DNA of 64,000 nucleotides. It comes from Acidobacteriota bacterium. GTDB lineage: Bacteria > Acidobacteriota > Blastocatellia > UBA7656. Shown piece after piece: positions 1 to 64,000 of this stretch (the first letter of the stretch is position 1; each line of letters opens with the position of its first letter). Where the stretch lies: the NCBI GenBank assembly GCA_016201275.1, contig JACQDB010000048.1, positions 1-64,000 of the forward strand. Reading direction: 5' to 3'. The notes below the pieces were generated by a model. That model was given only the letters and a program-made list of their open reading frames with translations. It searched no databases and was not told the origin of the DNA. Both the position numbers and the translations under genes were made by a program.

Positions 1-137
1 CGGGGCAAAGTTTACAATGACCAGCAACAGTTCGGTAGGCAGTGTCAGCATACAAATTCCTTTCTTGGTGGAAAGTCTTGTAGCTTACACAGCCTGCCGT
101 TATTTTTTCAAAGAGCAAATGGATAAAGTCGAGCTAA

Positions 138-262
138 GGATTGTGGATGAAATAAAGTGCAAGTTCAGAGTTACGCCTTTAAGCGTGAAGCGTCTGCGTC
201 AACTCACGCCTAAAGGCGTAACTCTGAACCTCAAAAACGGCGTCTTATTTCATCCACAATCC
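138..262. repeat. Palindromic element family A, copy 1 (TAA-flanked)
   Basis: A 125-bp near-palindrome. Its outer arms begin GGATTGTGGATGAAAT and end with the reverse complement, and TAA lies directly outside both ends (135-137 and 263-265), suggesting a 3-bp target duplication. An inner second palindrome carries GAGTTACGCCTTTA and its complement. A second copy of identical length is at 33619-33743. It has no coding capacity, so it is MITE-like. Confidence 0.8.
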
Positions 263-278
263 TAACTACCCAGCCTTT

Positions 279-405
279 TAGAGCGGTTTGTGTTTGAGAT
301 TACGGAAACCTCAAACCCGTTGAGCGGCGGTCGAAGACCTTGGCGCGGTTGAAGACCGTTGCTCAACGATAGGGGGTTTCGTACACACCTATGCAAACCG
401 CTCTA
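279..405 (+). repeat. 127-bp MITE-like element family B, copy 1
   Basis: Begins TAGAGCGGTTTG and ends AAACCGCTCTA, giving terminal inverted repeats around a TA on each side. The interior contains TTGAGCGGCGGTCGAAGACC and a complementary downstream arm. Further copies of exactly 127 bp are at 31626-31752 (inverted), 39930-40056 and 62251-62377. The TA ends suggest mobilisation by an IS630/mariner-type transposase, which is not present in the window. Confidence 0.85.
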
Positions 406-406
406 G

Positions 407-492
407 CAACGGAAAGCCGAGGCGGTTTGGCCATTCGTCTGAATTCCCCCAACGGAGAGCCGAGGCGGTTTGGCCATTCGTCTGAATCCCCC
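407..492 (+). repeat. 43-bp direct tandem duplication
   Basis: Two adjacent 43-bp units (407-449 and 450-492) share the core GCCGAGGCGGTTTGGCCATT and the tail CGTCTGAAT followed by a C-run. They differ at only a few positions. They start immediately after the right end of the family B element. No coding function is evident. Confidence 0.75.
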
Positions 493-517
493 CAACATCG
501 AGCTTATACCCCAAAGG

Positions 518-615
518 TTATAGCGGCTTGCAGATGTGTGCGATTGGTTGAGAGGCGGTCTGTGATCGCCTCTCAACCAGGTGTCGTGATCGCAGACCAA
601 TGAAATTCGCTATAA
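518..615 (+). repeat. TATAGCG-ended element family D, copy 1
   Basis: Left end TTATAGCGGCTTGCAG and right end TGAAATTCGCTATAA. Both ends recur exactly, in reverse orientation, at 47160-47226, so this is a mobile or dispersed element. The interior holds a REP-like hairpin, GGTTGAGAGGCGGTC with its complement, resembling the palindromes around the RAYT gene at 36.4-36.9 kb. Confidence 0.75.
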
Positions 616-642
616 GGAGTGTGGATGAAATCAAATGCAACC

Positions 643-676
643 GGGTAGGGCGACCCTGTGGTGATCGCCCCTACCA
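643..676. repeat. Hairpin family E (GGGCGACC type), copy 1
   Basis: Imperfect hairpin pairing GGTAGGGCGACC with GATCGCCCCTACC across CTGTGG. Related hairpins with a similar loop are at 40104-40140 and 56728-56765. The upstream TGTGGATGAAATCAAATGCAA resembles the left end of family A. Confidence 0.5.
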
Positions 677-776
677 GGCATGGGAAAATCACGCACGTTT
701 TGCCGCCACAAGCATACGAGTGCACCACTGTGAGAAAGGAAAAGCTTTCGTAGTAGCGCCGCGTTGACCTATCACC

Positions 777-820
777 AAAAAGATGAGGGCACCGCCGTGC
801 TGTCGGCGATGCCCTCATCT
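777..820 (-). terminator. Rho-independent terminator of the etf operon
   Basis: An 11-bp stem, AGATGAGGGCA (781-791) with TGCCCTCATCT (810-820), is followed on the minus strand by a T-run (777-781). It lies 60 bases past the stop of the DsbA-like gene and fits the end of the etf transcript. Confidence 0.75.
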
Positions 821-879
821 TGCGAAACTGCATTGCGGCTTACATCGGCCTTTTGCCGCAAGCGCTTTTCTGCTGCCGC

Positions 880-2436
880 TTATTTTTTCGCCACCTCTTT
901 GAGCGCGGCTTCAATAGCGGCTTTCAAGGACTCTTTCGATTTATCGCGGAGGCGCTTGCCATTGATGAACACCGTTGGCGTAGCGTTGATGCCAAGTCTA
1001 ACGCCGTCTTCCACGTCGCGCTGAACTTTATCGGCGAACTTGCCGCTGCTCAACGCCTCTTGGAACTTCTTCATATCCAGACCAAGTTGACTGGCGTATT
1101 GCAGCAGATTCTCGATTTCCAGATGCTCCTGATTCTTGAACAACACGGCGGCGTACTCCCAGAATTTGCCCTGCTCACGCGCCGCTTCGGCGGCTTCGGC
1201 AGCCTTCATCGCATAGGCGTGCATCTCCAAAGGGAAATCGCGCACCACGAACTTCACTCTATCGCCATACTCGTTGACGACCTCATCAAGAATCGGTTGC
1301 GTTCTGCCGCACGCCGGGCATTGAAAATCGGTAAACTCGACAATCGTTACCGCCGCATTCGCGCCGCCTCTGGTTGGGCGGTCATCTATGGCGATGCTTA
1401 AAACCGGCGGATCAGGTTCGCGCAAATTCATCTCAATGTTGGCCGTCTTTCGCAACGATTCGGCAAACGCATCTTCGGATTTCTGTTGCTCCTGCTGCGT
1501 CAGATATTCAATGATTTTGTCTTTGCTTTCGGCGAAGGTGCCGGCAATCTTTTCGGTGTTGTCATCGTAAAACTTGCGCGCTTCGGCTTCCGTCGGTTTG
1601 CGGATTTTGGTAATCACTTCCTGATCGAGCAACGCCTTGGTGGTGATCTTGCGCTTGGCGGCTTCCTGCTCCAACAACAGATCGTTGATCCGCACATCCA
1701 ATTGCGCTTTTTTGAGTTCATAGATTTGCTCTTGCGCCTCGAAAATCAAAGGCCGCAAGGCATCTTCGACATCGCCCGAAGTAATCTTTTCGCCGTTGAG
1801 GGTGGCAAACAAGCGTTCGCGGTCGGCTTCTTTTTCCGGCGGCGTAACAGCGGCAGCGGTCACCAGCATTTTCACTTGCGCGGCGGCGCGCAAACGCTCC
1901 GCCAGTTTTCTGGTCTCCAACTGCTGACGCTGCTGACGCAAATAGGTCAAGATGTCGCCAACAATACTGTCAAACGATTCCTGAATTTTCGCTTTGTTCT
2001 GCGCGTAAAAGGCCTGCGCTTCTTCCAGCGTCGGCTCTTTCACTTTGCTTAAAATTTCCTGCTCGATTAATTTCGAGGTCGTGATGCCGCGTTTCTTGGC
2101 TTCCAGGTTCAACAACCGCGTGTTGATCTGCACATCGAGTTCACGTTTGCGCGCTTCGACAACGCTGTTTTGAATCTCCTTCACTTTCTCTTTAAGCGGG
2201 TCTTCAATCTCTTTGGCGCTGATCTTAATGCCGTTCACGGTAGCGAACACATCGGGCGCGGGCGTCTTTGCCTCGCAACCGCAATCCTCTTTCTTATTGG
2301 TCGCCGCTGGCGGCGCGGTGGTGGTTGCAGGTTTTTGCGGCGATGCGGGGTTGGGTTTTGCGCCGGTGGTTTGCGCCCAGGCGGTGCCGACGCAAACCAT
2401 CAGCGCAAAAAATATGAGGGATAAAAAATTCTTCAT
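880..2436 (-). CDS. Secreted double SurA-N-like / DsbA-like thioredoxin-fold protein
   Basis: 518-residue exported protein. The start is ATG at 2436, preceded by GGAG and followed by a signal peptide (MKNFLSLIFFALMVCVGTAWAQ). After a Pro/Ala-rich linker, two homologous about 130-residue helical segments follow, each opening with FAT(V/L)NG(I/E)KI and resembling the N-terminal chaperone domain of SurA-type peptidyl-prolyl isomerases. The C-terminal 170 residues are a DsbA/DSBA-like thioredoxin domain with active-site CPAC at 373-376 and the cis-Pro context NATPTVFING. No PPIase domain is visible. It probably folds or oxidises envelope proteins. It is the last gene of the etf operon and ends before a terminator. 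The fold assignment is confident; the substrate is unknown. Confidence 0.85.
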   Translation of the reverse strand: MKNFLSLIFFALMVCVGTAWAQTTGAKPNPASPQKPATTTAPPAATNKKEDCGCEAKTPAPDVFATVNGIKISAKEIEDPLKEKVKEIQNSVVEARKRELDVQINTRLLNLEAKKRGITTSKLIEQEILSKVKEPTLEEAQAFYAQNKAKIQESFDSIVGDILTYLRQQRQQLETRKLAERLRAAAQVKMLVTAAAVTPPEKEADRERLFATLNGEKITSGDVEDALRPLIFEAQEQIYELKKAQLDVRINDLLLEQEAAKRKITTKALLDQEVITKIRKPTEAEARKFYDDNTEKIAGTFAESKDKIIEYLTQQEQQKSEDAFAESLRKTANIEMNLREPDPPVLSIAIDDRPTRGGANAAVTIVEFTDFQCPACGRTQPILDEVVNEYGDRVKFVVRDFPLEMHAYAMKAAEAAEAAREQGKFWEYAAVLFKNQEHLEIENLLQYASQLGLDMKKFQEALSSGKFADKVQRDVEDGVRLGINATPTVFINGKRLRDKSKESLKAAIEAALKEVAKK

Positions 2437-2521
2437 AAAAATCTCCGATACAAATTTGGGAGCGCATAGGCCGGACGTGCGCGCTCCCATTATTACACAT
2501 TTTTTTTGTGATCACACCCGC

Positions 2522-4192
2522 CTACATATTGCGGTAGTTCGGCCCACCGCCGCCTTCGGGCGGCACCCAGTTGATGATTTGATACGGGTCCATAATGTCG
2601 CAGGTTTTGCAGTGAACGCAGTTGGAAAAATTGATATGCAGTTTGCGACTCTCTTTGTCTTCGACCATTTCATAGACACTCGCCGGACAGAAATGTTGAC
2701 ACGGGTTGCCAAACTCTTTCGTGCAGCGATCAATGCAGATGTTGGTATCAAGTACGTGCAGATGACAGGGTTGGTCTTCGTCGTGCGCCGTGCTGGAATA
2801 ATAAACATCGGTTAATTTGGCAAAGGTCAACTTGTCATCGTATTTCAAATCGGCATAACGGTCTGCGCCGTTGGCCTGCTGGTGCTGCATATGTTCGTGA
2901 CCGGCCTTAATCGGCAGGCGCGTCGGCAAGCGTCCGCCGGTCAAAGTCGAGATACCGGCAATCATCAAACCCATATTGCGTCCTTTATCGAAAGCCTGAT
3001 GAAAGTTGCGCGTTTGATATAACTCTTTGCCGACATAACTTTCTTTTAATCTGGTTTCGTAGCGGCTGAGAATCTTGTCCGAATAATCGTCCGCCAACAG
3101 CGCTTCCAAGATCGTCTCTGCCGCCAGCATCCCCGCTTTGATCGCCGTGTGAATGCCCTTCAAGCGTTCGCCGTTTAAGGTGGCTGCCGAATCGCCGATA
3201 ATCATCACGCCATCGTGCGTCGGTTTCGGCATGGTGTACCAGCCGCCCACCGGCATAGCCTTTGCGCCGTAGCGAATCATCTTGCCGCCTTGTAAAAGTT
3301 CGGCAAACAACGGATGCGTTTTGAATTTTTGAAACTCGTGATGCGGATCAATTTTCGGGTCGCGGTAATCCAGCCCAACCGCCAAACCAATGTTGATGAT
3401 GCGGTCTTTCATGCCATAGACCCACGAACCGCCGAAGGTGTGCGAATCCAGCGGCCAGCCCATCGTATGAATGATGGAGCCTGCGGGAAAACGATCATCA
3501 GGCATCTCCCACAATTCTTTTACGCCTACAGAATAAACTTGCGGGTCTTTGCCAGCGTCGAGTTTCAACTGTTTGAGCAGTTGTTTGGTGAGCGAGCCGC
3601 GCACCCCTTCGCCCAGCACCGTGACTTTGGCAACGATGTCAACGCCCGGTTCAAAGACCGCTTTCGGCTTGCCATTTTTATCTATGCCTTTGTCGCCGGT
3701 GCGAACACCGATGACGGCGTTGTTGTCATAGAGCATTTCCCAGCCGGGAAATTCGGGAAAGATATTGACGCCTGCGGCTTCACATTTGTCGCCGAGCCAG
3801 CGCACAAATTTATTGAGTGAGATGACATAGTTGCCGTGATTGCGAAGCGGTGGCGGTAAAATCGGCGCGGGAATTTTGCCGCTTGCGGTTAAGAAATAAA
3901 CTTTCTCGTCACCAACAGGCGCTTCAAAGGGCGCGTCTTTTTCAAAGTCGGGAAGCAGTTCGCGCAGGCTGATGGGATCAAGCACCGCGCCAGACAATTG
4001 ATGCGCGCCTATCTCTGCGGCTTTTTCGATGACGGCGATATTGAGTTCATGCAGTTGCCTGCCACCATCGGCTTTGGCCTTTTCATTATGCTGTGCGACA
4101 AGGTTGGTCAGGTGCAGCGCACAAGATAAATTCGCCGGACCTGCGCCAACGAGCAGAACATCCATTTCCAGTGTTTCTCTCTCGATATTCAT
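2522..4192 (-). CDS. Electron transfer flavoprotein-ubiquinone oxidoreductase
   Basis: 556 residues, normal for the family. It passes electrons from reduced ETF to the membrane quinone pool, linking acyl-CoA and amino-acid dehydrogenases to respiration. The N-terminus has the FAD-binding dinucleotide motif VLLVGAGPANLSCALHL. The C-terminus has the [4Fe-4S] ligands: CTKEFGNPC..C near residues 495-510 and CVHCKTC at 525-531. Start is the ATG at 4192; an internal ATG at codon 10 (MDVLLVGAG) is an alternative. It lies downstream of etfA and etfB on the same strand, so it is likely cotranscribed. Family assignment is firm. Confidence 0.95.
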   Translation of the reverse strand: MNIERETLEMDVLLVGAGPANLSCALHLTNLVAQHNEKAKADGGRQLHELNIAVIEKAAEIGAHQLSGAVLDPISLRELLPDFEKDAPFEAPVGDEKVYFLTASGKIPAPILPPPLRNHGNYVISLNKFVRWLGDKCEAAGVNIFPEFPGWEMLYDNNAVIGVRTGDKGIDKNGKPKAVFEPGVDIVAKVTVLGEGVRGSLTKQLLKQLKLDAGKDPQVYSVGVKELWEMPDDRFPAGSIIHTMGWPLDSHTFGGSWVYGMKDRIINIGLAVGLDYRDPKIDPHHEFQKFKTHPLFAELLQGGKMIRYGAKAMPVGGWYTMPKPTHDGVMIIGDSAATLNGERLKGIHTAIKAGMLAAETILEALLADDYSDKILSRYETRLKESYVGKELYQTRNFHQAFDKGRNMGLMIAGISTLTGGRLPTRLPIKAGHEHMQHQQANGADRYADLKYDDKLTFAKLTDVYYSSTAHDEDQPCHLHVLDTNICIDRCTKEFGNPCQHFCPASVYEMVEDKESRKLHINFSNCVHCKTCDIMDPYQIINWVPPEGGGGPNYRNM

Positions 4193-4207
4193 AACTGGGT
4201 TCCCGAA

Positions 4208-4290
4208 GTCAGGTGTCAGGCGTCCGGCGTCAGGTCTTTATCTAAACGGCAATCGGTTATTTCCTGCCGCCTCAAACCTCAAACCTGGCA
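4208..4290. repeat. Heptanucleotide tandem repeats between etfA and ETF-QO
   Basis: Four head-to-tail heptamers of the form GTCAGGT/GTCAGGC/GTCCGGC/GTCAGGT occupy 4208-4235. Three CCTCAAA-type heptamers occupy 4270-4290. They fill the 111-bp spacer inside an operon. Similar seven-base repeats occupy other operon spacers in this window. Confidence 0.75.
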
Positions 4291-4303
4291 CTTGATACCT
4301 CAT

Positions 4304-5296
4304 TTATTCGCCTTTGGCTTTTTTCACTTCGGCAGTGAGCGCCGGAATAATGTCGAACAGATCGCCGACGATGCCGTAATCGGCGATGTCGAAAATCGGC
4401 GCTTCCGGGTCTTTATTGATCGCCACGATGGTCTGCGAATTCTTCATACCGACGACGTGTTGAATGGCTCCCGATATGCCAATCGCCAGATACAATTTCG
4501 GCGCGACGGTTTGTCCAGAACTGCCAATCTGTCGGTCCATAGGCAACCATTCGTTATCGCAAATCGGACGCGAGGCGGCGATTTCTGCGCCCATAGCGGC
4601 GGCCAGGTCTTCGATAATTTTGATGTTGTCTTTTTCTTTGATACCGCGACCGATGGCAACGATGAGCGGCGCTTGCGTGAGATCAACGGCTTGCTTGGCC
4701 TCTTGAAATGGCGCTTCGGTTTGGGTGCGAACGTCAACGCTCGACAAATCCACCGCCAGCGCTTCTACAGCGGCAGGCGCGTCACCAACTTCGGCTAAAT
4801 CGGCGCGATACGAACCAGCCTGGAACGATACGAAAATCGGTGGCGCGGACTGCACGCGAACATCGGTGTTGATTTTGCCTTGAAAAATCTGGCGCGTGAA
4901 CACGGTGTCGTTGCCGTCTTGACGAAAGCTGATGCAGTCGGTCACGAAAGTCTTGCCCAGTGCGGCGGTCAAGCGCGGCGCAAAGTCGCGCACCCGATAG
5001 GTATGGCTGAAAGCGACCATTCGCGGGTTGAGTTTTTCGATCACCTGTTTGAGCGCGCCTACATACGCATCGGGCGTGTAGGTCGCCAGCTTGTCGTCTT
5101 CGACCGTGTAAACTTTCGCCAGTTTTTTCGCGGCAATTTCCGTTGCGACCTCATTGATGCCTTGCCCCAAAACGACTGCCGAAGTGGTATCACCCGTGGT
5201 CGCGGCAATCTTCTGCACCGCAACCAGAGTTTCCAGCGATGTACGATTGAGTTTGCCATCGCGCTGTTCAATAAAAAGTAATATGCCTTCGCTCAT
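4304..5296 (-). CDS. etfA: Electron transfer flavoprotein alpha subunit
   Basis: 330-residue FAD-carrying subunit of ETF. The start MSEGILLFIEQ at 5296 is chosen because GGAGG precedes it by three to eight bases; upstream in-frame sequence is repeat DNA. The C-terminal FAD-binding domain is clear: VAIGRGIKEKDN, the SRPICDNEWLPMDRQIG segment, YLAIGISGAIQH and NKDPEAPIFDIADYGIVGDL. It forms a heterodimer with the beta subunit encoded just upstream and donates electrons to ETF-QO encoded just downstream. Everything expected of the family is present and no defects are visible. Confidence 0.96.
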   Translation of the reverse strand: MSEGILLFIEQRDGKLNRTSLETLVAVQKIAATTGDTTSAVVLGQGINEVATEIAAKKLAKVYTVEDDKLATYTPDAYVGALKQVIEKLNPRMVAFSHTYRVRDFAPRLTAALGKTFVTDCISFRQDGNDTVFTRQIFQGKINTDVRVQSAPPIFVSFQAGSYRADLAEVGDAPAAVEALAVDLSSVDVRTQTEAPFQEAKQAVDLTQAPLIVAIGRGIKEKDNIKIIEDLAAAMGAEIAASRPICDNEWLPMDRQIGSSGQTVAPKLYLAIGISGAIQHVVGMKNSQTIVAINKDPEAPIFDIADYGIVGDLFDIIPALTAEVKKAKGE

Positions 5297-5309
5297 AATC
5301 CTCCTATTC

Positions 5310-5445
5310 GATTGCGGATTGCAGAATGCGGATTGCGGATTATAGAACTTCTGCCAGATGGTTCCATTCTGCAATCAAAATTCAAACCGTTAATCTGCTT
5401 TATTCAACTGCAAAATCAATAATCCGCATTCTGCAATCCGCAATC
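5310..5445. repeat. Facing heptamer repeats between etfB and etfA
   Basis: A 25-bp array of ATTGCGG-type heptamers (5310-5334) is matched by its perfect reverse complement at 5421-5445, with 86 bases between. The pair fills most of the spacer between two cotranscribed genes and could form a large cruciform or an RNA hairpin. Confidence 0.8.
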
Positions 5446-5450
5446 CGCAA

Positions 5451-6236
5451 TTAAAGCACTCTGGCGTCGAATTTCAATTTCTCGACCAGTTTGGCAGCGG
5501 CCTCGGCGGGCTTGCCTGCGATGATTTCGGTCTGCTTGCTCTTGATCGGCAGGTACGCTTTTTCAATCACCTGCGCCGGTTGTAAAGCTTGGGCGGTCAA
5601 TCCGAGGTCGGCGGCTTTGACCTCTTTCAACTCTTTCTTCTTGGCCGCCATAATGCCTTTCAAAGTGGCGTAGCGCAATTGATTGATGCCCGATTGAATG
5701 GTCAACAACGCTGGCATGGGAATCTTCACCCATTGAAACCAGCCGCTTTCCAATTCGCGTTTGACGCGCACGCTGTCGCCTTCGGGCTGCACTTCCATAA
5801 CGATGGTGGCGCTTGATAAGCCGAGAGTTTCGGCCAAGATCAACCCGACCTGCGCGAATCCGTAATCGTCCGATTGCAACCCTGTGAACACCAGATCGAA
5901 CTTTTCATCTTTTAACGCAGCGGCCAAGGCGCGTGCCACGCCTGCGGCATCGGTGGCGCTGTTGAAGATGTCATCGTGCAGATGTATGGCGCGGTCTGCG
6001 CCTTTGGCCAATGCCTCTTTGATAGACTGACGAACCCGTTCGGGACCTAAAGCCAAGACGATGACTTCGCCGCTGCCGTGCTTCTCTCTCTGGCGCAAGG
6101 CTTCTTCAAGTGCATAAGCGTCGGCCTCGCTCATCTCGTAACTGATGTCGCGGTCATCAATCCATTTTTGATCCGCCGCAATGCGTAAAATCGAATCCTT
6201 CTTGGGAACCTGTTTTAGACAAACGACTATATTCAT
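5451..6236 (-). CDS. etfB: Electron transfer flavoprotein beta subunit
   Basis: 261 residues. The start at 6236 (MNIVVCLKQVPKKDS) has AGGAAAAGC upstream and matches the family N-terminus exactly, whereas the longer frame would add 24 unrelated residues. Beta-subunit hallmarks are the VVCLKQVP start, the acidic SEADAYALEEAL segment, and the AMP-binding region around LVFTGLQSDDYGFAQVG. It is the first gene of the etfB-etfA-ETF-QO operon. Electrons come from flavoprotein dehydrogenases encoded elsewhere. Confidence 0.96.
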   Translation of the reverse strand: MNIVVCLKQVPKKDSILRIAADQKWIDDRDISYEMSEADAYALEEALRQREKHGSGEVIVLALGPERVRQSIKEALAKGADRAIHLHDDIFNSATDAAGVARALAAALKDEKFDLVFTGLQSDDYGFAQVGLILAETLGLSSATIVMEVQPEGDSVRVKRELESGWFQWVKIPMPALLTIQSGINQLRYATLKGIMAAKKKELKEVKAADLGLTAQALQPAQVIEKAYLPIKSKQTEIIAGKPAEAAAKLVEKLKFDARVL

Positions 6237-6477
6237 AAGCTTTTCCTGAGTGAAGAATGGTTGAGAGGTGATCTCTCGTTGGGTGATCGGCGCGTAACGC
6301 CTGACCACCTCAATAATATGACAAGCCCTATGGCTTCATGCAAAACGCTGCAAACATTTTTACGGGCAGCGTTGCCCACAGCAGCGCCACTTTGACAAAG
6401 GCTGTATCACAGCTTCGTAAAGGGGAGTGACCGGGGCAAAGCCGCCCGCACAAATTCGCCTGATTTTATTGGTTGAA

Positions 6478-7719
6478 TCAACCGCCGTAGCGTTTCATCA
6501 ACACCGCCGCGTTGGTGCCGCCAAAGCCAAAGGAATTCGACAAGGCATATTCCATACGGGTTTTTCGCGGACTGTTCGGCACATAATCCAAATCACATTC
6601 GGGGTCGGGCTTTTCGTAATTGGCCGTCGGCGGCACGGTCTGTTCGCTCAAAGCCATCGCGAGAATACCGCTTTCGACGCCGCCTGCAGCGCCCAACAAA
6701 TGCCCCATCACCGACTTGGTAGAACTGACGGGAATCGAATAGGCCGAATCGCCGAAGACGCTTTTAATCGCCAGCGTCTCCAGCTTGTCGTTGTAATAGG
6801 TCGAGGTGCCGTGGGCGTTGATGTAACCGATCTGGTGCGGCTCGATGCCAGCATCCTGGATGGCGGCGGTCATCACGCGGATTGCGCCATCGCCATCTTC
6901 GGACGGTTGGGTGATATGAAAGGCATCCGAAGTCATGCCATAACCGACGACCTCCGCATAAATCTTCGCGCCACGCGCACGGGCGTGTTCCAACTCTTCC
7001 AGAATCAATATGCCCGCGCCTTCGCCAATCACAAAGCCATCGCGGTCGCCATCAAACGGACGGCTGGCGTGTTCCGGGTCTTCGTTGCGTACTGACAAAG
7101 CGCGCATCGAAGCGAAACCGCCAACGCCCATAGGGGTAATCGCGCCTTCCGCGCCGCCGCAAATCATGGCATCGGCTTCGCCTCTTTGAATCATGCGAAA
7201 GCTGTCGCCGACGGCGTGCGCGCCCGAAGAGCAGGCCGTACAGGTAGCCGAATTCGGCCCTTTGGCACCAAAGCGAATCGAGACCTGCCCCGAGGCTAGA
7301 TTGACTATCGAAGCGACGATGAAGAAAGGCGAAATCCGGCCTGGGCCGCCTTTCAGGAATTTTTCGTGTTCGCGCTCAATGACCCCAAAGCCGCCGATGC
7401 CGGAACCGATATAGGTGCCAACTCGCGGGGCATTCTCTTTGGTGACGCGCAAGCCCGAATCATCCATCGCTTCCTGCGACGCGGCAACCGCATAATGGAT
7501 GAACACGTCCATCTTTTTGACCTCTTTCTTCTCAATGAATTTCAAGGGGTCAAAATCTTTCACCTCACTGGCGATGCGGGCCGAAAACGCGGTGGTGTCA
7601 AACCGCGTGATAGGTCCGACACGACTCTTACCGGCCAGCAGCGTTGACCAGACATCTTCTTTGGTATTGCCTGCGCCACACACCAGCCCGATACCTGTGA
7701 CTACGACACGACGATTCAC
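6478..7719 (-). CDS. fabF: 3-oxoacyl-[acyl-carrier-protein] synthase II
   Basis: 413-residue condensing enzyme of fatty-acid elongation: malonyl-ACP plus acyl-ACP to 3-oxoacyl-ACP. The catalytic triad is Cys163 (TACSSGAH), His303 (NAHGTSTYYND) and His340 (VMGHLLGAAGG). The start is GTG at 7719, preceded by a strong GGAGGTGAT. It follows acpP by 66 bases on the same strand, the usual arrangement. The reductase fabG and initiating fabH, often in this cluster, are not present here. Confidence 0.97.
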   Translation of the reverse strand: MNRRVVVTGIGLVCGAGNTKEDVWSTLLAGKSRVGPITRFDTTAFSARIASEVKDFDPLKFIEKKEVKKMDVFIHYAVAASQEAMDDSGLRVTKENAPRVGTYIGSGIGGFGVIEREHEKFLKGGPGRISPFFIVASIVNLASGQVSIRFGAKGPNSATCTACSSGAHAVGDSFRMIQRGEADAMICGGAEGAITPMGVGGFASMRALSVRNEDPEHASRPFDGDRDGFVIGEGAGILILEELEHARARGAKIYAEVVGYGMTSDAFHITQPSEDGDGAIRVMTAAIQDAGIEPHQIGYINAHGTSTYYNDKLETLAIKSVFGDSAYSIPVSSTKSVMGHLLGAAGGVESGILAMALSEQTVPPTANYEKPDPECDLDYVPNSPRKTRMEYALSNSFGFGGTNAAVLMKRYGG

Positions 7720-7785
7720 GGCATCACCTCCAAACAGAGAAACCCACTGCCGAATTTGGAGTGTTTCTCGAAGCGCACCATCAAC

Positions 7786-8025
7786 TTACTTGACGTGCTT
7801 TTCAATGTAATCCACCGCATCGCGAACGCTTTGAATCTTCTCGGCGTCTTCGTCCGGTATTTCAATGTCGAATTCTTCTTCAAAGCGCATGACCAATTCG
7901 ACCGTATCAAGCGAATCAGCGCCCAAATCATCAATAAAACGCGCATTCGCGGTTACTTCTCCTTCGTCCACACCCAGTTCGTCAACAATAATCTGTTTGA
8001 CTCTTTCTTCAACTGAACCTTCCAT
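7786..8025 (-). CDS. acpP: Acyl carrier protein
   Basis: 79-residue acidic carrier. Ser38 in the [14 protein letters not shown] motif is the 4'-phosphopantetheine attachment site. The start ATG at 8025 has GGAGG about seven bases upstream. It carries the growing acyl chain for FabD, FabF and PlsX, all encoded in the same cluster. Length and charge are typical. Confidence 0.98.
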
Positions 8026-8150
8026 CTTTGGCTTCCTCCATTAGTAATTAATAGTTCATCTTGAACGATAAGCGATAAATGAGAAATCATCAAATCGCTT
8101 CCACACCTCAAAGCGCGAGGGTTTTGGCCTCGCCTCTGGGCTGCCTGATA

Positions 8151-9086
8151 TTACCTCTGCAAAGCGGCAACGGTTGCCTCCAGCGATTCCGGATTTTCGA
8201 CGTTGAAAATCCGTGCCTCACGATTGAGGCTCCGCACCAGTCCCGATAAAACCTTGCCGCTTCCCACTTCCACAAACGTCTCTACGCCTGCATCCATCAA
8301 GCGTTTTATCGAATCGCTCCAACGCACAGGCGCAGCGACTTGGCGAAACAAAGCGTCACGCGCCGCCGTCGCCGTAGTAATCACTTCGGCATCTACGTTG
8401 GTGACCAGCGGCGTCTGCAAATCCCGAAACTCGGTGGCCTCTAACACGGGCCGTAATTTTTCCGCCGCTGGCGTCATCAACGCGCAGTGAAAAGGTGCGC
8501 TCACGGCCAACATCACAGCGCGGCGTATGCCTTTCTCTTTCGCCAACTCGACAGCGTGTTCTACTGCTGCTTTATCTCCGGCAATAACAATCTGCGTCGG
8601 CGAATTAATATTCGCAGGCGAACAAATGCCAAGGCTTGATGCCTCTGTACACACCGCTTCGACGGTGGCAGCATCGCCGCCCAGCAAAGCCGCCATCGCG
8701 CCCGCGCCCGCCGGAACCGCTTCCTGCATAAACGTGCCGCGTTGTCTGACCACGCGCACGGCGTCGGCAAAGTGCAAAGCGCCAGCCGCAACCAGAGCGC
8801 TGTATTCGCCCAACGAATGACCAGCGACAACATCGGCGCGCACGCCGCGCTCCTGCAAAGCGCGCAATGCGGCAATAGAGACCGTCAAAATCGCCGGTTG
8901 CGTATTCGCGGTTAATTTCAAATCTTCTTCGGGACCGGCAAAACAAAGTCTCGAAAGCGCTTCGCCAAGCGCCGCATCGGCCTCTTCAAAAACCTGGCGT
9001 GCAGCGGACAAATGCTCGAACAACTCTTTGCCCATGCCAACCTGCTGCGACCCTTGCCCCGGAAATACAAATGCTAACTTAGTCAT
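8151..9086 (-). CDS. fabD: Malonyl-CoA:ACP transacylase
   Basis: 311 residues. It transfers malonyl from CoA to ACP. The N-terminus FVFPGQGSQQVGMG, the nucleophile Ser91 in AGHSLGEYSAL, and His200 in SAPFHCALM are all present. It sits between plsX and acpP on the minus strand. The 125-bp gap to acpP is where fabG lies in many genomes; no remnant of it is visible. The 87-bp spacer to plsX is filled with heptamer repeats. Confidence 0.97.
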   Translation of the reverse strand: MTKLAFVFPGQGSQQVGMGKELFEHLSAARQVFEEADAALGEALSRLCFAGPEEDLKLTANTQPAILTVSIAALRALQERGVRADVVAGHSLGEYSALVAAGALHFADAVRVVRQRGTFMQEAVPAGAGAMAALLGGDAATVEAVCTEASSLGICSPANINSPTQIVIAGDKAAVEHAVELAKEKGIRRAVMLAVSAPFHCALMTPAAEKLRPVLEATEFRDLQTPLVTNVDAEVITTATAARDALFRQVAAPVRWSDSIKRLMDAGVETFVEVGSGKVLSGLVRSLNREARIFNVENPESLEATVAALQR

Positions 9087-9087
9087 C

Positions 9088-9176
9088 AGTCCTTAGTCAT
9101 TCGTCCTTAGTTATTCGCTTCTTCCCTGTCCTTTTCGCCTCGTGAAAATCAACTAAGGACTAAGGACTAGGGACTA
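9088..9176. repeat. Facing heptamer repeats between plsX and fabD
   Basis: TCCTTAG/TCATTCG-type heptamers (9088-9117) face ACTAAGG-type heptamers (9152-9176) in inverted orientation across about 34 bases. They occupy nearly the whole intergenic spacer of the operon. Confidence 0.75.
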
Positions 9177-10211
9177 CAGAGCAACCTTCTCTTCAAATTC
9201 CAAATGGTCTTCAATTTTAGTGCTGATGTCGCCGTTGCAATACTCACGCGCTACGGCGATGGCGTTGCGTATGGCTTTGGGCGTCGAGCGCCCGTGACAA
9301 ATCACCGTGACGCCGTTGATGCCCAAAAGCGGCGCGCCGCCATATTCGGCATAATCCAAACGCTTCTTGAATTTTTGAAACGCCGGACGCGATAAAATGG
9401 CTCCGGCTTTGGTTTGCAATGACGAGGTCAATTCTTTTTTCAACAGACTCATCATAAACTCGAAGACGCCTTCACTGACCTTGAGCGCGACATTGCCGGT
9501 GAAGCCATCGCAAACAATCACGTCGGCCTGGCCGGTGTACATATCGCGGCCTTCGACATTGCCTATGAAATTGAGCGGCGAATGTTTCAGCAGTTTGAAG
9601 GCTTCTTTGGTCAGGTCATTGCCTTTGGCTTCTTCTTCGCCGATGGACAAAATGCCGACGCGCGGTTTGTGAACGCCGACGATGACGCTGGAATAGAGCG
9701 CGCCCATCACGGCGAATTCATAAAGATGTTTGGGTTTGCATTCGGCATTCGCGCCGACATCGAGGATGACCGTGCCGTGGCCTGTCAAAGTGGGCAAGAC
9801 GGCAGCCAACGCCGGACGATCAACTTTCGGCAGTGTGCCGATGACCAGTTTGGCGGTCATCATCACCGCGCCGGTGTTGCCTGCACTGACCAGAGCTTGC
9901 GCCGCGCCATCGCGCACAAGTTTTGCGGCGACACGAATCGAGCTGTTGCGTTTGCGACGCACGGCATTGGCCACCGGGTCATTCATGGTGATGACCTCCT
10001 GCGCGTCCACTATCTCGATGCGGGAATTCGGCCAAGACGCGCCGCCCTGCGCGCGGGTGTGGCGATGCTTGTCGAGTTCGCTCTGAATTTTTTCGGTCTG
10101 CCCGACCAGTATAACGCCCACGTCGAGGTCACGCGTCGCTTCCAGCGCGCCTTCTACTTCGCTAACCGGAGCGAAATCGCCCCCCATAGCATCCACAGCG
10201 ATTTTCAGCAT
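9174..10211 (-). CDS. plsX: Phosphate acyltransferase PlsX
   Basis: 345 residues, standard length. It makes acyl-phosphate from acyl-ACP for phospholipid synthesis. Family hallmarks are the N-terminus IAVDAMGGDFAP, the VSAGNTGAVMMTAKL segment, and the C-terminal YAEYGGAPLLGINGVTVICHG. It follows rpmF and precedes fabD. The ATG at 10211 has only a weak ribosome-binding site (GGTTGGA), consistent with translation within the operon. Its last codons overlap the edge of the heptamer-repeat spacer before fabD. Confidence 0.97.
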   Translation of the reverse strand: MLKIAVDAMGGDFAPVSEVEGALEATRDLDVGVILVGQTEKIQSELDKHRHTRAQGGASWPNSRIEIVDAQEVITMNDPVANAVRRKRNSSIRVAAKLVRDGAAQALVSAGNTGAVMMTAKLVIGTLPKVDRPALAAVLPTLTGHGTVILDVGANAECKPKHLYEFAVMGALYSSVIVGVHKPRVGILSIGEEEAKGNDLTKEAFKLLKHSPLNFIGNVEGRDMYTGQADVIVCDGFTGNVALKVSEGVFEFMMSLLKKELTSSLQTKAGAILSRPAFQKFKKRLDYAEYGGAPLLGINGVTVICHGRSTPKAIRNAIAVAREYCNGDISTKIEDHLEFEEKVAL

Positions 10212-10224
10212 TCCAACCCTTCGC

Positions 10225-10379
10225 GATTGCGGATTGCAAATTGCGGATTGCGGATTTTTAAATCTTCACGCATCAATCCATTCTGTCCGTGCAAATTGGT
10301 TTGCGGATTTTGCCATCTCAAGGGTCAAGAGTTGAGATTGCCAATCGGCTTTGCCGCCAATCCGCAATCTGCAATTTGC
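10225..10379. repeat. Facing heptamer repeats between rpmF and plsX
   Basis: Five GATTGCG-type heptamers (10225-10259) face a complementary array (10359-10379). The unit is the same as in the etfB-etfA spacer 5 kb away, although the two spacers lie in different operons. The central about 100 bases contain no recognisable gene. Confidence 0.75.
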
Positions 10380-10386
10380 CCTTGAG

Positions 10387-10572
10387 CTACTCTTTCTCTT
10401 TCACCGGAACGGCGGTGCGTCCGCGATAGAAACCGCACTTGGCGCAAACTCTGTGCGACATACGAGGCGTACTGCATTGTGGGCAAAGGCTGACGGAAGG
10501 CGCGGTTAAAAAGTCATGCGCCCGACGATTTCCGGTGCGTGATTTTGAATGTTTGCGTTTTGGATTTGGCAT
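10387..10572 (-). CDS. rpmF: 50S ribosomal protein L32
   Basis: 61 residues. A basic N-terminus (MPNPKRKHSKSRTGNRRAHD) is followed by a zinc ribbon, CPQC...CAKC, so this is the zinc-binding form of L32. A GGGAG ribosome-binding site precedes the ATG at 10572. It is conserved between yceD and plsX in many bacteria, as here. Confidence 0.97.
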   Translation of the reverse strand: MPNPKRKHSKSRTGNRRAHDFLTAPSVSLCPQCSTPRMSHRVCAKCGFYRGRTAVPVKEKE

Positions 10573-10587
10573 TGTATAAAAACTCCC

Positions 10588-11112
10588 TTACTGATTTTTC
10601 AATTCCTTGAGCGCCGTCCAGCGCGGGTCGCTTGCTTCCGCAGCGCAGGAGCATTGCCCTTCATTAAGATCGGCTCCGCATTCCGCGCACAACCCGCGAC
10701 AGGCTTCCTGGCACAGCCGCGACATTGGCAACGTCAGTTGAATCTGCTCGCGCACCAGATCATCTAACTCAATCACCTGGCCTTGATAATAAGCGATGGA
10801 CAGGTCGTCATCTTGCAATTCATGTTCTTCGTGCGCCTTGCGACTAGCATTGCCCGGCAGATATAACAAATCAAAATTCTGGGTAATGGGCAGCGTAAAC
10901 TTCGTCAAGCAACGGTCGCAATCGAATTGCACAGCGGTTTGGATACTGCCTCTGAGCAAGACCTCTTCACCTTCGCGGGTCGCCCGAAACTTGAGAATCG
11001 TCCGACCGATCAACTGGCCATCGGCTTCTTCCAGAGTCGGTTCCCCTTGCGGATACACCTGTTCAAGACTCAGGCCGTGGTGTTCATCAATCTGGCTGAC
11101 ATTAATTTCCAT
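10588..11112 (-). CDS. yceD: YceD/DUF177 family protein
   Basis: About 174 residues. The family member beside rpmF is implicated in 23S rRNA accumulation in other bacteria and plants. The conserved features are the pair of cysteines in FDCDRCLTKF and the acidic C-terminal cysteine cluster CQEACRGLCAECG followed by CSC. The start is uncertain: ATG at 11112 (MEINVSQID) fits the family, while GTG at 11121 adds three residues. It is the first gene of the lipid cluster and is divergent from the ECF sigma gene. Confidence 0.9.
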   Translation of the reverse strand: MEINVSQIDEHHGLSLEQVYPQGEPTLEEADGQLIGRTILKFRATREGEEVLLRGSIQTAVQFDCDRCLTKFTLPITQNFDLLYLPGNASRKAHEEHELQDDDLSIAYYQGQVIELDDLVREQIQLTLPMSRLCQEACRGLCAECGADLNEGQCSCAAEASDPRWTALKELKNQ

Positions 11113-11264
11113 AACCGGCACATCCGTCAGCGTCTGCCTGCTCTACCGGCAATCCGGCAAAAAACCGCTCAACGCAAAAGACATTCATTATTATTAGCCG
11201 CTTCTCTTTTGTCAATGCAGTTTGTTCGCGGCCCCTTTGAAAAAGCAGGAATCCCAACCTTTCG

Positions 11265-11289
11265 GGAACTTTACATTTCAGTGGGCGTG
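11265..11289 (+). promoter_or_regulatory. Candidate ECF-type promoter
   Basis: GGAAC (11265-11269), a 16-base spacer, then CGTG (11286-11289). This approximates the ECF-sigma consensus GGAAC-N16/17-CGTC and lies 44 bases before the sigma-factor start, suggesting autoregulation. One base departs from consensus. Confidence 0.4.
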
Positions 11290-11333
11290 AGTAGAGAGTG
11301 TACAATGTAGGAGGAATTTAAGATAAAGGCGAC

Positions 11334-11972
11334 ATGGGCTGGATGACCACAGTCACTCAACAGGCGCAAGCATTAGAACTCGGTGGGGTTCGGTCTATCG
11401 AATCGGCCAGCGATCATGAATTGCTGGCAGCGATTCGCGATGGCGATGAATCGGCATTTCAAGAACTGGTGCGCCGCTATCGCAATCCGATAACCAACTT
11501 CATCTATCGTATGCTTGATGATTATGAACGAGCGGTGGAATTAACGCAGGAGACCTTTATCAGGATTTATACCAGCGCCTCGCGCTATGAAGCGAACTAC
11601 AGCTTTTCGACATATATCTATCGCATTGCCACCAATCTGGCGATCAGCGAATTGCGCCGCCGCAAACGCCGCAAGTTTGTGTCGCTGTTTTCGCCCTTCA
11701 ATGATGACAATGGCGACCCTGTTGAGCTTGATCCGCAAGATGACAAGCCGTTACAAGACCAGACCCTGATTGAAGACGAACGGCGCAAAGCAGTGGCTCG
11801 CGCCATCAAGTCCTTGCCGGAAAAATATCGCGCCGCGATTGTGCTGCGCGATGTCGAAGGCTTCAGCTATGATCGCATCGCCGAAACCCTGAAGCTGTCG
11901 GAAGGCACAGTGAAATCGCGCATCAATCGCGCTCGAAATCTCTTGAAAGAAAAATTGAGCGCCTTTATGTAA
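11334..11972 (+). CDS. RNA polymerase ECF sigma factor (RpoE-like)
   Basis: 212 residues. Region 2 spans about residues 28-100, including the YRNPITNFIYRMLDDYERAV core and the ATNLAISELRRRKRRK end. A variable acidic linker follows (NDDNGDPVELDPQDD). Region 4 is at about 145-208, with the helix-turn-helix YDRIAETLKLSEGTVKSRI. It redirects RNA polymerase to stress-response promoters. The next gene is a zinc-finger membrane anti-sigma factor and the one after is an HtrA-like protein, the layout of sigma-E envelope-stress loci. A possible own-type promoter lies upstream. Confidence 0.95.
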   Translation: MGWMTTVTQQAQALELGGVRSIESASDHELLAAIRDGDESAFQELVRRYRNPITNFIYRMLDDYERAVELTQETFIRIYTSASRYEANYSFSTYIYRIATNLAISELRRRKRRKFVSLFSPFNDDNGDPVELDPQDDKPLQDQTLIEDERRKAVARAIKSLPEKYRAAIVLRDVEGFSYDRIAETLKLSEGTVKSRINRARNLLKEKLSAFM

Positions 11973-12079
11973 ACGCGACAACCGATTCGTGGCCGCGCCA
12001 CCAATCATGAAGTTGAGAGCGGAAGGGCAAGACCTAGACGCCAACCTCAACTTCCAATCATTTGCAAAAGAGAAGTTTT

Positions 12080-12805
12080 ATGATGAATTGCACGACGATT
12101 AAACGCCTGATTGATGAAGCCGAGCATCGCGATGTGCTGCCTTTTGAAGCAACCAATCATGTCAATGATTGCGCCTCCTGTCGCCACTTTGCCAACGAGC
12201 GCGCCGGGTTGCGCTATCTGTTGAGCGACATTCCACGGGTCAGCGCGCCTACGTATTTCGACGCCCAATTGAAAGCCCGATTGGCAGAAGCGAAGGCGAA
12301 ACCAGCTTTCGCTTGGCTGAATCCGACGCTCTATTTTCGCCTCGGTACGGCAACCGCCGCCTTGTGTATTGCAGTTTTCGCCCTGCAATACAGCGGCGTA
12401 ATTTCGTTGACCAACACCACGGCTTCCAAGTTGACTCCCACTACGATTGCGCCATCGCCCATGCCGACAACGCCGCAGCAAGCGAGTGACACTTTAGCGA
12501 TAAAGCCATTGCCGGAAGTTGCTCAACCAACGCCCACGCTGCCCCCTGCAACGGCGACGGTAAACGCGCCAGCGCCGTCAAGATTGATAGCTCATGCAAA
12601 AGCCAATCGGGTGCAGCCCAACAATAGCCAAGCCTTGGATGATTATGCGATAAGCGGTATGCCGCGTGTCTTCATTCGCAACAATCGCGGTCAGGAAATT
12701 GAATTACCGATGCAGCCGATCAGTGTCGGCGCGCAATCACAACTCTTGCGCCGCGCCGCACGTTCGTCCGCTTCACCTGTGGTGATGCAGCCGGTATCGT
12801 TTTAA
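12080..12805 (+). CDS. Zinc-finger anti-sigma factor, membrane-anchored
   Basis: 241 residues. The start at 12080 is preceded by AGAGAAG. The N-terminus has an anti-sigma zinc-finger pattern, His27-x3-Cys31-x2-Cys34 (NHVNDCASC). A single membrane span follows at about residues 92-115 (YFRLGTATAALCIAVFALQY). The remaining Pro/Thr/Ala-rich periplasmic part has no recognised domain. It should hold the upstream sigma factor inactive at the membrane until an envelope signal triggers release. Protein family and pairing are well supported; the signal is unknown. Confidence 0.85.
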   Translation: MMNCTTIKRLIDEAEHRDVLPFEATNHVNDCASCRHFANERAGLRYLLSDIPRVSAPTYFDAQLKARLAEAKAKPAFAWLNPTLYFRLGTATAALCIAVFALQYSGVISLTNTTASKLTPTTIAPSPMPTTPQQASDTLAIKPLPEVAQPTPTLPPATATVNAPAPSRLIAHAKANRVQPNNSQALDDYAISGMPRVFIRNNRGQEIELPMQPISVGAQSQLLRRAARSSASPVVMQPVSF

Positions 12806-12852
12806 GTTTCATCAGGCAATTTGCCATTATATCGTTCCGTTTTCGTTACACG

Positions 12853-14541
12853 ATGAGTAGAAATTTTCTAAAAACTCTGATACTCCTTTTTGCGTTGACC
12901 CCCTTGGTGCAAGGACAAACGCCTGTGCCGCCGCCAAAAGTACAGCCGCGTATTGCCGCTCCGATCCCCACGCCAGCGCCAGCGCTGACCGATGCGATGT
13001 CAGCCAATCCCAATGTCCACGTTGCCGAATGGGTGGTGTCGGTCATTCATAAAGTGGAGGTGAACAAATTGCTTGAGCGGATGCGAAAAGAGACCCGCGC
13101 CCAAGTCGGCGTTCCCGGCTCGATGCCGGAATTCGTTTACAACGTCACGACCGGCGTGGTTATTGACGACCACGGTCACATCATCACGCGACTTGCCAAT
13201 CTCGACCCCGAAGATAAAGAGCAGAACATTTCGATTGTGACCAACAGCGGCCAAAGCCTGCCCGCCAAGTTCATCGGCCTCGATTGTCCTTCCGGCTTTG
13301 CCGTACTGGAAGTTGCGGCTTTGAAAGTTGCGGCTCCCGAAACCGCGCCGCCGGTAACGCAAGGCAAGCTGGTCAGAATTTTGAGCGCCGACGTGGAGCA
13401 AAAAGTCGCCGCGAATAATTATCCGAAGCGCTTTGACATTCTGCCTTCGATTAAAGCCATGAGCGGACAGATTGAAACGGAAAGCCCGTATGCCCAGGCG
13501 CGTGGTGCCTTGACCCTGCGTTCGGCAAATCTACGCTCGCGCAATGACAGCGCCATTGTCACGACGCTTGAAAACCAACTCGTAGGCGTCGCCCAGTACG
13601 TCGGCTTTGGTCGCGCTTATTTGTTTCCCATAGATTTACTTCGCAACACCATTGCCAAACGGGTTCTCGAAAAACAGGCGACGGTGCTGACGGGTTGGCT
13701 TGGCGTGACCGGCGAAAATCTTTTTCAAATGTCGCCGCAGGAATTTCAAGCCCTCGGCATTGAACGCCGCATCGGCGTGGTGGTCAAAGAAGTTTCGCCC
13801 AACAGTCCGGCAGCGCAAAGCGGCCTCAAAGCCAAAGATGTCATCATCGGCTTTGATAATTTCGAGGTTGCCAGCACCAATGATTTAAGCACCTTTCTGT
13901 CGTCGTCGCCTTCCGGCAAAACCATCACCTTGCGAACCATCCGCGATCAACAGCCCGTAGAAATTCATGTCGTGTTGGGCGTCAAAGCCAGTTCGCAACC
14001 GCTGATTGCCGTGCAGCAATTCGAGGCGCAACCGCAAACCATCGCCGGTCAAATTGATGAAACCCGCCGCCGCATAGAAGAATTGCAGGGGCAATATCGG
14101 TTCTATCAAAAAATGCCGAAGACCGACGAGCGCGAAGAATCGCTCAAGGAGTTGACCATCGAATTGCGCGAACTCTTTGAAGCCATGCGCGTGCTGGAAG
14201 CAGCACAGGCCGAAGAGAACTCGAAATATCCGGAAGCTAATTCCTACAGCACGCAGCCGGTCAAGAAAAGCTGCACCCTCAAGACCGGCTTTACCGCCTG
14301 GGAAATGCCCAAACAACTGGCCGACAGTTTTGGCACTCCGAAAAGCGTGCTGGTGGACAGCGTCAGAAAAGGCAGCGCGGCGGAAGTCGCCGGATTGAAG
14401 GCCGGTGATGTATTGGTCAGCGCGACCGGCGAAGCGTTAACCTGCGCGCAAACCGAAGCCTTGTTTGCCAACCCTTTTGCCACGCTGACTCTGCGAGTGC
14501 TACGCAAAAAACAGCCGCTCTCGCTCCTCATCAAACCGTAA
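12853..14541 (+). CDS. HtrA-like two-PDZ protein with lost protease triad
   Basis: 562 residues with a signal peptide (MSRNFLKTLILLFALTPLVQG). The trypsin-like half aligns by eye with DegP/HtrA, but the catalytic positions are replaced. The His motif reads GHIITRLANLD, with Ala where NNHV has His. The Asp motif reads DCPSGFAVLEV, with Gly for Asp. The usual GNSGGPL reads RNDSAIV. PDZ1 covers about residues 285-375 (GWLGVTGENLF, VKEVSPNSPAAQSGLKAKDVI). A coiled coil lies near 395-445. PDZ2 covers about 460-560 (SVRKGSAAEVAGLKAGDVL). It probably works as a PDZ sensor or scaffold for the adjacent sigma/anti-sigma pair, not as a protease. Confidence 0.8.
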   Translation: MSRNFLKTLILLFALTPLVQGQTPVPPPKVQPRIAAPIPTPAPALTDAMSANPNVHVAEWVVSVIHKVEVNKLLERMRKETRAQVGVPGSMPEFVYNVTTGVVIDDHGHIITRLANLDPEDKEQNISIVTNSGQSLPAKFIGLDCPSGFAVLEVAALKVAAPETAPPVTQGKLVRILSADVEQKVAANNYPKRFDILPSIKAMSGQIETESPYAQARGALTLRSANLRSRNDSAIVTTLENQLVGVAQYVGFGRAYLFPIDLLRNTIAKRVLEKQATVLTGWLGVTGENLFQMSPQEFQALGIERRIGVVVKEVSPNSPAAQSGLKAKDVIIGFDNFEVASTNDLSTFLSSSPSGKTITLRTIRDQQPVEIHVVLGVKASSQPLIAVQQFEAQPQTIAGQIDETRRRIEELQGQYRFYQKMPKTDEREESLKELTIELRELFEAMRVLEAAQAEENSKYPEANSYSTQPVKKSCTLKTGFTAWEMPKQLADSFGTPKSVLVDSVRKGSAAEVAGLKAGDVLVSATGEALTCAQTEALFANPFATLTLRVLRKKQPLSLLIKP

Positions 14542-14560
14542 ACAGAAGCCCTGTGCCGCG

Positions 14561-14594
14561 TACCAATTTACGCACCAACAAGCGTAAGTTGGTA
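14561..14594. repeat. Inverted repeat after the HtrA-like gene
   Basis: TACCAATTTACGC (14561-14573) pairs with GCGTAAGTTGGTA (14582-14594) with one wobble; GC-rich flanks extend it. It lacks a T-run, so it is not a classical terminator. It lies between the HtrA-like gene and the methyltransferase. Confidence 0.5.
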
Positions 14595-14688
14595 TGCTGC
14601 GCCGCGCATCCTTCATCACGCCGCGTGTAGCCATTTCGTCAAGTTCGATTTAGAGAAGCTTCAATCGCTATGCTATTTTTGCAGCTAT

Positions 14689-15675
14689 ATGAAAAACAAT
14701 CCGCTGCCGAGACTCGATACTGCCGAGGAAATACGCCAGCAACTGTTGCCCTTTTGTCGGCTCAAGCGCGGCGAGGTGTGGACGGATCCGCTCGGCAAAC
14801 ACTCGGTCGCCTGCCTGGATGCTACCGACAAAACTGCCGTGAAAACTTTACTGGCCGGACAGCAAGCGCAACTTGCCGTTCACGATCCGCCTTATAATCT
14901 GGTCGCCTTTCAGGAATCTACCAGCACCAAATTCATTGACTGGTGCAGAAAATGGGTCGCCAATTCCATAGAGGTTCTGGACCACAACAGTTCTTTTTAT
15001 GTGTGGCTAGGCGCTGATCAAAATCATGATTTTCAACCTTTCCCGGATTTCATGTTGATGATGCGCGACTTCCCTTTGCAGACGCGCAGCTTTATCACCA
15101 TGCGAAATCAACGCGGCTACGGCACACAAAAAAACTGGATGGCGGTTCGGCAAGAGTTGCTCTATTACACCAGAGGCAATCCGGTATTCAACATCGCAGC
15201 CGAATACACAGACATTCCGAAAATCCTGCGCGGCTACTATAAAAAAGTGAACGGCGTGCTAACGGAAAACGGCGAGCGCGGCAAAGCCGACACCATCCGC
15301 GCCGGTAATGTATGGGTGGATATTCAACAAATTTTTTACCGCATGGAAGAGAACGTCTCCGGCTGTTACGCGCAGAAGCCTTTGAAAGCCATCGAGCGCA
15401 TACTGCGCGCCAGTTCCAGCAAAGGCGATCTGGTGATTGATTTCTTCGCCCATTCGGGAACCACGCTGCTGGCGGCAGAAGTGCTTGAGCGCCGCTGTTA
15501 CACCATTGATATTGACCCGATTTTTTGTGAGATCACCATTCGTCGCTTGGAGCATTATCGAAGCGCACATCAACTTGGCTGGCAAAATCGTCATCCGTTT
15601 GAAAACGACTTGCCCACCTTCGCCCATCTTACCGACGATGCGGATTCCTGGTCGTCATCGTCCACGCCATGCTGA
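14689..15675 (+). CDS. DNA adenine/cytosine-N4 methyltransferase, beta class (orphan)
   Basis: 328 residues. The catalytic motif IV DPPYNL is at 66-71 and the AdoMet-binding motif I DFFAHSGTT is near the C-terminus (251-259). This order (IV before I) defines beta-class amino-methyltransferases. DPPY favours N6-adenine methylation by analogy with CcrM-like enzymes. No restriction endonuclease or specificity subunit is adjacent, so it appears orphan: regulatory, phage-derived, or half of a lost system. The C-terminus ends in a Ser-rich tail (DSWSSSSTPC). No clear ribosome-binding site precedes the ATG. Confidence 0.88.
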   Translation: MKNNPLPRLDTAEEIRQQLLPFCRLKRGEVWTDPLGKHSVACLDATDKTAVKTLLAGQQAQLAVHDPPYNLVAFQESTSTKFIDWCRKWVANSIEVLDHNSSFYVWLGADQNHDFQPFPDFMLMMRDFPLQTRSFITMRNQRGYGTQKNWMAVRQELLYYTRGNPVFNIAAEYTDIPKILRGYYKKVNGVLTENGERGKADTIRAGNVWVDIQQIFYRMEENVSGCYAQKPLKAIERILRASSSKGDLVIDFFAHSGTTLLAAEVLERRCYTIDIDPIFCEITIRRLEHYRSAHQLGWQNRHPFENDLPTFAHLTDDADSWSSSSTPC

Positions 15676-15732
15676 AGTCTGAAAAAGCCTACTTGCTTCT
15701 ACCCGGCGAAAAAAGTAATCTCACCTGTTCCA

Positions 15733-17577
15733 ATGAAGAGCGCTTTCACAAACCAACGCTACGCCCTGATCCTGATTCTGGCTTTGGCCATCGCTCCCTA
15801 CTTCATCAAACTCGGCGCGTCTTCCTTGTGGGACGCCAACGAAGCGTTCTATGCCGAAACACCGCGTGAAATGATGGAGACCGGGGACTTTCTCAATCCG
15901 AGTTTCAATTACCAACCTCGCTTCAACAAACCCCCGTTGTCTTATTGGCTAGTCGCCGCCTTTTATCAAGGGTTCGGCGTATCGGAAAGCGCCGAACGCT
16001 TGGCGCTCGCCTGCGGCGCGATGTTGCTGATGGCCACAGCATTTTTTCTGGGACGTGCGGCTTATTCAACCGAAGCGGGCTTGCTGGCGGCCATCGCGCT
16101 GGCTTCGACGCCGCGCTTTATGATGTTTTCGCGCCGCATCATCATAGATGTTTACATAGCCATGTTCATGGGCTTGGCCTTATTGTTTTTTCTGCTCGCC
16201 GAAAAATACGCCAACCAGCGCAAGCTCTTTCTGGTGTTGATGTACCTTGCCGCAGGGCTTGGCGTGATGACCAAAGGCCCTGTAGCGTTGGCCTTGCCGG
16301 CGCTCGCTTTTGTCATTTATCTGGCCGCGACGCGGCAATTGAAAAAGCTGCGCCAGATGATGTTGCCGACAGGCGCGCTCATCGTTGCAGCCATTGTTCT
16401 GCCGTGGTACGGGGCGATCTATTCGCAACACGGCTGGCGCTACATCGAAACATTTTTGCTAGAGGATAATTTGTCGCGCTACACGCAGCCGGTTTGGGGG
16501 CCGCAACGCAGCGTCTTCTTTTATCTACAGGTAATCGCTGGCGACCTCTTTCCGTGGTCGCTCTTTTTATTCTTTGCGATGATCGCGGCGTTCGTTCCAA
16601 CCGTGAAAAAAATAGTGCCGCGTTTGCAACATAAAAAATCGCCTGGCCTCAACGCCGCCCATCAAAATATTGCCGCAGTGCGACCTGAACCGCCTTCGCC
16701 GTTAACGCCCGACGCTGCGTCAAACTTGATAACAACTTCGCCAATCGTAAACCAGGCGTCGCCAGACTTGAGGGAAGATTCGCCAACGGCACAAAGCCGT
16801 TTTCCTGCTAACCGCTCAACCCTGCTGCTGTGGTTATGGATTGCCGTGATTGTGATTTTTTATTCGCTGTCGCGCAGTAAAGAAGACCTTTACATTTCGC
16901 CTATCTACACCGCCGCCGCCGCTATCATCGGCATTCAACTTGAGCGTTTTGCTTTAGCAAAAAATTCGCCTCAGACGAAATTGCGCTGGCCCACGTTTGC
17001 TCTCGGCGTGTTGATCGGTGGAGTTGGCGTAGCGGTCGTGGCGCTCTTCGGACACTTCGCGCCGCTGTATCAACTCGCCGGTGCAAACCTCATCGGCGCG
17101 CTTGCCATAAGCGGCGGACTGGCGGTGATGGTCGCCACCTGGAAGAAAAAATATGGCGCTGCCTGCCTCGCCATCGCTATCGTCTTCATCGCTGTGAACT
17201 ATGTTTTTGTCTGCCGCACGCTGCCGGATTTCGAGCGCTTCAAACCGGTGCGCGCCCTCTGCGACATCATCAAACGTGAAGCCGACGCCGACGCACGGAT
17301 CGGCTATTATCGCGTCGCTTCGCCCAGCATGGTCTTTTATCTGCGGCGGCAGATTTTCGAATGTGACGCCCCTGAAGATTTGCTGGCGGCACTGGCCACG
17401 GGTCGCAACTTCTATTGCCTGATGAACAGCAAAGATTACGAAGCGCTCAAATCCAGTTTGCCCGGTAAGACGCGGATTCTTGCCAGTCGCCCGGTGTTTC
17501 AAGTAAAGTTAAAACGCATTCTTGATCGAAGTGAGCTTCCTCAAGTCGTGCTGATAACCAACAAATTAACGGAGTAA
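15733..17577 (+). CDS. ArnT/PMT-type membrane glycosyltransferase (GT39-like)
   Basis: 614 residues and many membrane spans. The N-terminal SSLWDANEAFYAETPREM and FNKPPLSYW motifs are those of the GT-C ArnT/PMT family, which transfer sugars from polyprenyl-phosphate donors to lipid or protein acceptors in the periplasm. The middle contains an about 65-residue hydrophilic Pro/Ser-rich insertion (about residues 295-358) not usual for the family. The C-terminal third is a soluble domain. It is followed after 10 bases by a flippase-like gene, suggesting joint work on an envelope glycolipid. The sugar and acceptor cannot be told from sequence. Confidence 0.88.
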   Translation: MKSAFTNQRYALILILALAIAPYFIKLGASSLWDANEAFYAETPREMMETGDFLNPSFNYQPRFNKPPLSYWLVAAFYQGFGVSESAERLALACGAMLLMATAFFLGRAAYSTEAGLLAAIALASTPRFMMFSRRIIIDVYIAMFMGLALLFFLLAEKYANQRKLFLVLMYLAAGLGVMTKGPVALALPALAFVIYLAATRQLKKLRQMMLPTGALIVAAIVLPWYGAIYSQHGWRYIETFLLEDNLSRYTQPVWGPQRSVFFYLQVIAGDLFPWSLFLFFAMIAAFVPTVKKIVPRLQHKKSPGLNAAHQNIAAVRPEPPSPLTPDAASNLITTSPIVNQASPDLREDSPTAQSRFPANRSTLLLWLWIAVIVIFYSLSRSKEDLYISPIYTAAAAIIGIQLERFALAKNSPQTKLRWPTFALGVLIGGVGVAVVALFGHFAPLYQLAGANLIGALAISGGLAVMVATWKKKYGAACLAIAIVFIAVNYVFVCRTLPDFERFKPVRALCDIIKREADADARIGYYRVASPSMVFYLRRQIFECDAPEDLLAALATGRNFYCLMNSKDYEALKSSLPGKTRILASRPVFQVKLKRILDRSELPQVVLITNKLTE

Positions 17578-17587
17578 TTTTAATTTC

Positions 17588-18622
17588 ATGAAGAAGACCG
17601 CTGTCACCATCTTAAAGTTTGCGGTTAGTTTTGGCATCTTGGTTTTAATCGCTTTCAAAGTGGATACCAAAGAACTTTGGCAGATTCTCAAGACCGCTCA
17701 TATCGGTTATTTCATCGCTTCCGTGTTGGTCTATTACGCGGTTCAAGGGGTCAGCGCTTATCGCTGGTTTCTGCTGCTCAAACCGCAAGGCTTGAAGACT
17801 CCGTATTCGCGCATCCTGTCTTTCTATTTTCTCGGTATGTATTTCAACTTCTTTCTGCCGACCGCCATCGGCGGCGATGCGGTGCGCGTTTATTATCTGC
17901 ACAAAGAAGAGAAACGCCTGAGCCATTCGACCGCTTCGGTTTTTCTGGACAGAGATTTAGGCATGGCGGCGCTCTTGATTATCGCCACGGTAGTTGCGGC
18001 GTTTGCCGGAACCACCATCAAAGGCATCGCCCTGACGCCCATCTTCGTCTTAATCAGCCTGGCTTTTCTGTTCGCCAATTTAGCCATATTTTACCGACCG
18101 ACTTACAACCTGCTACACAGCCTGCTTAAACGCACGCGCATGAAGCAGGTAGATCATAAAGTCGAAAGCCTCTTCAAGGCAGTGAATTCGTACCGTGGTC
18201 ACAGCCAATTGTTGAGCGTGGCGATGCTGCTCTCGTTCATCATTCAACTCGGCGGCATCGCTTCCAATGTGCTGCTGGCCAAAGCCATAGATTTCGACAC
18301 CCTGCACGGCTGGATAGATTTTCTCGTCTTCATACCGGCCATCAGCCTCATCAGCATGAATCCGCTATCGGTAGCCGGAACCGGCTGGCGCGAATATTCT
18401 TATCAAATCTTTTTTCAATCAGTGGCTTTGGGTTCGCCCGCATTAGCCGCAGAAAAAGCTATCGCGCTGGGGTTGTTGTGGCTCGGCGTGATGGTGGCCA
18501 CCAGCTTGCCCGGCGGCATTCTCTATATTTTCCAAAGCAGCACCCCGAAGGCGGAGGCGGAGACGGATCAAGACGACGCCCTGACTGTCAGCGACGAAGC
18601 CTTGGAGCCAGGCAAGCCGTAA
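17588..18622 (+). CDS. Lysylphosphatidylglycerol synthase TM-domain family (UPF0104/YbhN-like)
   Basis: 344 residues with about eight membrane helices. Family motifs include YYAVQGVSAYRWFLLL, the FLPTAIGGDAVRVYYL segment and SVFLDRDLG. This family corresponds to the flippase half of MprF, without the aminoacyl-transferase domain. The start has GGAG 11 bases upstream, and the gene begins 10 bases after the GT39-like gene, so cotranscription is likely. A role in lipid or polyprenyl-sugar translocation is inferred. The last 25 residues are acidic and cytosolic in character. Confidence 0.88.
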   Translation: MKKTAVTILKFAVSFGILVLIAFKVDTKELWQILKTAHIGYFIASVLVYYAVQGVSAYRWFLLLKPQGLKTPYSRILSFYFLGMYFNFFLPTAIGGDAVRVYYLHKEEKRLSHSTASVFLDRDLGMAALLIIATVVAAFAGTTIKGIALTPIFVLISLAFLFANLAIFYRPTYNLLHSLLKRTRMKQVDHKVESLFKAVNSYRGHSQLLSVAMLLSFIIQLGGIASNVLLAKAIDFDTLHGWIDFLVFIPAISLISMNPLSVAGTGWREYSYQIFFQSVALGSPALAAEKAIALGLLWLGVMVATSLPGGILYIFQSSTPKAEAETDQDDALTVSDEALEPGKP

Positions 18623-18686
18623 ATTTATTGCAACCGTCGCAGTGCTGTAGCGTTTGCTACAGAGAATTTTTTTTATAGAGGTATTC

Positions 18687-19265
18687 ATGCACGCGCAGCG
18701 ATTGAGCAAAATTGTTTTTCTGTTTCTGGTTATGTTGATGGTTCCCAACGCACTGTTTGCCTTACAGTATAAGGCTCCGCAAGCGAAACCACAGGCCAAG
18801 CCGTTGACCCCGGAAGAATTACGAAAGCTGGACAAGGGCAAGGCGCGCCCACCGCATGGCTCGGCCTTTCAGATCGATGCCGTACCGATGAGTAAAGGTA
18901 TGTATGCGGCGCTAATCACCGACGATCAAGGCCGCTTGATTCAAGAGTTTTTCACCCACGACAAGTTGCCCAATTTAGAAGCCATTGTTGCGGAAGCAAA
19001 AAAATTCGGCGCGACCGAAGAGGCCGTTGGCGGCGCGAAACCGATGACCACGCGCTTTGCCGATAAACAGGTATCGAACTTCCTGGTGGATGTTGCCAAG
19101 TTTGGCAAGCAAACTACCTTTTATATTACAGTGACCAGTCAAACCGGGAAACTAACCATTGAAGCCGGTTCGTTCAAACGCGGCGACCCGGATGCCAAGC
19201 CGATGCTGTGGGACCTCTTAACCCATCTGCAAACCTTGCGCGCCCAACTGGCTGCGGATCAGTAA
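18687..19265 (+). CDS. Hypothetical secreted protein
   Basis: 192 residues from the ATG at 18687, which has AGAGG upstream. A signal peptide (HAQRLSKIVFLFLVMLMVPNALFA) is followed by a Lys/Pro/Ala-rich linker and a folded-looking domain without a family I recognise. The C-terminal part reads QTTFYITVTSQTGKLTIEAG. It lies 64 bases after the flippase-like gene and could be its last operon member. No function is proposed. Confidence 0.75.
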   Translation: MHAQRLSKIVFLFLVMLMVPNALFALQYKAPQAKPQAKPLTPEELRKLDKGKARPPHGSAFQIDAVPMSKGMYAALITDDQGRLIQEFFTHDKLPNLEAIVAEAKKFGATEEAVGGAKPMTTRFADKQVSNFLVDVAKFGKQTTFYITVTSQTGKLTIEAGSFKRGDPDAKPMLWDLLTHLQTLRAQLAADQ

Positions 19266-19300
19266 TGCAGGCGAGGAGCCAGCCTCGTCGCGCCCTCCGC

Positions 19301-20044
19301 TTATTCCACTTCCGGCAACCAATAACGAAAGGTCTGCGCCGCATCAACCTGATGCAGCGCTTTCAAGCCCAGTTGCGGCAATTGATTTGCCGCATAGCCC
19401 AGATAGGTGAAATGCGGCAAATCGTTGACCACCGTGCGATGCCAGCCGCGCTCGTTCAAAATCGTTTCAATCGCTTCATCACGATATTGGGCAACATCAA
19501 GAGCCAGCAATGACAGATGCTGCGAAGCGCCCGGCGCGGCTACCGAATAAAGAATCGAGCGATTGAAAAACGTGCCGAAATAAATTTGCTCGTCTTCTTC
19601 CAACGCTAAAATCAAAGCCACCTGTTCAACTGGCGCAAGCGCCCGAATCCACGCGGCGCGTTCGCCCTCCAAACGTCCGAGGTTCTGCCAATGTTCCAAA
19701 CCGCGCTGGACATTGCGCGACCAGAGTTGCACGGTCTGTTCATAAGACCGTCGCGCCGCATCCGCAGCGCGTGGCGTCAAACGCAAGCCCTTGCCTGCTG
19801 CCGCTTCAACCGCCGATAACAAAGCCGTCAGCGCTTCCGCCTGCAACTCCACAGCGTATTCGGCGAGGTTGGCGCTGCCGATTTGCAGGCGTGCTTGAAA
19901 CGCCTCTACGTGCGCGGCATCGGCAAAAAGAATCGTCGGCGGAGGTACGGCGCGGGTGACGAAGATCGCGCCGTACTCGCGAAACAAACGCTGTTCAACC
20001 GGAGTCGCAAGTGACGCAAACCTGGCGCGCAGAGAGTTGTTCAT
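19301..20044 (-). CDS. Hypothetical protein, mostly helical
   Basis: 247 residues, no signal peptide and no membrane span. A good AGGTAG ribosome-binding site precedes the ATG at 20044. The sequence is Ala/Leu/Glu-rich with aromatic residues near the end (HFTYLGYAANQLPQLGLKALHQV). No catalytic motif or known family is recognised. It is convergent with the secreted protein to its left. Coding status rests on length, ribosome-binding site and codon pattern. Confidence 0.7.
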   Translation of the reverse strand: MNNSLRARFASLATPVEQRLFREYGAIFVTRAVPPPTILFADAAHVEAFQARLQIGSANLAEYAVELQAEALTALLSAVEAAAGKGLRLTPRAADAARRSYEQTVQLWSRNVQRGLEHWQNLGRLEGERAAWIRALAPVEQVALILALEEDEQIYFGTFFNRSILYSVAAPGASQHLSLLALDVAQYRDEAIETILNERGWHRTVVNDLPHFTYLGYAANQLPQLGLKALHQVDAAQTFRYWLPEVE

Positions 20045-20134
20045 CTACCTATCCAGATAAAAATTTTGCCAAATAAAAAAGGGCTTCAGCCTTTGGTCAA
20101 TCTGGGAATGCCGCTGTTGCCTTCTCCTTGATAG

Positions 20135-20935
20135 TCATTTCACATCTTTGATGTTGTTCGGTTTGGTGAATAATTTTTCCGGCACCTCGACATTGAAATT
20201 GACGCTGTCGTAATTGACGCGTGCGGTCTGTTTGCCATCTCGATAGGAATCTTGAATGGTAGGAAATTGCACGCCGCCAAAAGAAACCCAGCGATAATAG
20301 CGCACCTGATAGTCGCCCAATTTTTCATCGCCATCTTCGTTCGTGTACCTGGCGCTGTATTCAATCATCAGCGGCAATTTGGCGCGTGGGTCGAGGTACA
20401 AAGTTACCGAAAGCCCGTCGCTATAGACCACGCGGATGGCTTCGGAAAAAGTATTCTTCCACACTTCGCGGCGTCCCAAGTAGAGCAATTTGGTGCCGGT
20501 TTCCTGCCAGCCTTTGCGTAGCAAAAAATCTACATCCTGGCGCAACCCTTGCTGAAAACTTTTGATCTGCTCTTCTTTCTGATCGTGAATCATTTTTTGT
20601 GCAGCGGTATAAATCCAGCCGCTATGGCCGACATTGGTTTGAATTAATTTGTTACCGCCTTTGCCAAACTCCGTGCGTTCGTGGTCGGGATAGACGATAT
20701 AATCCACAAACGGCGCGGGCAATCCCGATTGGCCTTTTTCAAAAGCCGTAAACGTGCCGCGTCCTATGATCGAGCGCACTTGCAAGTACGTCTCGCCGCC
20801 GCGCACTTTTATGGCCTCGCGGAGTAAGGCTTCAGCCGTGGCCGTGTCATTCTCTTTCTGCGCCTGGAGCGCAGCAGGAAAGGAAAAAATGAAGAGCAAT
20901 AAAACCAGTGCAAGCGCCACTCTGGAAATTTTCAC
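20135..20935 (-). CDS. Secreted LolA-like / outer-membrane-lipoprotein-sorting-like protein
   Basis: 266 residues. The start is GTG at 20935 with AGGAG nine bases upstream, then a signal peptide (KISRVALALVLLLFIFSFPAALQAQ). The body begins with the acidobacterial pattern LLREAIKVRGGETYLQVRSI and then shows long beta strands (VVYSDGLSVTLYLDPRAKLPLMIEY) typical of LolA/LppX-type lipid-binding half barrels. Its partners are not evident. Probable function is periplasmic lipid or lipoprotein binding. The fold is an inference from pattern, not from a catalytic residue. Confidence 0.7.
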   Translation of the reverse strand: MKISRVALALVLLLFIFSFPAALQAQKENDTATAEALLREAIKVRGGETYLQVRSIIGRGTFTAFEKGQSGLPAPFVDYIVYPDHERTEFGKGGNKLIQTNVGHSGWIYTAAQKMIHDQKEEQIKSFQQGLRQDVDFLLRKGWQETGTKLLYLGRREVWKNTFSEAIRVVYSDGLSVTLYLDPRAKLPLMIEYSARYTNEDGDEKLGDYQVRYYRWVSFGGVQFPTIQDSYRDGKQTARVNYDSVNFNVEVPEKLFTKPNNIKDVK

Positions 20936-21000
20936 ATGATCTCCTGAAAAGGAATTTTTGGCAGTCGTTAGCTATTATAGCATTGCCCCTGTAGGCCAAT

Positions 21001-21148
21001 GGCGTTAAGTTAAGAAAAACTGTACCGCAGACTGTCTAGTCTGCGGCTGACAGCGGCAAGCTAAGACTTGGATTTAGCGCGCTTCTGCAACCAAGTCCGC
21101 CGCAGGCTAGACAGCCTGCGGTACATCTATGCCGCTTAACTTAATGCC
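21001..21148. repeat. Large nested inverted repeat
   Basis: Outer arms GGCGTTAAGTTAAG (21001-21014) and CTTAACTTAATGCC (21135-21148) enclose inner arms TGTACCGCAG (21021-21030) and CTGCGGTACA (21116-21125), with further CTAGACAG-type pairing inside. The size (148 bp) and layout resemble a MITE-like element. The rest of the 20936-21338 gap holds only this element and the terminator at 21253-21280. Confidence 0.65.
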
Positions 21149-21252
21149 ATTACCCTGTAGGCGTTCGCCAACCAACTTTTGCTCCCACCTGCGCCGTGGG
21201 GTTCCGCCGATCACAGCGCGGCGTTTTCATCAGGAAGCTTTGCGTCCATGTA

Positions 21253-21280
21253 AAAAACCGCCCGTAAAAGAGCGGTTTTT
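21253..21280 (-). terminator. Rho-independent terminator after the Clp gene
   Basis: Stem AAAAACCGC (21253-21261) with GCGGTTTTT (21272-21280) and a 10-base loop. T-runs occur on both strands, so it can act in either direction. It lies 58 bases past the stop of the Clp ATPase gene. Confidence 0.85.
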
Positions 21281-21338
21281 CCTGAAGCGGTTCAACCGTG
21301 CGCTTGACTCGAACACAGCGCCAAAACGCAAAGCTACG

Positions 21339-23600
21339 CTACGATTTCACCTCGATCTTGATGACCTCGTTTTCAAAATCAATATAAAAATTGGTGGCGT
21401 CTTTCCATTGCGTGGTCACCGGCAATTTCACCATTTCATCAATCGTGCGTTTGAGGAAGCGCGCTCCGTAAGCCGGGCTGAAACCTTTTTCGACCAGATG
21501 ATTGAGCGCCGCATCGCTGAGTTCAATCTTCTTGCCCATGCGCTCCATCTGGCGCTTGAGCTTGCTTAAATACAGCAGCGCGATCTTCTTCACTTCGTCA
21601 ATAGTGAGCGGCGCAAAGACGACGATTTCATCTATGCGATTACGAAACTCCGGCGAGAAGCGGTCTTCGGCAGCCTTGATGACTTCGCGGCTGATCTGTT
21701 CAACATCGGCAAGCGATTTTTGCCCGAAGCCCAAGGGCTTCATATATTTTCTGAAACTGTCGGAGCCGAGGTTCGAGGTCATGATGATAATCGCATCCGA
21801 CAGATAAACTTTCTTGCCGCGCCCATCGGTGATCCAGCCTTCATCAAACGCCTGTAAAAACAGGTTCAGCAGGTACGGCGAAGCCTTTTCGATTTCGTCC
21901 AACAGCAACACCGTGTAAGGATTGTCGCGCAGTCGTTCGGTGAGGATGCCGCCGCGTTCGCTGCCGACGATGCCACGCGGCATACCGATTAATTTTTCAA
22001 TGGCAATGGTGCCGTCCTGATATTCGGACATATCTATGCGAACCATTTTGTCATCATCGCCGAACATGAATTCGGCTACGGCTTTCGCCAGTTCGGTCTT
22101 GCCCACGCCGGTCGGCCCCAGAAACAGCAAGACGCCATCGGGCTTGTAGAAATTCTCTTTCAGCGGACCTTTGTTCAAACGCAGGCGTTGTGCTACGGCC
22201 TTGATGGCTTTCTTCTGACCGACGACACGCGAAGTCAGCGACTCTTCCATAAACGCGAAGCGATCATTGGTATCGCGGAAAATCATGTCACGCGGAATGC
22301 GTGACTCCTGGCTGATGACATCAATGATATGTTCGGAGCGTACTTCGTTTTGCAGCGGCGAATTAATTTCAACCTTGACCGCAGCGGTGTCGAGCCAGCC
22401 GATGACTTTATCGGGCAGATGAAGATTGCGTATATAACGCGGTGCCATTTCGAGCGCCGTTTCAATCGCTTCATCGGAAATCGTCACCGAATAATTGCGC
22501 TCGATGCGCGGACGCACGCCGACAATAATTTTGCGAGTGTCTTCCACCGATGGCTCATCAACTTTGACCAGACGGAAACGCCTGGCCAGCGCTTCGTCTT
22601 CGGCGATGTACTCTTTGTATTCGGTCATGGTGGTTGCGCCGATGATGCGGATTTCGCCACGCGCCAGCGACGACTTGAACATATTGGCGGCGTCAGAACT
22701 GGCTCCCAGAGCCGATCCTGCGCCAATGATGGTGTGCGCTTCGTCTATGAAAAGCACCAGATTGTCGCGCTCTTTGACTTCGTTGATGATGCCTTGTATG
22801 CGCTCTTCAAACATCCCGCGCAGCATGGTTCCGGCGACTATGCCGGACATCTGCAATTGCACGACGTGGGCGTTTCGTAAGCGTTGCGGCACCGATTCCG
22901 GCTCCATTTCAATCTTGCGCGCCAGTCCTTCAACGACGGCGGTTTTGCCGACTCCGGCTTCGCCGACCAGCATAGGCGAGTTGGCGCGTTCACGATGACA
23001 GAGAATTTCAATCATCTGGCGAATCTCTTCGTTGCGCCCGATGACCGGCGGCAGTTTGTCTTGGCGTGCGAGTTTATTGAGGCTGACTCCGAAATGTTTC
23101 AGATAGGGCGGCAACTCGTAACGACGGCGATATTTTTCTTCCTTCTCTTCGTGGCTGCGGACGCGAGTCTGAATTTTCTGCATGACCATCTCCCTGTCCG
23201 CGCCCAGCCGTTTCAGAAGTTCGACGGGAAAGCCGTGCGCGTCTTTGAAAATCGCAACAAAAAGATCGGTGGATTCGATGAGGCGACGCCCGCGCTCGTG
23301 CGAATGCTTCAGCGCGTTGGAGAGCAGGGTGCGAAACGATTCGGACATTTTAATGCCGCGTCCGAGATATTCGCGTTGTCCGAGTTTGGTCTCAAGCGCC
23401 TGCAACACCACTTGTGGGTCGAGGTTGAGACTCTGCATCACTTCGTTAAAGAAGGGGCGCTCGATTTCGGCAATCGAGACCAAAACGTGTTCGGCAGCAA
23501 TCTGATTATGGTCGCGCGTTTTGGCTTCCTCGTAGGCTTTACGAATTAGGCGCTTCGCACTGTCGGCAATTTTATCGGTAAAGATTTCCAGATCAAGCAT
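21339..23600 (-). CDS. ClpA/ClpC-type AAA+ unfoldase subunit
   Basis: 753 residues. The start is taken as ATG at 23600 (MLDLEIFTDK), with AGAGGAAG upstream; TTG at 23609 is too close to that site. An N-terminal Clp-N double repeat spans about residues 5-145. AAA-1 has Walker A GEAGVGKT at 213-220 and Walker B LVLFIDEAHT. AAA-2 has Walker A GPTGVGKT and Walker B VLLLDEIEK, then a C-terminal Clp D2-small domain. There is no long ClpB-type M domain. A PLGF tripeptide region after MTSNLGSD sits where ClpC and ClpA carry the ClpP-docking loop, so it probably feeds ClpP, encoded elsewhere. Confidence 0.92.
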   Translation of the reverse strand: MLDLEIFTDKIADSAKRLIRKAYEEAKTRDHNQIAAEHVLVSIAEIERPFFNEVMQSLNLDPQVVLQALETKLGQREYLGRGIKMSESFRTLLSNALKHSHERGRRLIESTDLFVAIFKDAHGFPVELLKRLGADREMVMQKIQTRVRSHEEKEEKYRRRYELPPYLKHFGVSLNKLARQDKLPPVIGRNEEIRQMIEILCHRERANSPMLVGEAGVGKTAVVEGLARKIEMEPESVPQRLRNAHVVQLQMSGIVAGTMLRGMFEERIQGIINEVKERDNLVLFIDEAHTIIGAGSALGASSDAANMFKSSLARGEIRIIGATTMTEYKEYIAEDEALARRFRLVKVDEPSVEDTRKIIVGVRPRIERNYSVTISDEAIETALEMAPRYIRNLHLPDKVIGWLDTAAVKVEINSPLQNEVRSEHIIDVISQESRIPRDMIFRDTNDRFAFMEESLTSRVVGQKKAIKAVAQRLRLNKGPLKENFYKPDGVLLFLGPTGVGKTELAKAVAEFMFGDDDKMVRIDMSEYQDGTIAIEKLIGMPRGIVGSERGGILTERLRDNPYTVLLLDEIEKASPYLLNLFLQAFDEGWITDGRGKKVYLSDAIIIMTSNLGSDSFRKYMKPLGFGQKSLADVEQISREVIKAAEDRFSPEFRNRIDEIVVFAPLTIDEVKKIALLYLSKLKRQMERMGKKIELSDAALNHLVEKGFSPAYGARFLKRTIDEMVKLPVTTQWKDATNFYIDFENEVIKIEVKS

Positions 23601-23764
23601 GGTGTTCAACTTCCTCTGCTCTGTAAGAAAGAGCCATTCAACAGCGCCACCCGTGCAACGCCATCTTGGGTTACCTCATGGAGTATAACAAAGTAAAAAT
23701 GGCGGCTCAAGAATAAGCATTTTTCCAAACTCTGCGGCTGATTTCTTCGGTGTAGATGTGTAGA

Positions 23765-24034
23765 ATGAAGCACAGAACTATTATTCAGGAATCCGTAAGA
23801 GAAAGGAAGCCGCAAATGCGACTTGCCCGAAACGCCCGGCTCGTAAAACCGCATCGGTCAACCTGCGCCATACAAAACTGGCGCGGCGCGTACCACATCC
23901 AAGACTTAGCAGACGTACAGCAGTGAATCAAAATCCTCGATTCACCGGAAACGATAGCCAACGATTTGAGCGCCTCTGTGCGCGATGAATACTTACGACT
24001 TTGGCGAGTCACACAAGAGGCGAAAGAAATGTAA
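23765..24034 (+). pseudogene. Interrupted small frame, possible gene remnant
   Basis: An ATG at 23765 opens a 53-codon frame ending in TGA at 23924-23926. The same frame then continues without interruption for 35 more codons (SPETIANDLSASVRDEYLRL core) to TAA at 24032-24034. The second part looks like protein-coding sequence, so this may be a decayed gene or two tiny genes. I do not recognise the family. It lies between the Clp and HNH genes on the opposite strand. Confidence 0.3.
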
Positions 24035-24065
24035 GAGCATTCAATGCAGCGTCCGTTGATCAAGA

Positions 24066-24497
24066 CTATGCCGAATCGTGTGGTGGATGTACATGGATTG
24101 CCACCAAAGCACGACGCAGATTTATCAATGACAGACGATTCATTTGCAGCAAAGCTATCGTGGCTCTACCCGCAGGCGTGAGTCCCTCAATCCGTAATCC
24201 ATCTTCGCTCCATGAAAAATGTTCTCGCCAAATTGGCTGGCGTGGGTGAAAGAGAGCAATCGCTTCGTTGGTTTCAGGATCAACCGCTACAGTTTTGATT
24301 GATTTGTGTCCGTTGCACCCTTGACAGGCAAGCGCAAGATTATCGGCGACGGTCAATCCGCCCAAGGCGCGAGGCCGGATATGTTCAATTGAAAAACGCT
24401 CTGTGGCGTAGGCTTCCGGGCTGCGGCAATACGCACAAACCCCTTGCGCTCTTTCGGCAATCGTTTGTCGCAGAGACGCCGAAATTGCCTCAGCCAT
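24066..24497 (-). CDS. HNH endonuclease
   Basis: 143 residues with a complete HNH/zinc motif: Cys21-x2-Cys24 (CAYC), His39 in FSIEHIRPRALGG, Asn53 in ADNLALAC, and the second cysteine pair Cys58-x2-Cys61 followed by NGHK. The C-terminal half (WREHFSWSEDGLRIEGLTPAGRA) matches my recollection of small stand-alone HNH proteins common in cyanobacteria and acidobacteria. It overlaps the upstream helical-protein gene by eight bases, so the two are translationally coupled. The target nucleic acid is unknown. Confidence 0.88.
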   Translation of the reverse strand: MAEAISASLRQTIAERAQGVCAYCRSPEAYATERFSIEHIRPRALGGLTVADNLALACQGCNGHKSIKTVAVDPETNEAIALFHPRQPIWREHFSWSEDGLRIEGLTPAGRATIALLQMNRLSLINLRRALVAIHVHPPHDSA

Positions 24498-24903
24498 TTA
24501 CGCTCACTCCGATGCCGAGTTCTTTCATCAGTTGTGCAGAAGTAATGCCGCGCCGTTGCGCCAATTTGATAACGGCTTGCAAACGCTCGGCGTCGGCAAC
24601 TTCGCGTTGTTCGGCAAGAGAGATGTATTCGGCACGTTCGTCATCGCTTAATACTTCCGCTAATACTTCCGCCTCACTCTTGAGCGTGAGTTCGCGCCGC
24701 CGCACTCTCTGGATTTCGGAAAAGCCGTGCTGTATGCGACGCAGCAACTCGGCTTCTGTTACCTCGACGGCTTGAGGTACAGCTTCGCGCTCGGCTTGCC
24801 CGGAGTTTTCTTCTACAAGCGCTTCGGCAAAGGCCAACAGTCTGGCGTACTGCTCGGAGGTCAGACGAGAAACTACCTCTTCCAGCTTTTCTGATTGACT
24901 CAT
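24490..24903 (-). CDS. Small helical partner protein of the HNH nuclease
   Basis: 137 residues from ATG at 24903, with GAGG upstream; a longer TTG start at 24927 is less likely. Predicted all-helical and highly charged. The segments EVTEAELLRRIQHGF and DAERLQAVIKLAQRRG near a C-terminal LMKELGI pattern recur, as I recall, in short proteins encoded directly before HNH nucleases elsewhere. It could be an immunity, regulatory or recognition partner of the nuclease whose gene it overlaps. No DNA-binding motif is certain. Confidence 0.75.
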   Translation of the reverse strand: MSQSEKLEEVVSRLTSEQYARLLAFAEALVEENSGQAEREAVPQAVEVTEAELLRRIQHGFSEIQRVRRRELTLKSEAEVLAEVLSDDERAEYISLAEQREVADAERLQAVIKLAQRRGITSAQLMKELGIGVSVNG

Positions 24904-24951
24904 AGCGACCTCAATCATATCGCCCAAGTTGCGGCGTGGGCAAAAGGATTT

Positions 24952-25185
24952 TCAAGGTTGAGATGTCCAGATTTCATCCGGCAGCGGCTCGGCAAAATCA
25001 TCACTCGTCCAAGCCATTCCTTCATGCAGTCCGGCTATGCGCTGAGTTGTCGAAGTCTCTAGCGGCACTAAACGAGCGAGAGGTTTATCGTTTGAGGTTA
25101 AAATAATTTCCGCGCCTTCAGAGAGTAGAGACAACACGCCTGCCAAATCATTTTGGACATCTGCGACATCAATCGTTTTGGTCAT
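24952..25185 (-). CDS. Phd/YefM-type antitoxin-like protein without a toxin partner
   Basis: 77 residues. The N-terminus MTKTIDVADVQNDLAGVLSLL and the IILTSNDKPLARLVP strand are those of Phd/YefM DNA-binding antitoxins. The C-terminal SDDFAEPLPDEIW tail is the kind that normally wraps a VapC PIN toxin. No PIN, RelE or Doc toxin gene is adjacent; the next genes are the helical protein and the HNH nuclease. A GAGGATAAGG ribosome-binding site precedes the ATG. It begins 40 bases after the kinase-FGE stop and ends 48 bases before the next start. Confidence 0.85.
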   Translation of the reverse strand: MTKTIDVADVQNDLAGVLSLLSEGAEIILTSNDKPLARLVPLETSTTQRIAGLHEGMAWTSDDFAEPLPDEIWTSQP

Positions 25186-25225
25186 AGCCTTATCCTCTCA
25201 CCCTTTGCTCAAAGGTGAAAAACAC

Positions 25226-27544
25226 CTAACACGGCGTCCTCACGAGGCGAAAGCCGTTGCTATAGAAAAGGTAGTCGGATGGATTGCGGTTGCGGTACGC
25301 CGACCTACAGCGCACGGCATTGTGGCACCATCCCCCGCCACGCCTCACACGAGTTTCGCCTGAGTCAGGTCCCCTCGGATCCGCATCAGTGCCGTTAGCA
25401 TAATATCCGCTATCGTACCAATCGCTACACCACTCCCACACATTTCCGTGCATATCGTACAAGCCCCAAGCATTTGCTTTCTTCCCTCCAACTGGGTGTG
25501 TTTTATTTTCTGAGTTTTTATTATACCAACCCATTTCATCCAGATTTCCCGCGTAATCGCTTCTGCTCCCTGCACGACACGCATACTCCCATTCTGCTTC
25601 CGTTGGCAAACGATAGTTATAGCCTTCATTCTTCGCATTCAACTTTTTGATAAACTTCTGCGCGTCGTTCCAAGACACTTTCTCTACGGGGAGCGTTGCG
25701 CCTTTGAAATGACTCGGATTGCTCCCCATCTCTAATTTCCACTGTGCTTGCGTCACCTGATATTTGCTTATTTCAAACGGGCGACTAATTATCACCTTAT
25801 GCACTGGTCTTTCATCATCATTGCCATTTTCCGATCCCATCATAAACTCGCCTGCTGGAATCCAAACAAATCCATCATGGTCTCGTCTTTGCTGCATCGT
25901 CATGTTTTTTTGCAACTTCTTTTCAAGGGGCTTTGCATTAATAATGTGATCAGGTTGTTCTTTTGGTTGTGGAGTCGCTTGCAAAATAGGAATCTTGGCT
26001 CTTGTCAATTTTTTTATAGACGTAAGGGCAAGTTCAGGCTCTGCTTTCTTAACAGTTTTGATCAGCCTAGGAATGGGTATCGGCATCACCTTCTTGGGAT
26101 AATATTTGGCGCGAATACGCTCTGCTACAATTAAAGGAACAGCATTTGATGGAACGCTCACATCAATTCCTTCGCGGCGCACATCCTCAATCACTTTCTT
26201 ACTATCTAGTTTTAATTCTTTGGCTAAATCGTAAACTCTTATTATTTCATGCTTATTCAAACGGGCATTGGCTTGAGGCTCCAGTTGAACAACCGGCCTT
26301 TTAACTTTGGCTTGTTCTCTTGCCTTGCGTTCTTGTTCCTGTAGTTGTCTTAGCTTATCGGCTGCTTCTTTTTCTTTACGTCTTTGAGACTCTAATCTTC
26401 TTTGTTTTTCAGCTTCTTCTTTATTCGCAAGTTCTTTTTGTAGTTTTTGTTTTTCGGAATCTTCTTTTGCCTTATGCTCTAGCTCTAGTCTTTTATATCT
26501 TTCAGCCTCTGCTTTTGCGTTTCGTAACTTTTCTTCCAAGTGTTTTCGTTTTTTGGCTTCTTCCTTTACTTTGGCTTCTTGTCCTGCAAGCAAATGTTTG
26601 AGCCTTTCGGCTTCTTCTTTCCGTACCTGTTCTTCTAGTTGTTTTCGTTTTCCTGTTTCTAAGCTTTCTTTCCGTTCCAGTTCTTCCTGTCGTCGCCTTC
26701 TTTCAGCGTCATTAACAATTATGGTTAAGTCGTTATCCATTTGGAGAAAACGCTGATAGGCTTTTTGCAATTCGCTCCGCATAACTTTTGCGGTCGAGTG
26801 TCTTTCATTTGTTTTTTTCTTTAGCCCGATAATTATAAAATGCTTTAATGGCGTGGGAACATCTTCATTAAGCGCTTCGGGTTCACTCAAGCCGATTGCT
26901 TTAATCAACTCAAACATTGCACCATTAAAAGGTAATCTTCCGCACAAAAGCTTATAGAAAATGACCGAGGCAGACCATAAATCTGTCTGCTCGTTGCGCT
27001 CTCCTTCTAAGGCTTCGGGTGACATATAAGCGGGCGAACCTTTAATCATATTACTGTCGGTTCCCGATGGCAGAAACTTGGCAATGCCGAAATCGGTGAT
27101 GCGCGGAATCTCGCCTTGCAACAAAATATTGGTGGGCTTTAAATCTCGATGAATGATTTGCCGTTTGTGCAGATGTTCAAGTCCCGCGAGGATGCCGCGC
27201 ATCATTTCAACAGTCGCGTAAATCGAAGGAGCCTTGCCGCCGTGAGTGTTCAACCAATCTTCAAGCGAACCGTCAGGCGAGTATTCGCTGGCAATGAAAA
27301 TCTGTCCGTTGTGAATGTCTGCGTCAACGATAGGCAAAACATTCGGATGGCCTTTGGCCTGCTCCCATACTTTCGCTTCTTTTTCTACGTCTTCAAATTT
27401 GACTCGTGCCTTCGGCAATTTGAGCGCAACCCTGGTGGTCAAGACGCGAGTGCGCTTTTCGGCTAACCAGACTTCGCCGAATTGTCCTTCGCCAAGAAAC
27501 TCAATCAGAGTGTAGTCGCCAATCTTCTCGTTCGGCTGGAACAT
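25226..27544 (-). CDS. Ser/Thr kinase - coiled coil - IF2-N-like - FGE/C-type-lectin-fold fusion
   Basis: 772 residues. Residues 1-270 are a Hanks-type kinase with G-loop GEGQFG, VALK lysine, catalytic HRDLKPTN and DFG. Residues about 280-430 are a Lys/Glu/Arg coiled coil. Residues about 440-500 (HEIIRVYDLAKELKLDSKKV) resemble the IF-2 N-terminal domain. Residues 552-772 are a formylglycine-generating-enzyme-type domain (FVWIPAGEFMMGS, LPTEAEWEYACRAG, GLYDMHGNVWEWC). The end, RGGGWCHNAVRCRSAYR...NGFRLV, is like diversity-generating-retroelement target proteins. There is no transmembrane segment. The middle is richer in A/T than its neighbours, hinting at transfer. It is probably a signalling or conflict protein with a binding, not enzymatic, FGE fold. 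Confidence 0.9.
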   Translation of the reverse strand: MFQPNEKIGDYTLIEFLGEGQFGEVWLAEKRTRVLTTRVALKLPKARVKFEDVEKEAKVWEQAKGHPNVLPIVDADIHNGQIFIASEYSPDGSLEDWLNTHGGKAPSIYATVEMMRGILAGLEHLHKRQIIHRDLKPTNILLQGEIPRITDFGIAKFLPSGTDSNMIKGSPAYMSPEALEGERNEQTDLWSASVIFYKLLCGRLPFNGAMFELIKAIGLSEPEALNEDVPTPLKHFIIIGLKKKTNERHSTAKVMRSELQKAYQRFLQMDNDLTIIVNDAERRRRQEELERKESLETGKRKQLEEQVRKEEAERLKHLLAGQEAKVKEEAKKRKHLEEKLRNAKAEAERYKRLELEHKAKEDSEKQKLQKELANKEEAEKQRRLESQRRKEKEAADKLRQLQEQERKAREQAKVKRPVVQLEPQANARLNKHEIIRVYDLAKELKLDSKKVIEDVRREGIDVSVPSNAVPLIVAERIRAKYYPKKVMPIPIPRLIKTVKKAEPELALTSIKKLTRAKIPILQATPQPKEQPDHIINAKPLEKKLQKNMTMQQRRDHDGFVWIPAGEFMMGSENGNDDERPVHKVIISRPFEISKYQVTQAQWKLEMGSNPSHFKGATLPVEKVSWNDAQKFIKKLNAKNEGYNYRLPTEAEWEYACRAGSRSDYAGNLDEMGWYNKNSENKTHPVGGKKANAWGLYDMHGNVWEWCSDWYDSGYYANGTDADPRGPDSGETRVRRGGGWCHNAVRCRSAYRNRNPSDYLFYSNGFRLVRTPC
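25229..25351 (-). other. Candidate variable region of the kinase-FGE gene
   Basis: These codons (about 732-772) encode the GGGW...CRSAYR...GFRLV end that is diversified in many retroelement-targeted lectin-fold proteins. Many codons between the fixed anchors end in C or T (TGC CAC AAT, TAC CGC AAC CGC AAT, TCC GAC TAC CTT TTC TAT AGC AAC), the pattern left when AAC/AAT template codons are mutated at adenines. No template repeat or reverse transcriptase is visible in the window. Confidence 0.4.
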
Positions 27545-27632
27545 AGAACTTCAACCTCTAATGTTTGCAGAGTGAATGCTGATGGCGGAAAGAATACCGC
27601 AGCCCAAAAGCGGCGGCAAGAAGTTTGCTGGT

Positions 27633-27662
27633 TTGACGCCGTTTGCCTGCATAGCTTATAGT
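27633..27662 (+). promoter_or_regulatory. Candidate sigma-70-type promoter for the RND exporter
   Basis: TTGACG (27633-27638), an 18-base spacer and TATAGT (27657-27662) lie 41 bases before the RND start codon, in the spacer divergent from the kinase gene. Confidence 0.45.
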
Positions 27663-27702
27663 CGAACGCTCAATTCCAATATGTCCTTTTGAGTTTTCCC
27701 GG

Positions 27703-30099
27703 ATGAATAAATTCGCTGAGTTCGTGGTGCTGCGCGCCAAATTCATCATCGCTGTGACCCTCGCTTTGACCCTGGGCTTTGCCGCTGCTCTGGTTATCAA
27801 CGGCGTGAAGTTCAATGGCTCGCCTGAAACTCTCGCTCGCAACGACGAAGCGCTGGCCTTCTTTCATCAAACACAAGCCACCTTTGGCGATGACCGCGTG
27901 ATTATTGTCGCCTTCACCACCAACGATATTTTTACCAGCGAAGCCCAAGACCGACTCTATGCGCTCACCTCGCGTCTGGCGGCAATGCAGGGCGTTTCAG
28001 AAGCGCTCAGTCTTGCCAATCTCAAGGATATAAGCCGCGAAGAAGGCGGCATCGTCATTGATAAACTGCTGCCTACCAACGCCACTACCGCACAGCTTCA
28101 ACAACGCAAAAATGCTATCCTGCAAGACCCGCTGTATGCGCGGCACTACATCGCCGCAGACGCTCGCACGGCGGCCATCAATGTCTTTCTCAAACCGCTG
28201 CCCACCAAAGAGAGTCACGCTGTGGCGCTGGAAATCGAGCGCGTCGTCAAAGCCGAATCACGCGGCGACCTATGGCTCGCCGGTGTGCCATTGATGGATG
28301 TCAAAGGCGTCAACAGCATGGTGCGCGATGTACTGGTGCTGTCGCCGCTTGCCGCCATCCTCTGTTTTCTGGTCTTTTTCGGGGCGTTTCGCAATTTCTG
28401 GGGAGCCGTGCTGCCGACCATCGCCTTGTTGATGGGCTTGATTTGGACGATAGGCTTTATGGGAATGCTCGGCAAACCCATCACCATAGCAACGCTCTCT
28501 TTGCCTACGGTGTTGATGGCGGTAGGCAGTTCCTACATCTTCCACGTTTTGAATCAGTATAAAATTTCCATGTCGTCGCTTGCCGCGAGTGCCGACCGGC
28601 AAACGCAAAATGCCAGTTGGTTGGACGGTTTGCGATTCATCCTTCCGGCAGTCTTCGTATCGGGCGCGACCACCATTGCCGGGTTCGCCTCGTTGACTTC
28701 AAGCCCTGTGCCTGCGGCCAAAGACATGGGCTTGTTTGAAGCCACCGGCGTGGCTTTTATGCTGCTCTTAACGCTTGCCTTCATCCCTGCGGTGTTGACC
28801 TTGTTGCCGCAACATTCGCTGGGTCGTCACGATGGCGAAGAAAAAGATTACGCCTTGTGGATGAACCCATTGTTGAAGCACATCACGGCGCTGATTCTAT
28901 TTCGCCGCCGAAGCGTGCTGTTCATCTCTTTGGCCGCAACTTTATTCCTCGGCGTGGGCGTTTACTGGATGAGAGTCAACACCGACTATTTGAAAATCTT
29001 TCCGCGTGACAGCGAAATCTCGCAAACCGCAGCGAAGTTACACGAACAACTCGCCGGGGCATCCGTCCTGCAAATTGTCGTAAGCGGCAACCCGGACGCG
29101 GCAACCTCTACGACGTTCATGCAGAACCTTGCGGCGCTTGAACAATTCGCGCTTGAACAGCCAGGCGTGGATGCGGCGATTTCCGTAGCCGACATCGTTA
29201 AAAAATTCAATCAGGCTTTGCCGGGTAAACCAGACGAACAGGTTGCCGCAATCCCGCACAACGCTGCGCGCTTGCAATCCATTTTTAATAATTATCTATC
29301 GCAGGACGAAGCCTTGAACAAGCTGGTCAATCGTGATCGTTCAACGGCGGTCATCGTGCTGCGAACCAATCTATTCGGCTCCAACGAAATTCACGCCTTC
29401 GCCGATAAAATCAAGCAATGGCAAAGCGACCACCTGCCGCAAACTGTCGCGGCGCGTTTGACTGGCTCGTTCATACTGCTCAACGATGCGTCGGACGCGG
29501 TTGCTTCGTCGCAGGCATCAAGTCTGGTCATCGCGCTCATCACCATTTACCTGATGATGGTTTTGATGTTTCGCTCGTTTGCTACAGGTTTTCTGGCCTT
29601 GCTGCCCAACCTGCTGCCGATCTTCGGCTACTTCGGTTTTTTAGGTTGGACAGCGACAACGCTAGACATCACTACAAGTTTGATCGCCAGTTCCGTGCTT
29701 GGCCTTGCAGTAGATAACGCCGTGCATATGATTCGCCGTTATCGCCAAGCGGTCGCCGAATGCCAAGCGCATCCGCATAGCGAATCCAGCAGCGCTGAAG
29801 GTTGGGCGATGTGGTTGACCATGCACAGAACTGGCAAGCCGATGACGCTGGCGAACCTGATGTTGATTGCTGCGTTTTTGATTTTCACGTTGTCGAGTTT
29901 CGTGCCGGTTCGCACTTCGGGTTTGCTGTGGGCGATCACTATACTGGCGTGTCTGGTCGCTGATTTAATATTTCTTCCTGCCTTGATGAAAACCAAACTC
30001 TTTCACAAGGCGGCGCTGGGCAACGCCAGTAAACTGGAAAAGCAACTACCGGATGAGAGAAAATCTACACAAGGGGTCAAGGTTGAAAGCTATGAATAA
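27703..30099 (+). CDS. RND/MMPL-family exporter
   Basis: 798 residues with the two-fold RND layout: one N-terminal helix, a periplasmic domain, then five or six helices, repeated. Markers are the second helix bundle FFGAFRNFWGAVLPTIALLMG and, in the second half, VLGLAVDNAVHMIRRYR. It belongs to the MMPL/hopanoid-exporter type, which moves lipids or hydrophobic molecules from the inner membrane. The stop codon overlaps the start of the next gene (ATGAATAA), whose product is a LolA-like lipoprotein; that exporter-plus-lipoprotein pairing is common. The cargo is not deducible. Confidence 0.9.
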   Translation: MNKFAEFVVLRAKFIIAVTLALTLGFAAALVINGVKFNGSPETLARNDEALAFFHQTQATFGDDRVIIVAFTTNDIFTSEAQDRLYALTSRLAAMQGVSEALSLANLKDISREEGGIVIDKLLPTNATTAQLQQRKNAILQDPLYARHYIAADARTAAINVFLKPLPTKESHAVALEIERVVKAESRGDLWLAGVPLMDVKGVNSMVRDVLVLSPLAAILCFLVFFGAFRNFWGAVLPTIALLMGLIWTIGFMGMLGKPITIATLSLPTVLMAVGSSYIFHVLNQYKISMSSLAASADRQTQNASWLDGLRFILPAVFVSGATTIAGFASLTSSPVPAAKDMGLFEATGVAFMLLLTLAFIPAVLTLLPQHSLGRHDGEEKDYALWMNPLLKHITALILFRRRSVLFISLAATLFLGVGVYWMRVNTDYLKIFPRDSEISQTAAKLHEQLAGASVLQIVVSGNPDAATSTTFMQNLAALEQFALEQPGVDAAISVADIVKKFNQALPGKPDEQVAAIPHNAARLQSIFNNYLSQDEALNKLVNRDRSTAVIVLRTNLFGSNEIHAFADKIKQWQSDHLPQTVAARLTGSFILLNDASDAVASSQASSLVIALITIYLMMVLMFRSFATGFLALLPNLLPIFGYFGFLGWTATTLDITTSLIASSVLGLAVDNAVHMIRRYRQAVAECQAHPHSESSSAEGWAMWLTMHRTGKPMTLANLMLIAAFLIFTLSSFVPVRTSGLLWAITILACLVADLIFLPALMKTKLFHKAALGNASKLEKQLPDERKSTQGVKVESYE

Positions 30100-30955
30100 A
30101 CTCTTTCGTCTCACGTTGACGGCAAGCACAAGCCGCGCTTTGGCGGCACTCGGTTTGTGCGCCTTGGTTGTTTTGTTGACGGCTTGCGGAGATCGCAGCA
30201 ATGGAAAATCGGACGCTTCGACAACGCCTGCGCCCATCGCCAATGCCAGCGAAGGGCAACGCATCATCGGCCAATATCTGGCGCTTGATAACAGCCGCGA
30301 CCTGTCTATGAAATTGCAGGTGAAGATGCAAGACAGCGACGGGCAGAGCCGCGAGGTCCTGTTGAATATCGCCAAAAAACGCGAAGCCGACGGGCGGCGC
30401 TTGTTCTTCAGCGAATTTTTATCGCCAGCCGAAGAACGCGACCGCAATGCGTTGATTACCATTTCGCCGCAGGGCGACATAGAAGGCACGCGCTACATTC
30501 AAAGTAACGATAGTTTCGCTACGGTCAAGGGCGCGACCAATGAAGATTCGTTCTTCGGTTTGACCATTCAAGAGATGGTTGACGGGCAACCGGAAAAATA
30601 CGATTTCAAACTGGCGAGCGAAGAAAACATCGGCGCAACGCCCGCTTACAAACTGGAAGGAACCTTGAAAAAAGGCGCGGATTCACGCTTTCCCCGCGTC
30701 GTGATGTGGCTCGCCAAAGATAACTATACGGCTCTGGTAGCGGAATTTTATGACAACAAAAATGAATTGAATCGGCGCGTCAACATCACCAAAAGCGAGC
30801 AAATCAATGGGCATTGGTTACGCACTCAATACACTATTGAAAACCCTCTGCGAAAAAAGCGACTTGAGTTTGAAGTCAAAGAAGCGAAGTTCGATCAGAA
30901 TTTGAGCGCGGCACTTTTTTCCCGCGAGCATTTGAAAAAAGTGACCTTCAAATGA
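30092..30955 (+). CDS. Outer-membrane-lipoprotein-sorting-like lipoprotein
   Basis: 287 residues. The start ATG at 30092 overlaps the exporter stop by eight bases. It is a lipoprotein: the hydrophobic stretch ends in the lipobox LLTAC. The rest has the LolA-like pattern found in exporter-associated proteins: a methionine-lysine-rich strand MKLQVKMQDSDG, FFSEFLSPAEERDR, and MWLAKDNYTALVAEFYD followed by KSEQINGHWLRTQYT. It likely accepts lipid cargo from the RND protein at the periplasmic side. It is translationally coupled to its partner. Confidence 0.85.
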   Translation: MNKLFRLTLTASTSRALAALGLCALVVLLTACGDRSNGKSDASTTPAPIANASEGQRIIGQYLALDNSRDLSMKLQVKMQDSDGQSREVLLNIAKKREADGRRLFFSEFLSPAEERDRNALITISPQGDIEGTRYIQSNDSFATVKGATNEDSFFGLTIQEMVDGQPEKYDFKLASEENIGATPAYKLEGTLKKGADSRFPRVVMWLAKDNYTALVAEFYDNKNELNRRVNITKSEQINGHWLRTQYTIENPLRKKRLEFEVKEAKFDQNLSAALFSREHLKKVTFK

Positions 30956-31044
30956 TTTGAAAAGCGCCGGTGCAGATGCTTCAATTGAGGCGCGAGATTT
31001 CAACTCGCCTATTTTTATTTCATAGACAAGAGGAATATACCTGC

Positions 31045-31485
31045 ATGAAGAAAGCCATTTTATTTTTCACCATCGCCTTGACGCTGACCTTGTTGGGCTG
31101 CTCGAAAGAGGCCAAGAACAATGAGAACGCTGCACCTTATGTGAGCGCAGAGCCGATGAATCAAACGGATGGCTCGACCCTGACGACTTCGACTGCGCCC
31201 AATGGCATCAAGAGCGAAGTGCGCTTTTTCCCTATCGGTGAAGTAGTGCAGGTGTCACGCGCCAGTTGGCCGGATGGCAGACGGGTGGCCACGGTCATCT
31301 TCCGCGACGGGCGCAGCGTGGATTTGCAAGACCCCGCCGATACCGAACAAGTTATCACCGCGTCAAACGAAGCCATCGCCGCACTGGCGCTCAAGGTGAT
31401 GGGAACGACAGGCGCACCCATAAAAACCCTTGAGGCGAAACCCGCAGGCGGACAAAAAGGCGCTACAACAAAAGACAAAAAGTAG
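31045..31485 (+). CDS. Small hypothetical lipoprotein
   Basis: 146 residues from ATG at 31045, with AAGAGGAA upstream. Signal peptide with lipobox LLGC (MKKAILFFTIALTLTLLGC). The mature part reads SEVRFFPIGEVVQVSRASWPDGRRVATVIFRDGRSVDLQD, then a Lys/Gly-rich tail. No known family is recognised. It follows the exporter/lipoprotein pair by 89 bases on the same strand and may be cotranscribed. Confidence 0.75.
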   Translation: MKKAILFFTIALTLTLLGCSKEAKNNENAAPYVSAEPMNQTDGSTLTTSTAPNGIKSEVRFFPIGEVVQVSRASWPDGRRVATVIFRDGRSVDLQDPADTEQVITASNEAIAALALKVMGTTGAPIKTLEAKPAGGQKGATTKDKK

Positions 31486-31625
31486 CGGTGTAGAGGGGTA
31501 AGGGAGTAGAGCAAGAAACGAACGGGAGCAAAGTTGGTGACCGATTGAAGCCTTGCCTATTGGTAAAGAAGGCCTTCATCAACCACGTTTCATTGGCTAT
31601 CGCTGGCTGGCCACCTTTGACGAGC

Positions 31626-31752
31626 TAGAGCGGTTTTCATAGGGGTGTACGGAACCCCCTATCGTTGAGCAGCGGTCTTCGACCGCGCGCCGGTCAGAGA
31701 CCGCCGCCCAACGGGTTTGAGGTTTCCGTAATCTCAAACAAAAACCGCTCTA
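31626..31752 (-). repeat. 127-bp MITE-like element family B, copy 2
   Basis: Inverted relative to copy 1: begins TAGAGCGGTTTTC and ends AAAACCGCTCTA, exactly 127 bp. The gap from 31486 to 32059 contains only this copy and the family C copy at 31925-32024; nothing else is recognisable there. Confidence 0.85.
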
Positions 31753-31924
31753 GTGTAGTGATTGGGAGATAACCCGCCCCTTCTCGTTTCAGCCTAAGCT
31801 GTTGGTCACGGTCTTCAACATCTGCCTGCAAGCAAAGTAAAGCCAGCACTCTTTCAGACTTGATGAGCAAACAGGTTTTTCTTACAGGTGATCGCGATTA
31901 ATTTTGTACGAATATTTGGTAACT

Positions 31925-32024
31925 AGAGGGTGTCGCAAAATTCCAGCAACAGTCCATATGCTGTGGATAGTCAAACCATCGAACACAATATCTGGGCAGA
32001 GCATCCATTTCTGCGACACCCTCT
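31925..32024 (+). repeat. 100-bp MITE-like element family C, copy 1
   Basis: Perfect terminal inverted repeats AGAGGGTGTCGCA (31925-31937) and TGCGACACCCTCT (32012-32024). The conserved interior includes TCCATATGCTGTGGATAGTC and CAATATCTGGGCAGA. Other copies are at 39809-39908, 58798-58897 and 62377-62476. There is no coding capacity. Confidence 0.85.
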
Positions 32025-32059
32025 GGCTACACCCCTAGAGTCAAGTTTCGTGGCACCTC

Positions 32060-33466
32060 TTATTCCCCTACTCCCTTACTCCCTTTGGCGCGGCGGAAGA
32101 GGCGATACTCCCAGGCGTCGAGCGATAAAGCGGGTAAGCCGGTGGCGTGCGATTTTCTTTTACCATCGGTTGCAATCTCCGGAGTGATCTCCTCGAAGGC
32201 CGCGCCGTTTCCGACTTCCAGCAATCCGGTGAAAGGACGGTTCGATAAATTTATCGCTACTAGAATTTCTTCCATATCGCTCTGCCGCAAATAGGTGACA
32301 ACCCGCGTTTCATCCGAATTGCGTAGCCATTCGGTCGCGCCTTGGCGTAGCGCCGGATGAGCGCCGCGCAGCGCAATGAAGTGTTTATAGAAGCGCGGGA
32401 ATTCCGGGCGACGCTCGGCTATCGGCCAGAATATCGGCAAGCGTTCAAACAAGGCAGGCGCGCCCGATTCCGTGGTGTCGCCCACTTCCATGCCGTTATA
32501 AAGCAACGGTACGCCATCCATCGTCAACACCAAAGCCGAAGCCGCAAGCGCGGCGGCGCGGCCAAATTCGACAATGGCGCGACGCTCGTCGTGGTTATCG
32601 GAAAAGCGCATACGCAAAGCATGTTGCGGATAACGCGCTCGTTCTTCCTGCCAGTTGTCACGCAAAAAAGCGGCGGACTTTTTGCCGGTTATCACGTCTT
32701 CGAGAGCGTGCAATCCAGGCCAGGCATAATCCATATCGAAGGCTTTGACCAAATGTTCCGGCGCAGACGATTCAGCGATCATGAGGATGTCCGGGTTAAT
32801 TTTCTCAAGCTCGGTGCGCGCCTTCTCCCAAAAGTCCGTAGGCACTAGCCATGCAACATCGCAACGAAAACCGTCGAGCTTGAATTCGCTGATCCAGTAT
32901 TTCAACATCTCCATCATATACTGGCGCACTTTCGGGTTGTCGTAATTCAATGCGGCAACGTCCGTCCAATCATACGGCGAGAGAATTTTGCCGCTGGCAT
33001 CGCGCTTGTAAAAATCCGGCGTCTTCATCAACACGCTGTCCCAAGCGGTGTGATTGGCAACGATGTCAATGATGATTTTCATGCCGCGCTTGTGAGTTTC
33101 GTTGACCAGACGTTGGAAATCTTCTTTGCTGCCGTAATCAGGATTGATGGCGTAGTAATCTTTCACGGCGTAAGGGCTGCCAATAGTTCCCTTCTTCTTT
33201 TCGATACCTGACGGATGAATAGGCATCAGCCACAACACTGTGACGCCGAGGTTTTTCAAATCATCGAGCTTGGCGGTGATGCCGTTAAAATTTCCTTGCG
33301 GCGAAAAATTGCGCGTGAAGATTTCGTAGATGACGGCATCCTTAACCCACTCGCGACTTTGCCGCGCCGACTCTTTTGAAAAATCGCGCTGCGCCATCGT
33401 CGCATTGCAGCAGGCGACAAACAAAAAAATCGTACAGACAAATTTGCGACCAGTTATATGAAGCAT
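32060..33466 (-). CDS. Secreted alpha-amylase family protein (GH13), type 1
   Basis: 468 residues from ATG at 33466, with a signal peptide ending near TMAQ. It is a GH13 barrel with all catalytic residues: Asp203 (GFRCDVAW), Glu232 (MIAESSAP) and Asp293 (FSDNHDE). Region I is IIIDIVANHT. It is shorter than the other two amylases here and lacks their N-terminal IPT/cyclomaltodextrinase-like domain. It lies downstream of the MFS sugar transporter on the same strand, 320 bases away, with palindromic elements between. It probably cleaves alpha-1,4 glucans in the periplasm or outside the cell. Confidence 0.92.
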   Translation of the reverse strand: MLHITGRKFVCTIFLFVACCNATMAQRDFSKESARQSREWVKDAVIYEIFTRNFSPQGNFNGITAKLDDLKNLGVTVLWLMPIHPSGIEKKKGTIGSPYAVKDYYAINPDYGSKEDFQRLVNETHKRGMKIIIDIVANHTAWDSVLMKTPDFYKRDASGKILSPYDWTDVAALNYDNPKVRQYMMEMLKYWISEFKLDGFRCDVAWLVPTDFWEKARTELEKINPDILMIAESSAPEHLVKAFDMDYAWPGLHALEDVITGKKSAAFLRDNWQEERARYPQHALRMRFSDNHDERRAIVEFGRAAALAASALVLTMDGVPLLYNGMEVGDTTESGAPALFERLPIFWPIAERRPEFPRFYKHFIALRGAHPALRQGATEWLRNSDETRVVTYLRQSDMEEILVAINLSNRPFTGLLEVGNGAAFEEITPEIATDGKRKSHATGLPALSLDAWEYRLFRRAKGSKGVGE

Positions 33467-33516
33467 CACCGACACCGTAAAATTAAAGTTGAAGTGGATT
33501 GCACTGCAATAAACAT

Positions 33517-33775
33517 ATCGTCTCAATCATTCGAGGAGTTTGGAGTACCTCGCAACAGGGCGGAAGCTTCCGCCATCGTGATCTTCCGCCTGAAGGCGGT
33601 ACTCCAAACCTTCTCTAAGGATGGTGGATGAAATCAAGTGCAAGTTCAGAGGTACGCCTTTAGGCGTGAAGCGTCTGCGTCAACTCACGCCTAAAGGCGT
33701 AACTCTGAACCTCAAGAATTGCGTCTTATTTCATCCACCATCCTAACTTTCTCGTCCCCGAATGATTGAGACGAT
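33517..33775. repeat. Nested inverted-repeat insertion between MFS and amylase
   Basis: Outer arms of 17 bp (33517-33533, ending CAATCATTCG) are matched exactly at 33759-33775. Inside are a second inverted pair, GTTTGGAGTACC (33539-33550) with GGTACTCCAAAC (33598-33609), and the family A copy. The stretch from 33467 to 33785 contains no gene. Confidence 0.7.
33619..33743. repeat. Palindromic element family A, copy 2 (TAA-flanked)
   Basis: 125 bp, same length as copy 1 at 138-262, with TAA directly outside both ends (33616-33618, 33744-33746). Outer arm GGATGGTGGATGAAAT differs from copy 1 (GGATTGTGG) at a base whose partner in the other arm has changed to match. Confidence 0.8.
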
Positions 33776-33785
33776 GCCAATAAAC

Positions 33786-35186
33786 CTATGGCTCATCAAT
33801 CAGCCCTGTACCGGGAACCGGCTGCACCGAGCCTTGCACGGTAAACGGTTCCTGCGCGTCGGCTTGAATGACGGCAGCTTCCGGCACGTTTTTATCCGCC
33901 ACATCTCGTACCCCTGCAACCAGCAACGCGGCGACTAACATACTCGCGCCACCCAGCATCACTACGTAAAGCGGATTGTTGCCGAAGACGTGCTTGACTA
34001 GCGGTTGAAAGGTCAGCGAGGCGATGATTTCGGGAATGACGATGAAGAAATTGAAGATGCCCATGTACACTCCCATGCGCGCCGCTGGTAAAGCGCCAGA
34101 CAAAATCGCGTAAGGCATGGAAAGAATCGAAGCCCAAGCAATGCCTACGCCAACCATCGTCAACAGCAACATCCATTGATCGTGAATGAAGTAAGTCGAA
34201 AGCAAACCCACACCACCGCAGACGAGCGAGAAGGCATGAACGGCTTTGCGACTGGTCGCCTCTGCAAGTTTCGGCAGACCGAAGGCGACGACAAAACAGA
34301 CAATCGAATACACCATAAAACAGATGCCGCCCCATTCACTGCCTCTGTCAAAAAGCTGAGACTCTTTACTCGGCGCGCCAAAAACATGATAAGAGGTGGT
34401 CAAGCCGAAAAACATCCACATACAAAACAGCCCTAACCAGGTGAAGATTTGCACCAAGGCGAGTTGCTTCATGGTCTTGGGCATCTCTTTAATCGCCGAA
34501 ACGATTTCGTTCACACCTGCGCTGAGGCCGCGATGCTCTTTCTTCAGACGCTCGAATTCTTCGAGGTTTTCCGGCGGGTACTCTTTCGAGGTAAAGACGG
34601 TCCACAGCACCGCCAAAAGAAAAGCCGCCGCGCCGATTTTAAACGAGTATTGCACGGTCAACGGAATGCCGCTTGCCGTGGTGCCGGTCACGCCTGCCTT
34701 CCTGAACAGATAAGGCAGCGCATTGGCCAGTGACGCGCCAATGCCTATGAAAAAACTCTGCATCACAAAGCCTACGGTGCGTTGTTCGATGTTGAGTTTA
34801 TCGGCAACGAAAGCGCGAAAAGGTTCCATGCTGATATTGATGCTGGCATCCAAAATCCATAACAGACTCGCAGCGACCCATAACAGAGGCGAATCGGGCA
34901 TGAAAAAAAGTGCGATGCTGGACAAAATCGCGCCGGTTAAAAAATACGGGCGACGCCGACCCAAACGATTCCAGGTTCTATCGCTCATCGAGCCAATAAG
35001 CGGTTGCACCAGCAATCCAGTCATGGGACCCGCCAGCCAGAGAAGCGGGATTTTATCTGCATCAGCGCCGAGCTTGGTATAGATGGCGCTCATATTTGCA
35101 AGCTGCAAGCCCCAGCCAAATTGTATGCCTAAAAAGCCGAAACTCATGTTCCAAATTTGCCAGAAACTTAAACGCGGTTTTTCCAT
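33786..35186 (-). CDS. MFS sugar transporter (SLC45/GPH-like)
   Basis: 466 residues from ATG at 35186, with AAGGAATGGG upstream. Twelve membrane spans are expected. Signature motifs are [16 protein letters not shown] after helix 2 (the RxGRRRP pattern) and, in the N-terminal half, [20 protein letters not shown], both typical of the sucrose/maltose-transporting SLC45-like group. The central loop ([20 protein letters not shown]) is cytosolic. Its neighbours are GH13 amylases, so the likely substrate is maltose or maltodextrin released by them. Confidence 0.88.
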
Positions 35187-35239
35187 TCGCCCATTCCTTT
35201 TTGGTTGAACCACGAAGGACACCAAGAGCACAAAGCATA

Positions 35240-35278
35240 TTCGTAACTGGTTATTTGTTACTGGTTACTGGTTGTGGC
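35240..35278. repeat. GTTACTG heptamer repeats upstream of MFS gene
   Basis: Heptamers GTTACTG, GTTACTG, GTTGTGG lie at 35258-35278. A partly complementary TAACAAATAG segment follows at 35290, and nine-base TTCGTG-type repeats flank the region (35205-35240 and 35350-35385). It fills the 202-bp gap between the SDR and MFS genes. Confidence 0.6.
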
Positions 35279-35388
35279 TACGCAAACAAGTAACAAATAG
35301 CCGAATCAGGTTGGTGGTAATCAGTTACGCATATTCTTTTTTATTTTCCTCGTGTCCTTCGTGATCTTCGTGGTAAAAATTTTTCCGT

Positions 35389-36114
35389 CTAACGCGAGTA
35401 CAAGTTAAGGTCTTCGACGACGACATTGCGATCCAGCGACAGGACAAACAACAAAGCGCGCGCCAGATTCGCTACGTGAATGAAGCCGTCACGCGGCGCG
35501 TCTTCCCGTCGCGTATGTTCCACATCAACCAGGCCGGGGCAGAAATTGAAGACGCGAATATTAGCGCCGGTCTTGCGTAGATGATCGCGCAGGGATTCGG
35601 CAAACCCCAGCAGTCCGAATTTCGAGGCGCAATACGACGGCACATCTGCGTAACCGTGTTTACCGGCCTGCGAAGCGACATTGATGATGTCACCGAAATC
35701 GTGCGCCGTCATGCTCGGCAGCACCGCGCGCACCAGTCGCATAGCACCGCGCAGATTGGTATCCATCACCGTGTCCCAGCCTGCTTCGGTGATCGCGTGA
35801 ACCTCTTCAGGCACCGCCAAACCGGAGTTGTTGATGAGCAAATCCACGGCGCTCCAACGCCCAAGGGTGTAGTGGACTAGGGCTTCAACCTGATCGAAGT
35901 CGCGAATGTCGAAGGCGTAAGGAAAGACCCGCTCATAGCCTAAGTTGGTGTTAATATCATCAGCCGTTTGGTGCAACACATCTTTCCGGCGCGAAGCAAT
36001 CACCACGGTCGTCCCGGCTTTCGCTAAAGCTTCGGTGAAAGCGCGACCAATGCCGGTGCCGCCACCTGTGACGATAGCAACTTGTTGTGCAAGTGTTTTA
36101 GTTTTGAATTGCAT
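35389..36114 (-). CDS. Short-chain dehydrogenase/reductase
   Basis: 241 residues, classical SDR. The NAD(P)-binding motif TGGGTGIG is at about residues 16-23, the NNSG stability motif at about 95, and the catalytic Ser and Tyr-x3-Lys (NVASQAGKHG and PSYCASK) are present. Preceding SRRK suggests NADP preference. The substrate is unknown. The first ATG has no strong ribosome-binding site. Downstream is the MFS gene on the same strand, but repeat DNA lies between them. Confidence 0.92.
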   Translation of the reverse strand: MQFKTKTLAQQVAIVTGGGTGIGRAFTEALAKAGTTVVIASRRKDVLHQTADDINTNLGYERVFPYAFDIRDFDQVEALVHYTLGRWSAVDLLINNSGLAVPEEVHAITEAGWDTVMDTNLRGAMRLVRAVLPSMTAHDFGDIINVASQAGKHGYADVPSYCASKFGLLGFAESLRDHLRKTGANIRVFNFCPGLVDVEHTRREDAPRDGFIHVANLARALLFVLSLDRNVVVEDLNLYSR

Positions 36115-36162
36115 TCGTGTGAACTCTATATCCTGTATCTTATGTTTTGAATGCGTTTTGAA

Positions 36163-36385
36163 CCGGCGGTCGGAGACCGCCTCTCAACCGGAAATATTTT
36201 TTTCTCCCACGTTGAGAGGCGGTCTCCGACCGCCGCGCATTCAATCTCTCTCTCTCCACGTTGAGAGGCGGTCTCCGACCGCCGCGCATTCAATCTCTCT
36301 CTCTCCACGTTGAGAGGCGGTCTCCGACCGCCGCGCATTCAATCTCTCTCTCCACGTTGAGAGGCGGTCTCCGACCGCCGCGCAT
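36163..36385. repeat. REP palindrome array on the 3' side of the RAYT gene
   Basis: One palindrome in one orientation (GGCGGTCGGAGACCGCC, from 36163) is followed by four direct copies in the other orientation, each CCACGTTGAGAGGCGGTCTC and onward, starting at 36207, 36256, 36305 and 36352 (periods 49, 49, 47). CT-rich linkers separate them. The last copy runs into the stop codon of the transposase gene. Confidence 0.9.
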
Positions 36386-36948
36386 CAAACTTCCGGGCAC
36401 TCTTTCCAATACGCTTGCCAATCAATTTCTATCGGTACGCTTCCAGGTTCATGCGGAAAATAGGCGCGATAGCTTGACCATTTCCACTCAGCAGGATGAT
36501 TGCATAATCCGGCGCGTACAGGATTATTGTGTATATACTGAAGTTTTTGCTGCACAAACTTCAAACTCCAAAGTTCAACCGGAAAAAACTCTTTCAACCA
36601 CATCGCGTATTGATGAGAGCGTTTTTGTGGATTTTCCAACTTCAGTTTTGCGAGAGATTTTTCATGCCCTTCTACCCGCAACCACTCAATAATGTCATGA
36701 GCCGATACTCCTTTAATCTGTTTCATCACAGTGCCTATATTGTGTGCCAAGGGATTCACAATGATATGCAAATGGTCAGGCATAATTACATAGCCAATTA
36801 GCTTAAACGGGTATTTCTCTCTTGCTCCTGCAATGGCATCAATCAAAAATTGACAGGTCTTGTCGCGACGAAAAACCTGTACGCGCTTGTGCGTGACAAT
36901 GGTGGCGTAATGAAACAGATTTGGTTTTTGTGATTTCACAAATTTCAT
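36385..36948 (-). CDS. REP-associated tyrosine transposase (RAYT, Y1/IS200-like)
   Basis: 187 residues. The metal-binding HUH motif is His59-Leu-His61 in VIMPDHLHIIV and the catalytic tyrosine is Tyr138 in QQKLQYIHNNPVRAGL. This combination, with the NPVRAGL signature, is characteristic of RAYT proteins, which act on REP palindromes. REP-like palindromes flank the gene on both sides in opposite orientations, exactly as expected. Both active-site parts are intact, so it may be functional. Similar palindromes occur in many other gaps of this window. Confidence 0.93.
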   Translation of the reverse strand: MKFVKSQKPNLFHYATIVTHKRVQVFRRDKTCQFLIDAIAGAREKYPFKLIGYVIMPDHLHIIVNPLAHNIGTVMKQIKGVSAHDIIEWLRVEGHEKSLAKLKLENPQKRSHQYAMWLKEFFPVELWSLKFVQQKLQYIHNNPVRAGLCNHPAEWKWSSYRAYFPHEPGSVPIEIDWQAYWKECPEV

Positions 36949-36964
36949 CGTTCGCTACCACATC

Positions 36965-37066
36965 ACGGCGGTCAGAGACCGCCTCTCAACGGGCAATATT
37001 GTTTTTTTGCATCATGTTTCTTACACAATCCCGGCGGTCGGAGACCGCCTCTCAACGGGCAATATT
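36965..37066. repeat. REP palindromes on the 5' side of the RAYT gene
   Basis: Two copies (36965-37000 and 37031-37066) share GGCGGTC(A/G)GAGACCGCC, CTCAACGGGC and AATATT. They are inverted relative to the main array on the other side of the gene. Confidence 0.85.
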
Positions 37067-37142
37067 ATTTTAAAATTATCCCTCATAAGATTGAAATAAG
37101 CAGAGTCCGTAGCTTGCGCCCTGCTGTCTGATTGCCAACCTT

Positions 37143-39023
37143 TCACTGTAAAATACTGGCTGAACGCGCTGGCAAACTCACCTTGATCTTGCCGCCTTCA
37201 ACGCGAACCTCGCCGCTTACGCCTAATCTGTCAATCAAGGTTTTGCCGTCGGCAAGCTTTAAAGGCGTTACATCAATCTCGATCTGCGAAGCTTTCTTCG
37301 CGTTATTGAAAACCACTACGACAGCGCCTTGGTCGCCCACACGGGCGAATGAATAATCGTCATCACTGAAACCCAGGGTCACGAGTTTGCCTCTACGCAA
37401 AGGCTCTAGCTCGTGGCGCAATTTCACCACGCGACGCAAATGATTGAACACCTCGCGCTCATCCGCCGTGCGACCTTCTTCGCTGAAAGCGTTATGCTCA
37501 TCACCGGCAAAACCGCCGGGAAAATCGCGGCGATTATCAGGGTCATTGCCGCCTCGCATAGCGATTTCGTCGCCGTAATAAAGCAGCGGCACACCTCGCG
37601 TGGTCAGCAAAAAAGTCTGCGCCAACTTCAAGCCTTCTTTGGTCGCCCCCGGCTCATTCATAAAGCGCAACATATCGTGCAGCCCTAGAAACGGCACTAG
37701 CAAATCGGCATTCGGATAAAGAAAATCGTGCGACAGCATTTGCGGAATCGCCTTGATAGATTTGCCTTCGGCAAACGCTGAACGAATGGCGTAAAACAGC
37801 GCAAAATCAAATTCCGTGTCTATCTTTGAATCAATGCCATCAAAACGCTTCACGCCGCCTTGAAAAAAAGCCACCTGCGCGGGGTCGCCATCATATGTTT
37901 CGCCTACGACATTGACCTTCGGATATTGCTTCTTGATCGCCGTCATCCAATCGCGCCAAAAATCACGCGGCACGTAAGGCAAAGTGTCTTGGCGCACCGC
38001 GTCGAGTCCGGTCACGCCTATCCACCAAAGGGTGTTTTGAATCAAGTAACGCCGCGCCTCGACATCGTTTTGATTCATATCCGGCAAGATGTTTATGAAC
38101 CAACCGTCCAACACCGGCTTCAAAACTTCCGGCGGCGCGTACTTATCTTTCAACAACCAAGTCTGCCAAGTCTCGTTGATATGACTCGCTTCTGTGCCGT
38201 TGTACCAAGTTGGCGTCGGCATATCTTTCACCCAAGGATGGTAAGGACCCGTGTGATTCGCCACTTGATCTTGAATAATTTTAATGCCCATAGCGTGAGC
38301 GCGATCCACCAATTCTTTGAGCGTCGCCAAATCGCCGAAATGTTCTTCGACGCCGTAAAAATCAATTGCGCCATAACCGTGATAATCGGTAATCGGTTTG
38401 CCTTCGGGCATCTCTTTGAAATTCAAGCCGTCGTTGTTGTCGTACCAAGGGTTCAACCACAAAGCAGTGACGCCCAAATCTTTCAAGTAAGGCAGACGAT
38501 TGATAATGCCGCGCAAGTCGCCGCCGTGATAGGAACGCGGCTTGGCGCGATCAAGCAAGCCTTTTGATTTCACCGGGTCATCATTCGACGTATCGCCGTT
38601 GGCAAAGCGATCCGGCATGATTAAATAGATCACGTCGTCTTTGCTGATGCCTTGAAAGCGGCTACTGGAGCCAGTTTCAGGGAGTACCTCAAATTTCGCT
38701 GTCGTCGTTCCGCTCGGCGTCGTCACTTGCAAAGAGCGCACTCCGGGTTTTGCCGTCGCCGCAATAATCACATCCGCCCATAAATATGTGCCGTTGGCGT
38801 TGACCTTTATTGCGCCCGTCAAACGCAAGCCCGCGCCTGTGACGGAGACTTTCGCGCCTTGCAGATTTTTGCCGCGCAGCATCAAGCGCACGGGGTTGAT
38901 GGTGTGTTTCGCCCACCAACTCGGCGGCTCGACTTTGCTGACTTCGGGTGCTTGCGCCAGCGCCTTGGCACTGATGAAAAACAGCATGGCAAACAGCAGT
39001 GTTGTGGTTTTCAGTTTGTTCAT
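37143..39023 (-). CDS. Secreted GH13 amylase/cyclomaltodextrinase-like protein, type 2
   Basis: 626 residues from ATG at 39023, with signal peptide MNKLKTTTLLFAMLFFISAK. Residues about 25-115 are an IPT/cyclomaltodextrinase N-terminal beta domain (VEPPSWWAKHTINPVRLMLRG). The GH13 barrel follows with Asp346 (LDAVRQDTL) and Glu375 (VVGETYDG). The third catalytic Asp450 is kept, but the usual NHD reads LHD (Leu448). It is a close paralogue of the 42585-44498 protein. It probably hydrolyses maltodextrins or cyclodextrins in the periplasm. Confidence 0.92.
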   Translation of the reverse strand: MNKLKTTTLLFAMLFFISAKALAQAPEVSKVEPPSWWAKHTINPVRLMLRGKNLQGAKVSVTGAGLRLTGAIKVNANGTYLWADVIIAATAKPGVRSLQVTTPSGTTTAKFEVLPETGSSSRFQGISKDDVIYLIMPDRFANGDTSNDDPVKSKGLLDRAKPRSYHGGDLRGIINRLPYLKDLGVTALWLNPWYDNNDGLNFKEMPEGKPITDYHGYGAIDFYGVEEHFGDLATLKELVDRAHAMGIKIIQDQVANHTGPYHPWVKDMPTPTWYNGTEASHINETWQTWLLKDKYAPPEVLKPVLDGWFINILPDMNQNDVEARRYLIQNTLWWIGVTGLDAVRQDTLPYVPRDFWRDWMTAIKKQYPKVNVVGETYDGDPAQVAFFQGGVKRFDGIDSKIDTEFDFALFYAIRSAFAEGKSIKAIPQMLSHDFLYPNADLLVPFLGLHDMLRFMNEPGATKEGLKLAQTFLLTTRGVPLLYYGDEIAMRGGNDPDNRRDFPGGFAGDEHNAFSEEGRTADEREVFNHLRRVVKLRHELEPLRRGKLVTLGFSDDDYSFARVGDQGAVVVVFNNAKKASQIEIDVTPLKLADGKTLIDRLGVSGEVRVEGGKIKVSLPARSASILQ

Positions 39024-39165
39024 AATCGCATTCAAAAACGGGTCGGGACGGAGAGCAAGAAAAAGTTTGGCGTCCCGCCTTCAGGCGACAGATGCTGCAA
39101 TTGAAGCCTGCCGCCTGAATCCAAACCGCTCTCCACTTTGCGCCATTAACCAAGCACGCGGACAA

Positions 39166-39291
39166 TATAGCGGTTTGCAGTCGGTTGCGACCCAATGTCA
39201 GTAGCCCGACCGTGAGGGAGGGCTTGGATTCGCACGCAAGCCCTCCCTCACGGTCGGGCTACTGACACGCACGCAATTGCAAATCGCTATA
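39166..39291. repeat. Giant perfect hairpin with TATAGCG ends
   Basis: Two perfect 30-bp arms (39197-39226 and 39237-39266; core GTAGCCCGACCGTGAGGG) enclose a 10-base loop. Outside them TATAGCGGTTTGCA (39166-39179) faces TTGCAAATCGCTATA (39277-39291). The ends relate it to family D. It lies between the amylase and GxxExxY genes. Confidence 0.8.
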
Positions 39292-39329
39292 GTAAGTCGC
39301 CGATCAAAAGCGTTGCATCGAACCGCCCT

Positions 39330-39731
39330 TTACGGCGGCGACGGATTCACTCGCACACTCTTTCTGTCATTGGTAAAAAGTTTGCGCGCAAAAGCCGGTT
39401 GCGTGCCGAAATTGAGCAACAAGCCCACTTCAATATCGGTCGCTTTCAAATAATTAATCAATTGCGATTCGTGCGCCGGATGCAGACTTTCGGCAACTTT
39501 CAATACCAGAATTACTTTGTCGTTGACGACGATATCCGCCGCATAATCGCCAACATTTTCGCCATCGTAATACACCTGAATCGGTTGTTGCCGCACGGCG
39601 CGCAAACCAATCTTGCCAAGTTCCAGGCATAAGGCGCGCTCATAAACGCTCTCCAGAAAACCATAGCCGAGCGCGCTATAAACCTTATAAAACGCCGCGA
39701 TGATTTGTCTGGTCAGTTCCTCTTCTTTCAT
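39330..39731 (-). CDS. GxxExxY protein (PD-(D/E)XK-like fold)
   Basis: 133 residues. It carries the defining GxxExxY sequence, GFLESVY at 24-30. The nuclease-like core retains Asp66 (DYAADIVV) and Lys78, but the acidic residue usually preceding the lysine (ExK) is Val76 in VILVLKVAE. This may abolish catalysis. The C-terminus has the family-typical INYLKATDIEVGLLLNFG. Its biological role is not known. It stands alone among repeat elements. Confidence 0.88.
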   Translation of the reverse strand: MKEEELTRQIIAAFYKVYSALGYGFLESVYERALCLELGKIGLRAVRQQPIQVYYDGENVGDYAADIVVNDKVILVLKVAESLHPAHESQLINYLKATDIEVGLLLNFGTQPAFARKLFTNDRKSVRVNPSPP

Positions 39732-39808
39732 AGACTATCCGTAAAGCGCGATGCCAGCCGCGAAGCTTCCTGGCCTTCGTTCAAGGAAGCGGCAAGGCAA
39801 AAGTAAAT

Positions 39809-39908
39809 AGAGCATGTCGCAAAACTCCCGTAACAGCCTATAGGTTGTGTATAGTCAAACCATCGCACACAATATCTGGGCAGAACATCCATTTCTGCGA
39901 CACAAAAG
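39809..39908 (+). repeat. 100-bp element family C, copy 2
   Basis: Begins AGAGCATGTCGCAAAA and includes CAATATCTGGGCAGAACATC; the right end TGCGACAC is degenerate after that. It lies 22 bases from the family B copy 3. The 39732-40250 gap contains no gene. Confidence 0.75.
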
Positions 39909-39929
39909 ACCATCCCAAAGAGCGCGTCT

Positions 39930-40056
39930 TAGAGCGGTTTTTGTTTGAGATTACGGAAACCTCAAAGCCGTTGAGCGGCGGTCGAAGACCTTCGTGCGGT
40001 CGAAGACCGCTGCTTAACGATAGGGGAGTCCGTACACCCATATGCAAACCGCTCTA
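39930..40056 (+). repeat. 127-bp element family B, copy 3
   Basis: Begins TAGAGCGGTTTTTG and ends AAACCGCTCTA; same orientation as copy 1, exactly 127 bp. Its interior palindrome is well preserved. Confidence 0.85.
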
Positions 40057-40188
40057 GAATTGTGGACGCCATAACCTGCAAGACTTGAGTAATTTTCCAA
40101 TGCCCTGTACGGGTGGCCCTATGGTGGTCGCTCGCACAGGATTGTACTTTATTTACTCCACAATCCTTATTGCATCCACAATTCTTAC
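40056..40188. repeat. Degenerate family A/E composite element
   Basis: Left end AGAATTGTGGACGCCATAA and right end (complement) AGAATTGTGGATGCAATAA form imperfect terminal repeats resembling family A. Inside is a family E hairpin (40104-40140; CCTGTACGGGTGGCC with GGTCGCTCGCACAGG). It abuts family B copy 3. Confidence 0.55.
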
Positions 40189-40250
40189 TTGATTGATAGG
40201 CCAAAAACTTTTGCCTGGGTACAACTCCCCAGCCAAATTACCAAACGCGA

Positions 40251-42557
40251 TCACTGTCGCTGGCCGGTCAGCGTGGTCTTGGCGGCGCTCTTCTTTGCCG
40301 GTTTGCCCGCCGGTTTTTTGGCCACCTCAACACCTGCTTCAATGTGCGCGTGCCAAGGGATGCTTTCATTGGAAATCTCTTTGTGAGTCTTCAAGAAATC
40401 CAGCGAATAGGCAGAGGCATTAGGGTCGTCTTTGCGGTCCACGAAGTACGCGCCCTGTTCCGCCGCCTGCTTTCGCATTCCCAGCCGTTGATAGATTCGC
40501 ATCAAGTTGTAATGCGCCGACAAATCATCAGGGTCAATGGTTTGCAACGCCTCGAATTGACCACGCGCCAATTCAAATTTCTTCAATTGATAATAAGTTG
40601 AACCCAATTCGGTGCGCGCCTCGCGCAGTCGCGGAAAGGCGACAATCACTTTCTGCAAACCTTCGATAGCCGCTTCAAGTTTGCCTTGCTCGCGGTAAAT
40701 CAATGATTGATAAAACAGCGCTCGCAAACTTTCCGGCTCCAGTTTCAACGCCTTGTTGAGTGCTTGCAAAGAGAGGTCGTACTTTTGATAAAAGAAATTC
40801 GCCAGCGCTACGTTGATATGACCATCCGCATAATCAGGGCGCAACTCCGTCACTTTGGTAAAAGCGCGAACCGCTCTGGCATATTGCCTTTGCCCCAACA
40901 GCGCGATGCCGTAATTATTCCAGCGCATCCAGTCTTTATCATCAACCGGCTTGGCAAGGTTTTGGCCAAGGTTTAACAGCAGCGCTTTCTGCGCCATTTC
41001 GACCACAGGATAATCCACGCTCTTGTCCAACACCCAATTGGTGAAGCGCCGATTGAAGCGGCGATAATTCAGTTTCACGATCATTTGAATCGGCCCACAC
41101 ACGTCTGCCGGAAGTTTGAATTGATAGCGCACCAAGTCCGAACGCCCCGGCAAAATGGTGTTGTCAAAAGCGCGTGTGCGACCTTTCCACACCTGATGGA
41201 GGTCGTAAAATTCGCCGCCTTCGCCGACCAGACGATTGGTGTAGCTGTGCGCTTTGTCGTCAAGAAAACCATCGGGCTTCAGATAACCGCTGTGACAAAT
41301 CGTGCGCCCTGCGGCATCGTTGACCTGCAATTCAACCCACGATTCATAGAAGTCGCGTTGTTCGGGAACCAAGCTGTGGCCGATACCTTTGTTCTGAATC
41401 ACCACATTCAAAGTTACCACTTCGCCCGCTTTCAGTTGCACATTCTGTTTGTCGAGCGGCGCAATCAAATTGTCATCGCTGGCGTCCTCGCCGCTGCCTT
41501 TGCGTAGAGCGAAGAAATCTATATTGAAGAGATTGTCCTGCAAAAAGGCGGTGACTTTCTGCATCTGGTCTTGGTAGCCGTAAAATTCCGGTATCGCCGT
41601 GTTCGCGCCAAGCCAGCGATGCGATGCAAGCTTGCCATTTTTTGCCCCGTAATCGCCCGGCGCGTCGGTCTTGGGCATATGACATTCCTGGCACGAATAG
41701 ACTTTATCTTTTTTATAAAAAGGCAGCGGCGACTGCTTCGCCCAAGATGATTGCTGCCACTCGTCATAAGTCGAAAAAGCGCGCAGCCATTTGTAATCGT
41801 TCAACGATTTCGGCAACGCCGCTTTGTGACAAGCGCCGCAAAATTCCGGTGATTTATAAATCTCTTTCATCACCGCTTTCTGGTGCAAATCGGGGCGCTT
41901 GAATATTTCCTCATCGCTGACCTGTCGGGTCACCGGAGCGCCGTTGTCATCCACCATCACCGCCGGAACGCCCATCACATAACTGCCCATCCCTGCGGTC
42001 GGTTGCAGACTTTGAATCGAATGACAGACCGAACAAGTGATGCCGTCTTCATCAAACGAACGATCCACTTTCGACGCCGAGGTGAGCGAACCGGAAAACA
42101 GCGCAATCGGATTGTGACAACCTTCACAGTGGCGCGAATACTCTATGCCTTTGGTGTTGATTAACAACTCGACATTCTTTTTGTAGAAAGGGGCGCGAAA
42201 CGAATTGGCGTGCGCCGTCTCGCGCCATTCCTGATGCGCTGCCTTGTGACACTTGGCGCAATAATCCGCCGTATAAAAGGTCGCAGGGTCTATGAAACCG
42301 CCGCTTGCCGAGTTTGCCAAACTCGGCAGGAACGGTTTATCTTTGCCGAATTTGAAATCGTAGGTTCTGATGATCTCGTCATTATAAGAGGCATTGGCAT
42401 CGGGTTGCGGCGCGGCGTTTTTCTCTGTATGACCGCTGACCAACCCGGCAAAAACGAGCAGGCAAAACAGCAAAGTAATCCCTCGCGCCAGCCGATTGCG
42501 ACGCGCTCCCCGAGGCCGATTCGCACGGGCAGACCACTCCGATGTAGTTTGATTCAT
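40251..42557 (-). CDS. Pentahaem cytochrome c554-like / TPR fusion protein
   Basis: 768 residues, start ATG at 42557 with GGAG upstream. A signal anchor spans about residues 25-42. Five CxxCH haem sites are at 100-104, 144-148, 175-179, 240-244 and 289-293, spaced as in cytochrome c554-like multihaem proteins. A beta domain follows (about 350-520). At least four TPR units occupy about 560-745. It is periplasmic and membrane-tethered, with a possible role in electron transfer or as an assembly platform. It is the last gene of the glucan cluster, 27 bases after the amylase, which is an unexpected partner. Confidence 0.9.
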   Translation of the reverse strand: MNQTTSEWSARANRPRGARRNRLARGITLLFCLLVFAGLVSGHTEKNAAPQPDANASYNDEIIRTYDFKFGKDKPFLPSLANSASGGFIDPATFYTADYCAKCHKAAHQEWRETAHANSFRAPFYKKNVELLINTKGIEYSRHCEGCHNPIALFSGSLTSASKVDRSFDEDGITCSVCHSIQSLQPTAGMGSYVMGVPAVMVDDNGAPVTRQVSDEEIFKRPDLHQKAVMKEIYKSPEFCGACHKAALPKSLNDYKWLRAFSTYDEWQQSSWAKQSPLPFYKKDKVYSCQECHMPKTDAPGDYGAKNGKLASHRWLGANTAIPEFYGYQDQMQKVTAFLQDNLFNIDFFALRKGSGEDASDDNLIAPLDKQNVQLKAGEVVTLNVVIQNKGIGHSLVPEQRDFYESWVELQVNDAAGRTICHSGYLKPDGFLDDKAHSYTNRLVGEGGEFYDLHQVWKGRTRAFDNTILPGRSDLVRYQFKLPADVCGPIQMIVKLNYRRFNRRFTNWVLDKSVDYPVVEMAQKALLLNLGQNLAKPVDDKDWMRWNNYGIALLGQRQYARAVRAFTKVTELRPDYADGHINVALANFFYQKYDLSLQALNKALKLEPESLRALFYQSLIYREQGKLEAAIEGLQKVIVAFPRLREARTELGSTYYQLKKFELARGQFEALQTIDPDDLSAHYNLMRIYQRLGMRKQAAEQGAYFVDRKDDPNASAYSLDFLKTHKEISNESIPWHAHIEAGVEVAKKPAGKPAKKSAAKTTLTGQRQ

Positions 42558-42584
42558 AATCTTTCTCCGCTAATGTTGCGTTGA

Positions 42585-44498
42585 TTACCTGCGACGGCTT
42601 TGCTGCAAAACCATAGAATCACGCGGCTCTAAAACGAGTTTTATTTTATGGTGAATCGCCTGTCCACGCCAGCCCTTCGCTTCATCGAGAGCCGTCGTCC
42701 ACGCGGTGGAGCCTTGCACCGCCAACGGCAACGCGATGTCTATCTCGCACGCTTTATCGGAATTGTTCATCACCACCAAAACGTTATCGTTTCCCGCCCG
42801 CCGCAGAAACGCCAAGGTGTTATCGGTCGTCGTCAACATTTTCATCTCGCCGCTTCGCAAGGCCGCGTGTTGCGCCCGCATATGCAGCAAGGCGCGCACG
42901 TACTTAAAAACCTTGCGCTCTTTGCCCACCCGCCCGTCGGCAGTGAACGCGTTGTGGTCATCCCCGGCAAAGCCGCCGGGAAAATCGCGGCGATTATCGG
43001 GGTCGTCGCCGCCGCGTAACGCAATCTCGTCGCCAGAATAAATCTGCGGCGTGCCACGCATGGTCAACAAATAAGTGAAGGCATTTTTCAAGGCTTCGAC
43101 GCTTGCGCCTTCTTCGCCTAAAAAGCGTCTGACATCATGATTGCCCAAAAAAGTTACCAACACTCGCGCATTCGGATAAAGGGGGTCTTGATTCAGCACC
43201 TCGGTCAAACGACTCATCGGTTGATGGCGTATGAAAACATCGCGCAGGGCAAAGTAACTGGCGAAATCAAAGACCGTGTGCAGATGCGTGTCTATGCCAT
43301 CGAATTGCGCTCGTCCGCCTTGAAAGAAAGCGGTGATCTCCGGGCGGCCATCAAAGACTTCGCCGACCGTGGTGAGTTGCGGAAACTCGCGCTGTAAAGC
43401 CTGATTCCAATCCGCCCAAAATTGGCGCGGCACATACGGCAAAGTGTCTTGGCGTATGCCGTCGAGTCCGGTCGCCGATACCCACCACACGGCGTTTTGC
43501 ATCAGGTAGCGCGCCGTTTCGCTATCGTCTTGATTGAGGTCTGGCAGCAAGTTGGCAAACCAGCCTTTGAGGGTCGCTTCCAAACGCGAGCGGTCGGGAT
43601 TTTCCTGCGTCACCGATTTGATGTCAAAGACGTTGTTCAGATGATTGGCCACCGTGCCGTTGTACCAAGTAGGCGTAGGCGAATCCACCGCCCAAGGGTG
43701 ATCGGGGCCAGTGTGATTGGCCACCTGATCTTGAATAATTTTCAGACCCATCGCGTGCGCCCGCTCTACCAACTCTTTGAATTTCTCAAGAGTGCCCAGA
43801 TGTTCTTCGACGCGATAATAATCCGTCGCCCCGTAGCCATGATAATCGGTGACGTTTTTGCCGTAATCAAAATCGTGCGAGCGATTGCTGTTGTCATAAA
43901 CCGGCGTCACCCAAATCGCCGTGACACCTAAATCTTTCAAGTACGGCAGGTGGTCAATGATGCCTTGGAGATCGCCGCCGTGATAAGCGCGAGGATTGGT
44001 GCGCGCATAGAGGCCGCGTGATTCGGCGGGGTCGTTGTTGGTCGCATCGCCATCGCTGAAGCGGTCGGGCATAATCAAATAAATCACATCGTCGGGGGTG
44101 AAGCCTTGAAAACGCCCGGCGCGTGCCAGCGGCGCAGCAAGGTCAAAAGGCGCATCAACCGTTCCTTGCGGCGTAGTGATTTTCAAAGCGCGACGACCAA
44201 CACTCGCATTAGCATCAATCGTCACATCAACGAACAAGTAGGTTCCCGCCGCGTTGGTTTTGACATTGCTGGTTTGCAGGTCGGTGCTGCTTGATTCGAC
44301 CCTTGCGCCGTTGAGATTTTTGCCGCGAATCAGCACGCGCACCGGATTGATGGAGTGATTCGCCCACCAATTCGGCGGCTCGACTTTCGCCACCTCCGGC
44401 GCGTCTTGGGTCGCGTGCGTGGCGCTATTGACCAACAGCAACAGCAACAACGAAAGCAACAGCCCAACATATTTTATTTTTCTCGCAATAGCTTTCAT
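42585..44498 (-). CDS. Secreted GH13 amylase/cyclomaltodextrinase-like protein, type 3
   Basis: 637 residues, start ATG at 44498 with AGGG upstream. Signal peptide ends near NSATHA. An IPT/cyclomaltodextrinase N-domain (VEPPNWWANHSINPVRVLIRG) precedes the GH13 barrel, with Asp351 (LDGIRQDTL), Glu380 (TVGEVFDG) and Asp455 in a normal NHD (FLGNHDVRRF). It is a paralogue of the 37143-39023 enzyme, but with the consensus HD motif. It lies in a tight minus-strand run, 22 bases after the 44521-45237 gene and 27 bases before the cytochrome gene. Confidence 0.94.
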   Translation of the reverse strand: MKAIARKIKYVGLLLSLLLLLLVNSATHATQDAPEVAKVEPPNWWANHSINPVRVLIRGKNLNGARVESSSTDLQTSNVKTNAAGTYLFVDVTIDANASVGRRALKITTPQGTVDAPFDLAAPLARAGRFQGFTPDDVIYLIMPDRFSDGDATNNDPAESRGLYARTNPRAYHGGDLQGIIDHLPYLKDLGVTAIWVTPVYDNSNRSHDFDYGKNVTDYHGYGATDYYRVEEHLGTLEKFKELVERAHAMGLKIIQDQVANHTGPDHPWAVDSPTPTWYNGTVANHLNNVFDIKSVTQENPDRSRLEATLKGWFANLLPDLNQDDSETARYLMQNAVWWVSATGLDGIRQDTLPYVPRQFWADWNQALQREFPQLTTVGEVFDGRPEITAFFQGGRAQFDGIDTHLHTVFDFASYFALRDVFIRHQPMSRLTEVLNQDPLYPNARVLVTFLGNHDVRRFLGEEGASVEALKNAFTYLLTMRGTPQIYSGDEIALRGGDDPDNRRDFPGGFAGDDHNAFTADGRVGKERKVFKYVRALLHMRAQHAALRSGEMKMLTTTDNTLAFLRRAGNDNVLVVMNNSDKACEIDIALPLAVQGSTAWTTALDEAKGWRGQAIHHKIKLVLEPRDSMVLQQSRRR

Positions 44499-44520
44499 AA
44501 ATCCCTAACACCGCTTCCCG

Positions 44521-45237
44521 TCAAAAAGCCACTTCGCCATTTAGCAGCAACTTGGCGACATCGAACTCGAAATTTTTTGACAAGCTGCCGTCGCTGCTGC
44601 TGATTTGAAAACGCAACTTCTTGTTGTTCGGCGTCACCAACGGACTGCCTTTGTCATCGAAGCGCGGGAAGAAAAACATCGCTTCGCCGCCGATGGCTTT
44701 TGACGGTATGAAATGCACCAACGAGCGTTTTTCGCCCTTATCAACCGCCAGAAAAATATAGTTCTGCACGCTCTCCAAAGTCGCCGAGCGATAAGTACGA
44801 AACACCCAATCGAAATCGCGCTGGCTCTCCGATGACGAACTCAAGGTCACTACATAATTCTGCGCGCAGGCCGGACAATCGAGCGTCCCTTTGTTCTTCG
44901 CATCGAACGCCGTTTTATCGCTGGCGCTCATCTTGTCGTAGTTGGCTTCGAGTTGTTTCATACGCATCAAAGCCTGGCGCACCGGCAAGGCCGAACGCAA
45001 GCGCAAGGTGAATTTGAAATCGTTAGGGAACTGGCTGTTGATGACGCCGAAACTACGCTCTTCTTGAATCAGCGCCCACGGTGAATCATTCAAAATTTTC
45101 GTGGCTTCGCTCTTCGTCCATTGGGAAAACGGTTTGCTCAGAAACTCGTTCTTATCGAAGCCCATCCTGGCCAGCGTCGGCAACACCAGCAGACCAAGCA
45201 TTGCCGTTAGGGTTACTATGCGTTGATAAATCTTCAT
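44521..45237 (-). CDS. Hypothetical secreted protein of the glucan cluster
   Basis: 238 residues from ATG at 45237, with AAGGATGAAACG upstream. Signal peptide MKIYQRIVTLTAMLGLLVLP. The mature N-terminus has the acidobacterial pattern KPFSQWTKSEATKILNDSPW. A CPAC motif occurs in GTLDCPACAQNYVV; it may be a disulfide or metal site, although a thioredoxin fold is not apparent. Function unknown. It is cotranscribed with the flanking TPR and amylase genes by spacing (111 and 22 bases). Confidence 0.75.
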   Translation of the reverse strand: MKIYQRIVTLTAMLGLLVLPTLARMGFDKNEFLSKPFSQWTKSEATKILNDSPWALIQEERSFGVINSQFPNDFKFTLRLRSALPVRQALMRMKQLEANYDKMSASDKTAFDAKNKGTLDCPACAQNYVVTLSSSSESQRDFDWVFRTYRSATLESVQNYIFLAVDKGEKRSLVHFIPSKAIGGEAMFFFPRFDDKGSPLVTPNNKKLRFQISSSDGSLSKNFEFDVAKLLLNGEVAF

Positions 45238-45347
45238 CGTTTCATCCTTATGAATCTTATTTGGTGAGCCGTCTCCTGATCCCGCTTTGGCAGGATGCAC
45301 CGCCGGAACCTCATGCTCCTCCTTCGACATTACAAACGGCCTGCGGC

Positions 45348-47096
45348 TTACTGATTCGGCTGGCCGAGCATCTGTTGAGTGCGAATTTTTTCGTCCAGTA
45401 TGCGCTCCTGTTTCACCTGTTTTTCCAGCGCTTCCAGCCGACGAAATTCGCCTAACTCGACTTGCGCTTTGTCGCTTTGCTTCAAGCGCGAATAGGCCAG
45501 AAACAATTGATAATGCGCCTGCGTGTGGGTCGGGTTTTTGGCCAGCACTTTTGTCAATCGCGTCACCGCTTCCTGATAATTGCGCTCTTTGATCGCCAGC
45601 CTTGCATAGTCGTACAACACCGGCACATTGTCCGGCGCAAGTTCCAGAGCGCGGCGCAACGGCGCTTCGGCTTCTTCAAAACGTCCCTGCTCAAGCGCTA
45701 CATAACCGAGACTCGCCAGCGCATCAACGTGGGTCGGATTTTTCGCCACGAACTTTTCCAGATAGCCACGCGCTTTATCGAAATTACCGGCGGCGCGATG
45801 CCCGTAGCCCAGCAGGTATTCGACATCTTTGATATTCGGATCGAGTGAAGCCGCCGCTTCAAAGTCTTCGATGGAGGCCAGCCACTCGCCTTTGCGATAA
45901 TAGGCATTGGCACGCGCCAACACATACGCCGCGTTCTTCGGGTCAAGCGCCATCGCCCGTCCGTATTCATCCACAGCGCCTTCCCAAAAGCCTACGCGAA
46001 AATATTCGCGCCCCAGCATATTGTGATAGACCGCGTTTTTCGGTTCGCGTTCAATGGCGTGCTTGAACTCTTCGACAGCGTTGGCGTGGTCGTTGCGTTC
46101 GCTGGCAATGATGCCCAAACGAAAATGGGTTTCGGGCGGCTCCGGGTTCAAGTCTGCGGCTTCGGCAAGCACCTTCAAAGCCTCTTCATCGCGGTCGAGG
46201 TTGTAGAGCGCGACGCCCAGATTATAAAGCACTTCAAAAGTGCGCGGCTTCATGGCGTTGACGCGGGTGAAGATACGCGCAGCGCGTTCATATTGGTGAT
46301 TCTGCGCCAGCGCTGTCGCCAGCGTAAATAACGCCCGTGCATCGCCGGCCACTGCGCCTTCGACTAAATCAGCCGCCCGGTCCGCTTCGTTCGTGTAGCC
46401 AGCGCGATAGGCGACGTTCAAATATGCCAGCGCGAGTTGCGGGTCGTGAGGGTCGGCCTGACGCGCCTGAGCAAAATGATAAGCCGCCTTGGCGAAGTCA
46501 TTGGCTTCGGCATAGAGCGCGCCTAGATTGTAATGCGCCTGTACGTGCTGCGGGTCAACTTTCAAGACGCGCTCGAATTCGACTATGGCTTCGGCGGCTT
46601 TGCCCTGTTCGGCCAGCAAACGGCCAAGATTGTTGCGAGCGCTGATGAAATTTTGATCAAGCTTGATAGCGGCGTTGAATTCTTTGCTGGCGTCTTCGCG
46701 GCGGCCTGCCTGATTCAACACCACGCCCAATAAATTATGCGTGACGGCAGAACGCGGCGCGGCAGCAACAGCGTTGCGAGCGCTATGTTCCGCGTCATTC
46801 AAACGATTGGCCTGCAACGCAGCGAGAGCCTGTTCGAGGGCGTTTCTGGCCGCCGCTGGCAAAGCGTTTTGCGCGGCGGACGCACGGGCAGGCGGATGTT
46901 TCGCGGTCGGTCGCTGCGCCAGTGTAGCAGAGGACGAGCCAAACGCGAGTGCTAAAGCCACCAGGACAAGCCCGTTAAAACGGGCTAAAAATTGACCGGC
47001 CAACCCGCCCCAGCCATCAAATGGTCGAGCTATTTGTCCGCCGGGCAAACCCGATTTATCGGGCTGTTTTTTTGCTTGTTCGTAAAACTCACTCAT
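45348..47096 (-). CDS. TPR-repeat protein, membrane-anchored
   Basis: 582 residues from ATG at 47096, preceded by AGAGAA. A basic N-terminal segment is followed by a membrane or signal helix (ARFNGLVLVALALAFGSSSA). About 13 TPR units then run from residue 95 to near the end, each with the W/L-G-Y-A-P pattern (for example AHYNLGALYAEANDFAKAAY). These form a protein-binding superhelix. It lies between another TPR protein and the secreted unknown in the minus-strand glucan cluster. Its partner is not known. Confidence 0.9.
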   Translation of the reverse strand: MSEFYEQAKKQPDKSGLPGGQIARPFDGWGGLAGQFLARFNGLVLVALALAFGSSSATLAQRPTAKHPPARASAAQNALPAAARNALEQALAALQANRLNDAEHSARNAVAAAPRSAVTHNLLGVVLNQAGRREDASKEFNAAIKLDQNFISARNNLGRLLAEQGKAAEAIVEFERVLKVDPQHVQAHYNLGALYAEANDFAKAAYHFAQARQADPHDPQLALAYLNVAYRAGYTNEADRAADLVEGAVAGDARALFTLATALAQNHQYERAARIFTRVNAMKPRTFEVLYNLGVALYNLDRDEEALKVLAEAADLNPEPPETHFRLGIIASERNDHANAVEEFKHAIEREPKNAVYHNMLGREYFRVGFWEGAVDEYGRAMALDPKNAAYVLARANAYYRKGEWLASIEDFEAAASLDPNIKDVEYLLGYGHRAAGNFDKARGYLEKFVAKNPTHVDALASLGYVALEQGRFEEAEAPLRRALELAPDNVPVLYDYARLAIKERNYQEAVTRLTKVLAKNPTHTQAHYQLFLAYSRLKQSDKAQVELGEFRRLEALEKQVKQERILDEKIRTQQMLGQPNQ

Positions 47097-47159
47097 CAAT
47101 TTCTCTGCTGATAAAAACTGCCGCTGCGATTGCAAGTGACGCAAGGCTACGGCCTGAAG

Positions 47160-47226
47160 TTATAGCGAATTTCATTTGCCCACGACCGCCTCTCAATCAA
47201 TCGCGCACCGCTGCAAGCCGCTATAA
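47160..47226 (-). repeat. TATAGCG-ended element family D, copy 2
   Basis: Left end TTATAGCGAATTTCA and right end CTGCAAGCCGCTATAA are the exact reverse complements of the ends of copy 1 at 518-615. The interior is shorter and includes ACGACCGCCTCTCAATCAAT, half of the REP-like hairpin. Confidence 0.8.
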
Positions 47227-47285
47227 AAGGATGTCTGCGCTCGGCGAAAACAAACGCCTGTTTCCGGCTGCCTGCTGCTCAAGGC

Positions 47286-48815
47286 TTACGGCTTCGTGCG
47301 TATGCGGAAGTCTTCGTTGATGCGTTTGACGGTTTCAAATTCGCGTGCGGCTTCGGCTTTACGGCCTGCCCGTTGATAGGCCTGCCCCAATTGAAAATGC
47401 GCGTCGGCACGGTCGGGCAACAAGGCCACAGCTTCCGTCAAGGTGTTGATTGCTGCCGCATAATTTTCTTTGAGCAAAAAGGCGCGCCCCAAAGCCCAAT
47501 GCGCTTCAAAGCTTTTGGCGTCAAGCGCAATGGCTTTTTGCAGGGCGCTGATGGCTTCGTCAAGCTTGCCTTGTTTGACCAGCAATGCGCCGAGTCCGGT
47601 TTGCCCTTGCGCCGAAGCGGGCGCAAGTTGCACCAGTTCCTGATACTCGACGAACGCTTCGTCGGCATCGCCGTTGGCTTCCAGCACTGTGCCTAAAAAA
47701 AATCGCGCTTCGGCATTCTTGGGATTCAATTGCACCGCTGCACGCAAGGCTTTCGCTGCCGCCGCATAATCTTTCGTAGCATATTGCACGCGGCCTAAAT
47801 AAAATTGCGCGTCAAAGCTATTGGCATCCAGCGCCGTGGCCTGCGTCAAGGCTTCTATGGCTTCGTTATCAGCGCCGCCACGCGACGCCAGAATAATTCC
47901 CAACAACGTATGCGCGGCAGCCGCACCCGCATCCATACGCAAAGCGCGACGGACTTCGCGTTCGGCCTCCGCCGAGCGCCCGGTGTTGTGCAACGACAAG
48001 GCGTACAGGTAGGCCGCTTCGACGGAATCGGAGCGCCGCTTCGCCAATTCCGCAAAAGTTTCTACAGCCTGTGGCCATTGATTTTGCTTGAGGTAGGCGA
48101 TGCCTAAATCCTGCCACGCACCAAACAGATTGGGGTCTTTGGCAAGCGCCTGTTGAAAACTGCTGATTGCCGTCTTCATATCGCCTCTATCGGAAGCTAG
48201 CAAAGCGTCGGCGTAAATCACCCGGGCATCGGCAGGCCGTGCGTCCTGCAAGAGATTCAATTGCGCGATGGCGTTGGGCAAATCGCCGAGCAGACGATAC
48301 GCGGTCAGCAAATCGAAACGCACTTCGGAACGGCGCGGGTCCAGTTCCAGAGCGCGGCGCAACAGGGTTGCGGCTTCCGGTAAATTTTTTGCCTCGCCAC
48401 TGAGCAACAGAAAGCGGCCTAGCTGAAAATTGGCGGTAAAGTTTTTATCATCCAGTTTCACAGCAGCGCGTTCCATAGCAAGGGCTTCTTGTGGGCGACC
48501 GAGTTTATACAGCGTGTAACCGAGGCTCGCCTGATACTCGGCGTTCAGCGGTTTGAGTTGCACGGCGCGGCGCAAATCTTCATAGGCTTCGGCGTAACGC
48601 CCCAGCCGCATACGCGCATTGGCGCGCAGGCTGAGGGCGGCGTCATCGTTGGGCGTGCTGTGGAGTTTTGCCGAAGTCTCCGCTTCGTCACGTTCGGCGC
48701 GGTCTTTGGTGGTGCTGAAGCGCTCGATGTGCGAAGGTGTTGCGACGTTTTGTGCCTCGGCAATGGCAGCGCACAACATCAGGATTGCCAGTAAAAAAAG
48801 GGTTATGAACTTCAT
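47286..48815 (-). CDS. TPR-repeat secreted protein
   Basis: 509 residues from ATG at 48815. Signal peptide MKFITLFLLAILMLCAAIAEA. At least twelve TPR units follow, with units such as AYLYALSLHNTGRSAEAERE and AHTLLGIILASRGGADNEA. There is no other domain. No clear ribosome-binding site precedes the start, which is chosen for its signal peptide; a longer frame upstream would lack one. It is a periplasmic scaffold protein beside the TonB-type receptor gene (348 bases upstream) and may serve that locus. Confidence 0.88.
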   Translation of the reverse strand: MKFITLFLLAILMLCAAIAEAQNVATPSHIERFSTTKDRAERDEAETSAKLHSTPNDDAALSLRANARMRLGRYAEAYEDLRRAVQLKPLNAEYQASLGYTLYKLGRPQEALAMERAAVKLDDKNFTANFQLGRFLLLSGEAKNLPEAATLLRRALELDPRRSEVRFDLLTAYRLLGDLPNAIAQLNLLQDARPADARVIYADALLASDRGDMKTAISSFQQALAKDPNLFGAWQDLGIAYLKQNQWPQAVETFAELAKRRSDSVEAAYLYALSLHNTGRSAEAEREVRRALRMDAGAAAAHTLLGIILASRGGADNEAIEALTQATALDANSFDAQFYLGRVQYATKDYAAAAKALRAAVQLNPKNAEARFFLGTVLEANGDADEAFVEYQELVQLAPASAQGQTGLGALLVKQGKLDEAISALQKAIALDAKSFEAHWALGRAFLLKENYAAAINTLTEAVALLPDRADAHFQLGQAYQRAGRKAEAAREFETVKRINEDFRIRTKP

Positions 48816-49162
48816 GAGTGAACGACGATGAATGAACCAATAGCGCCTGTCAACCAACTTCCGATTGCTCTTTGTTGAAGGCGCGCTTTGCGGGGTGGTC
48901 GCGGCTTCCGCGTACTCTTCGTTAAACCATGACCGCCTCTCCACTGTAATGAAACTCTTTGGCTGACGATTTTATTGTACGAAAATTTTGGCTTGAGAAA
49001 AAATGACCGGGCGGTTTTTCACCCGGTCTTGGAAAGATGCCTGATACAATCGCAAACCGCTCCATTGCATCAGACTGGTTGCAAACTCGTCGCCAGCAAT
49101 CGCCGGTCGGCAGGGCGCTTTGCAGCCTGGCCAACCGGCAACCATTGACGACTTTCTCAGGA

Positions 49163-52100
49163 TTAAAAAATCACTTTCGCTTTGTACTGCACGACCCGTC
49201 CGGGGAAGGCCGAATCGAAACGTCCGAAGCCGCCGGTGTCGCGGAAGTTGTTATTCGGCACGGTGTAGATAGCCGAGTTGAAGACATTCTGGAAATCGAA
49301 GCCGATTTGCAGTTTGAAGCGTTCGGTAATCGCCGTGTTCTTGACCAGCGAGGCATCCCAACGCACGAGGTTCGGACCGTGGAAAGTGTTGCGTCCTAGA
49401 CTGCCGAATTTAATCGTGCTGCCTGCCGCATTGGTCACCTGTAGGTTGCCGCCGGTGAAGGCCGCCGCATTGAGATAACGCCCTTTGGTATTGGCAAACG
49501 GATCGCCGATCAAGGTCGCACGACGGCTGCCATTATCACCATCAACCACAGTAAACGGATAGCCGCTGCGTGCCGACACAATCACCCCAAGTTGAAAGCC
49601 GCCGAGAATTTTATCGCCGATGCCTTCCTTGAGATAAGTGTGGCCTTTGCCAAGCGGTATATCAATGATGGCGTCCGCCGATAACAGATGACGAACATCG
49701 AGCGACGAGTCGCCACGTTCGCAAGTCAAACAGAAGGGATTTTGCGGACCGCCGGAACTGCCGCGCCCTTCGCCTATGCCGGCAAAGACGCCGGTGGAAT
49801 CGTCAATGTTGTGACTCCAGGTGTACGACACTTGCCCTTGAATATTATTCGACAGGCGCTTGCGAAGTTGGGTCTGCAAGGCGTCGTATTTGGAACTGGC
49901 GCGATTTTCATAAGCCGTAGCGGGCAGGAATTGACCTTTGGAATTTTTGGCCAAGGCCAGACCGCCGCCGCCTATATCACGAGTCGCCAGAAGATTTTTC
50001 GACTTGTTGTGAACGTAACCGACATCTATCGCCCAATCTTTGCCGAATTGATATTGATAGCCCAGATTGAACTGATGGACATAGGCGGTCTTCTGTTTTG
50101 GATCTACATAAAAGACCACGACGTTGCTGGGGATATTATTGGAATCAACGACCGCGACATTCGGCGGCCCGGTCTCCAGATTGAAGACGCTGCGTGGCGT
50201 CGAACTATCGAAAGCGTTGTTATAGGTGACGCTGTTGGTGAACGGCGGATTCTGCACCAGCGGTGGTTTGTCGGTGGCGTCCAGCGTGTAAAGCAAGCCG
50301 TAGCCGCCGCGCAACACCATAGTCTTTTCAGGATTCAAGGCATAGGCAAAACCGACGCGTGGACCGAAATTATTTTTGTCGGTCTTAATCACACGGTCGC
50401 CGCTGCCATCGGCTTTGCGTATGGTTCCGGTCGCCAAATCGAAATTCCCCAAGCGTCCTTTCGCTTCGGTTGCGGAGGGAAAGAGGTCGTAACGCAGACC
50501 CAAGTTGAGGGTCAAGCGATCATTGACTTTCCAATCATCCTGCACGAACAGGCCGTATTCCTGTGAACGCAGATTGAAAGCGCCACCCGGCACATTGCCA
50601 CGGAAGGTTTGCAGCGCCGCGACATCGCGCAGCAACATATTGGCGATGGCCAAGTTGGTGCCGCCGTAAGCAATGCCGTTGGCATCCACGTAGCAAGCGC
50701 TCGCCGTGCCGGAACCCGTAGGGCAATTAGGATTCGGGCCTGTGGCAGGGCCATTGTCGGCATAGGCGAGGTTGCCTTTCAAACCGCCGGTGCGTCCGCC
50801 ATCAATGGTTCGCAAATAACGCAAGCGCACTTCTGCGCCAACCTTATAGTTGTGGTTGCCACGTATGATGGTGAGCGAATCCGCGAAATAAGGATTCTTG
50901 CTGTTGACGATGAACGGGCCGCCATCTCCGGCAAACTCTACGAAGCCGTTACCGAAGCCGCCGGTTAAGATAGTGCCGGATTGCTCGAAGGTGCCGTTGT
51001 TGACATTGGGAATGCCAACATCCGCCGACAAAGTTGCGCTGTGACCGCACGCGCCGCCAACGCCGCAATTGAGAATGCCGATGTTGATTTTGGTGAAGCC
51101 AAAACGGAATTCATTCAAGGTCGTAGGGGTGAATTGATGCGTGTCGCTGACCACGAGTTGACGAGTGTCGCCAGCCTCTTCGCCGGCGCCAAAGCCTGCC
51201 GAAACTTTGGGGAAGAACGAATCCCTGAGTCCGGTGTAATTCTGGTGATTGTAGCGCCCAGAGAGATTGTTCTTGTCGGTCAAGCGGTGATCAATCTTGA
51301 TGCCATAATTATCAATCACCTCGCGCACGCGGCGCGTGGAGAAGAAATTGTTATTGCCCTGGCTGGGATTCAAAACACTGGCCGTGGGCAAAGGGAAAAG
51401 ACCGAAGAAGCGTTGCGTCACCGGACTCAAACGATTGGCCGGAACGCGATTGCCGGGAAACGGCAGACCGGTGCGCGGGTCTTTGACCTGAACATTGGTG
51501 TATTCGGAAAAATCGCCGTTGCGAACTTTTTCAGAAGGCACGGTGGAGGCCAGCGGTGACGGAAAATTATTCCGCGCTCCCAGATAATCAAAGAAGAAAA
51601 AGGTACGGTTTTTAAAAATGGGGCCGCCAAAAGTGCCGCCGTATTCATGCGTTTGCTGCGTCGCTTTTACCGGTAATACCTTGTCGCCTCGAGCAATAGC
51701 TTCGCCGCGATTGCGCTTGAGAATCGGGTGATAGGCGTTGAGGTCGGAGTTGGAGCCGTAATAGTACAGCGAGCCGTGATATTCGTTGGAGCCGGATTTG
51801 ACCACGGTGTTGATGACCGCGCCGGAAGCGCGTCCGACTTCGGCTTGCGGCACGCTGGTGCTGACTTTGAATTCGGCGATAGCGTCGGGATTGACGAACA
51901 CGCCTATGGTGCCAAACTGCGGTTCGTTATTGTCCACGCCATCAACTGAAAAATTATTATTGGTCGGGCGTTGACCGTTGGCGGAAATCACCGCGCCGCC
52001 GGAACGCGAAAAGCGCGCCGCTTCGGAAGAACCACGCGAGTCACCGCCGCCGGGGCCTTGGCCGCCAGCATTCGGGTCGCCGTTGTTGTTGGCGCGAGCG

Positions 52101-52639
52101 TCTGACAAAGTGCCTATGGTGACGCGGGAAACTCCCGGCGTCAGGGTGGCAAGTTGCGTGAAGTTGCGACCGGTGAGCGGCAACTCGGTTATCTCACGAC
52201 CGGTGATGACGCTGCCGCGTTCGCTGGTCTGGGTCTGCACAATCGGAGCTTCGGCAGTGACCGTAACGGATTCGGAAGCGCCCGCCGGTTGCAGCGTGAC
52301 ATCCAGCGGCAGGCGATCTCCGACCTGCAAGGTGATGCCATCGAGTTTGGCTTCCTTAAACCCGGAGGCGCTGATGGTTAAACGGTACTCGCCAATGTCG
52401 AGCAGCGCAAAGGTGTAGGTGCCATCATCGTTGGTGGTGGCTTTGCGTTCGGCATTGGTCTTGGTATTGGTGACGGTTACATTAGCCCCGACTACCGCGC
52501 CTCCATTGGCATCGGTGACAGTGCCGACAATGGTTGCCTTGTTGGTTTGCGCGGAGGACGGAACTACGAATGCGGCAAGCAGTAAAGCGAGGACGCTTGC
52601 CCACATAATGAGCGGGCGAATTTGCCGATATTTTGTCAT
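49163..52639 (-). CDS. TonB-dependent-receptor-like outer-membrane protein with carboxypeptidase-regulatory domain
   Basis: 1158 residues. Signal peptide ends near VVPSSAQ. Residues about 35-110 are a carboxypeptidase-regulatory/Cna-B-like beta domain (TIVGTVTDANGGAVVGANVTV). The plug domain begins with VTVTAEAPIVQT and the RGSVITGREITELPLTGRNF motif. A large beta barrel then continues to a C-terminal aromatic/hydrophobic strand (VVQYKAKVIF). This architecture is strongly expanded in Acidobacteriota and imports large substrates or anchors polymers. No TonB box was identified. It heads a minus-strand region with TPR proteins and amylases, so starch import is plausible. Confidence 0.9.
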   Translation of the reverse strand: MTKYRQIRPLIMWASVLALLLAAFVVPSSAQTNKATIVGTVTDANGGAVVGANVTVTNTKTNAERKATTNDDGTYTFALLDIGEYRLTISASGFKEAKLDGITLQVGDRLPLDVTLQPAGASESVTVTAEAPIVQTQTSERGSVITGREITELPLTGRNFTQLATLTPGVSRVTIGTLSDARANNNGDPNAGGQGPGGGDSRGSSEAARFSRSGGAVISANGQRPTNNNFSVDGVDNNEPQFGTIGVFVNPDAIAEFKVSTSVPQAEVGRASGAVINTVVKSGSNEYHGSLYYYGSNSDLNAYHPILKRNRGEAIARGDKVLPVKATQQTHEYGGTFGGPIFKNRTFFFFDYLGARNNFPSPLASTVPSEKVRNGDFSEYTNVQVKDPRTGLPFPGNRVPANRLSPVTQRFFGLFPLPTASVLNPSQGNNNFFSTRRVREVIDNYGIKIDHRLTDKNNLSGRYNHQNYTGLRDSFFPKVSAGFGAGEEAGDTRQLVVSDTHQFTPTTLNEFRFGFTKINIGILNCGVGGACGHSATLSADVGIPNVNNGTFEQSGTILTGGFGNGFVEFAGDGGPFIVNSKNPYFADSLTIIRGNHNYKVGAEVRLRYLRTIDGGRTGGLKGNLAYADNGPATGPNPNCPTGSGTASACYVDANGIAYGGTNLAIANMLLRDVAALQTFRGNVPGGAFNLRSQEYGLFVQDDWKVNDRLTLNLGLRYDLFPSATEAKGRLGNFDLATGTIRKADGSGDRVIKTDKNNFGPRVGFAYALNPEKTMVLRGGYGLLYTLDATDKPPLVQNPPFTNSVTYNNAFDSSTPRSVFNLETGPPNVAVVDSNNIPSNVVVFYVDPKQKTAYVHQFNLGYQYQFGKDWAIDVGYVHNKSKNLLATRDIGGGGLALAKNSKGQFLPATAYENRASSKYDALQTQLRKRLSNNIQGQVSYTWSHNIDDSTGVFAGIGEGRGSSGGPQNPFCLTCERGDSSLDVRHLLSADAIIDIPLGKGHTYLKEGIGDKILGGFQLGVIVSARSGYPFTVVDGDNGSRRATLIGDPFANTKGRYLNAAAFTGGNLQVTNAAGSTIKFGSLGRNTFHGPNLVRWDASLVKNTAITERFKLQIGFDFQNVFNSAIYTVPNNNFRDTGGFGRFDSAFPGRVVQYKAKVIF

Positions 52640-52773
52640 AACTGTTAAGCCTCTTGTATGAAAAGTGAGCGTTGCAACTACGCGCCAAAAAAATCATCCA
52701 CTCGATAACCGCGCAATGCTTGGCAAACGGTCATCAGAGTGTAACGGGTTTGGCGATCCTCAAAACCTGAGCG

Positions 52774-52842
52774 GATTCAGAAAGCTGAGGTGGTCGCAGC
52801 AGCCAATGACAGCACACTTCCAGCCACTGCTCTTTCTGAATC
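52774..52842. repeat. Inverted repeat upstream of the receptor gene
   Basis: GATTCAGAAAG (52774-52784) pairs with CTTTCTGAATC (52832-52842) across 47 bases that themselves contain weak GCAGCAG pairing. It lies in the 52640-53070 divergent gap, 135 bases from the receptor start. It could be a regulatory hairpin or another dispersed palindrome. Confidence 0.5.
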
Positions 52843-52976
52843 TTGATGAACTCAATAAGCCCGGAAATAATCTCCGTAGAAACCTTTGAGCAAAACCGAA
52901 ACTGATGATGACGATGATTTTAGATTTCCGATTTCTTGAAGCTAAATAATGAGCCTCGAATATACTGCACAAAAAG

Positions 52977-53004
52977 TTGCTTCGGTAGTTAATCAGCGTA
53001 TAAT
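52977..53004 (+). promoter_or_regulatory. Candidate sigma-70 promoter
   Basis: TTGCTT (52977-52982), a 16-base spacer and a perfect TATAAT (52999-53004) lie 67 bases before the start of the following plus-strand gene. Confidence 0.55.
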
Positions 53005-53070
53005 GCTGTTACTGATTGAAAGCCCTGTGTTTCGGTCACTTTAACTTATGTGTTACAGGCAGGATTTAAC

Positions 53071-54414
53071 GTGTTAAATGCGGTGGAAATCTCAAAAGAG
53101 GTAAAGCTTGAGCAATTGAACAAGGTTTTGGAAAGCCATGTCCTGCATGGCTCCGAAAGTCTCAAAGCCTTTTTGCGCTTCGTGGTATTGAAAGCCATAG
53201 ACGATCATGATACCTCGGTCAAAGAGTACACCATCGCCACAGAGGTCTTTGGACGCCACAGCACTTACGACCCGCGTAATGATTCCGTGGTGCGTGTGCA
53301 AGCCAGCCGCTTGCGTGCCAAGCTACAGGAGTATTACGCCAACGAGGGCAAGGACGATAAAATCATCATTGACTTACCGAAAGGCGGTTACTTGCCGACC
53401 TTCGCCTTACAAGTCGTTGAAAAATCTTTTGACGCGCTGCCGCCGCTAGACCTTGCGGCTCACGACCTCGGCGCTCTAACGCTTCCCGTCGCGCCCACCA
53501 ACCGACAGGCGACCTGGCTGAAACTGGCGCTTGGCGCGCTGATGGTGGCGGCGGCGGGGCTGTTGGGGCTGACGATTTATTACCGCGCAGAAGCCAACAA
53601 AGGGCCAGAGACGGCGGTCACCAATCCCAACGAAGCGTTGCAACTGCAAGCCGCCGCGCCGTTGTGGAATGAATTTTTGAAACCCTCCGAACCGATTCTA
53701 GTGTCGTTCAGCAACACCAAGTTTGAAGGCACCGCCGAAACTGGCATGAAGATTTTGAATCCGATTGCGCCCTCTGCCAAAACCGACGCGCCAAAGAATG
53801 CCGAAGACAATTCCCGCGTCATCACCGAGCATTACACCGGCATCGGCGAAGTGATGGGAGTTTATGCGCTCGCCGATTTCTTTTCCAGAGCGCGCTACCC
53901 GTTCAAAGTGAAACGCAGTCTGCTGTTGACCTGGGATGATTTGCGCTCCAACAACATCGTCATTCTCGGATCATCGGCGGAAAATTATTTACTGCGCGAC
54001 CTGCCGCAACAACAGGATTTCGTCTTTGGCGTTTTCAAAGACGACGGCGGCAATATGAGTTTCGGGCTGGCCAACACCAAAGCGCGTGCCGGCGAAGACC
54101 GCTTCTATTTCGCCAAACAGGAAGGCCCGTCGCGCAGTCAAATCTCCGAAGATTATGCTTTGATTAGCGTCTTGAAAGGCTTGGACGCCGACCATCGCTT
54201 GATGATTCTCGGCGGCATCACCACCTACGGCACGCAGGCGGCAGCCGAATATGTCTCCAAGCCCGAACACATCAAAGAGATGATTGCTCATCTCAACCTT
54301 GCCCCGAACACTACCCCTGCGAAACTGCCTGCCTATTATCAAATCGTCATTAAAGTAAAAGTCAACGGCGGCGTCCCCGTGCAAATCTCCTACGTCACCC
54401 ACCACGTTTTATAA
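53071..54414 (+). CDS. Membrane protein with acidobacterial regulatory N-terminal domain
   Basis: About 447 residues. The start is uncertain: GTG at 53071 has CAGGAT about 8 bases upstream; GTG at 53050 is an alternative. The N-terminal 110 residues have the pattern VKEYTIATEVFGRHSTYDPR and VVRVQASRLRAKLQEYY, then LPKGGYLPTF, which recurs widely in acidobacterial sensor or adenylate-cyclase-like proteins and looks like a winged-helix or DNA-binding unit. One membrane span follows (about 152-175). The C-terminal about 270 residues are extracytoplasmic without a known family. It resembles a one-protein transmembrane regulator. Confidence 0.75.
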   Translation: MLNAVEISKEVKLEQLNKVLESHVLHGSESLKAFLRFVVLKAIDDHDTSVKEYTIATEVFGRHSTYDPRNDSVVRVQASRLRAKLQEYYANEGKDDKIIIDLPKGGYLPTFALQVVEKSFDALPPLDLAAHDLGALTLPVAPTNRQATWLKLALGALMVAAAGLLGLTIYYRAEANKGPETAVTNPNEALQLQAAAPLWNEFLKPSEPILVSFSNTKFEGTAETGMKILNPIAPSAKTDAPKNAEDNSRVITEHYTGIGEVMGVYALADFFSRARYPFKVKRSLLLTWDDLRSNNIVILGSSAENYLLRDLPQQQDFVFGVFKDDGGNMSFGLANTKARAGEDRFYFAKQEGPSRSQISEDYALISVLKGLDADHRLMILGGITTYGTQAAAEYVSKPEHIKEMIAHLNLAPNTTPAKLPAYYQIVIKVKVNGGVPVQISYVTHHVL

Positions 54415-54593
54415 TCCCTTCTGCCTGTAGCAATCGCGCTTCTGACCAATACGGGACGGGGTAAATCGCCTCACTTGGTTTGCGAAAGTTCAAAGGTCGC
54501 TCGATCTGGCAACCATTAGCGGCTCGCGCTTGCTATTCGCCGCAAAGCACCTCAAAATAGTTCTTCGCAAATTCATCATCCATACTTTTTTTC

Positions 54594-56369
54594 ATGAAAT
54601 TATTGCGCCAACGGTTATCCATCATCTTCATCTTGAGCTTGCTGCAAAGCGCTTTGCCAAGTCTGGCGCAACAGCCCAATGCCAAACCGCAGACCGGCAA
54701 ATCCTACAGCAACAGCGAACCGGAAAAGCGCCCGCCGACGGCAGCCCCGCAATCGCCTTCGCCAGTCACTTTCACTGATAGCACCGCGTCTTCGGGTCTC
54801 ACCTTCAAGCACAACGCCTCACCGACTTCGCAAAAATATCTGCTCGAATCTATGGGCGGCGGCGTGGCCATGTTCGATTATGACAATGACGGACGCCTGG
54901 ATTTATTCTTCGCCAATGGCGCAAAGCTTACCGACCCGATGCCGAAAGACGCTCGCCCGGACAAAAGCGAAGCGCAATACTGGAATCGCCTCTATCACCA
55001 GAAAGCCGACGGCACATTTGAAGATGTGACCGAAAAAGCCGGGGTCAAAGGCGCAGGCTACAGCTTTGGCGCAGCGGTTGGCGATTACGATAACGATGGC
55101 TTCCAAGACCTCTACGTGACCGGCTACGGCGCGAATATTTTGTATCACAACAACGGCGACGGAACTTTCAAGGATGTCACGAAACCGGCTATGGTAGCCG
55201 CTTCTGGCTGGTCAACCAGCGCCGGTTGGTTGGATTACAATCACGATGGGCGCTTGGATTTGTTCGTCTGTCGTTATACGGTTTGGGATTTTGAATTGGG
55301 GTCGCTGTATTGCGGCGACCAGCGCCCAGGGATGCGCGCTTATTGTCATCCCGACAATTTCAAGAGCCTGCCGAATCTGCTCTTCAAACAGAACGCCGAC
55401 GGCACTTTTGAAGATGTCAGCGCCGCTTCCAAAATCGGCGAACCGGGCGGCAAAAGTTTAGGCGTAGCGTTTGCCGATTTCGACAACGACGGCTGGACGG
55501 ACATCGTCGTCGCCAACGACAGCGTGCGCCAGTCGCTCTATCGCAACAATGGCGACGGCACTTTTGAAGATGTCGCCTTGCCTGCCGGTATCGGTTACGA
55601 CGAAAACGGCAAGACCTTCGCCGGCATGGGCATAGACGCGGCGGATTATGATGAAGATGGTCACATAGATATTTTCATTACCGCCTTATCGAATGAAACC
55701 TACCCGCTTTATAACAACAACGGCGACGGCACTTTTACCTATGTGACCAACACCACAGGCATAGGGCAAATCACGTTGTTGAATTCGGGCTGGGGAGCGC
55801 ATTTCATTGATGCCGACAACGACGGCCTGCGCGACCTCTTCGTAGCGCAAAGCCATGTCTTGGACACCATTGAAAAGACTTCGAGTTATTTGAAGTACAA
55901 ACAGCCGCCCTTGTTGTTACGCAACACCGGCAAAAATTTTGTCAACGTCTCGGCCTCGGCGGGCGCGAGTTTCAACACCGCGATTGCAGCGCGCGGCGCG
56001 GCCTTTGGCGACCTCGATAACGACGGCGATGTGGATGTGGTGATCGGCATAACCGACGGCGCGCCGCTGGTGCTTCGCAACAACGGCTCCAAGAATCACT
56101 GGCTGGGGTTGACGCTCATCGGCACGAAAGCCAACCGCAACGGCCTCGGCGCAAGAGTTACATTGACGACAGCGGAAGGCCGCAAACGAATTTTTGAAGC
56201 GACCACCAGCGGCAGTTATTTATCCGCAAATGACCCGCGCATACTGGCAGGCTTAGGCACAGCGACTCGCATCAAGAGCCTTGAAATAAAATGGCCGGGC
56301 GGCAAAACGCAGGTAGTAGAAAACCCCGCCCTTGATCGCTACCTGACGATTAAGGAAAGCGCGCCGTAA
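54594..56369 (+). CDS. CRTAC1-like FG-GAP/VCBS plus ASPIC/UnbV protein 1
   Basis: 591 residues. Signal peptide MKLLRQRLSIIFILSLLQSALPSLA. Seven calcium-type DxDxDG loops in VCBS/FG-GAP blades (FDYDNDGRLDLFFANG, VGDYDNDGFQDLYVTG, FADFDNDGWTDIVVAN and others) form a beta propeller. The C-terminal ASPIC/UnbV domain covers about residues 500-590 (NHWLGLTLIGTKANRNGLGARV). It is secreted and probably carbohydrate- or matrix-binding. A paralogue follows at 56845, after a decayed GNAT fragment. Confidence 0.92.
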   Translation: MKLLRQRLSIIFILSLLQSALPSLAQQPNAKPQTGKSYSNSEPEKRPPTAAPQSPSPVTFTDSTASSGLTFKHNASPTSQKYLLESMGGGVAMFDYDNDGRLDLFFANGAKLTDPMPKDARPDKSEAQYWNRLYHQKADGTFEDVTEKAGVKGAGYSFGAAVGDYDNDGFQDLYVTGYGANILYHNNGDGTFKDVTKPAMVAASGWSTSAGWLDYNHDGRLDLFVCRYTVWDFELGSLYCGDQRPGMRAYCHPDNFKSLPNLLFKQNADGTFEDVSAASKIGEPGGKSLGVAFADFDNDGWTDIVVANDSVRQSLYRNNGDGTFEDVALPAGIGYDENGKTFAGMGIDAADYDEDGHIDIFITALSNETYPLYNNNGDGTFTYVTNTTGIGQITLLNSGWGAHFIDADNDGLRDLFVAQSHVLDTIEKTSSYLKYKQPPLLLRNTGKNFVNVSASAGASFNTAIAARGAAFGDLDNDGDVDVVIGITDGAPLVLRNNGSKNHWLGLTLIGTKANRNGLGARVTLTTAEGRKRIFEATTSGSYLSANDPRILAGLGTATRIKSLEIKWPGGKTQVVENPALDRYLTIKESAP

Positions 56370-56611
56370 ACCGTAAGCCATCGGCGTTATGGAGCAAGCA
56401 GTTGTTGAATGCACTCATTGAGGCTGCCGAGCAAAATGAAATCTGGACGTTGCAGGCGGGCATTTTCCCTGAGAACATAGCAAGCGTCGCGTTGCACAAA
56501 GCCTGTGGCTTGCGTGCAGTCGGGCGACGCGAGCGACTGGGAAAACTCCACGGGCAAGGGCGCGATGTCTGGATGCTCGAACGGCGCAGCCAAGTCGTAG
56601 GGATTTTCTGA
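56370..56611 (+). pseudogene. C-terminal fragment of a GNAT acetyltransferase
   Basis: The plus-strand frame ending at 56611 encodes LLNALIEAAEQNEIWTLQAG and then IFPENIASVALHKACG, RRERLGKLHGQGRDVWMLER. That is the C-terminal half of phosphinothricin-type GNAT N-acetyltransferases. The N-terminal half, including the acetyl-CoA-binding loop start, is missing: the frame begins directly after the stop of the preceding gene. It is a truncated remnant, probably left by a rearrangement. Confidence 0.75.
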
Positions 56612-56727
56612 GGCTTTGCGCCGGGGTTTTATGGTATCGTTGAACAAGCTTTTTTGAGAGCCGCAAAGATTCGAGTTTTCACATTCATATTAAGAAAATG
56701 GTTTCGCCCAATTTGATAAATTTACCC

Positions 56728-56765
56728 CCTTGTACGGGCGACCACAGAGGGTCGCCCGTACAAGG
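56728..56765. repeat. Hairpin family E, copy 3
   Basis: Perfect 16-bp arms CCTTGTACGGGCGACC (56728-56743) and GGTCGCCCGTACAAGG (56750-56765) with a 6-base loop. Resembles 643-676 and 40104-40140. There is no T-run, so it is unlikely to be a terminator. Confidence 0.7.
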
Positions 56766-56844
56766 CTGCTGAGGCGTTCAGCGGAAATGATTTTCTTAAA
56801 GATTATCAACTCGACAATCCATCATGCTGTTGAGAACCATCACT

Positions 56845-58716
56845 ATGCGAAAAAATTATTCCTTGCTTCTTCGCCTCTGCATCGCGCTGCTGTGCGGTGC
56901 GCTGCTGTTGTCATCTGCAACCGCTTACACGCAACAAAAGACGCCGCCAACAAAGCCTCCCGTCGCCAAACCCGATGAACCGAAATCCGGCATGGGCGGC
57001 GTGTCAACCGGCGCAGCCCGCACCTACACTTCGCGGCGCACCGTCGGCATTACCGATGCCAAAGCTCCCGTCGTTTATGAAGACGTGACGGCGCAAACCT
57101 CGCTCATTAATTTCAAACATCAGTCGGGCAGCAAAAATAAAGACTACATAGTGGAAGCGCCACCTTCAGGTGTGGCGATTTTCGATTATGACGGCGATGG
57201 CAAACCCGATATTTATCTGCTCAACGGTTCAACCATAGCGGCGCTGCAAGGCAAAGAGAAGGCTCCACGCGCCGCGCTCTATCGCAATCTGGGCAACTGG
57301 AAATTTGAAGACGTAACCGATAAAGCCGGGGTCGCCAACGAGCGTTGGGGCTTCGGTGTGGCGGTCGGCGATTATGACAACGACGGACGCCCCGATCTGT
57401 TCATCGGCAATTATGGCGTGTCGCGCCTCTATCACAACAACGGCGACGGCACGTTCACAGATGTTGCCGAAAAACTCGGCGTGGCGCGAAAGGGTTGGAG
57501 TACGGGCGCGACCTGGGGCGATTATGACGGCGACGGACGCTTGGATTTATTCGTGCCGGGTTATGTGGATTTCGATATGAACAATCTGCCGCCCAACCCT
57601 TCGGAAGCCAGCAAGTCCGGCATAGGGCAAAACTTCTGTCAGTTTCGCGGCGCTCCGGTGTTGTGCGGCCCACGCGGTTTGAAAGGCGAAAGCGACACGC
57701 TTTATCACCAGAAAGCCGACGGCACTTTTGAAGATGTCAGCGTGAAAGCTGGAGTCAACGACCCGCAAAAATATTATGGCTTTTCCTCGGCCTTCGTTCA
57801 CATCAACGAAGACGACTTGCTGGATTTAATCGTCGTCAACGATTCCACACCGAAACTACTGTACCTCAACAAAGGCGACGGCACCTTTGAAGAAGTCGGC
57901 TATCCGTCCGGCATCGCCTTGAATGAAAACGGGCGCGAACAAGCGGGCATGGGTTTGGGCGTCGGCGATTATGACAACGACGGTCTGGTAGATTTTTACA
58001 TCACCAATTTTTCCGACGACAGCAACACGCTTTATCACAACGACGGCGATGGCAATTTTATAGATGTGACGTTTCAAGCCGGACACGGCGAAATCACCTT
58101 TCCGTTTTTAGGTTGGGGAACGAGTTTCGTGGACTACGATAATGACGGCTGGAAAGATATTTTTGTAGCCAACGGTCACGTCTATCCGGCGGTTGACAAG
58201 CAGCAATGGGGAACGAGTTTCGCGCAGCAGCCGCTGTTGTTTCGCAATCTGATGAACGGCAAATTTGAGCGCGTCGGGGCTGCGCCCAACAGCGCTTTGG
58301 CGCAGCCGTATCAGAGTCGCGGCCTGGCGATAGGCGATTTGGATGGCGATGGCAGAATGGACGCGGTAATCAATTGCGTGGATTCACATCCGGCGATTTT
58401 GAAGAACGTCAGCAAAAATTCCGGTCACTGGATTGCCTTTCAGTTGATCGGCGACGTGGCGCAAAAATCCCCGCGTGATGCTATGGGCGCGATTGCTTAT
58501 GTGACGACGGGAACCCTGCGCCAACGCCTGGATGTGTACAGCGGCGCGAGTTTCTGTTCGCAAAATGACCAGCGCCTGCATTTCGGTTTAGCGCAGGCGA
58601 CGCACATAGACAAGCTCGAAATCAAATGGCCGAATGGCAAATCGGAAGTCGTAAAAGTTGACGGCTGTGATCGCGTCTTCACCATCGCGCAAGGCAAAGG
58701 CGTGGTGAACCCTTAG
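56845..58716 (+). CDS. CRTAC1-like FG-GAP/VCBS plus ASPIC/UnbV protein 2
   Basis: About 623 residues. The start MRKNYSLLLRL at 56845 is preferred because it gives a compact signal peptide; ATG at 56824 adds seven residues. VCBS blades include FDYDGDGKPDIYLLNG, VGDYDNDGRPDLFIGN, WGDYDGDGRLDLFVPG, VGDYDNDGLVDFYITN, VDYDNDGWKDIFVANG and IGDLDGDGRMDAVI. The ASPIC/UnbV domain is C-terminal (GHWIAFQLIGDVAQKSPRDA). Cysteine-containing insertion NFCQFRGAPVLCGPRG resembles LYCGDQRPGMRAYC in protein 1. It is secreted and a tandem paralogue of protein 1. Confidence 0.92.
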   Translation: MRKNYSLLLRLCIALLCGALLLSSATAYTQQKTPPTKPPVAKPDEPKSGMGGVSTGAARTYTSRRTVGITDAKAPVVYEDVTAQTSLINFKHQSGSKNKDYIVEAPPSGVAIFDYDGDGKPDIYLLNGSTIAALQGKEKAPRAALYRNLGNWKFEDVTDKAGVANERWGFGVAVGDYDNDGRPDLFIGNYGVSRLYHNNGDGTFTDVAEKLGVARKGWSTGATWGDYDGDGRLDLFVPGYVDFDMNNLPPNPSEASKSGIGQNFCQFRGAPVLCGPRGLKGESDTLYHQKADGTFEDVSVKAGVNDPQKYYGFSSAFVHINEDDLLDLIVVNDSTPKLLYLNKGDGTFEEVGYPSGIALNENGREQAGMGLGVGDYDNDGLVDFYITNFSDDSNTLYHNDGDGNFIDVTFQAGHGEITFPFLGWGTSFVDYDNDGWKDIFVANGHVYPAVDKQQWGTSFAQQPLLFRNLMNGKFERVGAAPNSALAQPYQSRGLAIGDLDGDGRMDAVINCVDSHPAILKNVSKNSGHWIAFQLIGDVAQKSPRDAMGAIAYVTTGTLRQRLDVYSGASFCSQNDQRLHFGLAQATHIDKLEIKWPNGKSEVVKVDGCDRVFTIAQGKGVVNP

Positions 58717-58797
58717 CATGAAATGCCAGGCGCGCCGCGTGGCTGGCGCTGATCAACAGCGAAAAACGCCCGTGTTTATTGGTGATTTCCCGTAACT

Positions 58798-58897
58798 CGA
58801 GCGAGTCGCAGAATTCCAGCAACCGCCCATATGTTGTAGATGGTCAGACCATCACATACAATATCTGGGCAGAACCTCCATTGATGTGACACGCTCT
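58798..58897 (+). repeat. 100-bp element family C, copy 3
   Basis: Left end GAGCGAGTCGCAGAATTCC and right end GTGACACGCTCT (58886-58897), with CAATATCTGGGCAGAACCTC inside. The rest of the 58717-59068 gap contains no gene or other clear signal. Confidence 0.75.
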
Positions 58898-59068
58898 AAC
58901 TCCCCAGCCTGCTTTGCCCCGCAAGGGGTGCAGGAGATTAGCCAGTGCAGTAGGCACTGGCATCAAGTTGGGCAAATGCGGCGCGCCCTGAAAGGGTGCA
59001 GGAGATGAATTGCCGCAAGCTTCCGGCGCTCCTTTTCAAGCGCATAGATTTTCGCCAATCGGCACGCT

Positions 59069-60610
59069 ATGATTTTATTCGATATGAATACCCACGAAGC
59101 GCGCACGGTTGAGGTAGCGACCACAGGCATTCCCGGTCTGGATAAAATCCTGCACGGGGGGCTTCCCAGAAACCGCCTCTATTTGGTCGCAGGCAACTCC
59201 GGCACTGGCAAGACCACCCTGGCGCTGCAATTTTTACTCGCGGGGAGACAACAAGGCGAGCAAGGGCTTTATGTCACGCTTTCGGAAACCCGCGAAGAAT
59301 TATTTGCGGTCGCCCGTTCGCACGGTTGGTCGCTGGACGGCATCACCATTTATGATCTGGCCGTGCCGACGGATTTACTGCCCGAAGATGGACAATACAC
59401 CCTCTATCATCCTTCGGAAGTCGAGTTGGGCGAAACCACCAAAGCCATCTTTGAAGAGGTCGAGCGCGTGCAACCACGGCGCGTCGTCTTTGATTCGCTT
59501 TCGGAAATGCGTCTGCTGGCGCGTGATTCGCTGCGTTATCGGCGGCAGATACTGGCGTTCAAACAATTCTTCATCGGTCGCCAATCTACCGTGCTGTTGC
59601 TTGATGACCACACCTCGCAAGAGTCCGACCGCCAACTAGAAAGTCTGGCGCACGGCGTCTTGCTTTTGGAACGCCAGACGCCGGGTTATGGCGGCATCCG
59701 TCGGCATTTGAATGTCATCAAGTTGCGCGGCGTCAACTATACCGGCGGCAAACATGACTTCAAGATTGATACCGGCGGCATAATTCTCTTCCCGCGTCTG
59801 GTTGCATCGAATCACTACACCCCCTTTGTACGCGAAGCGGTTTCCAGCGGCGTCGCCAATCTGGATAAGTTGGTGGGCGATGGCCTCAGCACCGGCACGG
59901 CCAATTTGATTATGGGGCCTGCAGGCACTGGCAAATCTTCGATTGCGGCGCAATACGTGCTGGCGGCGGCACAGCACGGCGAGAAATCGGCGATTTTTGT
60001 CTTCGATGAAAGCGTCTCGATTTTCCTGCATCGCGCCGCCGGACTTGGCATAGATATTGCACATCAAGTGGAATCAGGCCAATGTCTGATCCGCCAGATT
60101 GATCCGGCAGAACTCTCACCCGGTGAATTTTCAGACATTGTTTGTAAGGCTGTAGAAGAATTCGGCGCGAAGCTTGTTGTCATAGATAGCTTGAATGGCT
60201 ACAACCAGGCAATGCCGGAAGAGAATTTTTTGACAGCCCATATGCATGAGATGCTTGGCTACCTGAATCAGCAAGGGGTGTTGACCCTCGTCATTCTTGC
60301 CCAGCAAGGCATTATCGGCAGCCACATGACCACGCCTGTTGATATGAGTTATCTGGCAGACACCGTGCTGTTGTTGCGCTATTTTGAAAATCAGGGGCGC
60401 ATTCATAAAGCCATCTCGGTGATTAAAAAACGCACGGGCTATCACGAAGAAGCGATACGCGAATTGCGATTGACCAGCACCGGCGTGCAGGTAGGCGAGA
60501 AGCTGGACGAGTTTCAAGGCATATTGACGGGCGTTCCGCAATATCGCGGTCAACAGCATAGACTACTGGACAGCAGCGATGGCAAAACCACTGAGCAAAA
60601 TCAAGACTGA
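59069..60610 (+). CDS. KaiC-like double-domain RecA-superfamily ATPase
   Basis: 513 residues. Two tandem KaiC/RadA-like ATPase domains: Walker A GNSGTGKTT at 42-50 and GPAGTGKSS at 283-291, each followed by family motifs (YVTLSETREEL; VFDESVSIFL). Start ATG at 59069; ATG at 59084 (MNTHEART) is equally possible and neither has a strong ribosome-binding site. It overlaps the next gene, a hybrid histidine kinase, by 32 bases. No kaiA or kaiB is present, so clock function is not implied. A signalling ATPase acting with the kinase is likely. Confidence 0.9.
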   Translation: MILFDMNTHEARTVEVATTGIPGLDKILHGGLPRNRLYLVAGNSGTGKTTLALQFLLAGRQQGEQGLYVTLSETREELFAVARSHGWSLDGITIYDLAVPTDLLPEDGQYTLYHPSEVELGETTKAIFEEVERVQPRRVVFDSLSEMRLLARDSLRYRRQILAFKQFFIGRQSTVLLLDDHTSQESDRQLESLAHGVLLLERQTPGYGGIRRHLNVIKLRGVNYTGGKHDFKIDTGGIILFPRLVASNHYTPFVREAVSSGVANLDKLVGDGLSTGTANLIMGPAGTGKSSIAAQYVLAAAQHGEKSAIFVFDESVSIFLHRAAGLGIDIAHQVESGQCLIRQIDPAELSPGEFSDIVCKAVEEFGAKLVVIDSLNGYNQAMPEENFLTAHMHEMLGYLNQQGVLTLVILAQQGIIGSHMTTPVDMSYLADTVLLLRYFENQGRIHKAISVIKKRTGYHEEAIRELRLTSTGVQVGEKLDEFQGILTGVPQYRGQQHRLLDSSDGKTTEQNQD

Positions 60611-62213
60611 GGCGCAGGAAGAACAAGTGCTGCTGCTTGCGCCAACCGGCAGAGACGCGCTGTTGACACAAAAGATTTTTGCCGAAGTGGGCATCGCTTC
60701 TTCCATCTGTAAACACATGGCGGAATTTTGTCGCCAGTTGGAAGAGGGCGCGGGTGCAGCCCTGATTACCGAAGAAGCCTTGAATGAACCGGCCATCAAT
60801 TTGTTGATGAAGTCTTTGGACAGGCAACCTGCTTGGTCAGATATTCCGGTCATACTGTTTGCCACCAATTCGGAAAGCGCCGGTGTGCTGTTGAATCTCT
60901 TGGGCGAACGCGCCAACATCATCGTCCTGGAACGCCCTATCAATATTTCTGTCGTCACCGGTGCGGTACGTTCCGCCTTGCGCGCCCGTCGCCGCCAATA
61001 TCAAACCAAGAACTTGTTGATCGAATTGGAAGAGGCCGACCGCCAGAAAGATTTATTCCTGGCGACCATCTCGCATGAACTCCGCACGCCGTTGAACGCC
61101 ATTTTGGGATGGGCGGAAATCCTCGGCAGCGGCAAACTCGATGCCGAGACCGCCGGACGCGCCATTGCGGCCATCGAACGCAACGCCCGCGCCCAGTCGC
61201 AATTGATCGAAGACATTTTGGATATGTCGCGCATCATACGCGGCAATCTGCGACTGCACACCGAAGCGCTGAAGTTGATCCCGATCATACAGGCGGCGCT
61301 TGATGTGGTGCGTCCGGCAGCCCAGGCCAAACAGATTCATCTGGAAACAGCGCTTGATCCGCAGGCCGGTATGATTTCCGGCGACCCCAGCCGTGTACAA
61401 CAAATCGTCTGGAATCTGTTGTCGAATGCCATCAAATTCACGCCGCCAGAAGGCCGCGTTGCGGTTCGCCTGATTCAAAGTGACGCACAGGTTCACCTGG
61501 AAGTGTGCGACAACGGCAAAGGCATCAGCGCCGAGTTTCTGCCGCACGTCTTCGATTACTTCCGTCAGGCCGACAACACCATCACGCGAAATTATGGCGG
61601 CCTCGGTTTGGGACTGGCCATCGTGCGGCATCTGGTCGAATTGCATGGCGGCACGGTGCAAGCCGTTAGCGCCGGACCGGGAACCGGCGCGACCTTTACG
61701 GTCACTCTGCCATTGATGCGTGCAGAGCAATCTGCACTTGCCGCAATCACGAATCCGAAACCGGCGCAGCGTCACGGTAAAAACGATTTCGCCTTTGAAA
61801 ATTATGCCGCCCTGCAAGGCTTGAATATTCTGTTGGTGGATGATGCGGCGGATACCATTGAATTGATGACCGAAATTCTTGAGCAATGCGGCACTTGCGT
61901 GACCGCCGCGACCTCAGCCACAGAGGCGCTTGATTATCTTAACCGCCAGCCCTTCGATCTGTTAATCAGCGATATAGAGATGCCGCAACGCGACGGCTAT
62001 GCGTTGATTGCCGAGGTGCGCGACAAAGAGGCACGCGAGGGCAAGCGCCTTCCCGCCATTGCCTTGACCGCTCATGCCAGAGCCGTAGATCGGCTTCGCG
62101 CTTTATCGGCGGGATACGACACGCACTTGGCAAAACCCATAGAGATCGCCGAATTGTTGGCCGTCATCGCCGGATTTGCCCCCCCTAGGCACAACGCTTC
62201 AAGCAAGGCTTGA
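60579..62213 (+). CDS. Hybrid histidine kinase with N-terminal receiver-like domain
   Basis: 544 residues. An N-terminal receiver-like domain (about 14-135) lacks the acidic pocket of true receivers. Then come a dimerisation domain with phospho-acceptor His166 ([12 protein letters not shown]), a HATPase domain with N box NLLSNAIKF, and G boxes DNGKGIS and [12 protein letters not shown]-terminal receiver carries phospho-Asp465 ([11 protein letters not shown]) and conserved Lys519 (LAKPIE). There is no membrane segment, so the protein is cytosolic. The gene starts inside the KaiC-like gene, so the two are coupled. Output partners are not encoded nearby. Confidence 0.94.
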
Positions 62214-62250
62214 GGCGCGTTCAAACTGGTAGTGCGAAAAAAGTAGGAGC

Positions 62251-62377
62251 TAGAGCGGTTGTTGTTTGAGATTACGGAAATATCAAACCCGTTGAGCGGC
62301 GGTCGAAGACCTTCGCGCCGTCGAAGACCGCTGCTCAACGATAGGGGCTTCCGTACACCCATAGGAAAACCGCTCTG
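62251..62377 (+). repeat. 127-bp element family B, copy 4
   Basis: Begins TAGAGCGGTTGTTG and ends AAAACCGCTCTG; the final A of the TA flank is lost. Exactly 127 bp. Family C copy 4 abuts its right end. The 62214-62607 gap holds only these two elements. Confidence 0.85.
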
Positions 62378-62476
62378 GGGGGTGTCGCAAAATCCCAGCA
62401 ACCGCCCATATGTTGTGGATGCTTAAACCATCACATACAATACCTGGACAGAATATCCATTTCTGCATCACGCTCT
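62377..62476 (+). repeat. 100-bp element family C, copy 4
   Basis: Left end GGGGGGTGTCGCAAAATCC and right end TGCATCACGCTCT, with the conserved CCGCCCATATGTTGTGGATG inside. It starts where family B copy 4 ends. Confidence 0.8.
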
Positions 62477-62607
62477 ATCTATAGACAGGGCGCGCCTACG
62501 GCACGACTCATAGGTTCAATTGTTCCCGCTTCAGCCTTACTGGTTTCGCACGGCCTGCAAACTTTCCGCATCCGCTGCGCGCCTGGCAACTCATGAAGAT
62601 GGAAGGG

Positions 62608-62982
62608 TTATATCGGTTGGGCGATTTCCAGCAGGTTGCCGCCCGGATCGCGCACATAAAAGCGCCGCCATCCGGCCACCGGTTGAGCATCGGCGATGAT
62701 GGCAACTCCGGCTTCGCGCAAAGCGTTTTCGGCCTCTGTCAAATCCTGCACTTGATAACCGATGTGGCGTTTGCTGGCGTCGTTCTCTTCCCCGTCGGCC
62801 AGCGACAGATGAACCTGCACCGTGCCGCAGTCGAACCACGCGCCGCCGCGTTGTTGCGATTCCGCCGGTTTGTCAATTGCGGTCAACCCGATGACGTTTT
62901 GATAAAAGTGTTTGGTCGCTTCTTCCAAGGCTTTCGGCACGCGGATATTGACGTGATGCAAAGCAACGATTCCTATAGCCAT
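62608..62982 (-). CDS. VOC/glyoxalase superfamily protein
   Basis: 124 residues, start ATG at 62982 with GGAG upstream. Two beta-alpha-beta-beta-beta modules: LHHVNIRVPKALEEATKHFY and HIGYQVQDLTEAENAL. Metal-ligand-type residues are His9 in the first module and the C-terminal Glu in DPGGNLLEIAQP. Length fits small lyase/dioxygenase or resistance-type members. The substrate cannot be assigned. It stands alone between repeat elements. Confidence 0.88.
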   Translation of the reverse strand: MAIGIVALHHVNIRVPKALEEATKHFYQNVIGLTAIDKPAESQQRGGAWFDCGTVQVHLSLADGEENDASKRHIGYQVQDLTEAENALREAGVAIIADAQPVAGWRRFYVRDPGGNLLEIAQPI

Positions 62983-63048
62983 TTCGGACTCCTGATGATT
63001 TTGCTGAACACCTTATCATAACGACAGAATATAATTCCATCATTCCGA

Positions 63049-63099
63049 TTGAGAAGCGGTCAGTGACCGCCAGGCTGGCGGTCACTGACCGCTTCTCAA
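63049..63099. repeat. Near-perfect REP-like cruciform
   Basis: Two 25-bp perfect arms (63049-63073 and 63075-63099) around a single central base; each arm is itself palindromic (GCGGTCAGTGACCGC). The sequence TTGAGAAGCGGTC relates it to the REP units near the RAYT gene. Confidence 0.85.
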
Positions 63100-63123
63100 C
63101 CGATGCTATTTTTTTCCGCTGCC

Positions 63124-63170
63124 CCAAGACCTCTGCGACCTTTTCAAAGCGTAGGTCGCAGAGGTCTTGG
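63124..63170. repeat. Perfect 17-bp inverted repeat after the HYR gene
   Basis: CCAAGACCTCTGCGACC (63124-63140) pairs perfectly with 63154-63170, with a 13-base loop. It lies 10 bases past the HYR gene stop on the minus strand. No T-run follows, so any terminator function would be non-canonical. Confidence 0.75.
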
Positions 63171-63180
63171 AGCAGTGCGG

Positions 63181-64000
63181 CTAGCCGCCCACCGCGCAGG
63201 CGCAAGAGTTGTTGCGAATGTCGCGGTCGGTGATCGAACACCAGTTGACGCCAACGGGTTGTTGCACCCAGCCGGTTCCGCTGTTCGCCGATTTATCCAC
63301 TTTGCCATAAACCCGGCGCGTCGCCGTGTTATGCTCCACGGTCACGACATTGCCCTTCTTCGTCACCGTGCCGCTGCCGGTCAAAGTTTGCCCGTTGCAA
63401 CAGAAGCGATACTCGCCGGTCAAAGAATTGATCAACATCACCGTCGTCGCATTCGAGTCATCCTGAAGGCAGATGTCATAGACCTTCACCGTAAAGGCGC
63501 AACTCGCCCGGTTGCCGCTCGCATCGGTCGCCGTACAACTGACCGCCGTCGTGCCGATTGGAAAACAACTGCCGCTGGCCGGACTGCATAGCACTGTCAC
63601 GCCGGGGCAATTATCACTCGCCACAGGCGTAGTGAAGTTCACCACTGTGCAGGTCGCGCTGCCGATGGGCGTGGTGGCTACGACGTTTGCCGGACAAACG
63701 ATAATCGGCGCTTGGGCGTCGTTGACCGTCACCGTAAACGCACAACTCGCGGTGTTGCCGCTGGCATCGGTCGCCGTGCAATTGACCGTTGTCGTGCCTT
63801 TCGGAAAACTTGAACCGCTAGAGGGACTGCACGATACACTTGCTCCCGTGCAGTTATCATTGACCGCAGGTGTCGCATACGTCACCACCGCCGCGCATTG
63901 ATTGGCATCGGTCAGGCGCGTTTGATTCGCCGGACAAGTGAGGGTTGGCGGCTGATTATCATTGACCATAATCGTAAAGCTACAGTTTGCATTGTTACCC
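63181..64000 (-). CDS. HYR-repeat protein, C-terminal part (runs off window)
   Basis: The frame is open to the window edge, so the start lies outside. At least 273 codons are seen, including the residues just before an internal Met (NNANCSFTIMVND). Two full HYR modules are visible, with the pattern CPANQTRLTDANQC...NDNCTG...SSFPKGTTTVNC and the repeat CPANVVATTPIGSATC. The C-terminal about 95 residues form a different Cys-containing domain (ICLQDDSNATTVMLIN, FCCNGQTLTGSGTV) and end CACAVGG. It is surface or secreted, likely adhesive. Cysteines suggest disulfide-linked modules. Confidence 0.85.
   Translation of the reverse strand, partial: GNNANCSFTIMVNDNQPPTLTCPANQTRLTDANQCAAVVTYATPAVNDNCTGASVSCSPSSGSSFPKGTTTVNCTATDASGNTASCAFTVTVNDAQAPIIVCPANVVATTPIGSATCTVVNFTTPVASDNCPGVTVLCSPASGSCFPIGTTAVSCTATDASGNRASCAFTVKVYDICLQDDSNATTVMLINSLTGEYRFCCNGQTLTGSGTVTKKGNVVTVEHNTATRRVYGKVDKSANSGTGWVQQPVGVNWCSITDRDIRNNSCACAVGG

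Follow-up and report, generated by a model that had tools for sequence, protein, structure and literature searches.

Among the closest described systems is the E. coli sigma E system, RseA-RseB-DegS-RseP, which has in common with the locus reported here an ECF sigma factor, a membrane anti-sigma factor, an operon-encoded periplasmic protein that is not a protease, an HtrA-type PDZ domain and RseP. RseB belongs to a family other than HtrA. E. coli RseB is the model for gating of anti-sigma proteolysis (PMC8103513), and the PDZ domains of DegS and AlgW read C-terminal peptides of outer-membrane proteins (OMPs) or MucE (PMC8545111, PMC8103513). The Pseudomonas AlgW/MucD/MucA-MucB system also ties HtrA-fold proteins to an ECF anti-sigma factor. 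In Mycobacterium the sigE and rseA-htrA-tatB genes place sigma, anti-sigma and htrA genes side by side, as here (PMC10027907). However, HtrA of mycobacteria is described as a serine protease that is essential and has a cell-wall amidase as its substrate, and phosphorylation, redox state and ClpC1P2 regulate mycobacterial RseA (PMC10027907). Loss of catalysis from an HtrA fold, with the scaffold put to new use, is known from MamO and other magnetosome HtrA pseudoproteases (PMC4794232), although MamO binds metal, acts in biomineralisation and is not part of a sigma/anti-sigma operon. Guarding of an anti-sigma factor from proteolysis when the inducing signal is absent is described for TonB-dependent transducers (PMC11637429); the guard in that account is an outer-membrane receptor rather than a PDZ pseudoprotease.

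The locus reported here differs from the E. coli system in that the operon-encoded partner is a two-PDZ pseudoprotease of HtrA fold (hereafter dead HtrA), and in that a PDZ-ligand-like C-terminus sits on the anti-sigma factor itself. The open-licence literature searched yielded no account of a sigma/anti-sigma operon that includes a dead HtrA, and the module is apparently undescribed; the finding on the tails of the adjacent anti-sigma factors is new here.

Gene map and the triad-less HtrA

The window (the whole stretch of DNA analysed, 64,000 nucleotides) carries the operon on its forward strand, with the following features.

11265..11289, + strand: ECF-type promoter of the operon, GGAACTTT-N13-CGTG, one of two exact matches in the genome
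11334..11972, + strand: ECF sigma factor (Pfam Sigma70_r2/r4; orthologues 57-87% identical in the same position)
12080..12805, + strand: membrane anti-sigma factor (H33/C37/C40 motif; AF2 model)
12323..12391, + strand: predicted transmembrane helix of the anti-sigma factor, residues 88-110 (AF2 helix; hydrophobicity peak)
12794..12802, + strand: C-terminal Val-Ser-Phe of the anti-sigma factor, candidate PDZ ligand (tail pattern in 61/61 anti-sigma factors)
12853..14541, + strand: dead HtrA pseudoprotease, secreted, with two PDZ domains (ORF of 562 residues; Pfam, alignment, AF2)
12853..12918, + strand: Sec-type signal peptide of dead HtrA, read off the sequence MSRNFLKTLILLFALTPLVQGQ
13033..13677, + strand: triad-less trypsin-like domain (alignment, AF2, VIA-align)
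13195-13197, 13294-13296 and 13546-13548, + strand: codons of A115, G148 and D232
13693..13980, + strand: PDZ1 with the carboxylate-loop motif GWLG (Pfam; column conservation)
14041..14226, + strand: helical hairpin between PDZ1 and PDZ2 (AF2 helices 397-419 and 425-458)
14269..14538, + strand: PDZ2 (AF2; D519 invariant)

The sigma factor has Pfam region 2 at residues 45-113 and region 4 (r4_2) at 152-202 with no region 3, the architecture of an ECF sigma factor; its closest NCBIfam model is SigW, although its score lies under that model's cut-off. The longest anti-sigma ORF begins at TTG 12062, and ATG 12080 is the likely start. In the anti-sigma alignment H33, C37 and C40 (H..CxxC) are near-invariant, which together with one transmembrane segment places the protein among the zinc-type membrane anti-sigma factors. 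Its AF2 model has four helices, the membrane helix at 88-110, a disordered linker and a hairpin at 202-216. Dead HtrA occupies an uninterrupted ORF of 562 residues beside these two genes, as the first-pass annotation had read the neighborhood, and no lipobox cysteine is seen in its signal peptide, MSRNFLKTLILLFALTPLVQGQ.

Three side observations concern the surrounding DNA. A DNA methylase gene (14689-15675; N6_N4_Mtase, E 1e-27) lies between dead HtrA and glycosyltransferase genes; since dead HtrA directly adjoins a glycosyltransferase gene in the relatives L039-L041, the methylase looks inserted in the window lineage. The window also holds an Oar-like TonB-dependent beta-barrel gene (49187-51805), one of about 30 in the genome. 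Finally, the 25-mer GGAACTTTTGAACAAAGGTCAAGTG is repeated at least seven times in the window's genome, with three copies at contig ends (copies in G000 include C59:15-39, C62:16-40, C143:14-38 and C17:86784-86808). This repeat element seems to break the assembly.

The catalytic columns of the window protein were located by alignment with an active homologue of DegP type (L064, from a related genome), in which these places read TNEHVV, TDLAVIK and GNSGGPL. The His, Asp and Ser columns fall on A115, G148 and D232, the Ala/Gly/Asp replacement that had been proposed from the window alone. Both PDZ domains are retained, again as first read, and their Pfam models score 51-70 bits; the trypsin-like domain scores 24.2 bits with Trypsin_2, under the 27.6-bit cut-off. 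AF2 models the protein in an HtrA fold, PDZ domains included, at a mean pLDDT of 84. With this model Foldseek returned DegQ as the best match (E 1.7e-24), with DegP, DegS and AlgW also matched, and VIA-align gave Z scores of 22.6 against DegQ and 22.5 against AlgW. Pseudomonas AlgW, whose PDZ domain reads C-terminal peptides (PMC8545111), is thus among the nearest folds, but AlgW is an active protease bound to the membrane, whereas the window protein has lost the triad and has a signal peptide instead of an anchor. A trypsin-like fold followed by PDZ domains is the architecture of the HtrA/DegP S1C family, and the His-Asp-Ser triad of that family's proteases is missing: the protein is an HtrA by fold and not an HtrA protease by its triad. 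Nor does it have the N-terminal anchor, single PDZ domain and triad of the DegS/AlgW site-1 proteases, having instead a signal peptide, two PDZ domains and no triad. With the HtrA fold modelled and the catalytic columns aligned, an intact triad elsewhere in the protein, which would have overturned the initial reading, was not found; the triad is gone from a folded HtrA domain rather than relocated.

The order ECF sigma factor, membrane anti-sigma factor, dead HtrA recurs at about 60 loci across the Acidobacteriota. A first homologue search covered 58 related genomes, and nearly all of the best-match loci inspected had the three genes in this order; the exception is L064, whose ordinary active DegP-like protein served as the control. 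A search of the phylum with the anti-sigma alignment as query, together with 40 further loci that were then inspected, revealed the trio in more families of the class and phylum, again without the triad. Comparison with the same locus in relatives had been suggested as a check, and each adjacent orthologue aligned lacks the triad. Because this holds across the phylum, the loss is far beyond chance. The His column holds A, V, S, I, M, T, P or Q, the Asp column mostly G, and the Ser column D, N, S, G, P or I. As the triad positions vary by lineage, there is no conserved substitute catalytic residue: none is invariant among the orthologues. The alignments indicate that catalysis was lost long ago and that the loss has been kept since. 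A lone decayed gene was rejected as an explanation, given the same operon with a dead triad in relatives and across the phylum.

Anti-sigma tails and PDZ domains

All 61 anti-sigma factors encoded beside a dead HtrA have the hydrophobic segment, and all 61 end in one of six residues (F in 28, H in 14, L in 8, Y in 6, W in 3 and I in 2); the window protein ends PVSF. When the set was reduced to 45 divergent tails, 84% ended in F, W, Y or H; the corresponding share among 444 long ORFs of these loci was 8%. Positions 0 and -1 are the only ones at which sequence entropy drops, the remainder of the tail being divergent. Among 16 related anti-sigma factors without a dead HtrA neighbor (6 PDZ fusions and 10 others), a comparison set of more distant paralogues, there were two such endings, one W and one I. 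The difference in F/W/Y/H endings between HtrA-adjacent and other anti-sigma factors gives a Fisher p of about 1e-8, although the sequences are related and the counts therefore overstate their independence. PDZ domains bind a free bulky residue at the C-terminus of a disordered chain, and by sequence the tail has the mark of a PDZ C-terminal ligand, a hydrophobic end residue conserved amid divergence. The tail is a PDZ-ligand-like C-terminus and a candidate ligand of dead HtrA. On the side of the receptor, few stretches of dead HtrA are as conserved as the PDZ1 loop GWLG, in which G284 is invariant and W282 nearly so.

Two natural experiments bear on which PDZ domain is involved. At six loci of one f3 genus and a neighbor (L126-L130 and L132) the sigma gene is followed by an anti-sigma gene with a C-terminal PDZ domain; these operons have no separate dead HtrA and their anti-sigma factors no hydrophobic tail, all six ending in R or P. 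In 6/6 fusions the PDZ domain scores higher with the PDZ2 profile than with the PDZ1 profile. The other case is L116 of the same family, f3, which has lost PDZ1 and kept PDZ2 and has the tail TPQH, whereas its sisters end in W. Few as these cases are, they suggest that the tail docks on PDZ1 and that PDZ2 serves a different purpose. The six fused anti-sigma factors have also lost the H..CxxC motif.

Promoter and predicted regulon

The motif GGAAC-N15-17-CGT precedes the sigma gene in 42/58 operons versus 3.8 expected from shuffles, and the operon promoter has the conserved form GGAAC-N16-CGTG. The exact promoter occurs twice in the genome, before the operon (11265-11289) and about 50 nt upstream of a gene encoding a secreted two-PDZ protein of 361 residues with no protease domain. 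That gene (L153:363-1448; G000:C79) is conserved across the class, and 16/20 of its orthologues there have a matching promoter. Of the 16 exact matches in the family's seven genomes, 13 precede either the operon or the two-PDZ gene, and in one genome of another family, f16, a two-PDZ gene adjoins an anti-sigma gene. A search allowing one mismatch was not enriched (31 matches versus 78 in the reversed control), so the promoter assignments are limited to exact matches and their conservation. Two f3 genomes (L206 and L208) have the exact ECF promoter before a secreted protein of about 220 residues, the two being 42% identical to one another. No Pfam family matched the scanned part of the L208 protein, which with its L206 relative is a possible further member of the regulon.

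A non-cutting switch and its alternatives

The genome encodes RseP (309.7 bits) and an anchored HtrA with an intact triad and one PDZ domain, L036, which fits the DegS type; the two proteolytic steps that usually remove an anti-sigma factor are therefore both possible. We propose, with a probability of roughly 55%, that dead HtrA uses PDZ1 to bind the tail of the anti-sigma factor and, in the manner of RseB, governs proteolysis of that factor, within an ECF envelope-stress switch. The anti-sigma factor would hold the sigma factor in the cytoplasm, span the membrane once and send a disordered chain into the periplasm, where the chain would end in a short hydrophobic or aromatic C-terminus. This free end would be bound by the PDZ1 groove of the non-cutting dead HtrA, and the complex would gate destruction of the anti-sigma factor by the site-1 and site-2 proteases (L036 and RseP), with PDZ2 left free as a sensing domain. 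By analogy with E. coli RseB, the resting complex would most likely shield the anti-sigma factor until displaced by a periplasmic ligand. The freed sigma factor would then transcribe its own operon and the gene for the second, secreted two-PDZ protein, which may feed back on the same ligand pool. Dead HtrA would work most like RseB or MucB, a likeness of role; structure searches (Foldseek, VIA-align) with the dead HtrA model return HtrA folds.

Unfolded OMPs may be the natural competitors in the class, as they too end in F. The genome's own OMPs end in F in 14/15 cases and otherwise in W, and the anti-sigma factors of the class mostly end as its OMPs do (F or W). Universal OMP mimicry by the tail was rejected, because BamA ends in F in lineages whose anti-sigma tails end VSH. 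A more specific scheme, which we regard as tentative, would invert the sigma E logic: the OMP-like tail of the anti-sigma factor docks on dead HtrA until the C-termini of unfolded OMPs displace it by competition and so expose the anti-sigma factor to proteolysis, and the two-PDZ protein closes the loop.

The presence of L036 and RseP, together with the reading of OMP or MucE C-termini by the DegS and AlgW PDZ domains (PMC8545111, PMC8103513), would also fit a tail that is a ligand for the PDZ domain of L036 or RseP, with dead HtrA a decoy competing for the tail or for the ligands of the protease PDZ domains. This reading we hold to be rather improbable: the tail tracks an adjacent dead HtrA and is absent from the PDZ-fused and most of the other anti-sigma factors lacking such a neighbor, yet HtrA homologues occur throughout the class. 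The tail could still be read by the PDZ domain of RseP, of the DegS-like protease or of the two-PDZ protein. A little less probable again is that dead HtrA is a general periplasmic holdase or chaperone of the sigma regulon that makes no contact with the anti-sigma factor. HtrAs of the DegP type can act as chaperones without cutting, and the sigma factor is predicted to control a secreted two-PDZ protein as well, but a holdase leaves the conserved anti-sigma C-terminus, the anti-sigma::PDZ fusion and the joint loss of PDZ1 and the W tail unexplained.

The two remaining readings assign a function to the trypsin-like domain itself. It might, like MamO, an HtrA pseudoprotease whose di-histidine motif binds transition metal (PMC4794232), bind metal or another small ligand and relay this to the sigma factor; we consider this unlikely, as His109 is invariant in the near family only and the most conserved columns of dead HtrA contain no common metal motif. 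Least probable of all is cutting through an unconventional active site, for which sequence comparison found no support and against which stand the variable triad positions with no invariant replacement. Dead HtrA, then, probably holds the switch rather than cutting it. The first-pass annotation had imagined a PDZ-based sensor that presents the anti-sigma factor or binds misfolded proteins without cutting; its notion that a PDZ protein acts on the anti-sigma factor but does not cleave gains support from operon conservation, the anti-sigma tails, the anti-sigma::PDZ fusion, the joint loss of PDZ1 and tail and the shared promoter, whereas sensing of misfolded proteins, and a protecting or a presenting role towards the anti-sigma factor, are carried forward as proposals.

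If correct, this scheme would mean that, throughout the phylum, a conserved HtrA has given up proteolysis to regulate a sigma factor without cutting, and that HtrA PDZ domains are able to signal without protease function. The three C-terminal residues of the anti-sigma factor would be a precise molecular handle, testable by peptide binding. It would also give this soil phylum, which is very abundant and has been little studied, a pathway for envelope stress, complete with a promoter prediction and a second gene under its control.

Follow-up and report, generated by a model that had tools for sequence, protein, structure and literature searches.

A candidate toxin-antitoxin-like pair of a helical protein and a putative HNH toxin at a composite acidobacterial locus

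Organization of the locus

The window analyzed here, a stretch of 64,000 nucleotides from an Acidobacteriota bacterium, contains four consecutive open reading frames on the minus strand; the first three lie 40 and 48 bases apart, and the last two overlap by 8 bases, ATGGCTGA (Table 1). An ORF check of the window reproduced the positions, strand and spacing given in the preliminary description exactly, and its domain calls also stood up to profile searches. The first protein matched Pkinase (1.2e-44) and FGE-sulfatase (5.8e-50) in Pfam and the last one HNH (4.8e-10), while the PhdYeFM match of the second (1.2e-5, 25.5 bits) was slightly below the cutoff of 29.8 and the IF2_N match within the kinase-FGE protein (1.4e-4, 22.0 bits) somewhat below that of 25.3. 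The third, a small helical protein (hereafter the partner), has an alternative longer form that starts at a TTG and reaches position 24927. A promoter and terminator scan, not informative overall, detected no strong terminator-like site on the minus strand between the four genes and a weak promoter-like site in the 48-base gap between phd and the partner gene. A ClpC-like ATPase gene lies downstream on the same strand and an MMPL transporter gene is divergently oriented on the opposite side; the preliminary description had mentioned neither.

Table 1. Coordinates of the genes and other features of the locus (positions in the window)
Feature	Position	Strand	Description
ClpC-like ATPase	21339-23609	-	91% identical to G002:C1 27499-29751; right-hand synteny anchor
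Replacing segment	23735-24963	.	Stands where G002 has the vapC ORF; from blastn of the window against the G002 locus
Gene relic	23837-24031	+	Degraded C terminus of an unrelated gene; one in-frame TGA
HNH nuclease ORF	24066-24497	-	143 aa; Pfam HNH
Partner/HNH start-stop overlap ATGGCTGA	24490-24497	-	8 bases; predicted to couple partner and HNH
Helical partner ORF	24490-24903	-	137 aa from the ATG at 24903; GAGG upstream of the ATG; predicted antidote
Phd/YefM-type antitoxin ORF	24952-25185	-	77 aa; PIN toxin missing, predicted orphan
Kinase-FGE ORF	25226-27544	-	772 aa; Ser/Thr kinase, coiled coil, IF2N-like, FGE; Pfam
MMPL/RND transporter	27703-30099	+	Pfam MMPL 1e-36; left-hand synteny anchor; same position in G002

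The HNH protein has the four zinc cysteines (C21, C24, C58 and C61) together with H39 and N62, and a conserved C-terminal domain (W-HF-W...G-TP-GRAT); invariant columns were seen across 40 relatives. Its AlphaFold2 (AF2) model (pLDDT of 94.7) keeps the zinc cysteines and the catalytic histidine, and the best PDB fold, matched over most of the length, was PtuB of retron Ec78 (9u9y_H; Foldseek E value of 7e-4 and TMq of 0.63). The PtuB models of PADLOC also matched (7e-14), the NCBIfam PtuB match was below the cutoff, and the NCBIfam IscB model matched at 3e-10, far below its cutoff. The protein shares the HNH motif and the four cysteines with the HNH domains of IscB and Cas9 but differs from them in having no RuvC, no guide RNA features and only 143 residues. 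The partner, recognized by a profile HMM of its own family (E value of 1.8e-20), was modeled as an all-alpha protein of six helices (AF2, pLDDT of 83) for which no significant PDB fold match was obtained. It has no family above the cutoff in Pfam or NCBIfam, its PADLOC matches were weak, and those to PDB sequences and folds were unconvincing; a match to IF2_N (0.073) was also weak and was taken as chance.

Comparison with related genomes

In G002, a genome of the same family but of another genus, the corresponding genes are MMPL (minus strand), kinase-FGE (plus strand), phd, a gene for a PIN/VapC-like toxin of 128 residues that starts on the last base of phd, and the ClpC-like ATPase gene. The two Phd proteins are 81% identical in amino acid sequence (dN of 0.11 and dS of 1.31). 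We regard the lone Phd of the window as an orphaned VapBC-type antitoxin, because G002 has a PIN gene at this locus and because such a gene also comes after 10 of the 12 closest homologues of Phd that we examined. It belongs with the Phd/YefM-PIN (VapBC) systems, of which G002 carries a complete pair at the same place, whereas the window lacks the PIN toxin and has the helical-HNH pair at that position. The absence of a toxin for Phd, already pointed out in the preliminary description, was borne out, as the window retains no sequence of a PIN or any other toxin to go with it and a tblastn search of the window found no vapC remnant.

Nucleotide homology between the window and G002 (blastn) runs through phd to position 24964, breaks and is found again from 23734, which is 4 bases past the stop codon of vapC in G002, so that one boundary falls within the last codons of phd. 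The segment of ~1.2 kb in between takes the place of the PIN ORF to within ~10 bases and holds the genes for the helical protein and HNH as well as a gene relic. This relic, which was carried in with the segment, matches the C termini of proteins of 210 to 270 residues in relatives (E values down to 6e-9); by eye, the full-length relatives resemble nucleotidyltransferases, as the source gene might have done. The GC content of the segment is ordinary (0.520 versus 0.528), and composition thus speaks neither for nor against transfer.

The neighborhood varies within the family. MMPL directly adjoins clpC in G003, neither kinase nor phd was found beside clpC in the other family members, and the adjacency of kinase and Phd is common to the window and one relative, G002. 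Since Phd-PIN is the usual pairing, we infer that vapC was replaced by the partner-HNH cassette in the lineage of the window rather than gained in G002, a direction that rests on a single relative with vapC. The preliminary description had proposed that the four genes form one module; their homologues are not neighbors in related genomes, an outcome that it had itself named as refuting the idea, and what stands here is a composite rather than a single system.

Distribution and conservation of the helical-HNH pair

To our knowledge, the helical-HNH pair is undescribed, and it is very widespread. It was surveyed in 80 loci from named genomes, of which 79 could be evaluated (the other was cut by the contig end), and in every one of the 79 the profile HMM placed the partner gene immediately upstream of that for HNH. 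The pair is found in about 12 phyla (Acidobacteria, Cyanobacteria, Chloroflexi, Verrucomicrobia, Bacteroidota and Planctomycetes, as well as Armatimonadetes, Proteobacteria, Desulfobacterota, Chlorobiota, KSB1 and Aminicenantes). The ATG of the HNH gene overlaps the end of the partner gene by exactly 8 bases in 58 of the 79 named loci, and the commonest overlaps were ATGCCTGA, ATGTCTGA and ATGGCTGA, the last being that of the window. Among relatives of the same class, 60 HNH loci were collected and 58 scored, two being without upstream DNA; the HMM found the partner upstream in 54, and the remaining four have a partner-like sequence by eye, with a gene inserted in between in one case. The distance matrices of the two proteins were correlated (r = 0.71, against 0.33 for the best of 1,000 shuffles), which shows joint inheritance of HNH and partner, not binding.

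Genes beyond the pair, including the upstream neighbors, are unrelated from locus to locus. Relatives of the kinase, FGE and Phd occur near only a few of the 79 named pairs and adjacent to none, and among the four genes of the window only the helical-HNH adjacency exceeds chance. The distribution of the pair is patchy, with many copies in some genomes and none close in others. It was also found in 37 records of plasmids, most of them from cyanobacteria, and lies next to a replication gene in one case (L182) and near integrase and ParA-family genes in another (L183). We rejected a viral origin, since a scan of viral contigs did not turn up the pair and phage records gave no full-length match.

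Decay of the pair is unequal. The HNH gene is broken and the partner intact at eight loci (L186, L194, L200, L226, L238, L244, L129 and L166), both are damaged at two (L210 and L230), and the reverse case, a damaged partner beside an intact HNH gene, was found at none of the named and class-relative loci. The counts are small (8 to 0) and some of the stops could be assembly errors; if anything, the bias is understated, because the search was seeded with HNH. The architecture of the partner is also uneven, with C-terminal ~80 residues that are constant, helical and without a Pfam family, and an N terminus that varies. The N-terminal types include the helical one of the window, an RHH-like one and known Pfam modules, of which MazE_antitoxin (L128), AF2212-like (L139) and DUF6364 (L034) were above the cutoff. 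Several relatives thus carry antitoxin-type modules, while no DNA-binding fold was recognized in the all-helical N terminus of the window copy, for which autoregulation is therefore not evident.

A putative toxin-antitoxin unit and its alternatives

From its sequence features, the pair is most likely an uncatalogued unit of the type II toxin-antitoxin (TA) kind with a putative HNH toxin, and we consider it fairly probable that the locus is a composite in which such a cassette occupies the place of vapC. As in type II TA systems, the pair is an antitoxin-first bicistron of two small, adjacent, overlapping genes, and with systems such as MazEF and those of RHH- and AF2212-type antitoxins it shares exchangeable N-terminal modules, mobility and presence on plasmids. 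The reading of the partner as the antidote is suggested by its design, since antitoxins are built of a constant C terminus and a variable N terminus. The pair differs from these systems in that the putative toxin is an HNH nuclease and that the C-terminal helical domain of the partner belongs to no family in Pfam or PADLOC. Neither a 2009 survey of type II TA systems (PMC2701414) nor a survey of those of Synechocystis (PMC4963859) lists an HNH toxin. We found nothing matching an HNH toxin of an intracellular TA pair in the open-access literature, and a description elsewhere is possible.

The ancestral arrangement would have been kinase-FGE, phd and vapC (PIN), standing between the MMPL gene and the clpC-like gene. 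The vapC ORF would then have been replaced by a self-contained cassette of partner and HNH, with phd left behind as an orphan antitoxin. The partner would be made first and translationally coupled to HNH through the 8-base overlap. Its conserved C-terminal helices would serve to bind and silence HNH, which would be a metal-dependent nuclease of PtuB-like kind attacking cellular nucleic acid, either DNA or tRNA. In other members, an N terminus of RHH, MazE or AF2212 type might give dimerization and autorepression of the operon. What the sequences show is the adjacency and order of the two genes, their overlap, joint inheritance, the exchange of domains and the unequal decay; it is the binding of the two proteins, inhibition, toxicity and target that we infer. 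The preliminary description had suggested that a neighbor restrains the nuclease, which is plausible, but the helical protein, rather than the kinase or Phd to which it assigned this role, is the most likely candidate.

A different reading of the same pair, which we think rather unlikely, is that of a two-subunit restriction-like or Septu-like defense nuclease, with the helical protein targeting or activating HNH and the complex attacking incoming DNA or tRNA when triggered. The likeness of HNH to PtuB in fold and in the PADLOC search speaks for it, and strict pairing fits obligate subunits equally well. Septu and retron Ec78, however, have PtuAB, and the pair has no retron and a helical protein of 130 residues as the partner; there is no PtuA ATPase adjacent to HNH, whose neighbors in the window are Phd, kinase-FGE and the ClpC-like ATPase, nor does the pair come with a methylase or sensor. 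The antitoxin-type N termini at several loci also argue against a defense nuclease, and the small size, the plasmid occurrence and the unequal decay fit a TA unit better. The comparison cuts both ways. In retron Ec78, PtuAB causes depletion of tRNA-Tyr, and toxicity requires the expression of both proteins (PMC11555353), so that the absence of PtuA here counts against a toxic HNH protein. NetFlax likewise lists a PtuB-like HNH node (D51) with a PtuA-type partner (D29) (PMC10440598). HNH might also be a selfish nuclease of homing type with the helical protein as its maturation factor, which we judge highly improbable. Homing enzymes often have HNH domains and the pair is mobile and patchy, but it lies outside introns and inteins in the loci examined, the lack of any hit in the viral contigs and of a full-length phage hit is against this, and it forms a conserved two-gene operon with antitoxin-type modules.

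The role of the upstream genes has to be weighed separately. Phd could have been co-opted after the loss of VapC to autoregulate a phd-partner-HNH operon, in which it would provide the DNA-binding part missing from this copy of the partner. It is intact, its dN/dS relative to G002 is low, no DNA-binding domain was recognized in the partner of the window and the gap between them is of 48 bases; yet the arrangement occurs in one genome, Phd is directly upstream of no other pair, the low dN/dS may predate the loss of vapC, and the promoter-like site in the gap, weak as it is, points the other way. We find co-option unlikely, and the same holds for the toxin swap having produced a three-part hybrid in which Phd controls, and perhaps helps to neutralize, the PtuB-like HNH toxin via the helical partner. 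Least credible of all is the original proposal of a four-gene conflict module with kinase or Phd restraining the nuclease. The common strand, short gaps, four open frames and lack of a strong minus-strand terminator-like site agree with it, but the order was found in this genome only, none of the 79 named pairs directly adjoins a kinase, FGE or Phd gene, G002 has a PIN toxin after Phd, and the replaced segment ends in the last codons of phd, so we rejected it.

If the helical-HNH pair is indeed a TA unit, it would represent a very common family of many phyla whose toxin has a PtuB-like HNH fold, absent from the type II surveys compared, and whose antidote has a new toxin-binding domain behind interchangeable antitoxin N termini. 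The nuclease would be of PtuB type but work without an ATPase under a simple antidote, possibly as a simpler relative of the Septu and retron effectors. The locus is in addition a clean example of a toxin gene replaced by another cassette with the old antitoxin kept, and, were the three-part hybrid true, new TA combinations would arise by toxin exchange behind a kept antitoxin.

The kinase-FGE neighbor

The kinase-FGE protein is probably a neighbor unrelated to the helical-HNH pair, and no observation connects it with the nuclease. It matched the mad6 and PD-T4-6 models of PADLOC alongside generic Ser/Thr kinase models; its match to MAD6 in NCBIfam was far below the cutoff, and none of the four genes matched other MADS components. 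Compared with kinase-based defense (MADS and PD-T4-6), the four genes include no defense-specific kinase with the neighbors of such a system. The protein is one of ~33 kinase/FGE matches in its own genome, and its syntenic counterpart in G002 is 55 to 59% identical in the kinase and FGE parts but has no coiled-coil/IF2N part. The GC content of the kinase-FGE gene is low (0.448 versus 0.528).

Surroundings of the cassette and further helical-HNH pairs

Convergent with the HNH gene of the helical-HNH cassette lies a decayed C-terminal remnant with one in-frame TGA. The gene it derives from is unrelated to the cassette and, judged by eye, resembles a nucleotidyltransferase; the remnant probably arrived together with the cassette. 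Within the kinase gene, the coiled-coil/IF2N part has a GC content of 0.394, distinctly lower than the 0.528 of the rest of the window. The syntenic kinase-FGE gene of G002, a genome of the same family, is without this part and carries an extra C-terminal stretch of about 150 residues.

The window's genome holds another helical-HNH pair elsewhere, its partner having an RHH-like N-terminus. At three loci (L128, L139 and L145) the pair, or its partner gene, is present at least twice, the copies being arranged in tandem or a short distance apart; the N-terminal modules of the two L139 partners differ, one being AF2212-like. The sole interrupted pair seen was in G002, where an inserted 226-residue ORF separates partner from HNH gene.

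Locations of the features described
Feature	Location	Strand
Gene relic	23837-24031	+
Kinase coiled-coil/IF2N part	25900-26770	-
Syntenic kinase-FGE gene (L081)	G002:C1:24625-26601	
Second pair (L217)	G000:C15:43839-44249	
Interrupted pair (L195)	G002:C10:154600-157000
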